Shown here: piece by piece, positions 1 through 64,000 of the stretch
Numbering within the stretch: the first letter of the stretch is position 1
Layout of the letters: each line of letters opens with the position of its first letter
From: Alphaproteobacteria bacterium
Lineage (GTDB): Bacteria > Pseudomonadota > Alphaproteobacteria > Micropepsales > Micropepsaceae
Assembly: GCA_003139615.1 (NCBI GenBank)
Contig: PLJH01000015.1
Location: 1-64,000 of the forward strand
Reading direction: 5' to 3'
DNA length: 64,000 bases
Notes under the pieces: generated by a model
Database searches by the model: none
The model's input: the letters and a program-made list of their open reading frames with translations, nothing else
What the model was told of the DNA's origin: nothing
Position numbers and translations under genes: made by a program

Positions 1-1490
1 TCACGCATTTCATCGCCGGCAAAGCGGTCAAAGGAAGCTCGGGCCGCTTCGGCGACATCTTCAATCCGGCGACCGGCGAAGTTCAGGCAAAGGTACCGCT
101 TGCCAGTCGCGCCGAAATGCGCGCGGCGGTCGAGGCCGCTGCGAAGGCGTTTCCCGAGTGGTCCGCCGTCAACCCGCAGCGCCGCGCGCGCGTGATGTTC
201 AATTTCAAATCGCTCGTCGAGAAGAACCTGGACGAGCTCGCGCATATGCTCTCCTCCGAGCACGGCAAAGTGATTGCGGACTCAAAAGGCGACATCCAGC
301 GCGGCATCGAAGTGATCGAGTTCGCCTGCGGCATCCCGCATCTCTCGAAGGGCGAATATACGGAAGGCGCCGGTCCCGGCATCGATATCTATTCGATGCG
401 CCAGCCTTTGGGCGTCGTCGCCGGCATCACGCCGTTTAATTTTCCCGCGATGATCCCGATGTGGATGTTCGGGGTGGCGATCGCCTGCGGCAACACTTTC
501 ATCTGCAAACCGTCGGAGAAGGATCCGAGCGTTCCGTTGCGCCTCGCCGAGTTGTTCATGGAAGCGGGCGCGCCGGCCGGTGTCCTCAATGTCGTCAACG
601 GCGACAAGGAAGCGGTCGACGCAATCCTCGAGGACCCTGACATCCAGGCGGTGAGCTTCGTCGGCTCCTCCGCGATCGCCCATTATGTCTATTCGCACGG
701 CACAGCGCATGGAAAGCGCGTGCAGGCGATGGGCGGCGCCAAGAACCACGCGATCATCATGCCGGACGCCGATCTCGACCAGGTCGTGAACGAGTTGATC
801 GGCGCAGGCTATGGCTCGGCCGGCGAGCGCTGCATGGCGATCTCGGTCGCCGTTCCCGTCACCGAGAAAATCGGCGACGCGCTTGTCGCAAAGCTGAAAC
901 CGCGCGTCGAAAGTCTGCGTGTCTCGCTGCCCACCGATCCTGACGCGGACTACGGCCCGATGGTGACGGATGCGCATCGCCGGAAAGTGCTCGATTATAT
1001 CGACCTGGGCGTGAAGGAAGGCGCGGAGCTCGTTGTCGATGGGCGCGGCTTCAAGATGCAGGGTTACGAAAACGGCTTCTATCTGGGCGGCTCGCTGTTC
1101 GACCGCGTCACATCGAACATGAAGACCTATCAGGACGAGATCTTCGGGCCCGTGCTGCAGATCGCGCGCGCCAAGGATTTCGACGAGGCGATCTCGCTTC
1201 CTTCGAAACATCAATACGGCAACGGCGTCGCGATCTTCACTCGCGACGGCGACGCTGCCCGCGAATTTGCGAGCAAGGTGAAAGTGGGCATGGTGGGCAT
1301 CAACGTTCCGATTCCCGTTCCGCTCGCCTATCACACCTTCGGCGGTTGGAAACGTTCAGCCTTCGGCGACGTCAATCAACACGGTCCGGAAGGCGTGCGC
1401 TTCTATACGCGCGTCAAAACGGTCACTGCGCGCTGGCCCAAAGGCGGCGTGCGCGAAAATGCGAGTTTCGTCATTCCGACGATGAAATAA
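1..1490 (+). CDS. mmsA: Methylmalonate-semialdehyde dehydrogenase (CoA acylating), 5' end outside window
   Basis: Open frame continues upstream of the listed ORF (HFIAGKAVKGSSGRFGDIFNPATGEVQAKV...); ALDH motifs FICKPSEKDPSVPLRLAELF, GAGYGSAGERCMAIS, YQDEIFGPVLQ. Confidence 0.93.
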   Translation, partial: THFIAGKAVKGSSGRFGDIFNPATGEVQAKVPLASRAEMRAAVEAAAKAFPEWSAVNPQRRARVMFNFKSLVEKNLDELAHMLSSEHGKVIADSKGDIQRGIEVIEFACGIPHLSKGEYTEGAGPGIDIYSMRQPLGVVAGITPFNFPAMIPMWMFGVAIACGNTFICKPSEKDPSVPLRLAELFMEAGAPAGVLNVVNGDKEAVDAILEDPDIQAVSFVGSSAIAHYVYSHGTAHGKRVQAMGGAKNHAIIMPDADLDQVVNELIGAGYGSAGERCMAISVAVPVTEKIGDALVAKLKPRVESLRVSLPTDPDADYGPMVTDAHRRKVLDYIDLGVKEGAELVVDGRGFKMQGYENGFYLGGSLFDRVTSNMKTYQDEIFGPVLQIARAKDFDEAISLPSKHQYGNGVAIFTRDGDAAREFASKVKVGMVGINVPIPVPLAYHTFGGWKRSAFGDVNQHGPEGVRFYTRVKTVTARWPKGGVRENASFVIPTMK

Positions 1491-1528
1491 ATCTGGTTGG
1501 GGGCCGCGGCGACGCGGAAGTCAAAGCG

Positions 1529-1990
1529 ATGTCGATGAGCGAACAAGATCCGAATACGCGCCGCCTGCAAATCGAGTGGTATGCGGCGCTGGCCACGATC
1601 ATCGGCGGCTTCGTCATTGCCATTGCCGTTGCGGCCTATTTCACTTTCAGCGGCAAGCCTGCGACGCAGACTGCGGCTGTCCAGCCGAAGCAGGCTGAAT
1701 CGCAGAAGGCGCGCGAAGCGGAATTCAAGAAGCTCGGTCTGGAGCTCTGCAGCCTTGAGCTTGCCAATGCGCAAACCTTCGGCGTCGTCCCCAGTTTCGG
1801 GAAGCTTTTGACCCCCATGCCGCACATGACCAACGTTCGCGGCCGCTACGTATGCGTCGCCGGCACGGATGTCACGAAATACGTTCTCGCGGGCGATTTG
1901 ATGTGCCGGAATCTCAAGGATTCACGTTGCGTGAGCCTGTTCACCGTCACGGAAGCCGACGGCACGGTGTTGTATCAGCGGCAGAGTTAA
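1529..1990 (+). CDS. Hypothetical protein with one N-terminal TM segment
   Basis: ORF 1346..1990; internal ATG at 1529 gives MSMSEQDPNTRRLQIEWYAALATIIGGFVIAIAVAAYF (TM helix); upstream part overlaps mmsA. Confidence 0.6.
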   Translation: MSMSEQDPNTRRLQIEWYAALATIIGGFVIAIAVAAYFTFSGKPATQTAAVQPKQAESQKAREAEFKKLGLELCSLELANAQTFGVVPSFGKLLTPMPHMTNVRGRYVCVAGTDVTKYVLAGDLMCRNLKDSRCVSLFTVTEADGTVLYQRQS

Positions 1991-2013
1991 CTGCAGAGAC
2001 GTTTATCTTTTGA

Positions 2014-2046
2014 TTGACCAACCTAGCTTGACCAACTTGACCAACC
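2014..2046 (+). promoter_or_regulatory. Three direct repeats TTGACCAAC upstream of toxin-antitoxin operon (candidate operator)
   Basis: TTGACCAAC at 2014-2022, 2029-2037 and 2038-2046, just before the ATG at 2063. Confidence 0.4.
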
Positions 2047-2062
2047 TGCCATAGGCTCTCCC

Positions 2063-2482
2063 ATGGCCAGGCAGATCAATCTCTATGAAGCAAAAACCAG
2101 CCTCTCGCGCCTTGTCGACGAGGCCGCGAAGGGCAACGACGTCATCATTGCCAAAAACGGCAAGGCGATGGCACGCCTCACGGGCATTGCGACGGCCGGA
2201 AAGTCTGAGAAACGCAAATTTGGGCAATGGAACCATCTTCTGACGCCGGAAGAGCGACGGGATATTGGCTCACCGTCATGGTGGCGGCATTGGAAGGAAG
2301 CGGACGCCGAAATTGAACACGATTTCGAGCGCAGCCTCGCTGAGGATGGAAAGGGATTCGAATCTCAATGGCCAGTTTCCTCCTCGACTCCCACGTTTTC
2401 CTCTGGGCAAAAGAAGACCCCGGCCAAATCGACGAAAAAGCGCTCGAAACAATCAGCGCGCCGGAAAACCGGCTCTTTGTAA
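2063..2482 (+). CDS. Type II TA antitoxin, Phd/YefM-like
   Basis: MARQINLYEAKTSLSRLVDEAAKGNDVIIAKNGKAMARLTGI is a Phd/YefM N-terminus; followed directly by a PIN-domain ORF. Confidence 0.8.
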   Translation: MARQINLYEAKTSLSRLVDEAAKGNDVIIAKNGKAMARLTGIATAGKSEKRKFGQWNHLLTPEERRDIGSPSWWRHWKEADAEIEHDFERSLAEDGKGFESQWPVSSSTPTFSSGQKKTPAKSTKKRSKQSARRKTGSL

Positions 2483-2775
2483 GCCTCGCCGGGCTTTGGG
2501 AGTTGGCGATCAAAGCCGGCAACGGCAAGCTGCCACTTTATTCGCTCATTATTGAAAAAGGCGCTGATGCGCTTTCGAAGAGTCTCCATGAATCCGATAT
2601 GGAATTGATGCCCATTGAAATGTCGCACGCACTTGCTGCGGCAGCGCTTCCGCAGCATCACAGGGACCCTTTCGATCGGCTGATGATCGCGCAGGCGCTG
2701 GCAGAAAACATGATATTGATAACACGCGACACAGTTTTTGCGCGCTATGCCGGCCTGAACTTGCTGCGTGCATAG
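2368..2775 (+). CDS. PIN-domain toxin (VapC-like)
   Basis: MASFLLDSHVFLWAKEDP...LFVSLAGLWELAIKAGNGKLPL...HHRDPFDRLMIAQALAENMILITRD: PIN acidic residues. Confidence 0.88.
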   Translation: MASFLLDSHVFLWAKEDPGQIDEKALETISAPENRLFVSLAGLWELAIKAGNGKLPLYSLIIEKGADALSKSLHESDMELMPIEMSHALAAAALPQHHRDPFDRLMIAQALAENMILITRDTVFARYAGLNLLRA

Positions 2776-2796
2776 CGGCAATCTTGAGGTCTTGGA

Positions 2797-3222
2797 CTAT
2801 TTTATTCCACCCATCGCCGAGATGAGTTTCCATTCCATATCCGTGACCGGCTGAACGGAGAGTCGCGAGAATTTGACCAGCGCCATGTCCTTGAATTTCG
2901 GATTGGCTTTGATCTCGGCGAGAGTGACGTGCTTCGGCACATCGCGAACGGCCTTCACATCGACAAGCCCGAAGCGGCCTTTTTCATCCGTCGCATCCGG
3001 CCGGTATTCGCCGATCACTTCGACGATACCGACGATGCTGCGCTCCTCGCCGGAATGGTAGAAGAAGCCACGGTCGCCCTTCTTCATCGCCTTCATATTG
3101 TTTGCCGCCGTGAAATTGCGCACGCCGCTCCACGGCTCGCCCTTGGCGCCTTTCGCCTTCTGTTGCTCCCAGGACCATGCCTCCGGTTCGCTCTTGAACA
3201 GCCAATATGCCATTGCAGCCAC
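2797..3222 (-). CDS. EVE domain-containing protein
   Basis: YWLFKSEPEAWSWEQQ...WSGVRNFTAANNMKAMKKGDRGFFYHS, EVE/thymocyte nuclear protein 1-like. Confidence 0.88.
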   Translation of the reverse strand: MAAMAYWLFKSEPEAWSWEQQKAKGAKGEPWSGVRNFTAANNMKAMKKGDRGFFYHSGEERSIVGIVEVIGEYRPDATDEKGRFGLVDVKAVRDVPKHVTLAEIKANPKFKDMALVKFSRLSVQPVTDMEWKLISAMGGIK

Positions 3223-3225
3223 TCC

Positions 3226-3516
3226 TCAGAAATTCGCGCCGATAGGATTGAACGTCACTTTCCAGGGCCGCAAATCCGAATGCGCAAAGAGCCCTGCTTT
3301 CACATAGGGATCGTTGGCGTGCCAAGCCTTCGCCGCCGCGAGATCGGCCGCTTCGAAGATGATGAGGCTGCCCGCCATGTCACCTTTCGCATCGAGGAAC
3401 GGTCCGCCGATCTTGATGACGTTGGTGGTGCGCGCATATTCGAAATGGGCCTCTCGCGTCGCCATCCTGAGCGCGAGAGAATTTTCCTTGTCGAGGGCGG
3501 TGACGACGAACAGCAT
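3226..3516 (-). CDS. YciI-like protein
   Basis: MLFVVTALDKENSLALRMATREAHFEYA...GSLIIFEAADLAAAKAWHANDPYVKAGLF, YCII fold motifs. Confidence 0.85.
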   Translation of the reverse strand: MLFVVTALDKENSLALRMATREAHFEYARTTNVIKIGGPFLDAKGDMAGSLIIFEAADLAAAKAWHANDPYVKAGLFAHSDLRPWKVTFNPIGANF

Positions 3517-3524
3517 GATGTCTC

Positions 3525-4538
3525 CTATTCCGATTTAAACGGGCGCGCCATCAGGCGCGGTATGGCCGCTTCGAGAGCAAGACGGCCTTCCAATATATCG
3601 GCAATCGCCTCGGCAACGGGAAGCTCGATGTCCTGGCGCTTGGCGCGCGCGACAAGCGCGGACGCGGTTTCGACGCCTTCGGCCAATGGCTGGCCGGAAG
3701 CGGTCAATTCATGGCGCGTGCGTCCCTGTCCGAGATGCAAGCCGAATGAAAAATTGCGCGAGGCGGGGCTGGTCGCGGTGAGTACCAGATCGCCGAGGCC
3801 CGACAGGCCCATAAGCGTTTCGGATTTTGCGCCGAGCACGGCACCCAATCGGCAGAGTTCGGCGAAGCTGCGTGCGAGAAGCGCAGCACGCGCGCTTTCT
3901 CCCAATCCCAATCCCGAAACGATTCCGCAGCCGATCGCGTAAACATTCTTGGCCGCGCCGCCGAGCGCCACGCCCGTCAGATCGTTGCTCGCATAGGGCC
4001 GGAATGTCGGATGTCCGAGCGTCGCCTGGAGGCGCAAGGCGATTTGTTTGCGCGCTGCGATCGTGATTGCCGTCGGCAGACGCTGCGAGACGTCGCGCGC
4101 GAAAGACGGTCCCGACAGAATCGCCGGTGACGCATCGGGCGCGCATTCAGCCATAACTTCAGTCAGCAGTTTGCCGCTGCCGCGTTCGATGCCTTTGGCG
4201 CAAAGAACGAGCGGAAGCTTGGGCCGGATATGGCGCGTGAGCGCTCCCAGTGCATCCCGCAAATGCTGAGCCGGAACGACGACGAGAACTGCGTTCGCGT
4301 CTCGGAGCCCGGCAAGGTCGCCGGTCGCCGAGAGGGTCTCCGGTAGCCGGACGCCCGAGAGGAACCGTTCGTTTTCATGCCGTGCATTGATCGCTTCGAC
4401 CACCTCGGGTTCGCGGGCCCAGAGGGTCACCCGGCGGCCTGCCTCGGCTGCCACCAAAGCAAGGGCAGTGCCCCAGGCCCCGCCCCCCAGAACGCCGACA
4501 TGCTCGTAAGGCCTTGTTTCCAGAGAGGTTTTATCCAC
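3525..4538 (-). CDS. gpsA: NAD(P)H-dependent glycerol-3-phosphate dehydrogenase
   Basis: VLGGGAWGTALALVAAEAGRRVTLWARE; LSGPSFARDV; GLSGLGDLVLTATSPASRNFSFG. Confidence 0.95.
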   Translation of the reverse strand: MDKTSLETRPYEHVGVLGGGAWGTALALVAAEAGRRVTLWAREPEVVEAINARHENERFLSGVRLPETLSATGDLAGLRDANAVLVVVPAQHLRDALGALTRHIRPKLPLVLCAKGIERGSGKLLTEVMAECAPDASPAILSGPSFARDVSQRLPTAITIAARKQIALRLQATLGHPTFRPYASNDLTGVALGGAAKNVYAIGCGIVSGLGLGESARAALLARSFAELCRLGAVLGAKSETLMGLSGLGDLVLTATSPASRNFSFGLHLGQGRTRHELTASGQPLAEGVETASALVARAKRQDIELPVAEAIADILEGRLALEAAIPRLMARPFKSE

Positions 4539-4623
4539 AGTCCAGGCTCATGTTGCAGTGCAAAAGATTGAACGCTTTGTTGATTATTCAGAAATTTCCA
4601 TTATCTTTCGGTGTGAAAAGAAA

Positions 4624-5286
4624 ATGTCACCCAGGGAAGCGAGACCCGTCATGTCTGAAAAGGATACCGTTCGTTGTCAGATCATCAGCGCCGCGGGGAA
4701 GCGTTTTTCGCATTTTGGCTATGCCAAGACCACCATGGCGGAAGTCGCCACCGATTGCAGCATGTCGCCCGGCAACCTCTACCGCTTCTTCCCGGGAAAG
4801 CTCGACATCGCCGAGGCGATCGCCACTGAGGATTATGAGAAGCATCTTGTCGTGATGCGCAAGATCGCGGTGGCGCCGGACAAGGATGGCCGCCAGCGGC
4901 TTCACGATCTGTTGTTCGAAGAATTGCGCCGGACCTATCACAAGCTGGAGAAGGATCCCCGCGCTGTCGAGATGGCGCGCACCATTTCGCATGAGCGGCA
5001 GTCATTCGCCAACTGGATGCTGGCCCATGAGCGCACAATCCTTGTCGAACTGCTCGACGAATCCGAACGGCGCGGTGAGTTCGTTCCGCCCGGCGACAAA
5101 GAAGAAATCGCCGAGATGATCCAGTCCGCCACGATGAAATTCCGCTATCCGCAGCTGTGGTCGAAGCTGACGCTCCCGAAGCTCGAACGGGAACTCGAAG
5201 GCGTCTTGAAGCTGATTCTGAACGGTCTTTGTCCGCGTGCTGCTGCCGACCGTGCCGATGCGGCCAAACACGAAGCCGTGGCCTGA
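4624..5286 (+). CDS. TetR/AcrR family transcriptional regulator
   Basis: IISAAGKRFSHFGYAKTTMAEVATDCSMSPGNLYRFFPGKLDIAEAIA HTH; start chosen at the internal ATG at 4624 (ORF opens at 4558). Confidence 0.85.
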   Translation: MSPREARPVMSEKDTVRCQIISAAGKRFSHFGYAKTTMAEVATDCSMSPGNLYRFFPGKLDIAEAIATEDYEKHLVVMRKIAVAPDKDGRQRLHDLLFEELRRTYHKLEKDPRAVEMARTISHERQSFANWMLAHERTILVELLDESERRGEFVPPGDKEEIAEMIQSATMKFRYPQLWSKLTLPKLERELEGVLKLILNGLCPRAAADRADAAKHEAVA

Positions 5287-5322
5287 CTTGCCCTTCTTGC
5301 CGGCAAAGGTCATTTAGGGCTC

Positions 5323-5955
5323 ATGCGTCGCTTGTTTCTCGCCCTGCTCTTTTGCTTCGCGGCAAGCGCCGCGTCGGCGGCGGATTTCGCGCAAACAATG
5401 CAACCGCGGTTCACGCCGGCGGACCAGGCCGACCTCGACCGGATCAGCGCCTATCTCAACACGACCCAGACTTTGAAGGGAAGCTTCGTCCAGATCGGAC
5501 CCGAGGGTCAGGTGGACGAAGGTAGGTTCTATATCCAGAAGCCGGGACGGATGCGGTTCGAATACGCAGCGCCGAATCCAACCCTGATCGTGAGTGACGG
5601 CTCGAGCGTTGCCGTCATCAACAAGAAATTGAACACGACCGATCGCTACCCGATCTGGACGACACCGCTCAGCCTGATCCTTTCCAGAGAAGTCGATTTG
5701 AAGAAAAATCCGGCCATCATCGGTCTCGCGCATCAAGACGGCCAGCTGGTGGTCAGCGCACGCTCCCATTCGAGCCGCGCGACAGGCAACATCACGCTTG
5801 TCTTTTCCGAACCCGACATCGCCCTCAGACAATGGACCGTGATCGACGCGCAGGGACTGACCACGACGGTTTCCATTCGCGACCTGAAACAGGATACGGT
5901 TATCGATCCCACGCTGTTCAAGATCGCGGATGCTTCGGCGACAGGCGAAAAATAG
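5323..5955 (+). CDS. lolA: Outer-membrane lipoprotein carrier protein LolA
   Basis: Signal peptide; YLNTTQTLKGSFVQIGPEGQVDEGRFYIQKPGRMRFEYAAPNPTLIVSDG. Confidence 0.88.
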   Translation: MRRLFLALLFCFAASAASAADFAQTMQPRFTPADQADLDRISAYLNTTQTLKGSFVQIGPEGQVDEGRFYIQKPGRMRFEYAAPNPTLIVSDGSSVAVINKKLNTTDRYPIWTTPLSLILSREVDLKKNPAIIGLAHQDGQLVVSARSHSSRATGNITLVFSEPDIALRQWTVIDAQGLTTTVSIRDLKQDTVIDPTLFKIADASATGEK

Positions 5956-5958
5956 GCA

Positions 5959-6705
5959 ATGTCTCGACGCACGCCCATTGTCGGCATTCCCTGCGACCGT
6001 CGCATGGTGGGTCGCCATCCGTTTCACGCGGTCGGCGAGAAATATATTGCGGCGGTGCGCGACGGGGCAGACGCGCTGCCCCTGTTGATCCCGGTTCTCG
6101 ATCCGGCAATTCCCGCGACAGAATTGTTGGACGCGTTTGACGGGCTCCTCTTCACCGGCTCGCCTTCGAACGTGTCTCCGAAACGTTATGGCGGCTTGCC
6201 GCCCCGCGAGGGTGTTCTTCAAGACGAATATCGCGATTCAACCGCGTTACCGCTTCTTGAGGCGGCGATAGATGCTGGCACACCGGTGCTGTGCGTGTGT
6301 CGCGGCTTTCAGGAATTGAACGTGGCTTTGGGCGGCACGCTTTTTCAGCATGTCCATGAGATTGCCGGACGCAACGACCACCGCGAAAATGCGAAGGCTT
6401 CGTTGGACGAACAGTATGCTCCGGCTCACGACGTGATTGTTCAGGATGGCGGGTTCTTGTCGAAGATTGTCGGCGATCGAACGTTTCAGGTGAACTCGCT
6501 TCACTCCCAGGGAATTGATCGGCTCGCGTCGTCTCTTCATGCCGATGCTGTGGCCCCGGACGGAACGATCGAGGCTGTGTCGATGCCGGGCGCAAAAGGC
6601 TTCCTGCTCGGTGTGCAATGGCATCCCGAGTGGCGTTGGGCGGAGAACCCCGTTTCGCGCGCGATATTCTCCGCGTTCGGCGAAGCGCTGCGCGCGCGTT
6701 CTTGA
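5959..6705 (+). CDS. Gamma-glutamyl-gamma-aminobutyrate hydrolase family (class I GATase)
   Basis: FDGLLFTGSPSNVSPKRYGG...PVLCVCRGFQELNVALGGTLFQHV...GVQWHPEW. Confidence 0.9.
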   Translation: MSRRTPIVGIPCDRRMVGRHPFHAVGEKYIAAVRDGADALPLLIPVLDPAIPATELLDAFDGLLFTGSPSNVSPKRYGGLPPREGVLQDEYRDSTALPLLEAAIDAGTPVLCVCRGFQELNVALGGTLFQHVHEIAGRNDHRENAKASLDEQYAPAHDVIVQDGGFLSKIVGDRTFQVNSLHSQGIDRLASSLHADAVAPDGTIEAVSMPGAKGFLLGVQWHPEWRWAENPVSRAIFSAFGEALRARS

Positions 6706-6812
6706 ATTCCAACCGGTCGGCGGCGGAGAATTGCCGCGAGTCTTGCCGGCGACACGAAATCCGCAATGCACGCTTCTCATTCGAAGCGCAGCATTCTAAA
6801 AGGGCCGGCATC

Positions 6813-8234
6813 ATGCAGGCTTTCCCGATCGCGCGCGGCGCAACGCTGTTTCTGCTGCTTACTCTGGGGGCTTGCGGGTTCCATGCCCCTGCCCCAAACC
6901 GCACGCCTCCGCCGCCCGCTCCCGCCACACCGACATCGACGCTTGCCACCACGCTTGTCATTCCCGCGGCAATGATCGTTCAGGAGCTGAACGACAAGAC
7001 GAAGGACGAAATTGCGCGCATCTCCGATCAGGAAGTCGATTGCGCGATTGCCAAATGCCGGCTCAATCTCGTCGCGACCAAGACGGGGCCGATCACGGGT
7101 TCGGCAGAGGGGGGAAAACTTTCGCTGTCCCTGCCGGTCACCGCCACGGCGGACGTGGCTCTCAAGGCGCTGTTCGTCAAAACGAAAGCGCACGGCGTCG
7201 CAACCGGCACTGTGCAGACGCAGACCGCCTTTCGGCTTGGTCCTGACTGGCGCCTTGAAACCACAACCACCGGCCGTGTCGATCTTTCGCAGGCGGACCT
7301 GAAACTTGGTCCGCTCAAAATGTCCGTCACCGATTTGTGGAACCACAACGAGCAGCACATCACGCAACCGCTGTTCAAGATGATCGACAAGCGCGTGTCG
7401 AGCGGCATCAAGATCAAGCCGCAGGCGGAGCGGCTTTGGGCGAGAGCGTTTCATCCGATCAAAGTCGGAAAGTCGCCGCAGGCATGGCTGGTGCTCAACC
7501 CACAGCGCGTTCTGGTCGCGCAGCCCACGACGCAGAATGGCGCCTTCACCGTTTCGCTGGGCGTCGAGGTTCAGGCGCGTGTCGTCGTCAGCGATCAACC
7601 GCCCGGAGAGCCGCTCAAGACACCGCCTCTGCCGGCGCCCGCGCCTCTGACCGCGCCGTCCAACCGTTTTTCGTTCGTCGTGCCCGCGCTGCTTCCCTAT
7701 GACGAGGCCGCGTCACTGGCGCTCAAACGCCTCGACGCGAAACCGTTGCATATCGGAAGCGCCAAAGTGCGCATCGAGAAATTGGAAATCCTGCCCTCAG
7801 GCCAGGATGTCGTCGTGGCGCTTCGCTTCTGCGTCGCGCAAGAATGGGATCCGTTCGGCTGGTTCGACGCCTGCGGCGACGGCTATCTGCGCGGCACACC
7901 GGTGTTCGATGCACCATCGGGCACGATCCGCATTGCCAATGTGCATTACGATATTGCCACGCAGAATTTGGTTCTGAATCTGCTCAAGGCGTTTGAGAGC
8001 GACGAACTGGACAAGCTCGTGCAAAACAATCTCGTATTCGGCGTTGCCAAAGACCTGGCGAAGCTCGATGCCGAGCTCAAAGTCGCACTCGCGAAGCCGC
8101 AAAAGCGCGGCGTCAGCATCACAGGCGATATTACCTCATTCGGTACGCCGAGCCTGACCTGGACCAAAGACGGATTTTTGGCGACGTTTCCCGCTGAGGG
8201 CACGATCGCCACAGATCTCAATCTCAAGGATTAG
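6813..8234 (+). CDS. DUF4403-like lipoprotein
   Basis: Start at 6813 gives lipobox MQAFPIARGATLFLLLTLGACGF; body matches a large periplasmic DUF4403-type protein. Longer ORF start at 6618 overlaps the upstream gene. Confidence 0.65.
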   Translation: MQAFPIARGATLFLLLTLGACGFHAPAPNRTPPPPAPATPTSTLATTLVIPAAMIVQELNDKTKDEIARISDQEVDCAIAKCRLNLVATKTGPITGSAEGGKLSLSLPVTATADVALKALFVKTKAHGVATGTVQTQTAFRLGPDWRLETTTTGRVDLSQADLKLGPLKMSVTDLWNHNEQHITQPLFKMIDKRVSSGIKIKPQAERLWARAFHPIKVGKSPQAWLVLNPQRVLVAQPTTQNGAFTVSLGVEVQARVVVSDQPPGEPLKTPPLPAPAPLTAPSNRFSFVVPALLPYDEAASLALKRLDAKPLHIGSAKVRIEKLEILPSGQDVVVALRFCVAQEWDPFGWFDACGDGYLRGTPVFDAPSGTIRIANVHYDIATQNLVLNLLKAFESDELDKLVQNNLVFGVAKDLAKLDAELKVALAKPQKRGVSITGDITSFGTPSLTWTKDGFLATFPAEGTIATDLNLKD

Positions 8235-8273
8235 CGCGAGAGCGCCATTTCCGAAATCAATGTGGAGGGGACG

Positions 8274-8825
8274 ATGAGAAAGCGTATCGTGAGCTTGTTT
8301 GGCATGCTGGCATTCGGTGGGTTACTTGTGCCCACCGCACAGGCGGCCGTCACAGACAGTGCGCCGGGAGGATTTGCGCTCGCCGAAACCGCCCATATCG
8401 CGGCTTCTCGCGACAGAGTCTACGCAGCGCTGATCCAGCCGTCGCGCTGGTGGAGTTCCAGCCACAGCTTCTCCGGCAACGCGGCGAACTTCACGCTTGA
8501 TGCGCACGCGGGCGGTTGTTGGTGCGAGGCATTACCCAATGGCGGATCGGCCGAGCATCTGACCGTCGTCTATGTATCTCCCGGGGAAACCCTGCGCCTC
8601 AGGGGCGCACTCGGCCCATTTCAATCTTTCGCCGTGGACGGCGTCCTGACCTGGACTTTGAAGGACTCGGGCCAGGGCACCGACGTAACGCTCACCTATC
8701 TGGTGGGCGGCTATATGAAGGGCGGGTTCGATGGCATTTCAAAGGCCGCCGACGGCGTTCTCGGCGAGCAAGTGAACCGCCTGCAGCATTATATCGAGAC
8801 CGGATCGCCTGACCCGCATCCCTGA
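8274..8825 (+). CDS. SRPBCC (START-like) family protein with signal peptide
   Basis: MRKRIVSLFGMLAFGGLLVPTAQA signal; AETAHIAASRDRVYAALIQPSRWWSSSHSFSG. Confidence 0.7.
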   Translation: MRKRIVSLFGMLAFGGLLVPTAQAAVTDSAPGGFALAETAHIAASRDRVYAALIQPSRWWSSSHSFSGNAANFTLDAHAGGCWCEALPNGGSAEHLTVVYVSPGETLRLRGALGPFQSFAVDGVLTWTLKDSGQGTDVTLTYLVGGYMKGGFDGISKAADGVLGEQVNRLQHYIETGSPDPHP

Positions 8826-8996
8826 TTGAGCGCGGCCTTTAAACTGGTTACAATCGCGACATGACTTCGAAATTCGCGCTGCTCATTCTTTGCGCCCGGA
8901 TCGGCTACAATCCTCCGTAACCGAATGGTTTCCGCACGTCGTGCGGAGACCTTCGCGGCACGCGCCGCATTCCGCAATTCAGCAGCAGAGATTTCC

Positions 8997-10394
8997 ATGG
9001 CGCATGAAAGCAATACCCACAATCTCACGTCCCATTGGCGCGCGATCGACGCGGCCCATCACGTACATCCCTTCACCGACACCGCCGCGCTCAACAAGGA
9101 GGGCGTGCGCGTCATCGTCAAAAGCGACGGCGTCTATCTATGGGATTCCGAAGGCACGAAATTGATCGACGGCATGGCGGGCCTCTGGTGCGTACAGGTC
9201 GGGTACGGCAATGCCGAGCTTGCCGAGGCAGGCTACGAAGCATTGAAAACGCTCCCCTATTACAACCACTTCTTCAAGACGACCAACCCCTGGACGGCCG
9301 AACTGGCTGCCAAGCTCGCGACGATTCTGCCCGATGGTCATGAGCATGTGCTGTTCGCGAATTCGGGATCGGAAGCGAACGACACGGCCCTGAAGCTGAT
9401 CCGCTATTATTGGAATCTGAAGGGCCGTCCGGACAAGAAGATTCACCTGTCGCGCGAATACGCCTATCACGGCGTGACGATGGCGGCCGCTTCGCTTTCC
9501 GGCCTCACGCCCATGCACCCGCAATGGGATCTGCCGCTTCCCGGCTTCGCCAAAGTGCCCGCACCTTACTGGTTCGGCGCCAAGGCAGCGGGCTATGGCG
9601 ATATCGATCCCGAAGAATTCGGCCTTCTGATTGCGCGCAAGCTCGAAGAAGCCATCCTCGAGATCGGCGCGGATCGCGTCGCATCGTTTTCGGCGGAACC
9701 GATCCAGGGCGCGGGCGGGCTCATATTTCCGCCCGCCACCTATTGGCCCGAAGTACAGCACATCTGCCGCAAATACGATGTGCTTCTGCATCTGGACGAA
9801 GTGATCACCGGATTTGGACGCACAGGCGAATGGTTCGGCGCGCAGACCTATGCCATTGCCCCCGACATCATGACCATGGCGAAGGGATTGTCCTCCGGTT
9901 ATCAGCCGATCTCCGCGATTTCGCTGGGCGAGCGGATGAGCAAGACGATCCTCAACGCCAATGAAGAGCTCGTGCACGGCTACACCTATTCCGGACATCC
10001 GGTGGCGAGCGCGGTTGCGCTCAAAAATCTCGAAGTGATTGAGAAGAAGGGGCTTGCCCATCGCACCAGGCACACGATCGGGCCCTATCTGGATCGCCGC
10101 CTGCGCGAAACCTTCGAGGCGCATCCGCTTGTCGGCGAAGTGCGCTGCGTCGGGCTCCTCGCAGCCATCGAGCTTGTGCCCGACAAGGCAGAGCGCAGAT
10201 TCTTCGCGAACAGTGGGGACATCGGCACGCGGTGCCGGAACTACTGCTTCACGAACGGGCTCGTCATGCGGGCGATCCGCGACACGATGGTGCTTTCGCC
10301 ACCGCTCATCGTGACGGAAGCGGAGGTTGAAGAGATCGTCGCCAAAGCGAAAGACGCGATCGACCGCACCGCGCATGATCTTGGGAAAATGTAG
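8997..10394 (+). CDS. Class III aminotransferase (aspartate aminotransferase family, omega-transaminase-like)
   Basis: LWDSEGTKLIDGMAGLWCVQVGYG; FANSGSEANDTALKLIRYYW; LHLDEVITGFGRTGEWFG; MAKGLSSGYQPISA. Confidence 0.92.
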   Translation: MAHESNTHNLTSHWRAIDAAHHVHPFTDTAALNKEGVRVIVKSDGVYLWDSEGTKLIDGMAGLWCVQVGYGNAELAEAGYEALKTLPYYNHFFKTTNPWTAELAAKLATILPDGHEHVLFANSGSEANDTALKLIRYYWNLKGRPDKKIHLSREYAYHGVTMAAASLSGLTPMHPQWDLPLPGFAKVPAPYWFGAKAAGYGDIDPEEFGLLIARKLEEAILEIGADRVASFSAEPIQGAGGLIFPPATYWPEVQHICRKYDVLLHLDEVITGFGRTGEWFGAQTYAIAPDIMTMAKGLSSGYQPISAISLGERMSKTILNANEELVHGYTYSGHPVASAVALKNLEVIEKKGLAHRTRHTIGPYLDRRLRETFEAHPLVGEVRCVGLLAAIELVPDKAERRFFANSGDIGTRCRNYCFTNGLVMRAIRDTMVLSPPLIVTEAEVEEIVAKAKDAIDRTAHDLGKM

Positions 10395-10396
10395 CG

Positions 10397-11047
10397 ATGA
10401 AACTGCGGCTGCTCTCCGTCAATGTCGCGCAACCGCAAATCATTGGGCAGTGGAACGGGGAAGCGGTTCTATCCGGAATCGCGAAACGTCCGCTCGACCG
10501 AAAATCCGTGTTCGTGTCGGCGACCAACATCGCAGGCGACGGCCAGGCCGACCTTTCCGTGCATGGCGGCATCGACAAAGCGGTCTATGCCTATCCGACG
10601 GACCACTGGCCGTGGTGGGAACGTGAAAGGGCGCTTCCCTGCGAGCCCGCGACCTTCGGCGAGAATTTGACGCTCGAAGGCGCGGACGAAACGACCGTCG
10701 CCATCGGGGACCGTTTTCGCTGGGGCGATGCGATCCTCGAGATAAGCCAGCCCCGCGCGCCCTGCTTCAAGCTGGCGATTCACACCGTCCGCCCCGATGC
10801 GCCCCAACTCATGACGTTGTCCGGCCGTTGCGGCTGGTATTTCCGGGTGGCGCAGGAGGGCGATGCTCCAGCGCTCGGGGGAGCACTTGTCCGTGTTTTC
10901 GAGAGCGGTGGCCCGTCGGTCCGGGAAGCTTTTTTGGCCATCTTCGGCCCCCCTATGGGAACCAACCGGCTGCGGCGTGTCGAGGCGGCGCCGGGCCTCG
11001 CAGAAAGCTGGAGAAAACCTGTTTTTAGGCGCCTCCAAGGTCTCTGA
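10397..11047 (+). CDS. MOSC domain-containing protein
   Basis: KRPLDRKSVFVSATNIAGDGQADLSVHGGIDKAVYAYPTDHWPWW...GENLTLEGAD...ISQPRAPCFKLA. Confidence 0.9.
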   Translation: MKLRLLSVNVAQPQIIGQWNGEAVLSGIAKRPLDRKSVFVSATNIAGDGQADLSVHGGIDKAVYAYPTDHWPWWERERALPCEPATFGENLTLEGADETTVAIGDRFRWGDAILEISQPRAPCFKLAIHTVRPDAPQLMTLSGRCGWYFRVAQEGDAPALGGALVRVFESGGPSVREAFLAIFGPPMGTNRLRRVEAAPGLAESWRKPVFRRLQGL

Positions 11048-11149
11048 TTCGATCCAGACAATGTGTACTAAATGCAACTGTCACCAATAAAAAATCGTAA
11101 TCTTGGGACTCGAAAAAAATAGTTGCAAACTGTGGCCCCGGTGCATAGG

Positions 11150-11306
11150 TTTGTCCTTGGAAGAACGAACAACTGTCCAGCAGGCACTGCCCCCCCGCTC
11201 GCACGCTGGACGGCGTTCTTTCAGAGGTACCGGTCATCCCCTCCCGGTGCCAGCGCGTAACGGCGCACGTGACGCCCGATCAGCCCCCTGGTCGGGCGTC
11301 TTTTTT
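11150..11306 (+). ncRNA. Candidate structured small RNA ending in an intrinsic terminator; family not identified
   Basis: Intergenic between convergent CDSs. AGAACG...GTCCAGC/GCTGGAC...CGTTCT long hairpin, GGTACCGG/CCGGTGCC hairpin, then GACGCCCGA-loop-TCGGGCGTC-TTTTTT. Confidence 0.35.
11271..11306 (+). terminator. Rho-independent terminator
   Basis: gacgcccga tcagccccctgg tcgggcgtc tttttt. Confidence 0.85.
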
Positions 11307-11317
11307 GTGCCGTCTCA

Positions 11318-11950
11318 CTACTCCCGGGGTACAGCGACGCGGCGAAGCGTCAGGTTAATCCGTCCACCCCCGGGCACGTGCCGGGAACTACCGGAAACGA
11401 GCCGGTCGATCCCGTGGAAGGCGAGCCTTGCCGGCCCTCCGAACACCAGCACATCACCCGAGCAAAGTTTGATGCTTTTGGTCGGTGCTTTGCGCGTCGT
11501 GCCTCCGATGCGGAACAGGGCGTCGTCGCCCAACGACACCGACAAGACCGGCGCCTCGAGCGCCGCTTCGTCGCGATCCTGGTGCAAGCCCATGCGCGCC
11601 CCGGCGCGATAGAGATTGACCAGGCAGCATTCGGGCGGGGCGCGATATCCGGTTGTTTTCCGCCAGAGTTCCAGGAGAATTTCGGGAATCGGCGGCCACG
11701 CCCGCTGCGTCAGCGGATGCCGCGCTTCATAGCGATAGCCGGAGATATCGGAATACCACCCCATCGAACCGAAATTCGTTTCCTCGACGGAAAACGGCTT
11801 TCCCGAACGCGGCATTTGCGGGCGATAGAATGGCGCATCTTGCGCGCGTTGCAGCACATCGTTCACCAACAAGCCCTGTTCGCTCGCATCGAGCGCCCCG
11901 GACCACAGGCGGACGCCGGGCGCAATTTCGAAGGCGTGGGAGTGCAGCAT
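11318..11950 (-). CDS. alkB: AlkB-like alpha-ketoglutarate-dependent DNA dioxygenase
   Basis: MGWYSDISGYRYEARHPLT...CLVNLYRAGARMGLHQDRDEAALEAPVLSVSLGDDALFRIGG...SGDVLVFGGPARLAFHGIDR. Start at internal ATG 11950. Confidence 0.93.
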   Translation of the reverse strand: MLHSHAFEIAPGVRLWSGALDASEQGLLVNDVLQRAQDAPFYRPQMPRSGKPFSVEETNFGSMGWYSDISGYRYEARHPLTQRAWPPIPEILLELWRKTTGYRAPPECCLVNLYRAGARMGLHQDRDEAALEAPVLSVSLGDDALFRIGGTTRKAPTKSIKLCSGDVLVFGGPARLAFHGIDRLVSGSSRHVPGGGRINLTLRRVAVPRE

Positions 11951-11951
11951 A

Positions 11952-12500
11952 TCAGGCGATCGTCTTGCCCATCCGGATGATCGGCACGCGTACACCCGAA
12001 GGCGTGTCGACGCGAAGCTTCTCGATTTCGAGATAACCAAAGGCCTTGTAGAGCGGCAGGCCGGACAAAGTTGCGCCGAGTTCCGTGCGCGAGAATCCTT
12101 CGGCGGCCGCCTTCTCTTCGCACACGCCCAAAATCAATTTGCCGACGCCTTGTCGCGCGAAATCCGGATGCGTGTACATTGCGCGCACGCGCGCGGCGTC
12201 GTTCCTGGGGTCGAGCAATGCCGTATCGCGGCCCGCAGAATGATCGCCGCCGAACAGGGTCGCGCGACGGCTCCAACCACCGCATCCCGCAATGCGACTG
12301 TCCTTTTCCACGACGTAGTAGGTGCCGTCCTCGATCAATTGCGTATCGAGACCCATAACCGAAAACGAAGCCTCAACTTCTTCCGGCGATAAAACGTCAC
12401 GCAACAGAATGCGTATCGACGCATTCATGAGAGATCGAAGCGTATCGATATCGTCCAGGCACGCGAGCCGGAGCATGAAATGGTTAGCGGTCGTTTTCCA
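11952..12500 (-). CDS. GNAT family N-acetyltransferase
   Basis: RVRAMYTHPDFARQGVGKLILGVCEEKAAAEGFSRTELGATLSGLPLYKAFGY. Start codon approximate. Confidence 0.87.
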   Translation of the reverse strand, partial: WKTTANHFMLRLACLDDIDTLRSLMNASIRILLRDVLSPEEVEASFSVMGLDTQLIEDGTYYVVEKDSRIAGCGGWSRRATLFGGDHSAGRDTALLDPRNDAARVRAMYTHPDFARQGVGKLILGVCEEKAAAEGFSRTELGATLSGLPLYKAFGYLEIEKLRVDTPSGVRVPIIRMGKTIA

Positions 12501-12640
12501 CATTTCGCCTGTATAGCGCATTCCCGTTCGATCCTGCGGGGAATTTTCGTGCCGAAACGAGACAGACGGAATCGTAAAATGCGCGGAGAATCCGAGAAAT
12601 TTTCGAAAATCTTAAACGATCCCAACGTATACCGAACCGC

Positions 12641-13357
12641 ATGAACACGTTCACAGCGCAGCCGGACGAAAAAGCTTCGCCCTCTGCCGCATGGCTCAGC
12701 GGCTCTAAGGTCTATGACCTGCTGGCCGCCTCGCCGCTGATCCTGTGGTACGCGATCTGTCTCGTGCAGCAGGTGCCGCAACTGCTCGACGAGTTGGCGA
12801 AGGTATGGATACACGAACAGCAATTCCTGCCGATCATAGACCTTCTCTCCAAGTTTTCCGTTTTCCTGTTCGCCGCCGTGCTGATCGGCTTTCTCGTGGT
12901 GCGCCGGATCCCCTCCGCAAAAGCGCAGGGCATTTTTCCCCGGGCCGCTGCGTTTCTTGGCACCTATCTCGGCGTTGCGATCCTGTTGTTGCCGCGTCAT
13001 CCGGTGGGCTGGACGACGGAAGTCGCGTCGACTGCGCTGATTCTGGGCGGCATGACTTTCGCGATCTACGGCCTGCTCTGGCTCGGACGCTCGATCAGCA
13101 TCATGTCGGAAGCGCGCAAGCTCGTGATCGGCGGACCCTATTCGATCGTGCGCCATCCGCTCTATCTGGGCGAGCAACTCGCGCTCATCGGGGTGTTCCT
13201 GCAATATATGTCGCCTGTCGCGCTCGCGTTGCTGGCGCTGCAGTTTTCGTTTCAAATCTACCGCATGGGCTTCGAGGAGCAGATCTTGGGCGACACGTTT
13301 CCCGAATATGCCGATTACAAAGTACGCACCGCGCGGCTGATCCCGGGCATCTACTAA
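12641..13357 (+). CDS. Isoprenylcysteine carboxyl methyltransferase/PEMT-like integral membrane methyltransferase
   Basis: Multiple TM segments; GGPYSIVRHPLYLGEQLALIGVFLQY...GDTFPEYADYKVRTARLIPGIY. Confidence 0.82.
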   Translation: MNTFTAQPDEKASPSAAWLSGSKVYDLLAASPLILWYAICLVQQVPQLLDELAKVWIHEQQFLPIIDLLSKFSVFLFAAVLIGFLVVRRIPSAKAQGIFPRAAAFLGTYLGVAILLLPRHPVGWTTEVASTALILGGMTFAIYGLLWLGRSISIMSEARKLVIGGPYSIVRHPLYLGEQLALIGVFLQYMSPVALALLALQFSFQIYRMGFEEQILGDTFPEYADYKVRTARLIPGIY

Positions 13358-13360
13358 GCA

Positions 13361-13562
13361 GGCGCGCGACACGCACAGCCGTATCGAAATTGTCGTCGGG
13401 TCCCGAAGTGTATGCGAACTGCACGCCGTTCGTGTAGTCGCGATCGGTGTTGTAGAAGACATCGTTCTCGAACAGGACGCTGATAGTCCCGTGCTCTGGG
13501 GGCTCGTCGGCTGCGTAGGCGAGCTGTGTCGCAAAAAGATGCTCCAGCTGCCGGAAGCGCAA
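13361..13562 (-). pseudogene. Truncated N-terminal remnant of LpxR-like lipid A deacylase
   Basis: EHGTISVLFENDVFYNTDRDYTNGVQFAYTSGPDDNFDTAVRVARLL resembles the LpxR N-terminus (ENDxF..TDRxYTNG); similarity stops where the frame enters the opposite-strand methyltransferase. Confidence 0.5.
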
Positions 13563-13694
13563 CCTGTCTGAGATGAGTAACGCGCATGCCGGCCACCCCC
13601 GTTTAACCGCAGACTGAATGCGTCGGGTCCGTTTCGGTTGCAGAGGCGGTTGCGAAATTACATTCGACGAGAACCGTTCGATCCTCGTCCGACC

Positions 13695-13725
13695 TTCCCC
13701 TGTTAAACAGGGGAAATAACAGGCG
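13695..13725. repeat. Palindromic repeat copy 1 (TTCCCCTGTT-A-AACAGGGGAA plus third half-site AACAGG)
   Basis: ttcccctgttaaacaggggaaataacaggcg: 10-bp perfect arms. Confidence 0.65.
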
Positions 13726-13780
13726 CCCCTCTCTCGCCACGCCTTTCGCGGCAGTTGCTCAACTTGATCCCCGTCGGCAT

Positions 13781-13815
13781 CTCCCCTGTTTAACAGGCGA
13801 AAATAACAGGGGAAC
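13781..13815. repeat. Palindromic repeat copy 2 (CTCCCCTGTT-T-AACAGGCGAA plus third half-site AACAGGGGAA)
   Basis: ctcccctgtttaacaggcgaaaataacaggggaac: same three-half-site layout as copy 1. Confidence 0.65.
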
Positions 13816-14057
13816 TTTCAATTCACGCTTTCCGACGGTCGGTCGAACAGCTTTGAGGCCATGCAATATTGGCAGTATATACCACTATAGTAATAAAGAA
13901 AACTGATATGGTCTTATAATGTGATTTCGACCGTAATCCCGCGACTCTGCTTGACCCGGGGAGTTCGGCAAGTATATTGCCGCGCTCCCGAGGCGGCAGA
14001 GGCGGCCCGGATACCCATTTTCCCCGGTTTTCCGGGATTTTTGCAAGGAATTCGGCC

Positions 14058-14417
14058 ATGTTCGCGGTCATCCGCACCGGCGGCAAGCAATATACGGTCG
14101 CCAAGGACGATGTGCTCACTGTCGAGCGCCTCGACGGCGACGTGGGTGCCACCCTCACCCTGGGCGAGGTCCTGATGCTGGGCGGCAGCTCGCCAAAGAC
14201 GGGCCTGCCCCTGGTTGAAGGTGCATCCGTGATGGCCGAGATCGTCGAGCAGGGCCGCGGCGAGAAGGTCGTGGCCTTCAAGAAGAAGCGCCGCAAGAAC
14301 ACCCATCGCAAGCGCGGCCATCGCCAGCCCTTCACGAAGCTGAAGATCACGGCGATCCACGGTCACGAGAAGCACGAGCCCGCTAATCACGAAGTGGAGG
14401 CCGCTCATGGCGCATAA
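14058..14417 (+). CDS. rplU: 50S ribosomal protein L21
   Basis: [30 protein letters not shown]...[26 protein letters not shown]. Confidence 0.97.
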
Positions 14418-14679
14418 GAAAGCCGGCGGCTCCTCGCGCAACGGACGCGATTCGGCGGGCCAGCGACTTGGCGTGAAGAAGTTCGGCGGCGAAGCGATTG
14501 CAGCCGGCAATGTGATCGTGCGCCAGCGCGGTACGAAGTTCTTCCCCGGCACCAATGTCGGCATGGGCAAGGACCACACGCTCTTCGCCACGGAGACCGG
14601 CAAGGTCGAATTCCGCGAAGGCTTTAAGCGCCGCACGTATGTATCGGTCATTTCCATGCCGGCCAAGGACGCCGGTTGA
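14407..14679 (+). CDS. rpmA: 50S ribosomal protein L27
   Basis: [48 protein letters not shown]. Confidence 0.98.
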
Positions 14680-14731
14680 CATAGGCGGTTTCGAAATCGA
14701 GCCGCCACCAAATGGGCGGCTCATCGCGCGA

Positions 14732-14761
14732 GGGAAGGTGGTCCGCCATCTTCCCTTTTTT
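14732..14761 (+). terminator. Rho-independent terminator after rplU-rpmA
   Basis: gggaaggtgg tccg ccatcttccc tttttt. Confidence 0.8.
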
Positions 14762-14785
14762 GTTCCCTCGCGGGAGGGGACTGTC

Positions 14786-17515
<2,730 letters not shown>

Positions 17516-17538
17516 GCAGCGACCTCAAACTCTCTCTC

Positions 17539-17674
17539 ACCATGGCCGGGCGTGACCCGGCCACCCAGTCAGCGAGCGTCTGCGAGCTGAATGATGCGGA
17601 CGCGACAGCATCAAGGGCCGTTTGCCGCGCAGACGCGCGGCTACTGGGTGGCCGGCTCCGGGGCCGGCCATGGT
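17539..17674. repeat. ~130-bp palindromic intergenic element between proB and proA
   Basis: Left arm CACCATGGCCGGGCGTGACCCGGCCACCCAGT (17539-) and right arm ACTGGGTGGCCGGCTCCGGGGCCGGCCATGGTG (-17674) are imperfect inverted repeats; inner GCGTCTGCG/CGCAGACGC also pair. Confidence 0.8.
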
Positions 17675-18950
17675 GAAATTTGGGGATGACGCCGAACTGG
17701 AAAACGCGCTCAAAAAAACAGGGCGTGCTGCGCGCGAAGCCGCAATTGAATTGCGCGAGGCTTCTCGCGGAGCCAAGGACGAAGCGTTGCATGCGATGGC
17801 TGCTGCCATCCGCAAACATGCGGAAAATATTCTTCTGGCCAATGCCGAAGACATCGTGGCTGCAAAGAAACAAAATCTGTCCTCAGCAGTGCTGGATCGG
17901 CTCGCACTTGATGAAGCGCGCATCGAGGCGATGGCAAGCGGTCTCGAGGCGATTGCGGAGTTGGCCGATCCCGTCGGCCGCGAACTTGCGCGCTGGACGC
18001 GTCCCAACAGTCTCGACATTGCGCGCGTGGCGACGCCCATCGGGGTGATTGGAATCATCTATGAAAGTCGGCCGAATGTGACGGCCGATGCAGGCGCGCT
18101 CTGCCTTAAATCCGGCAATGCGGTGATCCTGCGCGGCGGCTCGGACGCGGCACGTTCGTCGTCTGCAATTCACGCCGCGCTGGTGGAGGGGTTGCGGGCA
18201 GCCCGGCTGCCGGAAACGGCGATCCAGATGATCACAACAACGGATCGCGCCGCTGTCGGCGCGATGCTCGAAGGCCTCGACGGCGCCATAGATCTGATTG
18301 TTCCCCGCGGCGGCAAAAGTCTCGTCGCGCGCGTGCGGGAAGAGGCGCGTGTGCCGGTGCTGGCCCATCTCGAAGGCATCTGTCACATCTATGTGCATGC
18401 AAAGGCCGACCTCGCGATGGCGCGCGCCATCGTGCTCAACGCCAAGATGCGGCGCACGGGCGTGTGCGGCGCGGCCGAAACCATGTTGATCGACCGCGCG
18501 ATACTTCAATCTCACGGCACGCCGATTCTTCACGATCTGCAAAAAGCCGGTTGCGAGATCCGCGCAGACGAAAATGTGCGGGACGTCTTTCCGAGCGCGA
18601 CTGCGGCATCCGAAGACGATTGGCGTTCGGAATATCTCGATGCGATCCTTGCCGTGAAAACGGTCGACGGCGTGGAAGACGCAATCCGCCATATTGAAAC
18701 CTATGGCTCGCATCACACCGAGGCGATCGTCACCGAAGACGCGCAAGCGGCCGAGCGATTCCTCGCTGCGCTCGATTCTGCGATTGTGATGTGGAATGCT
18801 TCGACCCAGTTTGCCGACGGTGGAGAGTTCGGCATGGGGGCGGAAATCGGTATCGGCACCGGCAAGCTGCACGCGCGCGGGCCCGTGGGTGTCGAACAGC
18901 TCACGACCTTCAAATATGTCGTGCGCGGCAAGGGGCAGATTCGAGCATGA
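17670..18950 (+). CDS. proA: Glutamate-5-semialdehyde dehydrogenase
   Basis: [22 protein letters not shown]...[38 protein letters not shown]...[13 protein letters not shown]. Start at 17670 lies in the palindromic element. Confidence 0.95.
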
Positions 18951-19594
18951 CACCGCGTCGCATGCATTGGCTGAAGCCACCGGGACCCATCTCGCCCGGT
19001 TTGCGCATCGGTTTGCTGGGCGGTTCGTTCAACCCGGCGCATGAAGGCCACATCCATGTCAGCGAAGTGGCGCTCAGGCGGCTCGGGCTCGATTATGTGT
19101 GGTGGCTGGTCGCGCCGCACAATCCTCTCAAACCGACGATCGGCATGGCGCCTCTCGACGATCGCGTGTCCATGGCGGCCGCGACTGCAAGCCACCCGCG
19201 CATTCTGGTGATGGATATCGAAGCGGCCCTCGGCACGCGCTACACCATCGATACGCTTGGTGCGCTGACGCGCCGCTTCCCGCTGCTGCGCTTCGTCTGG
19301 TTGATGGGCAGCGACAATCTCGATCAGTTTCGCCGCTGGCGGCGCTGGACGGATATCGCGGCGCGCGTGCCCATCGCGGTCGTCATGCGACCCGGCAGCA
19401 CACTCGCGCCGCTACGTGCCAAGGCAGCTCAGCGCCTGGCGCGCGCTCGGTTGAATGCCGCCGGGCGCATCGCCTTTGCCGATCCACCTGCCTTTGTGGT
19501 GCTGGACGGGCCGCGCAGCACCGCCAGCGCGACCGCAATTCGCGAAAAATCCCGTACCGGTGAGGCCTTGGTAGGCGCAATTCCGTCGTGGTAG
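18947..19594 (+). CDS. nadD: Nicotinate-nucleotide adenylyltransferase
   Basis: [58 protein letters not shown] overlap with proA stop. Confidence 0.95.
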
Positions 19595-19679
19595 AGTGTT
19601 ATTGCAATCTGCGGAGCGCGCGGCCGATCCTGGACAAGATGAAGGGAACAATTCGCCGGCGCTTCCGTCGTGAAACGCA

Positions 19680-20108
19680 GTGGAGGAATTGGTCCTGACC
19701 AGCAAGACGACCGGCGCCAAGAAAGCGCCACGCGCGAAAAAGAGTACACGCGCGGGAGCCCCGACGGAGCCGACGCTCCTCGCCCGCATTCTCACATCCC
19801 TCGACGACGACAAGGCGGAAGATATCGTGACCATCGATCTCGATGGCCGCTCGTCGCTGGCCGATGCGATCGTCATCGCCAACGGGCGATCGGCGCGTCA
19901 TGTCTCGTCCATCGCCGAACATCTCGCGCGACGGCTCAAGGAAGCCGGTTACGGCACGCGACCGGTCGACGGGCTGCAAAGCGGAGATTGGGTGCTGGTC
20001 GATGCGGGCGATGTCATTGTCCATATATTCCGGCCTGAGGTCCGCAATTATTACGATCTCGAAGGCATGTGGTCGGTTCAGGAACCGCGACGCGCCGCTT
20101 CGCGCTGA
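19680..20108 (+). CDS. rsfS: Ribosome silencing factor
   Basis: DDKAEDIVTIDLDGRSSLADAIVIANGRSARHVSSIAEHL...GDWVLVDAGDVIVHIFRPEVRNYYDLEGMW. Confidence 0.93.
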   Translation: MEELVLTSKTTGAKKAPRAKKSTRAGAPTEPTLLARILTSLDDDKAEDIVTIDLDGRSSLADAIVIANGRSARHVSSIAEHLARRLKEAGYGTRPVDGLQSGDWVLVDAGDVIVHIFRPEVRNYYDLEGMWSVQEPRRAASR

Positions 20109-20129
20109 TCGTTTCAAGGCTTTGCACCC

Positions 20130-20612
20130 ATGCGGCTTCTCGTTCTTGCCGTCGGACACGCCCGGGGAACTTCCGAAGGCGCGCTGATCGACGACTATAT
20201 CGCCCGCGCAAACGCGTTCGGAAAACGGCTCGGACTTTCGTCAACGACCGTCGAGGAAATCGCCGTTTCGAAATTGCGCGAAGCCCGCGCCCGTATCGCC
20301 GAAGAGGGCGAGCGCCTGGCTGCGCGCATCCCGGCGTCCGCGCATGTGATTTTCTGCGATGCCCGCGGCAAAGGCATGACGAGTGAAGCCTTTGCGGAGA
20401 TGATCGGCGCCATGCGCGATGCCGGCGCGCGCGATCTGGTGTTCCTGCTCGGAGGTCCGGACGGGCTCGATCCGGGACCGACCGTCAAAGCCGGCCGCAG
20501 CCTCGCATTCGGGCCGCAAACCTGGCCGCATCTGCTGGCGCGCGCGATGTTGGCCGAACAACTTTATCGGTCGCTGACGATCCTCGGCGGCCATCCCTAT
20601 CACCGGGCGTGA
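20130..20612 (+). CDS. rlmH: 23S rRNA (pseudouridine1915-N3)-methyltransferase
   Basis: RDLVFLLGGPDGLDP...RSLAFGPQTWPHLLARAMLAEQLYRSLTILGGHPYHRA. Confidence 0.95.
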   Translation: MRLLVLAVGHARGTSEGALIDDYIARANAFGKRLGLSSTTVEEIAVSKLREARARIAEEGERLAARIPASAHVIFCDARGKGMTSEAFAEMIGAMRDAGARDLVFLLGGPDGLDPGPTVKAGRSLAFGPQTWPHLLARAMLAEQLYRSLTILGGHPYHRA

Positions 20613-20631
20613 GGTTTGGGCCTGAAGCACG

Positions 20632-20648
20632 TTATCCCGATCTTAACC
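20632..20648 (+). promoter_or_regulatory. CtrA-like box TTAT-N7-TTAACC upstream of fliX
   Basis: ttatcccgatcttaacc, 40 nt upstream of the fliX ATG; CtrA consensus TTAA-N7-TTAA. Confidence 0.5.
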
Positions 20649-20688
20649 ATGAGGGGGGAAAGTCGCGCGTCGCAATGGGACTTGGCCC

Positions 20689-21123
20689 ATGAAGATCGAA
20701 GGCAGCGGCGGCGTTGACCGCACCAGCCTCAGGCGCATCGGCAAGAGCCCGACGTCCTCCAGCAGCAGCACGTTCAGCGTCTCCGAGGCGACAGAGGAAG
20801 CGCGCGCGGCGACAGTGTCTGCACCCGGCCCGATCGCGTCAGTTGAATCGATTCTCACTTTGCAGGGACTCGACGATTCGACCAGCGGCCGCTCCAAAAG
20901 CATTTCGCATGGCGAGCAATTGCTGGACATGCTGGACCAGGTCCGCGACGGCCTGCTGGCCGGTGGGATCCCCCGCGCCACCCTGAACCGGCTGGCAAGT
21001 GCGGTGAGCCGTCGCCAGGAGGGCTTCGCCGATCCCAAGCTCCAGACGGTGCTGGACGAAATCGACCTCCGGGCACGAGTTGAGCTTGCCAAACTCGAGC
21101 AGTCCGACCGCCTGCCCAGCTAA
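20689..21123 (+). CDS. fliX: Flagellar assembly regulator FliX
   Basis: MKIEGSGGVDRTSLRR...SISHGEQLLDMLDQVRDGLLAGGIPRATLNRLASAVSRRQEGFADPKLQTVLDEIDLRARVELAKLE, FliX-like. Confidence 0.8.
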   Translation: MKIEGSGGVDRTSLRRIGKSPTSSSSSTFSVSEATEEARAATVSAPGPIASVESILTLQGLDDSTSGRSKSISHGEQLLDMLDQVRDGLLAGGIPRATLNRLASAVSRRQEGFADPKLQTVLDEIDLRARVELAKLEQSDRLPS

Positions 21124-21245
21124 CCTTTTGCCGTTCAACAAGATTTTGTGTCAGTGCGGCTTCCGATTCCATTTGCTGCGGGGGCGGCTCACCTGTATAA
21201 ACCCGCCCGCTCGCTGAGGGGCGACTCGTCTTTTGGGGTGTACGC

Positions 21246-21662
21246 ATGAGTACAGATCTTCCGTCTGGCTACCGGCCTTCGGAGAGTGAACCCTTTATGA
21301 ATGAGCGGCAGAGGGAGTATTTCCGCCGCAAACTCCTGCGCTGGAAGGACGAGATCCTCCGCGAAAGCCGCGAAACGATCCAGAATCTCCAGGCCGAGAC
21401 GACGCAAAACGCCGATCTGGCCGACCGCGCCGCGACCGAAGCGGAGCGGCAGCTGGAACTCCGGACCCGCGACCGTCAGCGCAAGCTGATTGCAAAAATC
21501 GATGCGGCGATGCGTCGGCTCGAAGACGGTTCCTACGGTTTCTGCGAAGAGACCGGTGAGCCGATTTCTCTCAAACGCCTCGATGCCCGCCCGATCGCGA
21601 CACTCTCGATCGAAGCCCAGGAGCGTCACGAGCGCCGGGAACGCGTTTATCGCGACGACTGA
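21246..21662 (+). CDS. dksA: RNA polymerase-binding transcription factor DksA
   Basis: FMNERQREYFRRKLLRWKDEIL...DRAATEAERQLELRTRDRQRKLIAKIDAAMRRLEDGSYGFCEETGEPISLKRLDARPIATLSIEAQERHERRE. Confidence 0.93.
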   Translation: MSTDLPSGYRPSESEPFMNERQREYFRRKLLRWKDEILRESRETIQNLQAETTQNADLADRAATEAERQLELRTRDRQRKLIAKIDAAMRRLEDGSYGFCEETGEPISLKRLDARPIATLSIEAQERHERRERVYRDD

Positions 21663-21676
21663 AGCCGGAACTGGAA

Positions 21677-21700
21677 CGGCCGGATCCGAAGATCCGGCCG
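21677..21700. terminator. Strong 10-bp hairpin between convergent dksA and flgH; possible terminator, no T-run
   Basis: cggccggatc cgaa gatccggccg. Confidence 0.4.
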
Positions 21701-21738
21701 CTGCCCCAGTCCCCTCCGCCCCACAGAGCGGAATTCGA

Positions 21739-22479
21739 TTACCAAGGCATAAGGATGTCGAAGAGCTGCGAACCGTAACGCGGCTGCTGCACATCCGTGA
21801 TCTGGCCTTTGCCGCCATAAGCGACGCGGGCTTCGGCCACTTGCGCCAGGTTCACCGTGTTGTCGCTCGTGATGTCTTCCGTGCGCACGATGCCCGAAAC
21901 CTGCAGGTCGCGCATTTCCTGGTTCACCACCACCTGCTGGTGGCCGGTGATGACGAGATTGCCGTTGGCGAGAACCTGCAGAACGATTGCGGCCACCGTC
22001 AGATTGATCGTTTCCGACCGATTGATCTGGCCCGTGCCGGCATTCGACAGGTCCGATCCCATGTTCACGAGGCTCGCCGGATCGGCGCCGTTCTTCGTGA
22101 TCATGTTTTCGAGACCGAAGAGATTGGTCATGTTCGCCGTGTCGGAGTTCGCGCGCGTGCGCGTCGTCGCATTCGAGACCTCGGCCGTATCGGCAATCGT
22201 CACGTCGACCGTGATGAGATCGCCGATATGGCTGGCGCGCGGATCGTGGAAAAACGCGTGTGCGCCCTGCAGCCACAATGAATTTTCAGCATGAGGCCCT
22301 TCCGGCGCCGCAACCGGCATCGTCACGGGCCTGTAATTCGGATCCTTCGTCGGATCGACGATCGGCGCCAGCTGCGGCGTACCGCCGATATTCTGCAGCC
22401 GGTCCACGGCGTTGCAACCGGCAAGCGCAATACCCAACACGATGAAGCTTGCAAAGTGCTTCAGATATCCCGATTTCAT
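21739..22479 (-). CDS. flgH: Flagellar L-ring protein FlgH
   Basis: Lipobox FIVLGIALAGCNAV; SLWLQGAHAFFHDPRASHIGDLITVDVTIADTAEVSNATTR...GNLVITGHQQVVVNQEMRDLQVSGIVRTEDI. Confidence 0.93.
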   Translation of the reverse strand: MKSGYLKHFASFIVLGIALAGCNAVDRLQNIGGTPQLAPIVDPTKDPNYRPVTMPVAAPEGPHAENSLWLQGAHAFFHDPRASHIGDLITVDVTIADTAEVSNATTRTRANSDTANMTNLFGLENMITKNGADPASLVNMGSDLSNAGTGQINRSETINLTVAAIVLQVLANGNLVITGHQQVVVNQEMRDLQVSGIVRTEDITSDNTVNLAQVAEARVAYGGKGQITDVQQPRYGSQLFDILMPW

Positions 22480-22496
22480 TTTTGTTCCTTCAAGTC

Positions 22497-23009
22497 TCAA
22501 GGCTGTGTGGTGTCGGCGACTTTTGTGGACGCAGAGGTGACATCGCCCGCGCGCACAGTTCCAGGTCCCGTGACGACGCCGGTGATCTGGCGATAGGACA
22601 CAGGGTTGACGATCGTGACGGTTTCCCCCAGGCCTCCTTCGCTTGTGGCGCGGCCGGTGGCCATCAAGGTGATGCCCGGTTCATCGAACGTCATGGTGAC
22701 GGTCGAACCTTTGGCGACGAGCACCGGCAGGCGGACATCGTCGGTGCGCACGGCTTCTCCCGCCTGGATGAAGCGGCGCGCTTCCTTGCCGTCGAGTTCG
22801 CTCGTCGCGACCGCGACACCGCCGAGCGGGCGATCGCCCGTGACCATCTGATAGGTGAGATCGGAATCGACGATCGTCTCGCCGCGCTGGATATCGTGAA
22901 CCGGCACAACAATGCGCACATTGGCCGTTTGCGCCGGCTGCACGGCAGACGCCGGAATTGCGGCAACCATCGCAACCGAAAGGGCGAAAACCGCAGATAT
23001 CGCGCGCAT
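22497..23009 (-). CDS. flgA: Flagellar P-ring assembly chaperone FlgA
   Basis: VVPVHDIQRGETIVDSDLTYQMV...ARRFIQAGEAVRTDDVRLPVLVAKGSTVTMTFDEPGITLMATGRA. Confidence 0.9.
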   Translation of the reverse strand: MRAISAVFALSVAMVAAIPASAVQPAQTANVRIVVPVHDIQRGETIVDSDLTYQMVTGDRPLGGVAVATSELDGKEARRFIQAGEAVRTDDVRLPVLVAKGSTVTMTFDEPGITLMATGRATSEGGLGETVTIVNPVSYRQITGVVTGPGTVRAGDVTSASTKVADTTQP

Positions 23010-23800
23010 CAGCCTTGTCCCATGCTTGCGGTCATCTGCAGCATATCGTTGGCGGCTGTGACGACCTTGGAGTTCATTTCATAGGCGCGCTGTGCGGTGA
23101 TCAGCGAGGTGATTTCCTGAACCGCATTCACGTTCGACGTTTCGAGAAAGCCCTGCTGGATCGTGCCGTAACCGGCCGCACCGGGAACGCCTGCCTGCGG
23201 CGCGCCCGAAGACTGCGTCTGTTGAAACAGATTGTCGCCGAGCGCATTGAGCCCCGCTTCATTGGGAAAGCGATCGAGCTCAAGCTGGCCCAATGTCGTG
23301 GGTGCACTGGCGCCGGGGACCGTCGCCTGGACCTGGCCCTGCGTATTGACCGTAACGGTGAGGGCGTTGGCGGGCACGCTGATGCCCGGCTGCACCGTGT
23401 AACCGTCTTGCGTGACGATCAGGCCCGCGGGGGACAACGCGAAATTCCCCGCACGCGTGAAAGAATCCGTGCCGTCGGGCATAACGACGCGAAAATAGCC
23501 GGGGCCCTGGATCGCGAAGTCGTAGGTGTTGCTCGTCGATTCGAGCGCGCCCTGCGAGGTGATGCGATAGACGGCCGATGTCCGAACGCCGGCACCCAAC
23601 TGGATTCCGTTCGGCAAAACAGTGCCGGAATCCGACGTCTGCGAGCCCGGCGTCTCGACGTTCTGGTAGAGCAGATCCTGAAACTCGGGCTGCTGGGTTT
23701 TGTAAGCGGTCGTGTTCATGTTCGCGAGATTGTTCGCGATCACTTCGACGTTTGTCTGCTGCGCCTGCATTCCGGTGGCAGCGATGCTCAATGCACGCAT
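23009..23800 (-). CDS. flgG: Flagellar basal-body rod protein FlgG
   Basis: MRALSIAATGMQAQQTNVEVIANNLANMNTTAYKTQQPEFQDLLYQ...NVNAVQEITSLITAQRAYEMNSKVVTAANDMLQMT. Confidence 0.95.
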   Translation of the reverse strand: MRALSIAATGMQAQQTNVEVIANNLANMNTTAYKTQQPEFQDLLYQNVETPGSQTSDSGTVLPNGIQLGAGVRTSAVYRITSQGALESTSNTYDFAIQGPGYFRVVMPDGTDSFTRAGNFALSPAGLIVTQDGYTVQPGISVPANALTVTVNTQGQVQATVPGASAPTTLGQLELDRFPNEAGLNALGDNLFQQTQSSGAPQAGVPGAAGYGTIQQGFLETSNVNAVQEITSLITAQRAYEMNSKVVTAANDMLQMTASMGQG

Positions 23801-23810
23801 GGAATTTCTC

Positions 23811-24548
23811 CTAGCCCGCCGTCTGGGCGAGTTTGTCGATCGACGCCATGTCCTGGCTCTGCTGGGTCTGGCTCAACTCGGCCGTCGCCTGATAGGAGCG
23901 CATGATTTCGATCATGTTCGAGATTTCGATCACCGGCTGCACGTTCGAGGATTCGAGCATGCCCTGGACCACCGTCGCTTTCGCGTTTGAATTTGCGGTC
24001 TGCGTCGTCGAATAGAGGCTGTCGCCCACTTTCTGCAGCGCGGCATCGTCGGCGAAATCGACGACTTTCAACTTGCCGATTTGATTCTGCGTTCCGTTGA
24101 TCGTGGCGCTGACGGTGCCGTCCGACGTCACGGTCACGTCGCCGTCCTGCGGCGTAATCGAAAGGGCTCCGCCTTGCGTCTCGACCTCATCGCCGCCTTC
24201 CGTCGAAAGCCGGCCGTTCTGGTCGAGCGTGAAATGTCCGTTGCGGGTGTACTCCTCGCCGGTCGCCGTCTGGATCGCGAAATAGCCGCTGCCGTGAATC
24301 GCGAAATCGAATTTTCCGCCGGTGGCCTGCATAGGCCCTTCGGTCATGTCGCGCACCACGCCCGTTTCCTGGACGTAGCTGACTTTTTGCGAGCCCTTTT
24401 CGCCTTCGCTGGGCTTCACACGCGCAACGTATTCCTGAAATGTCGGCGACTCGCGCTTGAAGCCGGCCGTTGACACGTTCGCGAGATTGTTCGCGATCGA
24501 GTCCATTGCCTGATATGCCGCCATCTGGTGCGACAGGCTGATAAGCAT
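23811..24548 (-). CDS. flgF: Flagellar basal-body rod protein FlgF
   Basis: MLISLSHQMAAYQAMDSIANNLANVSTAGFKRESPTFQEYVARV...ISNMIEIMRSYQATAEL. Start moved to 24548; the ORF extension overlaps a sigma54-like promoter. Confidence 0.92.
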   Translation of the reverse strand: MLISLSHQMAAYQAMDSIANNLANVSTAGFKRESPTFQEYVARVKPSEGEKGSQKVSYVQETGVVRDMTEGPMQATGGKFDFAIHGSGYFAIQTATGEEYTRNGHFTLDQNGRLSTEGGDEVETQGGALSITPQDGDVTVTSDGTVSATINGTQNQIGKLKVVDFADDAALQKVGDSLYSTTQTANSNAKATVVQGMLESSNVQPVIEISNMIEIMRSYQATAELSQTQQSQDMASIDKLAQTAG

Positions 24549-24600
24549 CGTCTGGTTCACGGCCGGATCCCTTCTGGTCCTGCTGCCTCGCGCTTCCTGC

Positions 24601-24616
24601 TGCAGCGGCTGTGCCA
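24601..24616 (-). promoter_or_regulatory. Sigma54-like -24/-12 promoter for flgF
   Basis: Minus strand TGGCACAGCCGCTGCA vs TGGCACGNNNNTTGCW, 53 nt upstream of the flgF ATG. Confidence 0.6.
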
Positions 24617-24667
24617 TGATGGATTCCGCGGGATCGCTGAATTTTTCACGGACCCGCGCACGGCATG

Positions 24668-24682
24668 CGGCAATTGCTGCCG
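24668..24682. promoter_or_regulatory. ftr/FlbD-like palindrome
   Basis: CGGCA-ATTGC-TGCCG adjacent to the flgF sigma54-like element. Confidence 0.5.
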
Positions 24683-24789
24683 GGTGAAGAATGCCTTAGG
24701 CGTGAATTCGACGCTTCGTTTGAACCACTCCTTAACCATGCCTGCCTAACGTCCCGGAACGCGGGAATTCCTGCGGCCCGGAGAGCGGA

Positions 24790-25332
24790 ATGGCCAAAGA
24801 CAAGTCGAAATCCGAAACGGAAGAGCCCGAGAAGGGCGCGGACGGGGCCGAAGGCGACGCCCCGAAGAAACGTTTTGGTAAGAAATTCCTTCTGATCGCG
24901 GGGGCCGGCGCACTTGTTCTGGTGCTCGGCCTCGGTGCGGGCGCCTATTTCCTGTTTTTCAGCGGCTCAAGCGATGTCCACAAGACAAAAATGGCAGGTG
25001 GCGCGCCTGTACCGCTCGTAGCGCCCCAGGTCGCGTTCTTCGACATGCCCGACATCGTCGTGAACATCCAGACCGCCGACGGAACGCCCGCTTATCTCAA
25101 GCTGTCCGTATCGCTCGAGCTCGACGGAGCCGACGAGAAGCCCGGACTGCAAGCGTTGATGCCGCGCATCGTGGACCAGTTTCAAAGCTACCTGCGCGAA
25201 TTGCGGGTCGACGATCTGCGCGGATCGGCAGGCGTGATGCGCCTGAAAGAAGAATTGTTGCGCCGGATCAACGTGGCCGCAGCGCCCTTTTCGGTCCGAG
25301 ACGTGTTGCTCAAAGAAATGATCGTTCAGTAA
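24790..25332 (+). CDS. fliL: Flagellar basal body-associated protein FliL
   Basis: FLLIAGAGALVLVLGLGAGAYFLFF TM; FFDMPDIVVNIQTADGTPAYLKLSVSLEL...RINVAAAPFSVRDVLLKEMIVQ. Confidence 0.93.
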   Translation: MAKDKSKSETEEPEKGADGAEGDAPKKRFGKKFLLIAGAGALVLVLGLGAGAYFLFFSGSSDVHKTKMAGGAPVPLVAPQVAFFDMPDIVVNIQTADGTPAYLKLSVSLELDGADEKPGLQALMPRIVDQFQSYLRELRVDDLRGSAGVMRLKEELLRRINVAAAPFSVRDVLLKEMIVQ

Positions 25333-25342
25333 CGGGAACCCC

Positions 25343-26422
25343 ATGGCAGACCCTCAAGACGAGAATGCAAAAGCGGAAGAAGCTCTCGAAGCCGCAGGCA
25401 CTGATGCGCCGGGTGAAGTTATTGCCGCGCCTGCCGTTGCGACCAGCGCCGAGCGCATCCTGAATCAGGACGAGATCGACAGCCTGCTCGGCTTCGACGT
25501 CAACGATGACGGCCTGCAGGACAAAAGCGGCGTTCGCGCGATCATCAATTCCGCGCTTGTCTCTTATGAACGCCTGCCGATGCTCGAAATCGTCTTCGAC
25601 CGTCTCGTGCGGCTGATGACGACGAGCCTGCGCAATTTCACGTCGGACAACGTGGAGGTGAGCCTCGACAATATCACCTCGATCCGTTTCGGCGACTATC
25701 TGAACTCCATTCCGTTGCCGGCGATCCTTGCAGTGTTTCGCGCCGAGCAGCTCGACAATTACGGACTGTTCACTGTGGACTCGAACCTCATTTATTCGAT
25801 CGTCGACGTGCTGTTGGGCGGGCGTCGAGGCACGGCTGCGATGCGGATCGAAGGCCGGCCCTATACGACCATCGAACGCACGCTCGTCCAGCGCATGACG
25901 GAAGTGATTCTCCAGGACATGTGCCAGGCCTTCGAGCCATTGGCGCCGGTCAATTTCGTGCTCGATCGCCTCGAGACCAATCCCCGCTTCGCCGCGATCG
26001 CACGGCCCGCCAATGCCGCCATCCTCGTCAAGCTGCGCATCGACATGGAAGACCGCGGCGGCCGCACGGAATTGCTCTTGCCCTATGCGACGCTCGAACC
26101 CATCCGCAAACTTCTGCTGCAGCAATTCATGGGCGAAAAGTTCGGACGCGATTCGATCTGGGAAAGCCATCTCGCGACGGAATTGTGGTCCACCAAGGTC
26201 GACATCGACGCGATCCTCGACGAACAGATCATGTCTCTGAACAAGGTCCGGAACCTCGAAGTCGGACAGACCCTTATGCTGAACTCGGGTCCCGATTCCA
26301 AGATCGAGCTGCGCTGCGGCGGCGTCCCGCTGCTGCGCGGGCGCATGGGGCGGGTCGGCTCCTCGGTCGCCGTCCGGGTCGATGACGCGATCGAACGTAC
26401 GGATGCTTCGCGCGCACTCTAG
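25343..26422 (+). CDS. fliM: Flagellar motor switch protein FliM
   Basis: ILNQDEIDSLLGF...YERLPMLEIVFDRLVRLMTTSLRNFTSDNVEVSLDNITSIRFGDYLNSIPLPA...LVQRMTEVILQDM. Confidence 0.97.
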   Translation: MADPQDENAKAEEALEAAGTDAPGEVIAAPAVATSAERILNQDEIDSLLGFDVNDDGLQDKSGVRAIINSALVSYERLPMLEIVFDRLVRLMTTSLRNFTSDNVEVSLDNITSIRFGDYLNSIPLPAILAVFRAEQLDNYGLFTVDSNLIYSIVDVLLGGRRGTAAMRIEGRPYTTIERTLVQRMTEVILQDMCQAFEPLAPVNFVLDRLETNPRFAAIARPANAAILVKLRIDMEDRGGRTELLLPYATLEPIRKLLLQQFMGEKFGRDSIWESHLATELWSTKVDIDAILDEQIMSLNKVRNLEVGQTLMLNSGPDSKIELRCGGVPLLRGRMGRVGSSVAVRVDDAIERTDASRAL

Positions 26423-26434
26423 AAGGAGAACGAC

Positions 26435-26854
26435 ATGACCATCTCATTGATCGTGGAATTGGCGCTGTCGGGACTTCTTCTCGCGACCATCGGCTATTGC
26501 GCGGTGCTCGAACGACGCCTGTCTGCGCTGCGCAAAGGCCAGGACGGGCTCAGGGAAACCATCGGGGATCTGAACAGCGCGATCGTGAACGCCGGCGCAT
26601 CGATGCGGGCGCTCAAAGCGCACGCCGCAGATGCGGCAGAGGCCCTCGACGACCGCCTTGGGCGCGCTCGCGGACTCATCGACGAACTGGCCATGCTCAC
26701 CTCGGCCGGCGAACGCATCGCCGATCGTATCGATCGCACGGCCACGACGCCCCGCGCCGCCGCGAACGGCGCCACGCCTGCCGTGCTCGCCAGTCGGCTC
26801 AACGCGTTGCGGCCGGAAGCCCTGAGGCCGGAAGCTTTGAGGAACGTACGGTGA
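26435..26854 (+). CDS. DUF6468-like flagellar-cluster protein
   Basis: Short TM protein MTISLIVELALSGLLLATIGYCAVLERRLSALRKGQDGLRETIGDLNSAIVNAGASMRALK, between fliM and motE-like. Confidence 0.65.
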   Translation: MTISLIVELALSGLLLATIGYCAVLERRLSALRKGQDGLRETIGDLNSAIVNAGASMRALKAHAADAAEALDDRLGRARGLIDELAMLTSAGERIADRIDRTATTPRAAANGATPAVLASRLNALRPEALRPEALRNVR

Positions 26855-27684
26855 AGTTCGGAAACCTTTCCAAACATCTTCGCCTGCTCCCGGCCGTCAT
26901 GGTGCTGGGCGTGGCGCTTCTGGGGCTGAAAACGACGGGGCTCGTCATGGAAGCCCGCGCGCAGGACGCGACATCTGCTGCGCCCGCGCCACAGCAAACG
27001 GACGCTACGCCTTCCGCCGAGGCCGGCGATTCGGCGGACGATCCCGAGACGTCCAGCGGACAAGTGGACGTGCTCACAAGCCTCTCCAAGCGCCGCGCGG
27101 AACTCGACGCACGCGAACGCGATGTCGAAATGCGCGAGAATCTGATCAAGGCTGCCGAAGATCGCGTCGACAGCAAAATCGCCGACTTGAAACAGCTCCA
27201 AACCCAGATTCAGGCACTGCTGCAGCAGCACGACGACGCGCAGCAGAAACAGATCGATTCGCTCGTCAAGACCTACTCTTCGATGAAACCGAAGGATGCC
27301 GCACGCATCTTCGACAACCTGAACGACGACGTTTTGCTGGCGGTCGCATCGGGAATGAAGCCGGATGTTCTGGGCGCTATTCTCGCGCAGATGCAGCCGG
27401 AGGCCGCACAGAAGCTGACCGTCAAGCTTGCCGACAAGCTCAAATTGCCCGAAACAGCGCAAGCGACACCGGCGCAGGTGGCTGCACTCGCACCCTCGCC
27501 CGCGTTGCCGGCAATCACGTCGAACGCGGCAGCAGGAACACCGGCGCCCATCGCCGCAACGTCGACAACTCCCGCTTCAGGCGCGCCAACAGCCGCAGCG
27601 CAAACGGCCGGCACATCGCCTGCTCCCGCACAAGCTGCGAAGGCTCCGGCTGCAAGCGCCGTTGCGCCTGCCGGCGGAAAATAG
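26851..27684 (+). CDS. MotE-like flagellar motor chaperone
   Basis: GTG start overlapping upstream stop; VKTYSSMKPKDAARIFDNLNDDVLLAVASGMKPDVLGAILAQMQPEAAQKLTVKLAD typical MgtE-N/MotE segment. Confidence 0.75.
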   Translation: MKFGNLSKHLRLLPAVMVLGVALLGLKTTGLVMEARAQDATSAAPAPQQTDATPSAEAGDSADDPETSSGQVDVLTSLSKRRAELDARERDVEMRENLIKAAEDRVDSKIADLKQLQTQIQALLQQHDDAQQKQIDSLVKTYSSMKPKDAARIFDNLNDDVLLAVASGMKPDVLGAILAQMQPEAAQKLTVKLADKLKLPETAQATPAQVAALAPSPALPAITSNAAAGTPAPIAATSTTPASGAPTAAAQTAGTSPAPAQAAKAPAASAVAPAGGK

Positions 27685-27701
27685 GCGGGCGAACGAAACA
27701 A

Positions 27702-30700
27702 ATGGGGCGAATCTCGCGACACTGCCGGCCACGCGCCAAGGCGCAGTCGATCGCGTGCGCGCCGATGGTTCGCCGATTGGCCGGCTTCGCGGCGCTCGCG
27801 TTCGCTATGGCAACGGGCACCGCGCAGGCCGACAATGTGAGCACGTCCTCCGGAAATGGGTTCGCCCGCATCATCTTCGTGCTCGATCCGGTTGCACACG
27901 CAAAACCCGTCATGAGCGACGGCGTTCTGACTCTCACTTTCGACCGCAAGATCGCAATCGATCCCAATGCACTCGCACAAGGTTTAAGCGCCTATATTTC
28001 CAGTGTGCGCGTCGACCCGGACGGCGAAACGTTCCGCCTAGCGCTTGCGCAAAGCGCACGTCTTCACACCAGCGCATCCGGGAACAAGATTGCAGTCGAT
28101 TTATCGCCGCAAACTTTTGCGGGCACGCCTCCCGATCTTCCGCCGCCTCCGCCGCGGCAAGCGACCGCCGTGGACGTTGCAAAGCTGGCGGCGCTGCCGA
28201 TTCGCGCGGGCGCCTATTCCAACTTCACGCGGCTGGTTTTCGATTGGCCGAAAAATGTCCCCTACGCCGTGTTCCCGGGCGCAGGCAACATCACGATCCG
28301 TTTCGAAGCGATGGCGCGCCCCGATTTCGTATCGTTCGAGCATGTTTCTCCCCCCTGGGTGAAGGAAGCGGGTTGGCGGATCGAGAACAAAGGCACCGTC
28401 ATAGAATTCCAGACGGATTCGTCGTCGGGCTATCACGATTTCCGCGACGGCAGCAAAATCGTTCTCGATATCCTCGCGCCGAAATCGGATGCCGCCGCTT
28501 ACAACCCTCCCGGAACGGAGAAAGGCGAAAAATCGAAGATCACAAAGTTTGCGGCGAACAATGCCTTAACAACGGCACAAGCCGGCGCGATTGCAGACAC
28601 AGCCGCAAAACTGAAGGCCGATGTGCCGCCGTCGCAGGCCGCAACGAAGCCGCCGGCGCCTTCAACCCAAGTGCCCGCTGCAACCCCTCCAACCACTTCT
28701 AACTCCGCGGCAGCTCAGGCGTCCGCGCAAACCGAGACTGCGCCAAACACATCAACACCTGCCACGGCAACACCAGCGGGCACGCCTCCGCTCCCGGCAT
28801 CCGCGAACGAAGCACAGGCGCAGCGCACCCATGAAGGCGCCATCGTGACCTTGCCGGGTGCAGCCACGCACGCCGCCGCGGTCTTCATTCGGAATATGAC
28901 GGCATGGATCGTCGTCGACGGCGCACCCACAATCGATGCGACACATCTCAAGACGTCGCTCGGCGAATTCCCGGCTTCCGTGGATGTATCGACCGGCAAC
29001 AATGTGACGGTGCTGCGCCTCGGTCTCAAACAACCGGAGCAGATCGCAGTCCGCGCCGACGGTTCGAATCTCAGCGTCATCGTGGCGCCCCATGCGACCG
29101 AGACCGTGACGGCCGTCGCATTTCTGCGCGACGATGTGGATCCGAAAAGACCCGCGCTTTCGACGTTGATCCCCGGCGCAACGCATGTTGTGCCGCTGAT
29201 CGATCCGGTGGCGGGTGACTCCTTGCTGGTCGTACCGGCGGGGCTTGGACGCGCGACAATCGATCCGCACAATTATGCCGAATTCTCCGCGTTGCCGACG
29301 GCCGCCGGCCTTGTCGTTACGCCTCTCACCGACGATCTCGACGTGCGGGTCACGCAGTCGCGAGTCACGATTACGCGTCCAAACGGTCTTCAGCTGACCG
29401 CGCCGTCGCTGGCGGCTGCGGATTCTCCGGCCGCGCTCGCATCGACGAGCGACGGACCCTGCTTCCTCGATCTAGCATCCTGGGGTCACGCGGCAGGCGG
29501 AAATTTCCTCGACGCGCAACGCCGGCTCCGCAAGACGCTGGCATCGATGAAACCGGACGAAGCAAACCGCGCCCGTATTGCGCTCGCGCGCTTCTATCTC
29601 GGCAACGGATTTGGCGCCGAAGCGCTGGGCTTGATCGAGTTGACCCAGGCGAACGATCCGACGCTTCAAGGCGATTTGCAGCTGCAGACGATGCGCGCCG
29701 CGGCCGACTTCATGATGGGCCGGTATCACGACGCCCACAACGACATTGCCGGTCAGGCCTTCGACAACAATCGGCACGCCGCGTTCTGGCGCGGTCTGAC
29801 GGAAGCAGCGCTCGAGAACTGGGACGGCGCCCGCAAAGCCTTCGCGCTGGCCGATCCCGTTCTGCATCGCTATCCGCCGGAATGGCAGGCGCGCGCACGC
29901 ATTGCGGAGGCAAACGCCGCGCTTGCGGCCGGGGGCATCGAAACGGCCGACTCGGAACTGCAGCGGCTGCCGCAAAACCTTTCCAAGCCCGTAATGCTCG
30001 ACGCCCAATTGGTTCGCGCACAACTCTATGCGCAGGAGGGCCGCACGCACGATGCGATGGACCTGTTCGAAGCCATCAAAAATGGTGGCGACGATCGCGT
30101 GGCGGCCGAGGCAATCTACGACCGGGTGGAAGCAGGGTTGGCCGCCGGCGCGCTGTCGCAGGACGCCGCAATCTCGCAACTTGAGATGTTGCGTTATCGT
30201 TGGCGTGGCGATGTGCTTGAACTCAAGACGTTGCGAAAGCTCGGCGCGCTCTATTTCGGCAAGCAGCGCTGGCACGATGGATTGCAGATCCTGCGCACGG
30301 CATCGCAGAACTTCCCCAGCGAGGACGTCGCGCGCCAGGCGCAGGACGACATGCGCGATACGTTTGAAACGCTGTTTCTCAAGGGCAAAGCGGACGCGAT
30401 GCCGCCGATCGCCGCCTTGTCCCTGTTTTACGACTTTATCGACCTGACCCCCATCGGCCCCAATGGCGACGAGATGATCCGTCGCATGGCGGATCGGCTG
30501 GTCGCGGTCGACCTGCTCGGGCCCGCGGCGCAACTCCTGAACTATCAGGTGACGAAACGCCTCGACGGCATCGCGCGCGCCCAAGTCGCAACGCGGCTCG
30601 CCATGATCGAATTGATGGATCACAAGCCGAAGGATGCGCTGGAAGCCTTGCGCTCGACGCGGATCGCGGGCCTGCCGGACGACATCAACCATCAACGCAA

Positions 30701-31160
30701 CTTGCTCGAAGCGCGCGCGCTTGCGGCCCTCAAGCAATGGGATCAGGCGCTCGACATGATTGCCGTCGACGAACAGACCGACACGCGGCAATTGCGCGCC
30801 GACATCTATTGGGAAAGCGGCAATTGGGCTGTCGCGGGCCAAAAGGCCGAGGAACTTGTCGGCAACCGCTGGAGCGACGCCGATCCGCTCTCGTCCGATG
30901 AACGCCGCGAAATCATGCGCGCGGCCATCGCCTATTCGCTCGCCAACGACCAGGCCGATCTCGAACGCCTGCGCGGACATTTCGCCCTCAAGATGAAGGC
31001 AAGCCCGGATGCGAGCGCGTTTGCTGTTGTGACTCAGGACATCGATTCGCAAGGCACGGCGTTCCGCGATCAGGCCGCCCAGATCGCTTCGGTCGACACG
31101 CTGGAAACCTTCATGCAGGATTTCCGCAAGCACTATGATGGCGCGAAGACGACGAACTGA
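27702..31160 (+). CDS. Large TPR protein with N-terminal AMIN-like segments; flagellar-cluster associated
   Basis: 1152 aa; signal peptide-like MVRRLAGFAALAFAMATGTAQA; ARIIFVLDPVAHAKPVMSDGVLTLTFDRK; TPR-like helical C-terminal half. Start codon uncertain (27702 or 27765). Confidence 0.6.
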   Translation: MGRISRHCRPRAKAQSIACAPMVRRLAGFAALAFAMATGTAQADNVSTSSGNGFARIIFVLDPVAHAKPVMSDGVLTLTFDRKIAIDPNALAQGLSAYISSVRVDPDGETFRLALAQSARLHTSASGNKIAVDLSPQTFAGTPPDLPPPPPRQATAVDVAKLAALPIRAGAYSNFTRLVFDWPKNVPYAVFPGAGNITIRFEAMARPDFVSFEHVSPPWVKEAGWRIENKGTVIEFQTDSSSGYHDFRDGSKIVLDILAPKSDAAAYNPPGTEKGEKSKITKFAANNALTTAQAGAIADTAAKLKADVPPSQAATKPPAPSTQVPAATPPTTSNSAAAQASAQTETAPNTSTPATATPAGTPPLPASANEAQAQRTHEGAIVTLPGAATHAAAVFIRNMTAWIVVDGAPTIDATHLKTSLGEFPASVDVSTGNNVTVLRLGLKQPEQIAVRADGSNLSVIVAPHATETVTAVAFLRDDVDPKRPALSTLIPGATHVVPLIDPVAGDSLLVVPAGLGRATIDPHNYAEFSALPTAAGLVVTPLTDDLDVRVTQSRVTITRPNGLQLTAPSLAAADSPAALASTSDGPCFLDLASWGHAAGGNFLDAQRRLRKTLASMKPDEANRARIALARFYLGNGFGAEALGLIELTQANDPTLQGDLQLQTMRAAADFMMGRYHDAHNDIAGQAFDNNRHAAFWRGLTEAALENWDGARKAFALADPVLHRYPPEWQARARIAEANAALAAGGIETADSELQRLPQNLSKPVMLDAQLVRAQLYAQEGRTHDAMDLFEAIKNGGDDRVAAEAIYDRVEAGLAAGALSQDAAISQLEMLRYRWRGDVLELKTLRKLGALYFGKQRWHDGLQILRTASQNFPSEDVARQAQDDMRDTFETLFLKGKADAMPPIAALSLFYDFIDLTPIGPNGDEMIRRMADRLVAVDLLGPAAQLLNYQVTKRLDGIARAQVATRLAMIELMDHKPKDALEALRSTRIAGLPDDINHQRNLLEARALAALKQWDQALDMIAVDEQTDTRQLRADIYWESGNWAVAGQKAEELVGNRWSDADPLSSDERREIMRAAIAYSLANDQADLERLRGHFALKMKASPDASAFAVVTQDIDSQGTAFRDQAAQIASVDTLETFMQDFRKHYDGAKTTN

Positions 31161-31203
31161 ACTGCAGCGCGAATCGGGCGATTCAAAGCGCTTTCAATGC
31201 ACT

Positions 31204-31539
31204 TCAAAATTCGAAGAGAGTCGTGAGTTTTGCCAGCACCTCGTTGACAACATCGGCCCGCAGCCGCTCAAGCTTCTGCCCATTTCGTGCCTGCAGATCG
31301 ATTGCACGGGGTTGGTCGCATCGCACGATTCCCGTTGTTCGAGTTCCGGCGCCTGAAAGTGAAACGGCAAACCCGATCGTACGGGCGAAATTACCGCCGC
31401 TGGTAATAGGAAGAACGACAGGAACACCGGTGAGTTTATTGAATTTGGCGGGGGTTACGACCAGCACTGGCCTCTTGCCCTGCTGCTCATGTCCGGAAGT
31501 CGGATCAAGCGACACCAGGTAGATATCGCCTCGCTCCAT
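31204..31539 (-). CDS. Type II TA toxin, MazF/PemK-like
   Basis: MERGDIYLVSLDPTSGHEQQGKRPVLVVTPAKFNKLTGVPVVLPITSGGNFARTIGFAVSL...GIVRCDQPRAIDLQARNG. Stop/start overlap with antitoxin. Confidence 0.92.
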   Translation of the reverse strand: MERGDIYLVSLDPTSGHEQQGKRPVLVVTPAKFNKLTGVPVVLPITSGGNFARTIGFAVSLSGAGTRTTGIVRCDQPRAIDLQARNGQKLERLRADVVNEVLAKLTTLFEF

Positions 31540-31802
31540 TAAATGAGTTCGCGACCGACAGGCTTGCCTGTCACCCAATCGCGATCCTTCTTGCGACGCG
31601 GAACTGTCGGCTTGCACTGCGCCAAGAGTTCATCGAGCGAATAACGCGGCCGCGGCGGCCGCGGGTCGACGACGAGCCGCCCGGCTTTCACCGCCAAGCC
31701 GACCTGTGCATCCGGCGCCAGATCCAGAGCATCCAACATTGCAGGTGGAATGGTGAGCATAACCGATCCACCGACTTTGCGGAGCTTTGCTTCGTATGCC
31801 AC
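31539..31802 (-). CDS. Antitoxin, AbrB/MazE-PemI-like
   Basis: MAYEAKLRKVGGSVMLTIPPAMLDALDLAPDAQVGLAVKAGRLVVDP SpoVT-AbrB-like. Confidence 0.9.
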   Translation of the reverse strand: MAYEAKLRKVGGSVMLTIPPAMLDALDLAPDAQVGLAVKAGRLVVDPRPPRPRYSLDELLAQCKPTVPRRKKDRDWVTGKPVGRELI

Positions 31803-31900
31803 GTCAAATCTCCCGGAGAGTTATATTTCAGTATAACTCTGAATCGCTCGCCGAGGCAAGCAACACTGCGCGCCATCAAAATATGCGGATGTGACCCACG

Positions 31901-32704
31901 TTACGGCATCACTTTCGCGCGGCGGCCTTTTTCGGGAACGACTTCCGCAAGCCAGGTCAGGGCACGCGTGGCAACCTTCTCCCAGCCGGGTTCGCCGATC
32001 AGCCAATGGCTGTGGCCCGCGAGTTCTTCATAGATCGCACGGCCGCCGTAACGTGTCGCGACCCGTCGCACAGTAGCAGGCGGATTGACGCGATCCTTTG
32101 CGCCGACAAGGCAAAGTACGGGACATGTCACGTCGCGCGGATCGACCTGCGTCGCGCGCGAGAAATCGAGCGGCCAGTGCATCACTTCGAATGTGGCGAG
32201 CCCCGATTCCGGCACGAAGCGCGCGAAGACCGCATCGCGTTCGTCGGGGGCAAGCTGATCGAGCGCATTCGCTGCGGCGATCCAGTGCGTCGGCCACAAC
32301 CGCTTGTTCCAGAAATCGCCAATGAGATATAGCGCCTGGGCGGAAACGAATTCGAACGGCGTCGAGGGCAGCACGCCCCAGGGCGCGGACGGCGCCAGCA
32401 ACACGAGCGCGCGCACGTCCATGCGGGCCGCCAGCATTTGCGCGATCAGGCCGCCCATCGAATGGCCGATCAGAATCGGCGGCGAAGGAAAATCCGAGAT
32501 CAGCTTTTCGATATCGTCGGCATAATCGCGAATGCTTGTCTTGCCGAGTTCGGCCGGCGGATCGCCGCCACGGTCGTGGTAGCGCAATGTGGGCGTATGG
32601 ACCCGGTGCCCCTTTGCCTCAAACGCCGCGCGCCAATGGTCGAACACCCACCCGCCGCAGAATGCGCCGTGAATCATCACGACCGGAGTACGCAACGCTG
32701 TCAT
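31901..32704 (-). CDS. Alpha/beta hydrolase
   Basis: VVMIHGAFCGGWVFDHW...PPILIGHSMGGLIAQMLAARMDVRALVLLAP...ELAGHSHWLIGEPGWEKVA. Confidence 0.9.
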   Translation of the reverse strand: MTALRTPVVMIHGAFCGGWVFDHWRAAFEAKGHRVHTPTLRYHDRGGDPPAELGKTSIRDYADDIEKLISDFPSPPILIGHSMGGLIAQMLAARMDVRALVLLAPSAPWGVLPSTPFEFVSAQALYLIGDFWNKRLWPTHWIAAANALDQLAPDERDAVFARFVPESGLATFEVMHWPLDFSRATQVDPRDVTCPVLCLVGAKDRVNPPATVRRVATRYGGRAIYEELAGHSHWLIGEPGWEKVATRALTWLAEVVPEKGRRAKVMP

Positions 32705-32714
32705 GTGGGTTTTC

Positions 32715-33215
32715 TCAAGGGGCGGTGAATGCAAGATTGCGGAACGCGGCGATCACCTTGGCATAGGTGTCGCGCTTGAACGGAACGATGAGACGCGGCA
32801 GCGCCTCGATGGCAAGCCATTTCCAGGTTTCGAATTCAGGCTCGGGGGTCGCGACGCCGATCTCGCTATCGTCGCCGCGAAAACGCATCGCGATCCATTT
32901 CTGCCGTTGTCCGCGATAGCGCCCGTGCAACGCGACGCCCAGAAGATGCGCCGGAAGATCATATTCCAGCCATTCGTCGAGTTCGCGCAGGAATTCGGCA
33001 TTGTTGGTGCCGATCTCTTCTTTCAACTCGCGGAACGCAGCCTCGAGCGGCGTTTCACCTTCGTCGATGCCGCCCTGTGGCATCTGCCAGCCCTCGACCG
33101 TCTGATCGATGCGCTTGCCGACGAACACCAGCCCCTCGCGGTTGAACAGCATCACGCCGACGCAAGGCCGGTAGGGCAGATCTTCGTGACGCAAGGTGAG
33201 ACCCTGTCGGGACAT
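32715..33215 (-). CDS. rppH: RNA pyrophosphohydrolase (Nudix)
   Basis: LPYRPCVGVMLFNREGLVFVGKRID...WQMPQGGIDEGETPLEAAFRELKEEIGTNNAEFL. Confidence 0.94.
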   Translation of the reverse strand: MSRQGLTLRHEDLPYRPCVGVMLFNREGLVFVGKRIDQTVEGWQMPQGGIDEGETPLEAAFRELKEEIGTNNAEFLRELDEWLEYDLPAHLLGVALHGRYRGQRQKWIAMRFRGDDSEIGVATPEPEFETWKWLAIEALPRLIVPFKRDTYAKVIAAFRNLAFTAP

Positions 33216-33227
33216 ATTGCTGACCGG

Positions 33228-34397
33228 TTACTTCGTATGCGGAACTATGGCCGAAGCGGGTACCAGAACAAAGCCCCGCCCGGGAAGACCCTTGGCCCAC
33301 TCCGCCACCCGTTCGACGGTCACGGGATAGAGGAACCCCACACCGGAGGCGCTGCCATTCAGCCGGGCGCGCGTCTCGAGTTCCGACAAACGCTGGTCGA
33401 TTTCCATTGCGGTCTGAATCGTGTCGATGGTTGTCGAGCTCTGCACATAAGGCGCATCGAGCCTCTGGGCCACATCCGGCGCTGCCGAGCGCGTGGCGGG
33501 ACCGCTGTCGAAAAAGAAGAGCCCGCGCCGTGCCAGGAACGTCATGACCGGCTCGAGCGAATCCGGATCGCCGAGGAACCGGCCGCCCAGAAGATTGGTG
33601 ACGCCGGCATACCCCGTGAAGCGGGTCAGCGACCAGGTCAGGCGCTGCGTGTTGGATTCTTCACCGACGCCCGCACGCAAGGTATGCGGACCGGGATCGC
33701 TGTCGGGGAAGTCATAAGGTTCCATCGGCAATTCGAGCAGGACCTCGTGTCCCTGCCGGCGCGCCTCGCTGACCCAGCGCTGCACGTCATCGTCGTAAGG
33801 CGCGAAGGCGAGTGTCACATCGGCCGGCAATCCTGCGATGGCAGCAGATGTGGCTTTTGCACTGATGCCGAGCCCACTGACGACAATAGCGATGCGCGGG
33901 CGTTTGTCCGACGGCGCGGGCGGCGCATAAGCCGTCATCGGGGTGCGGCCGTCGTCGGCAATGCGTGGTAGCGGGCCTTGCTGCGTCTGTTCGATCAAAG
34001 CGGGATCGGCGATCAAGGCTTTGCCTGCCAGCACAGGCTTCACGATCGTACCGGGCACGATTTGCGGCGGCAGCGGCGGAGCAGGCGCGTTTGCAAAGGG
34101 TGCCGTGGAACCCGGACTGACGGGAGCGCCGGCCGGCGCCAATGCCGCGGAAGAATCGCTGGGGCCTGTGGGATTTTTGACGGCAGCAACGTGCGCGGGC
34201 GCTTTCGCCGGCGGGGGCGCGGGCCCGCGCAACTCAAGGGTTACGACCGGATCGCCGTCGCTCGCACGCCCGAAAAAGGCCACCGCCCCAAACACCAAAA
34301 GCACGATCACGAACACGCCGAAATAGGCCAGTGCGAGGGGGTGCGGTCCACGCCTCGTGGCAGTCAATTCGTCGTCCGCCATGCTGTTCGCGGCCAT
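33228..34397 (-). CDS. Divergent polysaccharide deacetylase family protein
   Basis: RPRIAIVVSGLGISAKATSAAIAGLPADVTLAFAPYDDDVQRWVSEARRQGHEVLLELPMEPYDFPDSDPGPHTL...GRFLGDPDSLEPVMTFLARRGLFFFDSG. Confidence 0.9.
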   Translation of the reverse strand: MAANSMADDELTATRRGPHPLALAYFGVFVIVLLVFGAVAFFGRASDGDPVVTLELRGPAPPPAKAPAHVAAVKNPTGPSDSSAALAPAGAPVSPGSTAPFANAPAPPLPPQIVPGTIVKPVLAGKALIADPALIEQTQQGPLPRIADDGRTPMTAYAPPAPSDKRPRIAIVVSGLGISAKATSAAIAGLPADVTLAFAPYDDDVQRWVSEARRQGHEVLLELPMEPYDFPDSDPGPHTLRAGVGEESNTQRLTWSLTRFTGYAGVTNLLGGRFLGDPDSLEPVMTFLARRGLFFFDSGPATRSAAPDVAQRLDAPYVQSSTTIDTIQTAMEIDQRLSELETRARLNGSASGVGFLYPVTVERVAEWAKGLPGRGFVLVPASAIVPHTK

Positions 34398-34456
34398 GGG
34401 CGCTACATAGCGCAATTCATGGTTACGACCGCGTTAATTCGGGGTTCCCGACAAAC

Positions 34457-35770
34457 TCAATTCGCGTGGGCGATCCGCACGAAGGAATCCGCCCTGATTT
34501 TCCCGTTCATCACATCGAGCGCGTAGGAGAGTTGGAAGTCCGCGATCTTGGATCCGGCCGGCGGACGGATGGGCATCACCGTGCTGCGCGTGCTGTTGTC
34601 CTCGGCCATCAGATGGTGCGGAAGATCGGCCTCGGATGGTTCCTCGACTTTCGGCAAATCGCTTGCCTCGTCGCCCTGCGCCACAGCGATGTCGGGGGCG
34701 ATGCCGGTCGCCTGGATCGATCCGCCGGAAGGCGTGTAATAGCGCGCCGTCGTCAGATGCAATGCGCCGTCCTCTCCGCCATTGAGCGGGATGATCGTCT
34801 GCACGGACCCTTTGCCGAACGATGTGATGCCGAGCGTGATCGCGCGTTTGTGGTCGCGCAACGCGCCCGCCACGATCTCGGATGCCGATGCGGTGCCGCC
34901 GTTGATCAACACGATGACCGGTTTGCCTTCTGCGATATCTCCCGGTTTCGCGTCCCAGCGCTCCGTGTCCTGCGGGCTGCGTCCACGCGTGGAGACGATC
35001 TCGCCGCTGTCGAGGAAATCGTCCGAAACCGCAATCGCCTGGTCGAGCACGCCGCCGCCATCGTCGCGCAGATCGACGACATAGCCTTTCAGCTTGGGAC
35101 CGATCTGCTTCTTGAGCGAACGGACCGCCGCTTCGAGGCCCTCGCTCGTATGCTCGTTGAACGCCGGGATGCGGATATAGCCGACATCGCCTTCGCGATG
35201 CGATTTCACCGCTTCGACTTCGATCGCCGCGCGCTCGAGCTTCACTTCGAACGATTTGTCGTCCGGCCCGCGCATGATCGTGAGTGTGACTTTGGTCCCC
35301 GCGGCACCGCGCAGAAGTTCCTGCACCTTGTCGAGGTTGAGCCCCTGCAATCCCTTTCCGTCCACGGCGAGAATGATGTCGCCGGCCTTGATGCCGGCCT
35401 TCGAGGCAGGCGTATCGTCCATGGGCGTAACGATCTTGATCGTGCCGTTGTCCGCCGCGATGACAAGACCGAGGCCGCCATATTGACCTTCGGTCTTCAC
35501 CTGCATGTCCGCATAGGTCTTTGGATCGAAATAGCTCGAATGCGGATCGAGGCTTGTGATCATCCCATTCAGGGCATTCTCGACCATAAGGCGTTCATCG
35601 GGCGCTTCGACATAGCGCGCGCGAACGACTGCGAAAGCCTGACCGAAACGGTCCAGCGCCTGATAGGCGGATTGGGAATCGCTGTCCGCGCCATGCGCCA
35701 CGGACAGCAGTGCGAGACCCGCACAGAAGCCCACGGCGATACAAATCCCGCTCAGCGCATAACGCTTCAT
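34457..35770 (-). CDS. S41 family carboxyl-terminal processing protease (copy 1)
   Basis: GLGLVIAADNGTIKIVTPMDDTPASKAGIKAGDIILAVDGK PDZ; VVDLRDDGGGVLDQAIAVSDDFLDSGEIVSTRGR; INGGTASASEIVAGALRDHKRAITLGITSFGKGSVQTI. Confidence 0.95.
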   Translation of the reverse strand: MKRYALSGICIAVGFCAGLALLSVAHGADSDSQSAYQALDRFGQAFAVVRARYVEAPDERLMVENALNGMITSLDPHSSYFDPKTYADMQVKTEGQYGGLGLVIAADNGTIKIVTPMDDTPASKAGIKAGDIILAVDGKGLQGLNLDKVQELLRGAAGTKVTLTIMRGPDDKSFEVKLERAAIEVEAVKSHREGDVGYIRIPAFNEHTSEGLEAAVRSLKKQIGPKLKGYVVDLRDDGGGVLDQAIAVSDDFLDSGEIVSTRGRSPQDTERWDAKPGDIAEGKPVIVLINGGTASASEIVAGALRDHKRAITLGITSFGKGSVQTIIPLNGGEDGALHLTTARYYTPSGGSIQATGIAPDIAVAQGDEASDLPKVEEPSEADLPHHLMAEDNSTRSTVMPIRPPAGSKIADFQLSYALDVMNGKIRADSFVRIAHAN

Positions 35771-35786
35771 AGTGATACCGCTCCGC

Positions 35787-37088
35787 TCAATTCGTATCCG
35801 TGGGCTTTGCGATCGAGCTCACTGTCGTTTTGCCGCGCAAAAGATCGAGCGCGTAGGACAATTGGAAGTCGTCGTATTTCTTGCCCGGAGCAGCGTGAAT
35901 GATCTGGGCCGGCTGTTTCTTGGGACCGCTTTCTCCATTCAGGTGGCCCGGCAGATCGGCTTCGCTCGGACGTTCGATCTTGGGCGTCGTATCCTCGTCG
36001 CCTTGTGCGACTGCAACGTCGGGCGTGATGCCCAGCGCCTGGATCGAATGGCCCGACGGCGTGTAGTAGCGCGCCGTGGTGAGCCTCAGCGCACCGCCAT
36101 TCTGGCCGAGCGGGATAATCGTCTGCACAGAGCCTTTGCCGAACGACGTCATGCCGACAACAGTCGCGCGCTTGTCATCCTGCAAGGCGCCGGCAACGAT
36201 CTCGGCAGCGGACGCGGTGCCGCCGTTGACCAGCACGATGACGGGTTTGCCGTCCGTGACATCGCCGGGCTTCGCATCATAACGGCTGCTGTCATCGGGA
36301 TGACGCCCGCGGGTCGAGACAATTTCCCCGGCGTTGAGGAAATCGTCGGAGACTTCAACCGCCTGATCGAGCAAGCCGCCCGGATTGTTCCGGAGATCGA
36401 GCACATAGCCTTTAAGTCCGGGGCCGATCTGGTGCTTCAACTCACGCACCGCATGCTCAAGTCCCGCATCGGTCTGCTCGTTGAACGACGGAAGCCGGAT
36501 ATAGCCGACATCGCCGTCGCGATGGAACTTCACATTGTCGACCTGGACGATCGCCCGCGTGAGCGTCACGTCGAAGGGCTTCTTCGTGCCCGTCCGCAAC
36601 ACGGTGATCGTGACCTTGGTGCCTTCGGTTCCGCGCATCTTGGCGATCGCATCGTCAAGCGCCATGCCCTGAATCGGTGTTCCGTCGACCGCAGCGATGA
36701 AATCGCCCGTCTTGATGCCGGCCTTTGCCGCCGGCGTGTCATCGATCGGCGAAATGACTTTGACGAGGCCGTCTTCCATTGTGACTTCGATGCCGAGACC
36801 CGCGAACTGACCGCTGGTCTGGATCTGCATGTCGGCAAACGCCTTCGCGTCCATGTAGCTCGAATGGGGATCGAGCGAAGAAACCATGCCCTGGATCGCG
36901 GCGCTTACGAGCTGGTTGTCGTCCACCGGACGCACATAGTTCACACGCACGCGCTCGAAAGCATCCTCGAACAGATTGAGCTGACGATAGGCCGACGGGT
37001 CGTTTGCACCCTGGGCTGTCGCAAACAACATCGCCGCGCCGGTAAAGCCCGCCGCAACGCTCACACCCACCAGTGCAAAACGCTTCAT
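35787..37088 (-). CDS. ctpA: S41 family carboxyl-terminal processing protease (copy 2, tandem paralog)
   Basis: GLGIEVTMEDGLVKVISPIDDTPAAKAGIKTGDFIAAVDG; VLDLRNNPGGLLDQAVEVSDDFLNAGEIVSTRGRHPDD; NGGTASAAEIVAGALQDDKRATVVGMTSFGKGSVQTIIPLG. Confidence 0.96.
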   Translation of the reverse strand: MKRFALVGVSVAAGFTGAAMLFATAQGANDPSAYRQLNLFEDAFERVRVNYVRPVDDNQLVSAAIQGMVSSLDPHSSYMDAKAFADMQIQTSGQFAGLGIEVTMEDGLVKVISPIDDTPAAKAGIKTGDFIAAVDGTPIQGMALDDAIAKMRGTEGTKVTITVLRTGTKKPFDVTLTRAIVQVDNVKFHRDGDVGYIRLPSFNEQTDAGLEHAVRELKHQIGPGLKGYVLDLRNNPGGLLDQAVEVSDDFLNAGEIVSTRGRHPDDSSRYDAKPGDVTDGKPVIVLVNGGTASAAEIVAGALQDDKRATVVGMTSFGKGSVQTIIPLGQNGGALRLTTARYYTPSGHSIQALGITPDVAVAQGDEDTTPKIERPSEADLPGHLNGESGPKKQPAQIIHAAPGKKYDDFQLSYALDLLRGKTTVSSIAKPTDTN

Positions 37089-38305
37089 GTCTTTCTTGCC
37101 TTCCTCAGATCAAATTCAAGCCAGGGCGCCGGACTGACGCCTTTACCATTTTGCCGCAGTTCGAAGTAAAGCTTTGCTCCTGCGCCTGTTCGCGGCATGG
37201 CGCCGACTGGTTCGCCCGCGAGCAACTGGTCGCCTGTTCGCACTTCCACGCGATCAAGCCCTGCCAGAACGAGATCGTAGCCGCCCGCGCTTTCCAAGAT
37301 CAAGACTTGGCCGGTCTTATGGTAAGGACCGGCAAAAAGCACCTCGGAGTCCGCCGGCGCGACGACCTGGGCGCCCGGCGAGGCCAGGAACGTCAAACCA
37401 GGAGCGCGTACTCCGCCTACACCCGCACCGTCATCCTCCACAAGCCTGCCGATAACCGGTTTCAGGAGCGACCCGCGTTTGGGGTTCGGCGCGGCCGCTG
37501 TGTTTTGAGCGGTGACGACAATGACACCCTGTTCCGGAGGCCGTTCGGAGCGGAGCACGGCGACCTTCCGGAGCAGCGATCCAAGGTCGGCAGCTTCCGT
37601 CGCCGCCGCCTCATATTTGGCCTGTAGATCGCTGTATTGCGAAGACGCCTCGTCGGCTTCCTTGTCTTTCATCGCGAGAAGTTGATCGAGCTCGATGCGC
37701 GCCGCGCCGAGTTGCGCCGAGTTGCGTGTGCCTTCGGCGCGCCGCGCGATCAACTGCAAACGGGTGGTGCGCAGCGTTTCCAACTGAGTTCCGAGCGAAG
37801 CCGCCGCACCATAAATTCGCGGCAATGATGCACCGAGCAGCATCGCGCCGCGCGCCGCACCCAGCGCATCGTCGGGTTTGAGCGCGAGCACCGGCGGCAT
37901 ATCATGCTGCAACCGTTCCAGTACGGCGAGGAGACGTGCGACCTCGATGCGATCGCGCGAGAAATCGGCGGACAACGAAACCTCGCGCGCCGAAAGTCGT
38001 GCGATCTCGGAATCGAGATTGCCTTTTTCCTCTTCCAACGCCTCAACACGCGTCGCAGTGTCGACAAGCTTCTGACGCAGTTGCGCTGCCTGCGCGCTGA
38101 GTGTGTCGCTCTTGAGCTTGGCGCTTTCGACGGCGGGACGGGCCTTGGCCATTTCCTTTTTGAGGACACGATATTGATCCGTCGTGCTGGGCATGCCGGA
38201 AACGGAAGCAGCGGGGATTGCTCCCGACAGATCCGTATCCGGCGCCGCAGATGATGGGGGCGTCGATACGCCTCGCGAGAGGTGATGGGTGTGCTTTGCC
38301 GTCAT
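37085..38305 (-). CDS. Murein hydrolase activator EnvC-like (LytM/M23 domain)
   Basis: Coiled coil N-terminal half; C-terminal GAQVVAPADSEVLFAGPYHKTGQVLILESAGGYDLVLAGLDRVEVRTGDQLLAGEPVGAM...LYFELRQNGKGVSPAPWL. 5' end uncertain. Confidence 0.85.
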   Translation of the reverse strand: MTAKHTHHLSRGVSTPPSSAAPDTDLSGAIPAASVSGMPSTTDQYRVLKKEMAKARPAVESAKLKSDTLSAQAAQLRQKLVDTATRVEALEEEKGNLDSEIARLSAREVSLSADFSRDRIEVARLLAVLERLQHDMPPVLALKPDDALGAARGAMLLGASLPRIYGAAASLGTQLETLRTTRLQLIARRAEGTRNSAQLGAARIELDQLLAMKDKEADEASSQYSDLQAKYEAAATEAADLGSLLRKVAVLRSERPPEQGVIVVTAQNTAAAPNPKRGSLLKPVIGRLVEDDGAGVGGVRAPGLTFLASPGAQVVAPADSEVLFAGPYHKTGQVLILESAGGYDLVLAGLDRVEVRTGDQLLAGEPVGAMPRTGAGAKLYFELRQNGKGVSPAPWLEFDLRKARKT

Positions 38306-38370
38306 CGCGCCGGCCGTCAGCGGGATGGCGACGGCGACGCTCGCGGCAACCGCGCGCGAGAAAAATCCGC

Positions 38371-39945
38371 TCAGCCCACTTGCTCCACAGAACTGTTCGC
38401 GCGTTCGACCAGGGAGTGCCCGGCCATCTCGCGAGGCTTCGTGAGGCCCATCAAATCGAGCAGTGTGGGCGCCACATCGGCAAGCCGGCCTGAAACAAGC
38501 TTCAGGTTCCGCGGCCCATTCACCACGATAATCGGAACATCGAACGTCGTGTGCGCCGTGTGCGGTTCGCCGGTTTCGGGATCTCGCATCATTTCGACGT
38601 TGCCGTGATCGGCGGTGATCAGGAGAACGCCCTCCGCTTTCTCTACGGCCGCACGCAACCGGCCCAGACATTGGTCGATCGTCGCCACGGCTTTTTCAGC
38701 GGCGGGAAGAAATCCGGTGTGGCCCACCATGTCGGGATTGGCAAAATTGACGACGATCAGATCGTATTTGCCGGACCCGATGGCAGCTTCAAGCTTGTCG
38801 GTCACCTCGAGCGCCGACATTTCCGGTTTCAGATCGTAGGTCGCGACCTTCGGACTTTGCACGAGTATCCGGTCCTCGCCCGCAAAAGGTTCTTCACGAC
38901 CGCCGTTCAGGAAAAATGTGACGTGCGCGTATTTCTCGGTCTCGGCGATGCGCAATTGCTTGAGGCCGAGCTCGGCCGCATATTCGCCGAGCGTTTCGTG
39001 CAGATCTTCCGGCGTAAACAAAGCCGTCATGCATCTCTTCAGCGCCTCGGAATATTCCGTGAGCCCGGCCGCTGCGGAAAAATTCACGACCCGCGTGCGC
39101 GCAAATCCGTCGAAGCCCTTATCGAGCAGCGCCGTCAAAATCTCGCGTGCGCGATCGGCACGAAAATTCGCAAACAACAGAGCGTCGCCGTCCGCTATGC
39201 CTTCGTAGTCGCCGATTACGGTGGGCCGCACAAATTCGTCGCCCGTATCTTTCTGATACGATGCCTCCACCGCGTCTTTCGGCTCGCGCGCAAATTCACC
39301 CTTCGCTTCGACAATGACCGCGTACGCCTTCGAAACGCGATCCCATCGCTTGTCGCGGTCCATCGCGTAATAGCGTCCCGAAACGGTGGCGATGCGTACG
39401 CCTGCAAGACCCGCAATCGACCGCTGAAACATTTCGAGAAAGCCCAGCGCGCTTCGGGGCGGCGTATCGCGGCCATCGAGGAACGCATGAACGAAGACCG
39501 GTACGTTTTCCGCATTCGCCGCACGGACGAGTGCCGCAATGTGATTCTGGTGGCTATGCACACCGCCGGGGGAGAGCAGGCCCATGATGTGGACTGCGCC
39601 ACTTGACGCTTTCACCTTCTCAATCAGTCGCGTCAGTTCCGGAAGCTTTGCGAAAGAGCCGTTTGCGATCGTATCGTCGATGCGGGGCAGATCCTGCGTC
39701 ACTACCCGCCCGGCACCGATATTCATGTGCCCGACTTCGGAATTGCCCATCTGCCCCTCCGGCAGGCCGACCGCCCGCCCGGAAGTCGCGAGTAACCCGT
39801 GCGGGCACTCTGAGAGCATCCGCTCGTAATTGGCGGGGTGCGCCAGGGCGATGGCGTTGTCGGCTGAATCCGGCCGCCAGCCCCAACCGTCGAGGATGCA
39901 CAGCACGGCAGGCCGGGGACGTTTCTGTTGGAAATCGGCGGACAT
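38371..39945 (-). CDS. gpmI: 2,3-bisphosphoglycerate-independent phosphoglycerate mutase
   Basis: RPAVLCILDGWGWRPDSADNAIALA...SGRAVGLPEGQMGNSEVGHMNIGAGRVVTQDLPRID...LLITADHGNVEMM. Confidence 0.97.
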   Translation of the reverse strand: MSADFQQKRPRPAVLCILDGWGWRPDSADNAIALAHPANYERMLSECPHGLLATSGRAVGLPEGQMGNSEVGHMNIGAGRVVTQDLPRIDDTIANGSFAKLPELTRLIEKVKASSGAVHIMGLLSPGGVHSHQNHIAALVRAANAENVPVFVHAFLDGRDTPPRSALGFLEMFQRSIAGLAGVRIATVSGRYYAMDRDKRWDRVSKAYAVIVEAKGEFAREPKDAVEASYQKDTGDEFVRPTVIGDYEGIADGDALLFANFRADRAREILTALLDKGFDGFARTRVVNFSAAAGLTEYSEALKRCMTALFTPEDLHETLGEYAAELGLKQLRIAETEKYAHVTFFLNGGREEPFAGEDRILVQSPKVATYDLKPEMSALEVTDKLEAAIGSGKYDLIVVNFANPDMVGHTGFLPAAEKAVATIDQCLGRLRAAVEKAEGVLLITADHGNVEMMRDPETGEPHTAHTTFDVPIIVVNGPRNLKLVSGRLADVAPTLLDLMGLTKPREMAGHSLVERANSSVEQVG

Positions 39946-40131
39946 ACGGAAACAGAACTCGAACTGATTTGCCGATCCGTTTCTATCCTTCCGACCTGCC
40001 GAGAGCTATTGCGGAGTTGCGCAGCCTTGCGAAGTCCGAACCTGCCCGGAAAATCCTGCCGACCTGGCCCGAAACGCCCCCCGGCAGCAACCCATCTCAT
40101 TGATTCTATTAGATTATTACTTGGGCTGCCC

Positions 40132-40147
40132 CGGCACGGAACTGGCA
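40132..40147 (+). promoter_or_regulatory. Sigma54-like -24/-12 promoter for flgI
   Basis: CGGCACGGAACTGGCA vs TGGCACGNNNNTTGCW (GG-N10-GC), 43 nt upstream of the flgI ATG. Confidence 0.5.
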
Positions 40148-40189
40148 AGGAGAGAAACGGCAAAAACTAACACAGAGCAGAATGCGCTC

Positions 40190-41320
40190 ATGGCATCGCG
40201 TCGTTCCTACGGAAAAAAGCTTCTGGCTGTCTTCAGCGCGGCACTGATCGCGCTGGTTCCGGTCGAGGCTCTCGCCTTTTCGCGCCTCAAGGACCTGATC
40301 GACATCGAGGGCATTCGCGACAATATGCTGGTCGGCTATGGCCTCGTGGTGGGTCTGAACGGGACCGGCGATTCGCTGCGAAACGCGCCCTTCACCCAGC
40401 AAAGTCTGACAACGATGCTCGAGCGGCTGGGCGTAAATACGCGCGGCGACACGATGCAGACCAAGAACATCGCGGCTGTCATGGTGACGGCGAATCTGCC
40501 TGCCTTCGCCGCCCAGGGAACGCGAATCGACGTTTCGGTCAGCGCGCTGGGCGACGCGACGAGCCTTCAGGGCGGAACCCTGCTGGTGGCGCCGCTTTTC
40601 GGTGCGGACGGCGAAATCTATTCACTGGCCCAGGGGCCGGTCGCAATCAGCGGATTCGTGGCGCAGGGCGCGGCATCCAGCGTAACGCGCGGCGTGCCGA
40701 CTGCCGGCCGCATCGCCAACGGTGCGATTGTCGAGCGTGAACTCACATTCTCTCTCGCAAGCCAGACCAATCTGCGCCTCTCGCTGCACAACCCGGATCT
40801 GACGACCGCCAATCGCATCTCCGACGCGATCAACGCCTATCTCGGCGCCGATGTCGCTTTGGTCAACGATCCGGCGACCGTGCGCATCAACGTGCCGGCC
40901 AACTACAAGAACGGCGTCGTCGGTCTGCTGACTGATATCGAGCAGTTGAAGGTCGACCCCGATCAGCCGGCAAAGGTGATCATCGACGAACAATCCGGCG
41001 TGATCGTGATGGGCTCGGACGTACGCATTTCGACTGTTGCGATCGCGCAGGGAAATCTCACCATCAAGGTCAACGAGACACCCGAAGTGAGCCAACCGCT
41101 TCCGTTCTCGAAGGGGCAAACGACAGTCGTGCCGCGGACATCGATCCAGGTCGACGACGGCAAAGGCAACAAGATGGCCGTGCTCAACGAAGGCGTGAGC
41201 CTGCAGCGCCTGGTGGACGGCCTGAATGCTCTCGGCGTCGGTCCGCGCGACATCATCTCGATCCTGCAGGCGATCAAGGCCGCCGGCGCGCTCCAGGCGG
41301 ATATCGAGGTGATCGGATGA
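40190..41320 (+). CDS. flgI: Flagellar P-ring protein FlgI
   Basis: SRLKDLIDIEGIRDNMLVGYGLVVGLNGTGDSLRNAPFTQQSLTTMLERLGVN...KNIAAVMVTANLPAFAAQGTRIDVSVSALGDATSLQGGTLL. Confidence 0.97.
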   Translation: MASRRSYGKKLLAVFSAALIALVPVEALAFSRLKDLIDIEGIRDNMLVGYGLVVGLNGTGDSLRNAPFTQQSLTTMLERLGVNTRGDTMQTKNIAAVMVTANLPAFAAQGTRIDVSVSALGDATSLQGGTLLVAPLFGADGEIYSLAQGPVAISGFVAQGAASSVTRGVPTAGRIANGAIVERELTFSLASQTNLRLSLHNPDLTTANRISDAINAYLGADVALVNDPATVRINVPANYKNGVVGLLTDIEQLKVDPDQPAKVIIDEQSGVIVMGSDVRISTVAIAQGNLTIKVNETPEVSQPLPFSKGQTTVVPRTSIQVDDGKGNKMAVLNEGVSLQRLVDGLNALGVGPRDIISILQAIKAAGALQADIEVIG

Positions 41321-41655
41321 GCACCGGGCTCGATCTTTCCGTCGCGACAGCGAACATCCAGGCAGCGCCGATCAAGGCGCCGACTCCAAGCGCCAACGAA
41401 ATGGCCGCAAAAAAAGCGGCCAAGGAATTCGAATCCGTCTTCATTTCCGAATTCATGGGGCAGATGTTCGAAGGTATCTCGACCGACGGCGAGTTCGGCG
41501 GCGGCGAAGGCGAAGCGATGTTTCGGCCCCTTCTGCTCGACGAATACAGCAAACAGCTTACGGCCCAGGGCGGTTTCGGCCTCTCGCAAGCCGTAACGCG
41601 TCAGCTTCTTCAGACCCAGGAAAGCCGCAATGTCCGCGCCAAATCCCAGAATTGA
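41317..41655 (+). CDS. Rod-binding protein (FlgJ N-terminal/CheL-like)
   Basis: KKAAKEFESVFISEFMGQMFEGISTDGEFGGGEGEAMFRPLLLDEYSKQLTAQGGFGLSQAVTRQLLQTQE. Confidence 0.88.
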   Translation: MSTGLDLSVATANIQAAPIKAPTPSANEMAAKKAAKEFESVFISEFMGQMFEGISTDGEFGGGEGEAMFRPLLLDEYSKQLTAQGGFGLSQAVTRQLLQTQESRNVRAKSQN

Positions 41656-42052
41656 ACGCGTAATCGCGTTGACCGACCGCCTTACCGAGGCGCTCAAGGC
41701 AGATATCGTTGCACTCGAACAGGGGCGCCCCCGCGAGATGCGCAGCATCGATCCGGAAACGCAGCAGCTCGCCGCACTTTATGGACGCGAAGCGAGCGCC
41801 ATCAACGCGGCAACGATCAGGACATTGCCTGCGCCCGTCCGCGCCCAGCTCACCGAGGCAACAGCGCGCTTTCAGGATGCCCTCAAACTTCAGCAGCGCC
41901 TGCTGACCCGCATGAAAAATGCGAGCGAAGGCATCGTGCGTGCGATCGCCACCGACGTCGAGCGCAAGCGCAACGCGACACGACCCTATGGCAGGACTCC
42001 GGCATCGGCAATGCGACCTGCGAGCGCGTTGTTATACAACGGCGTGGTGTAA
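41630..42052 (+). CDS. Flagellar protein, FlbY/FlgN-like
   Basis: IERVIALTDRLTEALKADIVALEQGRPREMRSIDPETQQLAALYGREASAI...LLTRMKNASEGIVRAIATDVERKR; overlaps the flgJ-like gene. Confidence 0.6.
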   Translation: MSAPNPRIERVIALTDRLTEALKADIVALEQGRPREMRSIDPETQQLAALYGREASAINAATIRTLPAPVRAQLTEATARFQDALKLQQRLLTRMKNASEGIVRAIATDVERKRNATRPYGRTPASAMRPASALLYNGVV

Positions 42053-42105
42053 GAGAGGCGCAGGCCGCTGCGCGTCTTCCAGTCTGCTTCTACAAAACAA
42101 AATTT

Positions 42106-45009
42106 CTAGGCCAGTGCTTCGGACAGCGCCGACGAAGACGAACTGCTGCTGGACGAACTGCTATTGAGCAACGACAACGCCACGTTGTAGTTCGACAATT
42201 GCGACGTGAGATAGGCGGGCGCAGTGCCGTTCGCATCCGCGTCAGGCGTAGTCGAGGCCGTCGCGGCCGGCGTGTTCGTCTGCTGATAGATGTTCTGAAT
42301 GATGTTCACGACATTCTGCACTTCGGCATTCGCGGCGCCTGCACTCGCCGACGATGTCAAACTGAGTCCCGTCGGATTGAAATCGAGACCGTAAACCGGT
42401 TTTGCCGGCGTCGATCCACTGCTTGTGTTGGCGGTCGTTGTCGCCGAACCCGATTTTGCCGGTGCCGTCAGCGTGCCTGCGGCAATGCCGAGTCGCGACA
42501 GCGCATCGAACCCGCTGGGTCCGGGAATGAGGTTGGCGGTGACACCCGGATTCACCGCGATTTTCAGCGTCTCGCCGCCATTGGCATAGGTGACGCTGGC
42601 TTTGCCCTTTGTGAGCAATACGTCGTTGATCTGATTGGCCAGCGACTGCAGCGTCTCATCCTTCGCAATCGTAACCGTGCCGCTGCTCCCGCCCGTGCCT
42701 TCGATCTGAATTTGAAACGAATCGCCGGTCTGCAAACTCGTTGTCGATTGCAGATAAACGGATTGGGCCGTTGCGACCGTGCCGGTCGGCAATCCGAGGT
42801 TATTGAGCACGCTGGAGCCGGTGGGGTTGATCGCCACCGCACTGCCCGTGGACTGCCCGTCCGAACCGCCGAATTGCTGTGTCCATTGCACGGCGCCGCC
42901 GGATCCGATCGCAGCGACGAATGCGTTGTTGACCCCCGCGACATTGCGGGACTGTCCCGTGAACGTACCTGTTGTCGTTCCGGCCAGATAAACCGTTCCG
43001 TTCGATCCCACCGTGACGCCGTTGCCCTGACTCGAGCCGGAATTGCCCACATAGGACACATAGTTTGCCGTGGCGCTCGTGCCCTGATCGGTCGCGTTGA
43101 AGACGAAGGCATTCGTTCCGCCGGTGCTTGCATTGGCGACTGTCGCCTGACCGTCGGCCGTGAGACTGCCGTTCGACGTCGTGCCCGTGACGTAGATTTG
43201 ATTCCCCGATACAGTGACGCCGCCGATCGAACCGTTCTGCATATTTCCAAGATTGATCTGCCAGGCCGGCGCAGCGGAGGTGTCGGTGCCGTTATATTCC
43301 GACAGAATGCCCTGTCCGTTCTGCACGCTCGCGACAACGAGATTGCCCGATCCGGTCGTCGCCAAAGCAGACACCTGATCACTGCCGGCGGTTCCGAATT
43401 GGTTTTCGGACGTGATGGACCCACTGGAATTCAAAGTCGCGACATAAGCGTCGCTTCCGCCGGAACTCGTTTGTCCGGAGCCGATGGTGCCTGTCATCGA
43501 ACCGCCGATGGTGACATTGCCTTGCGCATCGACGGTAACGGCATTCGCCTGGTTGGTGTTGAGAGTCGGGATTTGCGTAAGCCAGTTCTGGTCGCCGCTG
43601 GAATCGTAGGAGGCGACAAAGCTGTCATTGTTGCCGTTTGAAATGCCTGTGGTCGTCAGATTGCTTGTCGTGCTGCCCGCGATGACGACGCCCCCGGTGG
43701 GATCGAGCGCCATCGAATAGGCGCTCGCGCTGCCGGTGCCGCTGACAAGCTGGGTCCATTGCAGATTGCCTTGCGAGTCGTATTTGTTGAGATAAACGCC
43801 CTGGGTGCCCTGGTTCAGATCGCTCCCGAAATTTCCGGTGGCATTCCCCAGCACGTAGACATCGCCGTTCGAGTCGACCACGCTCGATTGCGCCGTGGTG
43901 TCGCCGCTCGACGGATCGACGGCCGTGTTGGAAACGACCTGTGGGGTCGACGACAGATTGTCGAGCTGAACGAGGCGACCTTGCTGGTCGGCCGGTGTCG
44001 TGGTCACCGAAGTTCCGCTCGAATTCGTCGTCGTGGAGATTGTGGGCGTGGCGACGCCCGACGAACCCGCGAGATAGAGCGAAGGCGTCGCCTGCGTGGA
44101 CGATAACGCAATCGTCTCGCCCGCACCCTGCTGGATCTGGACACCCCATGTTGCAGTCGATGTATCGTTGATCGATCCGCTGGTCATCGCAGTGCTGAAG
44201 CGCGTCGTAAATCCGGCGCTGGAAAGCTGCTGGTTGACGTAATCGACGATATTGCCGAGCGTCAAAGGGCCCTGGATTTGCGATAGATCGATCGGCACGT
44301 CCGTCAAGGTGCCGCCTTTGGTGACGGAAACATCGAAGCTCTGGCTTGCGCTCACGCCGGGCAGCGCGCTCGAAAGGTTCGCGTCCGTGACGACGGTGCC
44401 GCCCGAATAGTCGATCGGCGCAAACGGCACGGAGGCGGTGCCCGTCACCGAGGCGCTCGGCGTCTGCGTCTGCAGCGTGAAATTGTTGAACGTCGTCGAA
44501 TTGACGAAGGATTCGACCTGTTGCAGGCCCGTCTGGAAGCGTGAATCATAACCGGCGAGCTGACCTGCCGTCGCGCCGGGCTTCTGCGCGAGGCCGGCGA
44601 GTTGTGTGAGCGAATTGAAGGCATTGTAGAGCGTGAACAGATTCTGATTGTCTTCCGACGTGGTCGAGCTTGACTGCGACGCCGCGCTCAGTTGCGCTGT
44701 CGTCGGGTCGATGAAGTTCGTGGTCGCGAGGACCGCAGCATTTTCGGCAAGTTGCGAAGGTTGCGCTTCATTCCATGGCGGTGTCTCAGTCGATGTGCTC
44801 GGTGTCGAATTCGACGAAGAGCGTGTCGATGACGATGTCCGCTCGGCATTGGCGGCATCCGTGCCGGCGAAATAATCGAGTAGATCCGTCGAGGATATCG
44901 ATGGCAGCACGGTGGATGTCGAGCTGCTGGCCGACGTTCCGAACAGGCTCGTCGTCGACGTTGAAAACAACGTCGTCAGATATGACGGCAAGTTCCCTAT
45001 GGTCGACAT
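42106..45009 (-). CDS. Very large Ser/Thr-rich protein with SBBP-like beta-propeller repeats; FlaEY-like candidate
   Basis: Repeated units such as VVDSNGDVYVLGNATGNFGSDLNQGTQGVYLNKYDSQGNLQWTQLVSGTGSASAYSMALDPTGGVVIAGST; flagellar-protein-like flanks; poly-Ser C-terminus. Start 45009 or 45030. Confidence 0.6.
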   Translation of the reverse strand: MSTIGNLPSYLTTLFSTSTTSLFGTSASSSTSTVLPSISSTDLLDYFAGTDAANAERTSSSTRSSSNSTPSTSTETPPWNEAQPSQLAENAAVLATTNFIDPTTAQLSAASQSSSTTSEDNQNLFTLYNAFNSLTQLAGLAQKPGATAGQLAGYDSRFQTGLQQVESFVNSTTFNNFTLQTQTPSASVTGTASVPFAPIDYSGGTVVTDANLSSALPGVSASQSFDVSVTKGGTLTDVPIDLSQIQGPLTLGNIVDYVNQQLSSAGFTTRFSTAMTSGSINDTSTATWGVQIQQGAGETIALSSTQATPSLYLAGSSGVATPTISTTTNSSGTSVTTTPADQQGRLVQLDNLSSTPQVVSNTAVDPSSGDTTAQSSVVDSNGDVYVLGNATGNFGSDLNQGTQGVYLNKYDSQGNLQWTQLVSGTGSASAYSMALDPTGGVVIAGSTTSNLTTTGISNGNNDSFVASYDSSGDQNWLTQIPTLNTNQANAVTVDAQGNVTIGGSMTGTIGSGQTSSGGSDAYVATLNSSGSITSENQFGTAGSDQVSALATTGSGNLVVASVQNGQGILSEYNGTDTSAAPAWQINLGNMQNGSIGGVTVSGNQIYVTGTTSNGSLTADGQATVANASTGGTNAFVFNATDQGTSATANYVSYVGNSGSSQGNGVTVGSNGTVYLAGTTTGTFTGQSRNVAGVNNAFVAAIGSGGAVQWTQQFGGSDGQSTGSAVAINPTGSSVLNNLGLPTGTVATAQSVYLQSTTSLQTGDSFQIQIEGTGGSSGTVTIAKDETLQSLANQINDVLLTKGKASVTYANGGETLKIAVNPGVTANLIPGPSGFDALSRLGIAAGTLTAPAKSGSATTTANTSSGSTPAKPVYGLDFNPTGLSLTSSASAGAANAEVQNVVNIIQNIYQQTNTPAATASTTPDADANGTAPAYLTSQLSNYNVALSLLNSSSSSSSSSSSALSEALA

Positions 45010-45088
45010 CGATTCCGATCCCGTATTCAACCGGAACTATCCCCCCTTTCGCTTAACGCGAAGCTAAGCCGCACCTCGTCATTTGTGC

Positions 45089-45104
45089 TTAAGAGGCTCT
45101 TAAC
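45089..45104. promoter_or_regulatory. CtrA-like box TTAA-GAGGCTC-TTAAC
   Basis: Exact TTAA-N7-TTAAC in the divergent gap between the SBBP protein and the FlmG-like gene. Confidence 0.6.
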
Positions 45105-45128
45105 GACGGCGGGCGCAAAACGTCGAAC

Positions 45129-46658
45129 ATGACCGCTCCGGCGCTTGTCGATCCCTATGAGGAAGGCCTCCGGCTTTCGGCCCAGAACCGGTATGCCGAA
45201 GCGATCGATCGCTTCGAGCGTGCATTGCAGGATCGCCCGGACGATATTCGCGTGCTGTTTGCGCTGGGCAACACCGCACGTGCTCTCGGCATGGCAAGGC
45301 CGGCGCAAGAGTTTTTTAACCGTGTTCTCGCGCTGGAGCCCGGACGGATCGAAGCCCTCGTCAATCTCGCGAACCTGTTGCGGACCGAAGGAAATTTCGC
45401 AGCCGCACAGGCGCTGCTGAGCCCGGCGCTGGCTCGCCACCCGGACACGCCGGAATTGTGGCTCACTTTGGGGTCGACATTTCGCGAACTGGGCGATCCC
45501 GGCCGTGCGGAGGAGCATTATCGCGAAGCCCTGGCAGGGCGACCCGATTACCCGCCGGCTCTTGGAAATCTCGCCGATCTGCTCGCGGACCAGGGCAAAA
45601 CCGAAGAGGCGCTCGAGCTCTATGGGCGCGTACTTCTTCGCGAACCCAAGAACGCTCAAGCAAGGCTCAATCGCAGCATTCTCCATCTGCTGTGCGGCAA
45701 CCTGAAGGACGGCTGGCGCGACTACGCAGCTCGCCTGAAGATTTCCGGGAAGGCTCCGGTCTGCGATCACGGTCTGCCGCTGTGGAAGGGCACGCATCTC
45801 AAGCGCACGCGTTTGCTTGTCACGGCCGAACAGGGCGTCGGCGACCAGCTGATGTTCGCAAGCCTGATCGACGATCTTGCAACGCGGGCGAAAGACGACG
45901 GCGGTTCGCTGATCCTGGAGTGCGAGCCGCGACTTGTTCCGTTGTTTGCGCGGTCTTTTCCCGGCGTGACCGTGAAACCCAGCCAAATGCTGGTGAAAAG
46001 CGGAATCACCACCGCGCAATATGGCTGGCTCAAAGCCGCCGGCGGCGCCAATGCCGCAATCGAACTCGGCAGCTTGCCGCGAATCCTGCGTCATCGGCTC
46101 ACGCAGTTTCCGAATCCCAATGCCTGTCTCGTACCGGATGCGGACGAGAAGTCGCGTTGGCGTGAGACATTCCTGGCCTCAGGTACAGGGCCGATTATCG
46201 GTATCTGCTGGCGCAGCGGCAAATTGGGAGGCGCCCGCAACCTTCAATTTGCGCCGCTCGAAGCCTGGGGCGCGTTTCTGCACGACCTGCCGGGAATGAT
46301 CGTTTCGGCGCAGTACGACGCCGCGCCGGAGGAAATCGCGGCACTTGAAGCCTTGAGCGGACGCAAAATCATCGTGCCGCAAGCGCTCGACCAGAAAACC
46401 GAACTCGACCGCAGCTGCGCGGTGCTTTCGGCGCTCGATGCCGTCGTGACTGCGCCCACCGCGGTCTCGTGGCTTGCCTCCGGGGCCGGAGTACCGACGT
46501 TCAAAATTCTGTACGACACAAGTTGGACGAGCTTCGGAGAGAAATGCGAGCCCTTCGCACCGTCCTGTGTCTGCGTCATGCCGCGCGAACGTGGCGACTG
46601 GCGCGATACCTTTGCGCAAGCGTCAGACGCTATCCGTTCGCTGCCAGTGGCGAGCTGA
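45129..46658 (+). CDS. TPR protein with C-terminal glycosyltransferase-like domain (FlmG/FlbA-like)
   Basis: TPR units (FERALQDRPDDIRVLFALGNTARALGMARPAQEFFNRVLALEPG...); C-terminal LLVTAEQGVGDQLMFASLIDDLA...ICWRSGKLG...VVTAPTAVSWLASGAGVPTFKI GT-B-like. Confidence 0.75.
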   Translation: MTAPALVDPYEEGLRLSAQNRYAEAIDRFERALQDRPDDIRVLFALGNTARALGMARPAQEFFNRVLALEPGRIEALVNLANLLRTEGNFAAAQALLSPALARHPDTPELWLTLGSTFRELGDPGRAEEHYREALAGRPDYPPALGNLADLLADQGKTEEALELYGRVLLREPKNAQARLNRSILHLLCGNLKDGWRDYAARLKISGKAPVCDHGLPLWKGTHLKRTRLLVTAEQGVGDQLMFASLIDDLATRAKDDGGSLILECEPRLVPLFARSFPGVTVKPSQMLVKSGITTAQYGWLKAAGGANAAIELGSLPRILRHRLTQFPNPNACLVPDADEKSRWRETFLASGTGPIIGICWRSGKLGGARNLQFAPLEAWGAFLHDLPGMIVSAQYDAAPEEIAALEALSGRKIIVPQALDQKTELDRSCAVLSALDAVVTAPTAVSWLASGAGVPTFKILYDTSWTSFGEKCEPFAPSCVCVMPRERGDWRDTFAQASDAIRSLPVAS

Positions 46659-48447
46659 CGCGTCGTGCATTCAGGGCGGCGGCCAGGTCGGCCGCTATTC
46701 GAATGGCTCCATCCGCATCGATCGTTGTGATGCCGGCCGAGCGCATCTCGCGCCGGCGCGCCGGGTCGGCCAGCAAGGCCCAAACGGCGCGCGAAATGTC
46801 TTCGTCCAGCGCGCGTTCCGCAACGCCCAAAGATATGCCCATTCCGGCCTGCTCGAAAGCCGAGGCCGAAAGCGCATGATCTTCCGTGAGACAAAGATAG
46901 AGCGCAGGCACGCCATACGCCGCGAGTTCATAGGCGGTGACACCGAATGCCGCGATGGCCGCATCGCTTGCGGCATATTCCGTGGCGAGATCGCCTGCAC
47001 CTTCTACCGTTTCGAAGTGCGGCGCGAGAGCGACGATCCGACACGCAACGCGCGCGCCTTCCGTGACACCCGGACCGATGATGAAGCGTGCGCGAAACAC
47101 GGGATCGAGTTTCGCAAGAGCCTCAGCCGTTCGAAGTGTCAGGCCCGCGGGATCACTGCCACCCATTGCCACCAGGAGAGTCGGGCGCGGGAACGCCGCC
47201 CGCCGCGATGATGCGAGCTTGTTGAGGCCCAGCATCGCCCATTTCCAGCCGATCCGCGGAACACAATGCGTGGCGCCCCAATCGAGCTGATAGGCCTGCG
47301 GGACAGGCGGATAATATGCAATGTCGGCGGCAAGACGGCGATCCGAGCCGTCGTCGATGACAGACGTCAGCGCAACGTGGCGCGAAAGCCGATCGAGTTC
47401 GGAGCGATCAATTCCTTCGCGCATATCGCAGATCAACATGTCCGGCGCGCGCGCCTCCACCAGCCCGGAAAGGACAGCAAAGTCCTGAGAAGCGTCGGTA
47501 GTTATCGTTTCAAACCCCGCATCCCCCACGGGCTCCAGCGCATCTGCCGTACCATTCATGGCAAAGATCGAGCCGATGCCTTCGCGATCTCGTAACGCGC
47601 GGGCGAGCGCGACCATGCGCTTGACGTGGCCGTAGCCGAATTTTCCGCCGCCGTCGCAACGGATCAGCGCCAATCCGCCCGTAGCGGCGATCGGCTTTTG
47701 CTTCACATGCGCATTCAGCGCGCGCAATTGCGGTTCGCGTTCGAGTAGCAACAACAAATCCGCGAGAGATGCTTCGCCGGCCTTTGCGGCAAGGCGCTCA
47801 TGCAGAGTTTCAACGAAAGCGAGATCGTCCGGTGTGTCCACGGTCAGCCGGCCGCCGGCATGAGCAAGCGGCGGATAGGCCGGCGCACGCGCAATGCGAA
47901 CGAATTCGGGATGCAGCTTGAAATAGCCGGTGACATGCTCGCGTGCGACCGGATCGGCATGCGCATCCATCATCAGCTTGTCGAGCGCGCGGCGCGTGAA
48001 CGGATCGACGCCTTCGTGCCCGGTGACGGCGCCGTCTTCCAGCAACACATAGTCGCCGTTTTGCTCAAGCAGCGACGCCAGGAGATGATCGATGAATCCG
48101 GCATCGACAAAGGGTGCGTCGGACGACACGCGCACGATCACATCGGCGTCGAGCAATTCGGCTGCCCGCGCAAATCGCGCAAGCACATCGTCTTCCGGGC
48201 CGCGCACGACCGGCACGCCATGCTCGCGGCCGAACTCCACAATGGCGTCGTCGCGCGGATTGGTGGAAGTGGCAATGGCGATCTGCTCGATGAATTGCGA
48301 GCGCTGCAGACGATGGATGATGTGCCAGAGCAGCGGCTGTCCCGCGATCGGCTTCAAGACCTTGCCGGGCAAGCGCGTCGAGCCCATGCGCGCCTGGATA
48401 ACGGCGACGACGCGCAAATGATCGCTCGGTTCGGGGGTCAAAGTCAT
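46630..48447 (-). CDS. Bifunctional: SpsF-type cytidylyltransferase fused to PseG-like UDP-sugar hydrolase
   Basis: N-terminal VVAVIQARMGSTRLPGKVLKPIAGQPLLWHIIHRL...; C-terminal IRCDGGGKFGYGHVKRMVALARALRDREG...LLVAMGGSDPAGLTLRTAEAL...AIAAFGVTAYELAAYGVPALYLCLTEDH. Confidence 0.85.
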   Translation of the reverse strand: MTLTPEPSDHLRVVAVIQARMGSTRLPGKVLKPIAGQPLLWHIIHRLQRSQFIEQIAIATSTNPRDDAIVEFGREHGVPVVRGPEDDVLARFARAAELLDADVIVRVSSDAPFVDAGFIDHLLASLLEQNGDYVLLEDGAVTGHEGVDPFTRRALDKLMMDAHADPVAREHVTGYFKLHPEFVRIARAPAYPPLAHAGGRLTVDTPDDLAFVETLHERLAAKAGEASLADLLLLLEREPQLRALNAHVKQKPIAATGGLALIRCDGGGKFGYGHVKRMVALARALRDREGIGSIFAMNGTADALEPVGDAGFETITTDASQDFAVLSGLVEARAPDMLICDMREGIDRSELDRLSRHVALTSVIDDGSDRRLAADIAYYPPVPQAYQLDWGATHCVPRIGWKWAMLGLNKLASSRRAAFPRPTLLVAMGGSDPAGLTLRTAEALAKLDPVFRARFIIGPGVTEGARVACRIVALAPHFETVEGAGDLATEYAASDAAIAAFGVTAYELAAYGVPALYLCLTEDHALSASAFEQAGMGISLGVAERALDEDISRAVWALLADPARRREMRSAGITTIDADGAIRIAADLAAALNARRVSSPLAANG

Positions 48448-49310
48448 GCCGCAGGCTTCCAGGCTGCACGCATATGGCGCAGCGGACGCATGCCATCGAT
48501 GGGATCTGCCCGCCATTCGCGGTCGTCGATTTCAGACGGTTGCGGCTCCTTGAAGCCGGTGCCGTCCGCGATGAGGCTTTGACGGATTCGTGCGATGACT
48601 GGCGCGATTTCTTCCGGCAACCAGCAATGGCCTGACGCATATTCCGCGCCTTCACCGTCGAGATCAAGATGGAATTCCACGGCAGCGGCATCCCAATGAT
48701 GCACGGCGCGCTCGATGACTGCCGGCGTGCGCGTGTGATCCGACCAGCCCGTCTTGCATCCCGTGACCGCGCGGATAGCAGCAATAGCGGCGAGATTGGC
48801 TTCGGACGGCGGCGTCGGATAGGCCGACACGCAATGGAGTAGCGTGATGTCACGCGCGCCGGCGCGCTTCAGCGTGGCAGCCGCGGCGACGATTTCGTCC
48901 ATCGTCGCCATGCCGGTGGACAGCACAACCGGCTTGCCTGTCCGCGCACAGGCTTCCAGAAGCGGCGTGACCATCAGCTCGTAGGACGCAACCTTGTAGA
49001 AGCTGACAAAGGGACGAAGTTCCTCGACGGCTTCGACATAAAACGGTGTGCAGGAAAACGCAATTCCGCGTTCCGAACAGCGTTCAGCGAGCGGGCCTAG
49101 ATGGGCGACAGGCAGCTCCCATTCCATGCGGGCGCGGTGCTTGGCGCTCTGTACGAGGATTTCCGGCGCGAACATGCGCGCGATCTTGAACAGCTGGAAT
49201 TTCACGGCATCGCAGCCGCAATCCGCCGCCGCGTCCACGAAAGCGAGCGCACGCGAAAGGTCGCGAGCGTGGTTGCTCGAAGCTTCCGCAATGAAAATCG
49301 GCGTGTTCAC
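48444..49310 (-). CDS. NeuB/PseI-like nonulosonic acid synthase, no evident SAF domain
   Basis: GTG start; IFIAEASSNHARDLSRALAFVDAAADCGCDAVKFQLFK...IAFSCTPFYVEAVEEL...YKVASYELMVTPLLEACARTGKPVVLSTGMATMDEI...LLHCVSAYPTPPSEANL...GWSDHT. Confidence 0.88.
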   Translation of the reverse strand: MNTPIFIAEASSNHARDLSRALAFVDAAADCGCDAVKFQLFKIARMFAPEILVQSAKHRARMEWELPVAHLGPLAERCSERGIAFSCTPFYVEAVEELRPFVSFYKVASYELMVTPLLEACARTGKPVVLSTGMATMDEIVAAAATLKRAGARDITLLHCVSAYPTPPSEANLAAIAAIRAVTGCKTGWSDHTRTPAVIERAVHHWDAAAVEFHLDLDGEGAEYASGHCWLPEEIAPVIARIRQSLIADGTGFKEPQPSEIDDREWRADPIDGMRPLRHMRAAWKPAA

Positions 49311-49354
49311 GCAAATCCTCTCGATGGCCTTAACAGTTTTTAAACACCGGTTGG

Positions 49355-49370
49355 CTAAAAGACGGTTAAC
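49355..49370. promoter_or_regulatory. CtrA-like box CTAA-AAGACGG-TTAAC
   Basis: CTAA-N7-TTAAC in the divergent gap between pseI-like and the methyltransferase-led operon. Confidence 0.45.
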
Positions 49371-49389
49371 GACAGGCGGGCGGGGGAAA

Positions 49390-50319
49390 ATGGGCATTGC
49401 CGCTGCCGAGACGATTATCGCGTGGCAGTCGCATGAAGGTCCGCGCATTGCGCGGGCAGGCGGTCACGATATCATCCAGTGCACGATGTGCGGCTTTCGC
49501 CACATTGTGCCGCTGCCGGAACCGCGTGCCTTCGAACACACCTATCGCGATGTCTATGCCCGCGAGCCTGTAAACGGCGTCTCTTCAGCTCTGGGGGACG
49601 ATCAAAGCTGGTCGGAAATCGCGCACACGGATCTTCTGGAGAGCTTTGAACGGCTGCTGGGCCCGTTGCGGCGGCGCCTGCTCGATATCGGCTCGGGGCC
49701 TGGCTTTTTTCTCCGAACCGCCAAGGCGCGCGGCTGGCGTGTGCTGGGCATCGAACCGTCCCGCATCGCATCGACCCATGCGCGCGGTCTCGGTGTCGAG
49801 GTCGCAGAAGGCTTCTTCAATCCTGAAACAGCCCCTGGGCTAGGCCGCTTTGATGCGATCCAGCTCAACAATGTGCTTGAGCACGTGCCCTATCCGACCG
49901 AGACGCTCTTACTCGCGCGTGAAATGCTGGAGCCGGGCGGCGTGCTGTGCGTCAATGTGCCCAACGATTTTTCGCCTTTGCAGGTTGCCGCGCGGGTGGC
50001 CTCGGGTTTGCCGGAATGGTGGGTTTCGCCCAAGCGCCATCTCAATTATTTCGATTTCGATTCCCTGAGCGATCTTCTGGCGCGGCTCGAATTCGACCCC
50101 GTCGAGAGGACGACCAGCTTCCCGATGGAGATGTTTCTCCTGATGGGCGAGAATTATACGGGCGATCCCGCGCTCGGCCGCGCCTGCCACGCCAAACGCC
50201 GCCGCTTCGATCTCGCGCTCGATTCGACGGGCATGAAGGAAACACGCCGAGCCTTTTATCGCGCGCTGGCAGATGCCGGTTTCGGCCGGGAAGCGATCGT
50301 CATCGCCGTCAAGCCGTGA
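49390..50319 (+). CDS. Class I SAM-dependent methyltransferase
   Basis: CTMCGFRHIVPLPEP...RRRLLDIGSGPGFFLRTAKARGWRVLGIEPS...FDAIQLNNVLEHVPYPTETLLLAREMLEPGGVLCVNVPND. Confidence 0.9.
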   Translation: MGIAAAETIIAWQSHEGPRIARAGGHDIIQCTMCGFRHIVPLPEPRAFEHTYRDVYAREPVNGVSSALGDDQSWSEIAHTDLLESFERLLGPLRRRLLDIGSGPGFFLRTAKARGWRVLGIEPSRIASTHARGLGVEVAEGFFNPETAPGLGRFDAIQLNNVLEHVPYPTETLLLAREMLEPGGVLCVNVPNDFSPLQVAARVASGLPEWWVSPKRHLNYFDFDSLSDLLARLEFDPVERTTSFPMEMFLLMGENYTGDPALGRACHAKRRRFDLALDSTGMKETRRAFYRALADAGFGREAIVIAVKP

Positions 50320-51152
50320 GCGCTGAAACCCAGGCTTTCTTTGTTGTTTCGAGCGGCCGCTCGGGTACGGCGATGCTGCAGAAGGCGTTGTCGGCCGCCG
50401 GCAATATCGAGATGCAGCACGAATATGCGGTCGACATCGTCCAGCCGTTGGCCGTGCGCCGCTATCTGGACCTGGTTTCGGAAGCCGATGCCCGTGAGGT
50501 CTTGCGCGCGACGCATGTCGCAGCCGTGCACTACAGCAAGGCCGCCCATTGGGGCGATTCCTCCAACAAGCTTTCCTGGCTGATCCCGGACCTTGCGGCG
50601 CTTCTGCCGCGCGCGAAATTCGTTCATCTCGTTCGTGACGGTCGCAAAGTCGCGAGTTCCTATTTCCACAAGCTCGCCGCGGAATGCTACGACGACCGTT
50701 CGACAGCAATTTTTCAGGCTTTCTTCGACGATCCCGTGCACAACCCGGTGCCACCGCCGGAAAAGAAATATTGGTGGCCCTGCCCGAGTAAAGGGAATCC
50801 CCTTGCCGGGCGTTTCCGCAACTTCGATCAATTCCAGCGCATTGTCTGGCATTGGGCGGAAATCAATCGCGTCATCTTCGAAGGCCTGCAACGGGTCGAA
50901 CCGTCACAAAAATATTTTGTGCGTCTGGAAGAGCTGCAGGATTCTGCGGACTCCGTGCACGGACTCTTTGAATTTCTGGGCCTCCCCTATCGCGACGAAC
51001 ACGCCGCCGCGTTCGCCCGGCCTCACAATGTCAACCGGCCCGAAGACCGGCTTCTCGATCCGCAGCAGCGCGCGCAGTTCGATGCTGTCGCAGCATCAAT
51101 GATGGAACGTCTCGGCTATGCCGACAGACCGGAATATGTAGTGAATTATTAA
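50316..51152 (+). CDS. Sulfotransferase family protein
   Basis: AFFVVSSGRSGTAMLQKALSAAG (5'-PSB loop)...FVHLVRDGRKVASSYFHK (3'-PB); GTG start overlapping upstream stop. Confidence 0.85.
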   Translation: MSAETQAFFVVSSGRSGTAMLQKALSAAGNIEMQHEYAVDIVQPLAVRRYLDLVSEADAREVLRATHVAAVHYSKAAHWGDSSNKLSWLIPDLAALLPRAKFVHLVRDGRKVASSYFHKLAAECYDDRSTAIFQAFFDDPVHNPVPPPEKKYWWPCPSKGNPLAGRFRNFDQFQRIVWHWAEINRVIFEGLQRVEPSQKYFVRLEELQDSADSVHGLFEFLGLPYRDEHAAAFARPHNVNRPEDRLLDPQQRAQFDAVAASMMERLGYADRPEYVVNY

Positions 51153-51198
51153 TCACGAGCGATGGAAGATGGTTACCGGCCCGTTTCCGGAATCCTCC

Positions 51199-52371
51199 AT
51201 GACCGAACTCTGCGACCTCTGCCGCCGCGACCAGCTTGAGGCGATTTACGAGCCCGAACGCTCGACGCGCGGCCTCAAAGTCTATCTGTGCCGCCATTGC
51301 GGCCTGCTGCAAAGCCTGCCCCGCATCGACCGCGCCCAACGCGCGCCGGCAGCCGTTTCCGGCGGTGCAGACTGGGGAAATGTGCGCTATGGCAAGGGCT
51401 TCCGCACCGCGGCGGCACTGTCGCTTCTCAGAAAACACACCGATCTCTCTTCAGATCTGGCGCTGCTGGACGTGGGCTCAAATCGCGGCAGCTTTGTGCG
51501 TGCATTCCTGGAGGCGGCCCCGACCGCATCCATTGTTGCGGTAGAACCCGACGAGCGCGTAGCCGAGTCCTGCGGCAAGCTCGATCGCTGCGAACTGGTC
51601 CAGACGCGCATCGAAGACGCGGCCCTCGAAACAGGCCGCTTCGACATCGTCCATTCCTGTCACACGATCGAACATCTGGCCGAACCCGCGCGCGTGCTGG
51701 CCGATCATTGGCGCGTGCTGAAGCCGGGCGGATTGCTTGTGCTCGATGCACCTAACTCCGCCATTCTCGACGCCGACGACATCATCGAAGAATGGTTCAT
51801 CGACAAGCATCTCTATCATTTCTCCGCGCGGACCTTAATGCGCACGGTGGTGGCGGCCGGATTCGAGATCATCGCCGCGCCCGACATCGAGGATCACGCC
51901 AATCTGCTGATCGTCGCCCGCAAGGCCTATACTGCCTATCGTGCGAAAGACATGGACCACCGCGAGGTGGCGGAAGCTTCGCGCCTCGTGGCGCACTACG
52001 GGTCCACGCGTGCCCGCAACCTGGCCGCGCTGACATTCGTCTCCATCGAAATCGCCGGCATGGCGCCAAAGCGCGTGGCGATGTGGGGTGCGGGCCGGCT
52101 GTTTGACACGCTTGTCGTCCATGGCAGCTTCACACCGACCAATCTTTCGCTCCTGATCGATACGCATCTCAAGGCGCATGTGGCCGACCGCTATGGCTGC
52201 AAGCTTGCAGGTCCGGAAGCACTCGCCGAAGCCGATCCCGACGTGATCGTCATCATGTCGCGCGGCTTTGTGGACGAGATCGCGACGGAAGCGCGGCGTC
52301 TCGCACCGCGTGCGGAAATCGTTCTCTACGCCGATCTCTTGGCGCGTGCACATGTCCGGAAGGCGGCTTGA
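51199..52371 (+). CDS. Class I SAM-dependent (putative sugar C-) methyltransferase with N-terminal zinc-binding motif
   Basis: CDLCRRDQL...YLCRHCGLLQSLP; LALLDVGSNRGSFVRAFLEAAP; FDIVHSCHTIEHLAEPARVLADHWRVLKPGGLLVLDAPN; C-terminal VAMWGAGRLFDTLVVHGSF. Confidence 0.83.
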   Translation: MTELCDLCRRDQLEAIYEPERSTRGLKVYLCRHCGLLQSLPRIDRAQRAPAAVSGGADWGNVRYGKGFRTAAALSLLRKHTDLSSDLALLDVGSNRGSFVRAFLEAAPTASIVAVEPDERVAESCGKLDRCELVQTRIEDAALETGRFDIVHSCHTIEHLAEPARVLADHWRVLKPGGLLVLDAPNSAILDADDIIEEWFIDKHLYHFSARTLMRTVVAAGFEIIAAPDIEDHANLLIVARKAYTAYRAKDMDHREVAEASRLVAHYGSTRARNLAALTFVSIEIAGMAPKRVAMWGAGRLFDTLVVHGSFTPTNLSLLIDTHLKAHVADRYGCKLAGPEALAEADPDVIVIMSRGFVDEIATEARRLAPRAEIVLYADLLARAHVRKAA

Positions 52372-52373
52372 CC

Positions 52374-53285
52374 ATGCCGGCGCAAAGCCAGAAAACATTG
52401 CTCAAACGCGACGCGCCTTCCGCGCGCGAACTCGCGGCGGAAATCGCGGAAGCAGCCCGCTTCACGCGCAAGCATGCGATTGCCTCGATCTATCACGCAG
52501 GATCCGGCCATCCCGGCGGCGCGATGTCGTCAGCCGATATCATGGCTTGCCTGTTCGGAGCCGAACTGAATTTCTGGTCCGACGCCATCAACGATCCGGA
52601 CCGCGACCGCTTTGTTCTTTCCAAAGGTCATGGCGCGCCGGCGCTGTATGCCATTGCCGCGCATCACGGCTTTTGCGACGCGCGCGCCGCTCTCAATCTG
52701 CGCAAGCTCGGAAGCCCGTTCCAGGGTCATCCGCATGTCCTCGACCTGCCTTGGGTCGAAACCAGCACCGGCTCGCTCGGCCAGGGATTTTCGGTGGCGC
52801 TCGGCATGGCGATGGGCCTGAAGCTGCAGAAGAATCCCGCGCGCGTCTACACGCTTCTGGGCGACGGCGAATTGCAGGAAGGCGAAGTGTGGGAAGCCGC
52901 GATGTGCGCCGCCCATCACAAGCTCGACAATCTGTGTGTCGTCATCGACTACAACAAGCTGCAGAGCGACGATCGTAACGATGCGATCATGCGGCTGGAG
53001 CCGCTGGCCGCGAAATGGCGCGCGTTCGACTGGGCCGTGGCCGAAATCAACGGACACGACATCGATGAGATTCTGTCCGCCTTTCGCCGTGCGGGCGCAT
53101 CGCACGGCCGGCCCTCGGTCATCATTGCGCACACGATCAAGGGCAAAGGCGTGCCCTATATGGAAAACATTCCCCATTGGCACGGCAGCGTGAAGCTCAC
53201 CCACGCACAAGCCGAAGAAGCGTTGACGGCGCTCGGCGCAGGCCGCAACGAAATCAAGGAATTGCTCGATGTCGGCGACCGCTGA
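52374..53285 (+). CDS. Transketolase, N-terminal (ThDP-binding) subunit
   Basis: IYHAGSGHPGGAMSSADIMACLF...RFVLSKGHGAPALYAIAA...STGSLGQGFSVALGMAMGLKL...LLGDGELQEGEVWEAAMCAAHHKLDNLCVVIDYNKLQSD. Confidence 0.95.
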   Translation: MPAQSQKTLLKRDAPSARELAAEIAEAARFTRKHAIASIYHAGSGHPGGAMSSADIMACLFGAELNFWSDAINDPDRDRFVLSKGHGAPALYAIAAHHGFCDARAALNLRKLGSPFQGHPHVLDLPWVETSTGSLGQGFSVALGMAMGLKLQKNPARVYTLLGDGELQEGEVWEAAMCAAHHKLDNLCVVIDYNKLQSDDRNDAIMRLEPLAAKWRAFDWAVAEINGHDIDEILSAFRRAGASHGRPSVIIAHTIKGKGVPYMENIPHWHGSVKLTHAQAEEALTALGAGRNEIKELLDVGDR

Positions 53286-54240
53286 AGCACCCGCACTGAT
53301 CGGCACCAGCGGGGATTCCCTGCGCGAGGCATTCGGCAAGGCACTTTCCGGCCTCGCCGATGAGTTTCCCAAACTTGTCGTGCTCGACGCGGATATCGCG
53401 GGTGGCACGGGCGTGCATCATTTCCGCAAGAGTCACCCCGCACGCTTTCTGCAATTCGGCATTGCCGAGCAGAACATGATGGCCGCGGCCGGCGGACTTG
53501 CTGCCGTGGGGTTGTTGCCGGTGGTGACGACCTTCGCCGTATTCTGCCTGCGCGCCATCGAGCAGGCGCGTCTGTCTCTCGCTTACGCGAAGCGTAACGC
53601 CAAGATCGTCGCGAGCCATCCGGGACTCGATGTGGGTCCGGACGGCGGTTCGGCGCAGTCGCTGGAAGATCTTGCGGCATTCCGCGCCATTCCCGGGATG
53701 ACGGTCATATCGCCTGCCGATCCCGTTGAGATGGCGCTCGCGACACGCGCGATTCTGGAATTCGAAGGACCCGTCTATATGCGCACGGGCCGCAGCCCGG
53801 CCATGCGCGTGTTCGGCGACCACCACACCTTCGAAATCGGCAAGGGCAAGATCGTGCGCGACGGCAGCGATGTCACCATCGTGGCGTGCGGAGTCGAAGT
53901 TTCGCGCGCGCTGGAAGCAGCCAAACTGCTGGAGCAGGACGGCGTCTCTGCACGCGTGGTCAATATGGCGACGATCAAACCGATCGACAGCGAATTGCTT
54001 GCGCGATGCGCGGACGAAACCGGTTCAGTTGTCACAGCGGAAGATCACAACATTCATGGCGGATTGGGCGGCGCGGTCGCCGAATCGCTGGCGGCAACGC
54101 GCCCTTGCCCGATTGAATTCATCGGCGTCAAGGACGTGTTCGGCGCCTCCGGCGAACCGGAAGAACTTGCGACGCTTTATGGCCTTACGGCGCCTCACAT
54201 TGCCAAGGCGGCGAAACGCGCGATTGCGCGAAAGGGGTAA
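53269..54240 (+). CDS. Transketolase, C-terminal (Pyr-binding) subunit
   Basis: VVLDADIAGGTGVHHFRKSHPARFLQFGIAEQNMMAAAGGLAAVGLLPVVTTFAVFCLRAIEQARLS...SHPGLDVGPDGGSAQSLEDLAAFRAIPGMTVISPAD. Confidence 0.94.
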   Translation: MSATAEAPALIGTSGDSLREAFGKALSGLADEFPKLVVLDADIAGGTGVHHFRKSHPARFLQFGIAEQNMMAAAGGLAAVGLLPVVTTFAVFCLRAIEQARLSLAYAKRNAKIVASHPGLDVGPDGGSAQSLEDLAAFRAIPGMTVISPADPVEMALATRAILEFEGPVYMRTGRSPAMRVFGDHHTFEIGKGKIVRDGSDVTIVACGVEVSRALEAAKLLEQDGVSARVVNMATIKPIDSELLARCADETGSVVTAEDHNIHGGLGGAVAESLAATRPCPIEFIGVKDVFGASGEPEELATLYGLTAPHIAKAAKRAIARKG

Positions 54241-54243
54241 GCG

Positions 54244-54999
54244 ATGTCGCGCTTTTCGCTGGCAGGCAGAACCGCGTTCGTGACCGGCGGCAGCCGCGGC
54301 ATCGGCCGCGCGATTGCCATCGGGCTTGCGGAGGCGGGCGCCGACGTGGCGCTCAGCTATCGCGAAAAAGCCGACGACGCCCACAACGTCGTGCGCGAAA
54401 TCGAAGCACAGGGACGCCGCGGACTCGCACTCAAAATGGATGTCGCCGACCGGGCAAATGTCGAAGCGGCCGCGAAGGATGCCAAAGGGATATTGGGTGC
54501 GATTTCGATTCTCGTGAACAATGCCGGCATCAACAAACCGACGGATTTCGATCAGGTGACGGACGCGGATTGGGACTCGATTCTCGCGACCAACCTCAAA
54601 GGTCCGTTCGTCTGCGCGCAGGTGTTTCTGCCTTTGCTCGCGCAAGCCGGTGGCGGGAGCATCGTTCATATCGGCTCGGTCAGCGGACAATATGGCGGGC
54701 CACGCACTGCTCACTATGCGGCGTCCAAAGCCGGCCTGATGTCGCTTGCACAAGTGATCGCGCGCTTTGGTGCGCAACATGGCGTGCGTTCGAATGTTGT
54801 GGCCGCCGGACTGATCGCCTCCGATATGGCGGGTGCGGCAATGGCGGCCGCGAGTGTACAGAAAGCAGCCGAAAACATTCTGCTCAAGCGCATGGGCACG
54901 ACGCAGGAAGTGGCCGATGCCGTCGTGTTCCTCGCAAGCGATGCCTCGTCCTACATCACGGCGCAAACGTTGAACGTCAATGGCGGGCTCTATTTCTGA
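54244..54999 (+). CDS. SDR family oxidoreductase
   Basis: RTAFVTGGSRGIGRAIAIGLAEAGADVALSYR...LVNNAGINKPTDFDQV...GGPRTAHYAASKAGL. Confidence 0.95.
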   Translation: MSRFSLAGRTAFVTGGSRGIGRAIAIGLAEAGADVALSYREKADDAHNVVREIEAQGRRGLALKMDVADRANVEAAAKDAKGILGAISILVNNAGINKPTDFDQVTDADWDSILATNLKGPFVCAQVFLPLLAQAGGGSIVHIGSVSGQYGGPRTAHYAASKAGLMSLAQVIARFGAQHGVRSNVVAAGLIASDMAGAAMAAASVQKAAENILLKRMGTTQEVADAVVFLASDASSYITAQTLNVNGGLYF

Positions 55000-56216
55000 T
55001 GGCAAAGACACTTCTCATTGTCTCCGGCGGCATCGAAGCGGCAGACGCCGCCAAGCGCGCCAAGGAAATGGGCTACTACGTCGTGGTCTCCGATCGCGAT
55101 ACGGAGGCGCCCGGTTTTGCCTTTGCGGATTCCTGCCTGATCGCGGATGTTTATGGCGCCGACGAAACGGCCGCAGCTGCCGAACGCTTCAGCCGCAAAA
55201 TCCGCCGCATCGATGGTGCAATCTGCGTGGCTGCGGATGCACCGATGACCGTCGCGGCGATTTCAAAAAAGCTCGGGCTGGGTGGCCTCTCGTTTCAGAG
55301 CGCGCGACTCGCCTCCGACAAGCTCGCGATGAAGCAGCGCTTTCAGGATTCGGGCGTGCCTGTTCCGTGGTTTTCGCAAATTTCCACGCCGCAGGCGCTG
55401 GCGCGCATCGCCATCGAGCGCGGTCGCGATCTTGTGATCAAACCGGTCGACAGCCGCGGCAGCCGCGGCGTGCAGCGTGTGGCCCAGGTCAAGGACCTCG
55501 ACAAGGCGTTCTTCCTCGCGCGATCGCATTCGCCAACAGATCGCGTGATGGTCGAGCAATATCTGAGCGGCCCGCAAGTCTCCACCGAATCCATCGTGGT
55601 GGACTGCAAATGCTACACGCCCGGTTTTTCGGATCGGAACTACGAATATCTCGAACGCTATGCCCCGTTCTTCATCGAGAATGGCGGCGATCTGCCGAGC
55701 AGCCTTCCACCCGACATCCAGGCGAAGGTGAAGGATGTCGTCGCGCGCGCCGCGGCCGCACTCGGCATCGTCAACGGCACCGTCAAAGGCGACATCGTCG
55801 TGCATGACGGCGAACCCTATGTCATCGAGCTTGCAGCCAGGCTGTCCGGCGGCTTCTTCTGCACGCGCGAAATTCCACTCAATACCGGGGTCGATTTCAT
55901 CGGTGCGGCGATCAAGGTCGCGCTCGGCGATCCTGTCTTGCCGGAGGAATTGGAGCCCAAAGAATTCACACCCGTCATCCAGCGTTATGCATTTCCGAAG
56001 CCCGGCAAGGTCGTGTCGGTGACCGGCGCGGAGAATGCCCGCAAGATCCCCGGCGTCGCCGAACTTGTCGTGACGGCGCGGCCGGGCGATGTGATTCCGC
56101 CAGCAGGCGACAAGCGTCCGTCCGCCGCCATGGTTCTCGCCACCGGCGCGTCGCGCGATGCGGCCATTGCCGCTGCAAACGACGCTCTGGCCCAGCTGCG
56201 TATCGAAATCGCATGA
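54999..56216 (+). CDS. ATP-grasp domain-containing protein
   Basis: DAAKRAKEMGYYVVVSDRDTEAPGFAFADSCLIADVY...LASDKLAMKQRFQDSGVPVPWF...DLVIKPVDSRGSRGVQRV...GEPYVIELAARLSGGFFCTREIP. Confidence 0.92.
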   Translation: MAKTLLIVSGGIEAADAAKRAKEMGYYVVVSDRDTEAPGFAFADSCLIADVYGADETAAAAERFSRKIRRIDGAICVAADAPMTVAAISKKLGLGGLSFQSARLASDKLAMKQRFQDSGVPVPWFSQISTPQALARIAIERGRDLVIKPVDSRGSRGVQRVAQVKDLDKAFFLARSHSPTDRVMVEQYLSGPQVSTESIVVDCKCYTPGFSDRNYEYLERYAPFFIENGGDLPSSLPPDIQAKVKDVVARAAAALGIVNGTVKGDIVVHDGEPYVIELAARLSGGFFCTREIPLNTGVDFIGAAIKVALGDPVLPEELEPKEFTPVIQRYAFPKPGKVVSVTGAENARKIPGVAELVVTARPGDVIPPAGDKRPSAAMVLATGASRDAAIAAANDALAQLRIEIA

Positions 56217-58201
56217 ACGCGCCGTTCCCGTTGCGCGAAGCGGGCGCCTCGACGGCGACGCTGCAGCTTTTCGCTTTCTTCCACCTCAATCTCGCGTTCT
56301 CTTCGATCGAAGAGGAACAGCGCGGCGAAGTTATCAAACGCTGTTACTGGCCGCTGCTCGATCTGGCGCAAAACGATGGCCCGATCGGCCTGGAGATCAC
56401 GGGGTTCACGCTGGAGGAAATTGCTGCGCGCGATCCCGAATGGTGCGGACGTGCGCGCGCGCTGATCGCCAAAGGCCGCATCGAGCTGATCGGCTCGGGC
56501 TACGCCCAAATCATCGGGCCTCTCGTGCCGGCGGCCGTCACCGAAGCCAATCTTCGCATCGGCCACGAAATCTATGAGCGCCTGCTCGGATGCCGTCCGT
56601 CGCTCGCACTGGTGAATGAACAAGCTTATTCGGCCGGTCTCGTGGGTCTTTATCTCGACGCGGGTTATCGCGCGCTTCTGATGGATTGGGACAATCCCGC
56701 GGCGCATCATCCGGAATGGCCTGCGGAAACCCGCTATCTGCCCCAACGCGCCATCGGTAGCGACGGACGCGAGATATCGCTTCTGTGGACCAGTACGGTC
56801 GCATTCCAGAAACTGCAGCGCTTCGTTCACGGCGACATGACGCTGGGCGATTATCTTGGTTATGTCGGAAGCCGTCGCGGCTCGCATCCGCGTGCGCTCT
56901 GCCTCTACGCCAGCGACGCCGAGATCTTCGATTTTCGGCCGGGACGCTACAAGACCGAAGAGGCCATCGGCGGTATTAGCGAATGGACGCGTTTCACCCA
57001 GGCACTTGGCGCCATTCGAGCCGAGCCGGGCTGCGAACTCGTGGCGCCCAGCGATGCTTTGAATCTCGCGACTGAAGAAGGCGCAAACCTTCCGCTGCGG
57101 CTGGAGTCGGCCGATTGTCCCGTGCCTGTCAAAAAACAGCGCAAATACAGTCTCGCCCGCTGGGCCGTCACGGGCCGCGACGATGTGGCCATCAACGCCG
57201 CGTGCGAACGCATCTGTCATGAGTTCATCGCACGCGGCGCAGATGAAGCGGCCTGGAAGGAACTCTGCTATCTCTGGTCGGGTGATTTCCGCACGCACAT
57301 CACGGAAAAGCGCTGGACGCTGTTTTGCGAGCGGCTTAAGCGCGCCGAACGGAATTGGACTGTCGAAAAAGCCGGAACGCTCCGCCGGCCGAACGATGTG
57401 CAAAGCATACTGGAACGCCACATCGATATCTCGACACCGTCTCTTTCAGCCACGCTCGATCGCCGGCGTGGGCTGGCCATCGAGCGGTTGACCTTCACGG
57501 GCGACCAGCGCGCCGTCATTGGTGGATTGCCGCATGGCCATTTCGACGACATCGCGCTTCAGGCGGACTGGTACACCGGCGATTGCGTGTTCGAAGCGCC
57601 GGGTGAGCACAAGGTCACGGATCTGGAATGGTGCGAAGCGCATGTGTGGCGCTCGCCGGAAGGCGATCAACTTGCGTCCGCCAAAGCCGGGACATCGAAA
57701 GGCGCGATCGAAAAAATCATGTGTTTCCGCGCCAACGAGCCGCGCGTCGACTTCGACGTGACCTTCCATTGGAGCGATTGGGGCAAGGGCAGCCTGCGTC
57801 TTGGCCACGTCACGCTTCTGCCGGACGCCTTCGATTGGGAAAAGCTTTCCTTAACGACGCACAATGGCGGTAAGGAATGCGAAACCTTTCTCCTTAAGGA
57901 CACGCTCGTCGATCATGGCGCGCCGGTTTCTTTCCTCGTGTCGTCGTCTCATGGGCTCGGAATGACCGAAGGTTGGGCGGCAATCGGCGACGGCAAGACC
58001 ACCATCCGTATCGACGTAGACCGCGTCACAGCGCCGCTTTTGGGCTTCCTGACGCACAAACGGATCGGCGGCAGCCTGTTCTGCCAGTTCGTGCTGTCGG
58101 CGCTCGAACTCGACGAGACCCGCAAGCCTTCGTCCTATATCGCCGGCCCCCGGCGCTTTCGATTTGGCATATCGCGCATGCATTCCGCAGGGAATAATTA
58201 A
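56213..58201 (+). CDS. Glycoside hydrolase family 57-like protein
   Basis: LQLFAFFHLNLAFSSIEEEQRGEVIKRCYWPLLDL...GLEITGFTLEEIAARDPEWCGRARALIAKGRIELIGSGYAQIIGPLVPAAVTEANLRIGHEIYERLLG...NEQAYSAGLVGLYLDAGYRALLMDWDN. Confidence 0.75.
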   Translation: MNAPFPLREAGASTATLQLFAFFHLNLAFSSIEEEQRGEVIKRCYWPLLDLAQNDGPIGLEITGFTLEEIAARDPEWCGRARALIAKGRIELIGSGYAQIIGPLVPAAVTEANLRIGHEIYERLLGCRPSLALVNEQAYSAGLVGLYLDAGYRALLMDWDNPAAHHPEWPAETRYLPQRAIGSDGREISLLWTSTVAFQKLQRFVHGDMTLGDYLGYVGSRRGSHPRALCLYASDAEIFDFRPGRYKTEEAIGGISEWTRFTQALGAIRAEPGCELVAPSDALNLATEEGANLPLRLESADCPVPVKKQRKYSLARWAVTGRDDVAINAACERICHEFIARGADEAAWKELCYLWSGDFRTHITEKRWTLFCERLKRAERNWTVEKAGTLRRPNDVQSILERHIDISTPSLSATLDRRRGLAIERLTFTGDQRAVIGGLPHGHFDDIALQADWYTGDCVFEAPGEHKVTDLEWCEAHVWRSPEGDQLASAKAGTSKGAIEKIMCFRANEPRVDFDVTFHWSDWGKGSLRLGHVTLLPDAFDWEKLSLTTHNGGKECETFLLKDTLVDHGAPVSFLVSSSHGLGMTEGWAAIGDGKTTIRIDVDRVTAPLLGFLTHKRIGGSLFCQFVLSALELDETRKPSSYIAGPRRFRFGISRMHSAGNN

Positions 58202-58249
58202 CCGCGTTCTGCAACCATTGGCGTCGTCAACCCGAAGGACGCAAATATC

Positions 58250-59347
58250 ATGGGGCAACGCGCCACCAAGATTTTTCTGCCGGCCAATGAAACACCGGAC
58301 AACGTCGAACCGATCAATCGCGGCTTTCGCGATTTCACCCAGCCCTGGCTCGATCTGAACGACAAGGCCGTGATGATCACGGGCGGCACCGGCTCTTTCG
58401 GCAAGCATTTCGTCAAGCTGGTGATCGAGCGCTACAAGCCACGCCGTCTGGTGATTTTCTCGCGCGATGAACTTAAGCAATATGAAATGCAGCAGCTGTT
58501 CCCGATGGAGCAGTATCCGTTCATGCGTTATTTCATCGGCGATGTGCGCGACCGCGACCGCCTCGAGCTCGCAATGCGCGATATCGACTATGTGATTCAC
58601 GCGGCAGCCCTGAAACAGGTCCCGACGGCCGAGTACAATCCTTTCGAGTGCATTCGCACCAATGTGTTCGGCGCGGAAAACCTCGTCTACGCCGCGCTGC
58701 GCCGCAATGTGCGCAAGGTGATCGCGCTGTCGACCGACAAGGCCGCCAATCCGGTCAATCTCTATGGCGCTTCCAAGCTCGCCTCGGACAAGATTTTCGT
58801 GGCTGCCAACAATCTGGCCGGCGCGGACGGCACCCGTTTCGCCGTCGTGCGCTACGGCAATGTGTTCGGATCTCGCGGCAGCGTGGTTCCGTTTTTCCGC
58901 AAGCTTGCGGCGGACGGCGCAGAGACCTTGCCGATCACGGATGCGCGCATGACGCGCTTCTGGATCACCCTGACCCAGGGCGTGAACTTCGTGCTGTCGA
59001 GCATGGAGATGACCCGCGGTGGCGAGATATTCGTGCCGAAGATCCCGTCGACCACCATCACCGATGTCGCTACCCTTCTTTGCCCCAAGCTGGGCCAGAA
59101 GATCGTGGGCGTTCGCCCGGGCGAGAAGCTGCACGAGACCATGATCCCGGCCGACGATTCCCGCTGGACGGTCGAGATCGACGACCGCTTTGTGATCCTC
59201 GCGAGTTTCGCCGCGGCGGCCCGCGAAGCCTATCTCAATCGCGGCGCCAAGCCCGTCGCCGAAGGCTTTGCCTATTCCAGCGACACCAATACCGAACAGC
59301 TGGACGCTCGCGGCCTGCAGATGCTGCTCGCCCAGGCGATGGCATGA
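58250..59347 (+). CDS. pseB: UDP-N-acetylglucosamine 4,6-dehydratase (inverting), PseB/FlmA-like
   Basis: KAVMITGGTGSFGKHFVKLVIERYKPRRLVIFSRDELKQYEMQQLFP...VIHAAALKQVPTAEYNPFECIRTNVFGAENLVYAAL...ALSTDKAANPVNLYGASKLASDK. Confidence 0.94.
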   Translation: MGQRATKIFLPANETPDNVEPINRGFRDFTQPWLDLNDKAVMITGGTGSFGKHFVKLVIERYKPRRLVIFSRDELKQYEMQQLFPMEQYPFMRYFIGDVRDRDRLELAMRDIDYVIHAAALKQVPTAEYNPFECIRTNVFGAENLVYAALRRNVRKVIALSTDKAANPVNLYGASKLASDKIFVAANNLAGADGTRFAVVRYGNVFGSRGSVVPFFRKLAADGAETLPITDARMTRFWITLTQGVNFVLSSMEMTRGGEIFVPKIPSTTITDVATLLCPKLGQKIVGVRPGEKLHETMIPADDSRWTVEIDDRFVILASFAAAAREAYLNRGAKPVAEGFAYSSDTNTEQLDARGLQMLLAQAMA

Positions 59348-60579
59348 GCGCGCCTGCCGTCAAGGCCGAGCGCCTTCTCGTCAATCGCTTTCTGCCCTAT
59401 GGCCGCCAGGTCATCGAGGAAGACGATATCGCCGCCGTGGCGGAAGCCATGCGTGGCGAGCTTCTGACGACGGGCCCCTATGTCGGCCGGTTCGAAACGG
59501 CTCTCTGTAAAACCGTCGGCGCGAAGCACGCGGTCGTTTGCGCCAATGGAACGGCAGCGTTGCATATGGCCGCGCGCGCACTCAATCTTGGACCCGGAAC
59601 GAAGGTTATCGTTCCCTCCATCACCTTTCTAGCCACGGCCAGCGCACCGCATTTGAACGGTGCGGACATCGTGTTCGCGGACGTCGATCCGGACACCGGA
59701 TTGATGACACCGAAAACTCTCACCGAGGCTCTTGAGCGCGCCGGCGGTGCCGATGCCGTTTTCAACGTTCATCTGAACGGTCAATGCGGCGCAATCGAAG
59801 AGATTGCGCAGATCGCGCACGCCCACCGCGCCAGAATCGTCGACGATGCCTGCCATTCTCTGGGAACGGGATATGTCGCGGCCGACGGGTCGGCAACGAC
59901 TATCGGCTCAAACGCCTTTTGCGATCTCAGCATTTTTTCGTTTCATCCGGTCAAGTCGATCGCCATGGGCGAAGGCGGCGCGGTGACCGCCAACGATCCG
60001 GAACTGGTCAAGCGGCTCCTGCGCGCCCGCAGTCACGGCATGACGCGCGATCCTTCCGACTTTGTGAATCTCGACGAGGCGTTCGACGAAACCGGCGCGC
60101 CCAATCCTTGGTATTACGAACTGACCGAGCCGGAATTCAACTGGCGCGCAAATGACATTCAATGTGCGCTCGGTGTCTCGCAATTGGGCAAGCTCGGCCG
60201 CTTTGTAGCGCGTCGTCGCGCGATCGCGGCGGCCTATGATTCCTTGCTTGCATCGTTGGCGCCGATCGTCCGTCCGCTCGCGCGCACGCGCCGCGCGTTG
60301 CCGGCGTGGCACCTCTATGTCGCACGCATCGATTTTACGGCAGCCGGCATTTCACGCGCGAAGTTGATGCGCCATCTGTCCGCGCTTGGCATCGGCACCC
60401 AGGTCCACTACTTCCCTGTTCACCGCCAACCCTATTATGCCGACCAATTCGAGACGCCGGAGCTTGCCGGTGCGGATCGGTACTACGCGCAAGCCCTGAG
60501 CCTGCCATTGTTCGCATCCATGACGGTGTCGGATGCCGAGACCGTAGTACAGGCGCTGATCGAGTGCCTGGGCCTTTAA
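59344..60579 (+). CDS. pseC: UDP-4-amino-4,6-dideoxy-N-acetyl-altrosamine transaminase-like, PseC/FlmB-like
   Basis: FLPYGRQVIEEDDIAAVAEAMRGELLTTGPYVGRFE...VVCANGTAALHMAARAL...IVDDACHSLGTGY...FSFHPVKSIAMGEGGAVTAND. Confidence 0.93.
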   Translation: MSAPAVKAERLLVNRFLPYGRQVIEEDDIAAVAEAMRGELLTTGPYVGRFETALCKTVGAKHAVVCANGTAALHMAARALNLGPGTKVIVPSITFLATASAPHLNGADIVFADVDPDTGLMTPKTLTEALERAGGADAVFNVHLNGQCGAIEEIAQIAHAHRARIVDDACHSLGTGYVAADGSATTIGSNAFCDLSIFSFHPVKSIAMGEGGAVTANDPELVKRLLRARSHGMTRDPSDFVNLDEAFDETGAPNPWYYELTEPEFNWRANDIQCALGVSQLGKLGRFVARRRAIAAAYDSLLASLAPIVRPLARTRRALPAWHLYVARIDFTAAGISRAKLMRHLSALGIGTQVHYFPVHRQPYYADQFETPELAGADRYYAQALSLPLFASMTVSDAETVVQALIECLGL

Positions 60580-60627
60580 GGCCTTGATATTTCGCGACTT
60601 CGTCTTTCGACAAACTCGCAAACAGAT

Positions 60628-60675
60628 ACGGGCGGAGATCCTCGTTGGAACCTCCGCCCGTTCTTTGTCTTTTTT
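60628..60675 (+). terminator. Rho-independent terminator after pseC
   Basis: acgggcggag atcctcgttggaac ctccgcccgt tctttgtctttttt. Confidence 0.85.
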
Positions 60676-60791
60676 GAAGAGATACCCACTCCCACGACCC
60701 TTGGACGCCCTGGGGAAGCGACGACGTGGCGTCGCTTGCAGGACGGAAAGGAACGGCGGAACCGGAATGCCCGGCCCCGCCGCCAGAGTGA

Positions 60792-61622
60792 TTATCCGAA
60801 CAACTTGAGCGCGATCTGCGGCGCACTGTTCGCGATCGACAAAGCCTGCACGCCGAGCTGCTGCTTGACCTGCAAGGCGTTCAACTGCGCACTTTCTGTT
60901 GCCATATCGGCGTCGACAAGGTTGCCGATACCGGTGGTGAGCGCAGTGGACAACTGCGAGACGAAGGTCGATTGGATCGAGAACTTCGACACGCCGCTCG
61001 ACAACTGAGCAAGAGCGGAGTCGACGTTGGTCAACGAGGATTCGACCGTTGAGATCATCGTGGACGCCTTCGACTGGGTCGAGATCGAACCGGTCGAAGC
61101 AATCGTCACGATCTTTCCGCTGAGGCTCATGTTTTCCGCCGAAACGGTGATGCGATGCGAACCGTCGGTGGAGGCAAGAGCCGTGATCGTCTTGGTCGAA
61201 CCGTCGATCAGGTTGACGCCGTTGAACTGGGCGTTCTGCACGACCGACGTGATCTGGCCGAGCAGAGCCTGGAAGTTTTCGTTCAACGCCTGACGGCTGG
61301 CGGTGTCGAGCGAAGAGTCGGACGCCGACAGGGCCTGGCTCTTCATTTGGATGAGCAGGTCGGAGATCGACTGACCGGCCGAAAGCGCGACATCGACCGA
61401 GGATGTGGCGCGGCTGAGGCTGCCGCTCACCGCGCTGTAACCCGCAACGTCGCCACGCATATTCTGTGCGATGGCGAAAATGGCGCCGTTGTCTTGCGCA
61501 TCGGCGACCGTCATGCCCGAGTTGACGGCGTTCTGGACGGTGTTCAGCCCAGCATTGGTCATGTTGAGGTACTGGAGCGATTGCATCGCGCCGTTGTTGG
61601 TGTTGACGCTAATCCCGTTCAT
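60792..61622 (-). CDS. Flagellin (copy 1)
   Basis: SVNTNNGAMQSLQYLNMTNAGLNTVQNAVNSGMTVADAQDNGAIFAIAQNMRGDVAGYSAVSGSLSRATSSVDVALSAGQSISDLLIQMK...LGVQALSIANSAPQIALKLFG. Confidence 0.95.
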   Translation of the reverse strand: MNGISVNTNNGAMQSLQYLNMTNAGLNTVQNAVNSGMTVADAQDNGAIFAIAQNMRGDVAGYSAVSGSLSRATSSVDVALSAGQSISDLLIQMKSQALSASDSSLDTASRQALNENFQALLGQITSVVQNAQFNGVNLIDGSTKTITALASTDGSHRITVSAENMSLSGKIVTIASTGSISTQSKASTMISTVESSLTNVDSALAQLSSGVSKFSIQSTFVSQLSTALTTGIGNLVDADMATESAQLNALQVKQQLGVQALSIANSAPQIALKLFG

Positions 61623-61695
61623 TGGATGGTCTCCGTTCTGGTTTGTGTTTGCAAGCGTTTTGCTCGCCGGGCGTTTTGCCCTGCCAGTACCGTTC

Positions 61696-61710
61696 GCAAC
61701 GGCCGTGCCG
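61696..61710 (-). promoter_or_regulatory. Sigma54-type promoter for flagellin copy 1
   Basis: Minus strand CGGCACGGCCGTTGC vs TGGCACGNNNNTTGCW, 74 nt upstream of the ATG. Confidence 0.75.
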
Positions 61711-61799
61711 GAGACGGATTCAGAATTGGCTAACTTTCTTTTGCGAGGCGCGGACGGAAAACATCGTCCCGGACAAATGTGCCGGGCGGCGCAAACGCC

Positions 61800-61814
61800 C
61801 GGTAGAATTTACCG
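61800..61814. promoter_or_regulatory. ftr/FlbD-like palindrome 1 upstream of flagellin 1
   Basis: CGGTA-GAATT-TACCG. Confidence 0.5.
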
Positions 61815-61819
61815 ACCTA

Positions 61820-61834
61820 CGGCAATTCTTGCCG
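61820..61834. promoter_or_regulatory. ftr/FlbD-like palindrome 2 upstream of flagellin 1
   Basis: CGGCA-ATTCT-TGCCG. Confidence 0.55.
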
Positions 61835-61841
61835 GGCGGCG

Positions 61842-61856
61842 CGGCAGAAATTGCCG
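61842..61856. promoter_or_regulatory. ftr/FlbD-like palindrome 3 upstream of flagellin 1
   Basis: CGGCA-GAAAT-TGCCG. Confidence 0.55.
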
Positions 61857-61870
61857 CATTTGATCTAATT

Positions 61871-61911
61871 TAAAAACAAAAGCGGCGCGAAGCTTTCGCC
61901 ACGCGCCGTCT
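61871..61911 (-). terminator. Rho-independent terminator after flagellin copy 2
   Basis: Minus strand: CGGCGCG-TGGCGAAAGCTT-CGCGCCG-CTTTTGTTTTTAA. Confidence 0.85.
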
Positions 61912-61943
61912 TTTGAGACGTTCCGTTCTTGTCGCGCCGAGCG

Positions 61944-62774
61944 TCAGCCGCTCTTGAACAGCGACAAGATGATCTGCGGCGACTGATTTGCGATCGACAG
62001 GGCCTGCACGCCGAGTTGCTGTTTGACTTGCAGGGATTGCAACTGCGCGCTTTCCGTCGCCATGTCCGCATCGACGAGATTGCCGATGCCCGTGGTCAGG
62101 TTGTCTGACAGTTCGGTCACGAACGTACCCTGAACCGAGAGCTTGGATGCGCCGCTCGACAGGCTCGCCAGCGCCGAGTCGACATTGGTGAGGGAGGTCT
62201 CGACTGTCGAGATCATCGCCGAGGCTTTCGACTGGGTGGAGATCGAGCCTGTGGACGCGATCGTGATGATCGAGCCCGAAAGATTCATGTTTTGAGCCGC
62301 GACCGAGATCCTGTGCGAGCCGTCGGACGAGGCGAGGGCCGATATCTGGGTCGTAGATCCGTTGATGAGGTTAAAGCCGTTGAACTCCGCGTTCTGGACG
62401 ATCGAGGTGATCTGGCTGGTCAGCGCCTGGAAGTCCTCGTTCAGCGCCTGGCGGCTTGCCGTGTCGAGCGAGGAGTCGGACGCCGACAAAGCTTGCTGTT
62501 TCATCTGGATCAGCAAATCGGAGATCGACTGACCGGCGGACAGCGCCACATCGACCGATGATGTTGCCCTGTTGAGACTTCCCGAGACCGCCGAATATCC
62601 GGCGACGTCGCCGCGCATATCCTGGGCGATGGCGAAGATGGCGCCATTGTCCTCCGCATCGGCGACCGTCATGCCCGTGTTGATGGCGTTCTGGGTCGCC
62701 CCGAGTTGATCGTTTGTTTCATTGAGATACTGGAGCGACTGCATCGCGCCCATATTGGTGTTTACGCTGAGCAT
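61944..62774 (-). CDS. Flagellin (copy 2)
   Basis: MLSVNTNMGAMQSLQYLNETNDQLGATQNAINTGMTVADAEDNGAIFAIAQDMRGDVAGYSAVSGSLNRATSSVDVALSAG...LGVQALSIANQSPQIILSLFKSG. Confidence 0.95.
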   Translation of the reverse strand: MLSVNTNMGAMQSLQYLNETNDQLGATQNAINTGMTVADAEDNGAIFAIAQDMRGDVAGYSAVSGSLNRATSSVDVALSAGQSISDLLIQMKQQALSASDSSLDTASRQALNEDFQALTSQITSIVQNAEFNGFNLINGSTTQISALASSDGSHRISVAAQNMNLSGSIITIASTGSISTQSKASAMISTVETSLTNVDSALASLSSGASKLSVQGTFVTELSDNLTTGIGNLVDADMATESAQLQSLQVKQQLGVQALSIANQSPQIILSLFKSG

Positions 62775-62854
62775 TTTTGGTTCTCCGTCACGTTCAGTGC
62801 CCCACGGCGTTCTGCGGCTTCTGTTGAGGGCACCATGCCCCGGTCCCGTAAAGC

Positions 62855-62869
62855 GCAAGCGCCGTGCCA
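62855..62869 (-). promoter_or_regulatory. Sigma54-type promoter for flagellin copy 2 (consensus match)
   Basis: Minus strand TGGCACGGCGCTTGC matches TGGCACGNNNNTTGC at every defined position; 81 nt upstream of the ATG. Confidence 0.85.
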
Positions 62870-62943
62870 CGAAAAATCTCGACGGCCTTCGAGCTAACCA
62901 ATTGAAATTGAACGATATTTTTTGGGAAACAAATCGTTAATCC

Positions 62944-62958
62944 CGGCATTTCTTGCCG
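62944..62958. promoter_or_regulatory. ftr/FlbD-like palindrome upstream of flagellin 2
   Basis: CGGCA-TTTCT-TGCCG. Confidence 0.5.
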
Positions 62959-63287
62959 CCCGGCAGAAGAATAGGGCGGCAGGAAAAGACCTGGCTGGCG
63001 ATTCAACGGCGCCGATTTCGACAAAACGATAGCCCGGAATTCGAAGCGGCGCTTTTTCACCGCGCCTTAACGGCGTCGAATTAGTGTCTCTCACGCTCGG
63101 CTTCAAAGCTGAAACAAGCGCACCGGCGGAATTTAACGACCAGCGCAAAAGGGTAACGGCGGCGGCAACCTTTCAAGAAGGGCCGATCCGTGCGCATTCA
63201 AGACAGTTCTGAAGCGGCAAACCGCAAGCATCATATTGTCGAATCCGGACGAGCGGCATTCATTTGTGTTCGACACGGAGATTTCGC

Positions 63288-63890
63288 GTGAGCGTCAACG
63301 CGTTGATGCCGGTCATGCAGGAATATTGCGACGTCGCGATCGGGCCCCTTGTTCCGGACGACTCGGCAGCGCTGTTTCGTTGGGTCAACGACGTCAAAAG
63401 CGCCGGTCTCGATGTCGCATATCGGCCGGTCGACGGTGTTGCATTCAATGCCTGGCTCGGGACCTTCGCGACTGACACATCCAAGGTGTTGTTCGTGATC
63501 CGCAAGCGCGGCAATCCGGCGCCTTGCGGATACATCCAGATCACCAACATCCATCCGATTCACCGCTCGGCCGAAATCGGCATCCGGATCGGCAGCGATG
63601 AGGATCGCGGCCGGGGGATCGGAAAGGCTGCGCTCAAATTGGCGGTGGACTACATCTGGAATCATCTCAATCTCAACCGGATTCAACTCACCGTTCTTGC
63701 GACGAATCTCCGAGCGATACGCGCCTACAAGGCGGTGGGATTCGAAGAAGAAGGTCTTTTTCGTTGCGCGGCCTTCATCAATGGAGTCTGGACGGATGTC
63801 CTCGTCATGGCGACGCTGAGGCCGCCAAGCAATCCGTCGGAACAATGGGCAAGCGCGGCTCCGATGAAACTCGCGATCGACAACTCATGA
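63288..63890 (+). CDS. GNAT N-acetyltransferase, PseH/FlmH-like
   Basis: AEIGIRIGSDEDRGRGIGKAALKLAVDYIWNHLNLNRIQLTVLATNLRAIRAYKAVGFEEEGLFRCAAFINGVWTDVLVMA. Start approximate (GTG 63288 or ATG 63306). Confidence 0.82.
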   Translation: MSVNALMPVMQEYCDVAIGPLVPDDSAALFRWVNDVKSAGLDVAYRPVDGVAFNAWLGTFATDTSKVLFVIRKRGNPAPCGYIQITNIHPIHRSAEIGIRIGSDEDRGRGIGKAALKLAVDYIWNHLNLNRIQLTVLATNLRAIRAYKAVGFEEEGLFRCAAFINGVWTDVLVMATLRPPSNPSEQWASAAPMKLAIDNS

Positions 63891-64000
63891 CGCGTGGAGT
63901 TGCTTTGAAGGCGGCACGGCCGAATTGCATGAACAATTCCGACGCCCTCGACACCCTGTTTCACGAAGCGGTCGGACTTCACAATCATGGGCGCCTTGCA
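63887..64000 (+). CDS. Partial CDS; N-terminus consistent with a TPR protein, runs off window
   Basis: ATGA overlap with upstream gene; MTRGVALKAARPNCMNNSDALDTLFHEAVGLHNHGRLA (TPR-like helix). Confidence 0.4.
   Translation, partial: MTRGVALKAARPNCMNNSDALDTLFHEAVGLHNHGRLA

Follow-up and report, generated by a model that had tools for sequence, protein, structure and literature searches.

The NtrC enhancer of glnA consists of strong tandem dyads that precede a sigma54 promoter by about 100-140 bp, and canonical NtrC sites carry arms of the TGCAC type. Among flagellar genes, the closest described case is the FlbD-ftr system of Caulobacter (PMC3930126, PMC3096577), in which ftr4, located upstream of fliF, is an FlbD-bound repressor site (PMC3930126). 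Here, we analyzed a 64-kb stretch of DNA (hereafter, the window) from an uncultured alphaproteobacterial genus, in which three closely spaced palindromes precede a flagellin gene, flagellin 1. Judging from sequence comparison, these palindromes very probably constitute a tandem enhancer of the ftr type, composed of putative FlbD sites and driving flagellin 1.

Palindromes and promoters at the tandem flagellin genes

The two flagellin genes are arranged in tandem on the minus strand, and the array lies upstream of the downstream copy. The features of the region are the following:

60792-61622, minus strand: flagellin 1, 276 aa, the putative target gene (open reading frame and flagellin families)
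61669-61681 and 61651-61667, minus strand: two tandem mini-hairpins in the flagellin 1 5'UTR, with covariation in 21 relatives
61696-61710, minus strand: sigma54 (-24/-12) promoter of flagellin 1, CGGCACG-N4-TTGC, CGGCACGGCCGTTGC (pattern scan, 1 mismatch)
61719-61733, minus strand: CtrA-like dyad, TTAG-N7-TGAA, preceding the sigma54 element of flagellin 1 by 23 bp
61770-61784: degenerate fourth slot, CGGACAAATGTGCCG, about -74, set 30 bp (about 3 turns) away from slot 3, with 2 mismatches in the arms
61800-61814: ftr-like palindrome, slot 3, CGGTA-GAATT-TACCG, CGGTAGAATTTACCG, about -104 from the sigma54 element, exact (10/10 arm bases)
61820-61834: ftr-like palindrome, slot 2, CGGCA-ATTCT-TGCCG, CGGCAATTCTTGCCG, about -124 from the sigma54 element, exact (10/10 arm bases)
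61842-61856: ftr-like palindrome, slot 1, CGGCA-GAAAT-TGCCG, CGGCAGAAATTGCCG, about -146 from the sigma54 element, exact (10/10 arm bases)
61877-61914, minus strand: probable intrinsic terminator of flagellin 2, an inverted repeat GGCGCG...CGCGCC followed by TTTT
61944-62774, minus strand: flagellin 2, 276 aa, 82% identical to flagellin 1
62855-62869, minus strand: sigma54 promoter of flagellin 2, TGGCACGGCGCTTGC (exact pattern match)
62944-62958: single ftr-like palindrome of flagellin 2, CGGCATTTCTTGCCG, exact, at -89 from the flagellin 2 sigma54 site

The preliminary description had placed three CGGYA-N5-TRCCG palindromes at 61800, 61820 and 61842, with starts 20 and 22 nt apart, at a distance upstream of a sigma54-type promoter that would suit an enhancer. 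Inspection of the sequence and a pattern scan bear out this layout: the palindrome starts precede the -24 element by 104-146 bp, and, measured edge to edge, the closest palindrome is 89 bp away from it. The sigma54 element of flagellin 1 is kept in relatives, and the position of the fourth slot, degenerate here, is intact or carries a single mismatch in relatives L051, L053, L056, L057 and L166.

Exact CGGYA-N5-TRCCG palindromes occur 7 times in the window, against 0.29 ± 0.54 expected from dinucleotide shuffles, none of which (0 of 100) reached 7. No good sigma54 element adjoining the window palindromes at 4770, 10223 and 24668 was found in the pattern scan. Genome-wide, where the tests were pattern searches, the exact palindrome is present in 57 places, most of them away from flagellar promoters, so that a lone palindrome is not diagnostic. 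Two exact palindromes 3-9 bp apart, in turn, occur in this genome only at the flagellin 1 array, and the reversed-pattern control for this tandem arrangement gave 0 matches in the genome. Association with sigma54 promoters, which the preliminary description had anticipated, was also recovered: of the 51 palindromes listed, 5, distributed over 3 promoters, are no more than 200 bp from a sigma54 site with at most 1 mismatch, compared to 0.44 expected (P ~1e-4 by sites and 0.01 by promoters, for the 51 listed palindromes and 100 sigma54-like sites).

Several other candidates were set aside. Exact dyads with AT-rich centres at C13, C73, C82, C87, C97 and C44 lie in or near genes without an obvious flagellar role and were thus assigned to the background, and a weak dyad and sigma54 pair belonging to the gene at C33:62141-62593 was unsupported, this gene having no relatives in 30 other genomes. 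Separately, an orphan Ser/Ala/Gly-rich protein of 160 aa (L029:2138-2620, minus strand), also without relatives in 30 other genomes, is preceded by an exact dyad, at L029:2742, and by a weak sigma54 element.

Further elements of the flagellin 1 promoter region are conserved. A CtrA-like dyad (TTAR-N7-YTAA) is positioned at -22 to -24 from the sigma54 element in 20 of the 21 fla1-type promoters of the genus and has no fixed offset in the fla2-type (upstream flagellin) promoters of the genus, which suggests a further layer of cell-cycle control. The two 5'UTR hairpins, located near the expected flagellin mRNA start, are of the GGGC-AAAAC-GCCC and GAGC-AAAAC-GCTC type, with loops that are mostly AAAAN. 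In helix 1, 94.5% of the cells across the genus are paired and 10 cells are changed on both sides, a result as high as which was obtained in none of 500 shuffles. In Caulobacter and Brucella, the flagellin 5'UTR is a proposed target of FlbT binding (PMC4347634). The conservation of the hairpins suggests a candidate site for FlbT or another RNA-binding protein and, with it, post-transcriptional control.

Beside the flagellins, positions 51169-60579 (plus strand) carry sugar/polysaccharide-type genes, including NAD-dependent epimerase-like and aminotransferase-like genes, transketolase halves, an SDR and an ATP-grasp gene. Judged from the translations, this run is possibly a flagellin glycosylation locus.

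Recurrence of the dyad at flagellar promoters and among relatives

Further flagellar genes of this genome also have the dyad. A copy with 1 mismatch (AGGCAAACATTGCCG) lies upstream of fliF at L024:12507, and two more with 1 mismatch each, at L025:3238 and 3256, lie between flgK and the fliK-flgD genes, at a hook-class promoter whose sigma54 element is weaker (2 mismatches). Across alphaproteobacteria, a dyad with at most 1 mismatch precedes fliF in 55 of the 66 FlbD loci with a readable fliF upstream region, versus 8.9% of background windows of the same size from the same loci. Furthermore, among 53 sigma54-bearing flagellin promoters, 47 have the dyad upstream, with 83 sites against 1.98 expected from mononucleotide shuffles.

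Within the genus, the slots of fla1-type promoters are fixed, at about -146, -124 and -103 relative to the sigma54 element. With at most 1 mismatch allowed, slots 1, 2 and 3 are intact in 10, 14 and 13 of 17 such promoters, respectively, and a gapped alignment comprising 21 promoters gives a conservation of 0.89 for the dyad arms versus 0.56 for the linkers; these figures are somewhat circular, because the fla1 promoters were chosen partly by having slots, a flaw of which the fliF-locus and 53-promoter counts are free. Slot losses differ between species and the register stays. Without gaps, per-column information content failed to distinguish the arms from the linkers, as the slots shift by 1-2 bp. 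Many upstream flagellins of the genus have one slot near -89, and the offset seen at flagellin 2 recurs, to within 3 bp, in about ten further fla2-type promoters.

The helical phasing proposed in the preliminary description finds support across species. Spacings between dyads cluster at 17-23, 30-34 and 43 bp, with a Rayleigh R of 0.72 at 10.5 bp for 36 spacings and of 0.67 when each spacing pattern is counted once; spacings of 13-14 bp, which represent overlapping weak calls, were left out. Phasing from the long spacings alone is weakly supported (P ~0.03), and the spacing P values are indicative only, given the phylogenetic dependence among promoters.

The probable reader of the dyad

Five clear genes for sigma54 activators were found in the genome. 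One of them encodes FlbD (NCBIfam equivalog NF050807, 802.3 bits against a cut-off of 750) and lies beside flhA and a FliH-like gene; fliF is located further upstream, as in the gene order of Caulobacter. NtrC and NtrX are among the other activators. The recognition region of FlbD, GNRTHAANILGISIRTLRNKL, is identical in the FlbDs of the Caulobacter metagenome-assembled genomes (MAGs) L106, L119 and L133, and is unlike those of NtrC and two further EBPs of this genome.

The encoded FlbD, the enrichment near sigma54 sites and the recurrence of the dyad at fliF and flagellin promoters, including those of Caulobacter MAGs, support the assignment of the array to a sigma54-activator enhancer of the FlbD/ftr type. 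Under the mechanism that we propose, FlbD dimers would bind each 15-bp dyad via a Fis-type HTH. With the dyads about two helical turns apart, the dimers would be placed on one face of the DNA, which would favour cooperative assembly of an AAA+ hexamer, and DNA looping would then carry the hexamer to the sigma54-RNA polymerase at 61696-61710. Transcription of flagellin 1 would thereby be driven late in flagellar assembly.

The dyad is also associated with a gene that has no Pfam or NCBIfam match (C33:24664-25515, equivalent to L027:4661-5515, minus strand). In all 18 genus genomes first examined, the dyad lies upstream of this gene, and in most it is followed, 54-69 bp on, by a recognisable sigma54 element; the surrounding DNA has diverged. 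In many relatives with both on one contig, the gene lies about 20 kb from the flagellins, and it is a predicted, unannotated member of the FlbD regulon. Searches did not find FlbD or flagellin in three of these 18 genomes, the relatives G005, G014 and G017, where the dyad of this gene is nevertheless intact (L209, L216 and L205, respectively), and the sigma54 element is clearly so in at least 2 of them. Thus, FlbD may not be the sole reader of the dyad; either the loss of FlbD is recent or another activator may read the site.

An alternative explanation for the array itself is that a different sigma54 activator recognises the dyad, either by itself or together with FlbD, the candidates being NtrC and an orphan response regulator (C128:17332) that resembles Caulobacter TacA. 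The retention of the dyad in the three relatives that lack FlbD and flagellin is consistent with this possibility, as is their retention of 2-3 other EBP paralogues. However, in a further FlbD-less relative, G024, both the dyad and the sigma54 element of the same gene are eroding, as expected after a recent loss, and the fliF dyad tracks FlbD-bearing loci. Moreover, the recognition helices of NtrC and of the C128-type regulator differ strongly from that of FlbD, and the arms of the flagellin array, CGGYA/TRCCG, are not of the canonical NtrC type. We therefore regard this explanation as improbable. Somewhat less doubtful, albeit still unlikely, is a broader proposal, namely, that CGGCA-N5-TGCCG is a cis-code common to FlbD, at flagellar promoters, and to another activator, either TacA-like or of the NtrC type, at the conserved uncharacterised gene, where the site would have outlasted FlbD and flagellin.

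The palindromes might instead have a role other than that of an enhancer, as a piece of the terminator region of flagellin 2, as RNA hairpins or as a dispersed repeat, given their location immediately past the end of flagellin 2 and its probable terminator. We consider this highly improbable: the palindromes lie beyond that terminator, which probably separates the array from flagellin 2 transcription, and upstream of the flagellin 1 start; they keep a constant distance from the sigma54 promoter, and the linkers are variable; the dyad is also found at unrelated promoters, such as that of fliF; and Rfam gave no match in the flagellin 1 upstream region, hairpins included. Chance occurrence in GC-rich DNA, which probably accounts for most of the 57 exact genomic copies, has next to no likelihood for the array and is in effect refuted by conservation in register, with three palindromes in 57 bp kept across about 20 relatives with diverged linkers.

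Comparison with described enhancers

The reading of the array as a putative FlbD enhancer extends a classical regulatory element of Caulobacter to an uncultured alphaproteobacterial genus and defines the FlbD dyad across species as CGGYA-N5-TRCCG with relaxed ends, together with promoter offsets and helical phasing. With this definition, FlbD regulons become predictable from sequence.

The array resembles the NtrC enhancer of glnA in having short-arm palindromes placed in tandem on one face of the DNA and distant from the -24/-12 element, but it differs in the arm sequence and in the activator, and is not a member of that class. The likeness to the ftr elements of Caulobacter crescentus, present at fliF (ftr4), hook and flagellin promoters, is closer, with short dyads about 100 bp from the -24/-12 element, sigma54 flagellin promoters, a dyad upstream of fliF and an identical FlbD recognition helix in common. 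In the Caulobacter MAGs of the set, the dyad lies about 70-75 bp before fliF, and flagellin promoters carry one dyad or two; where there are two, they are exact palindromes with a spacing of 30 bp. By contrast, in the locus described here, three dyads spaced by two turns occupy rigid slots at one flagellin gene, and a single dyad precedes its tandem paralogue. The likeness rests on position, at fliF and flagellin, and on the conserved HTH, rather than on base-by-base correspondence. The array is very probably a well-formed example of the control element first described in Caulobacter and not a new kind.
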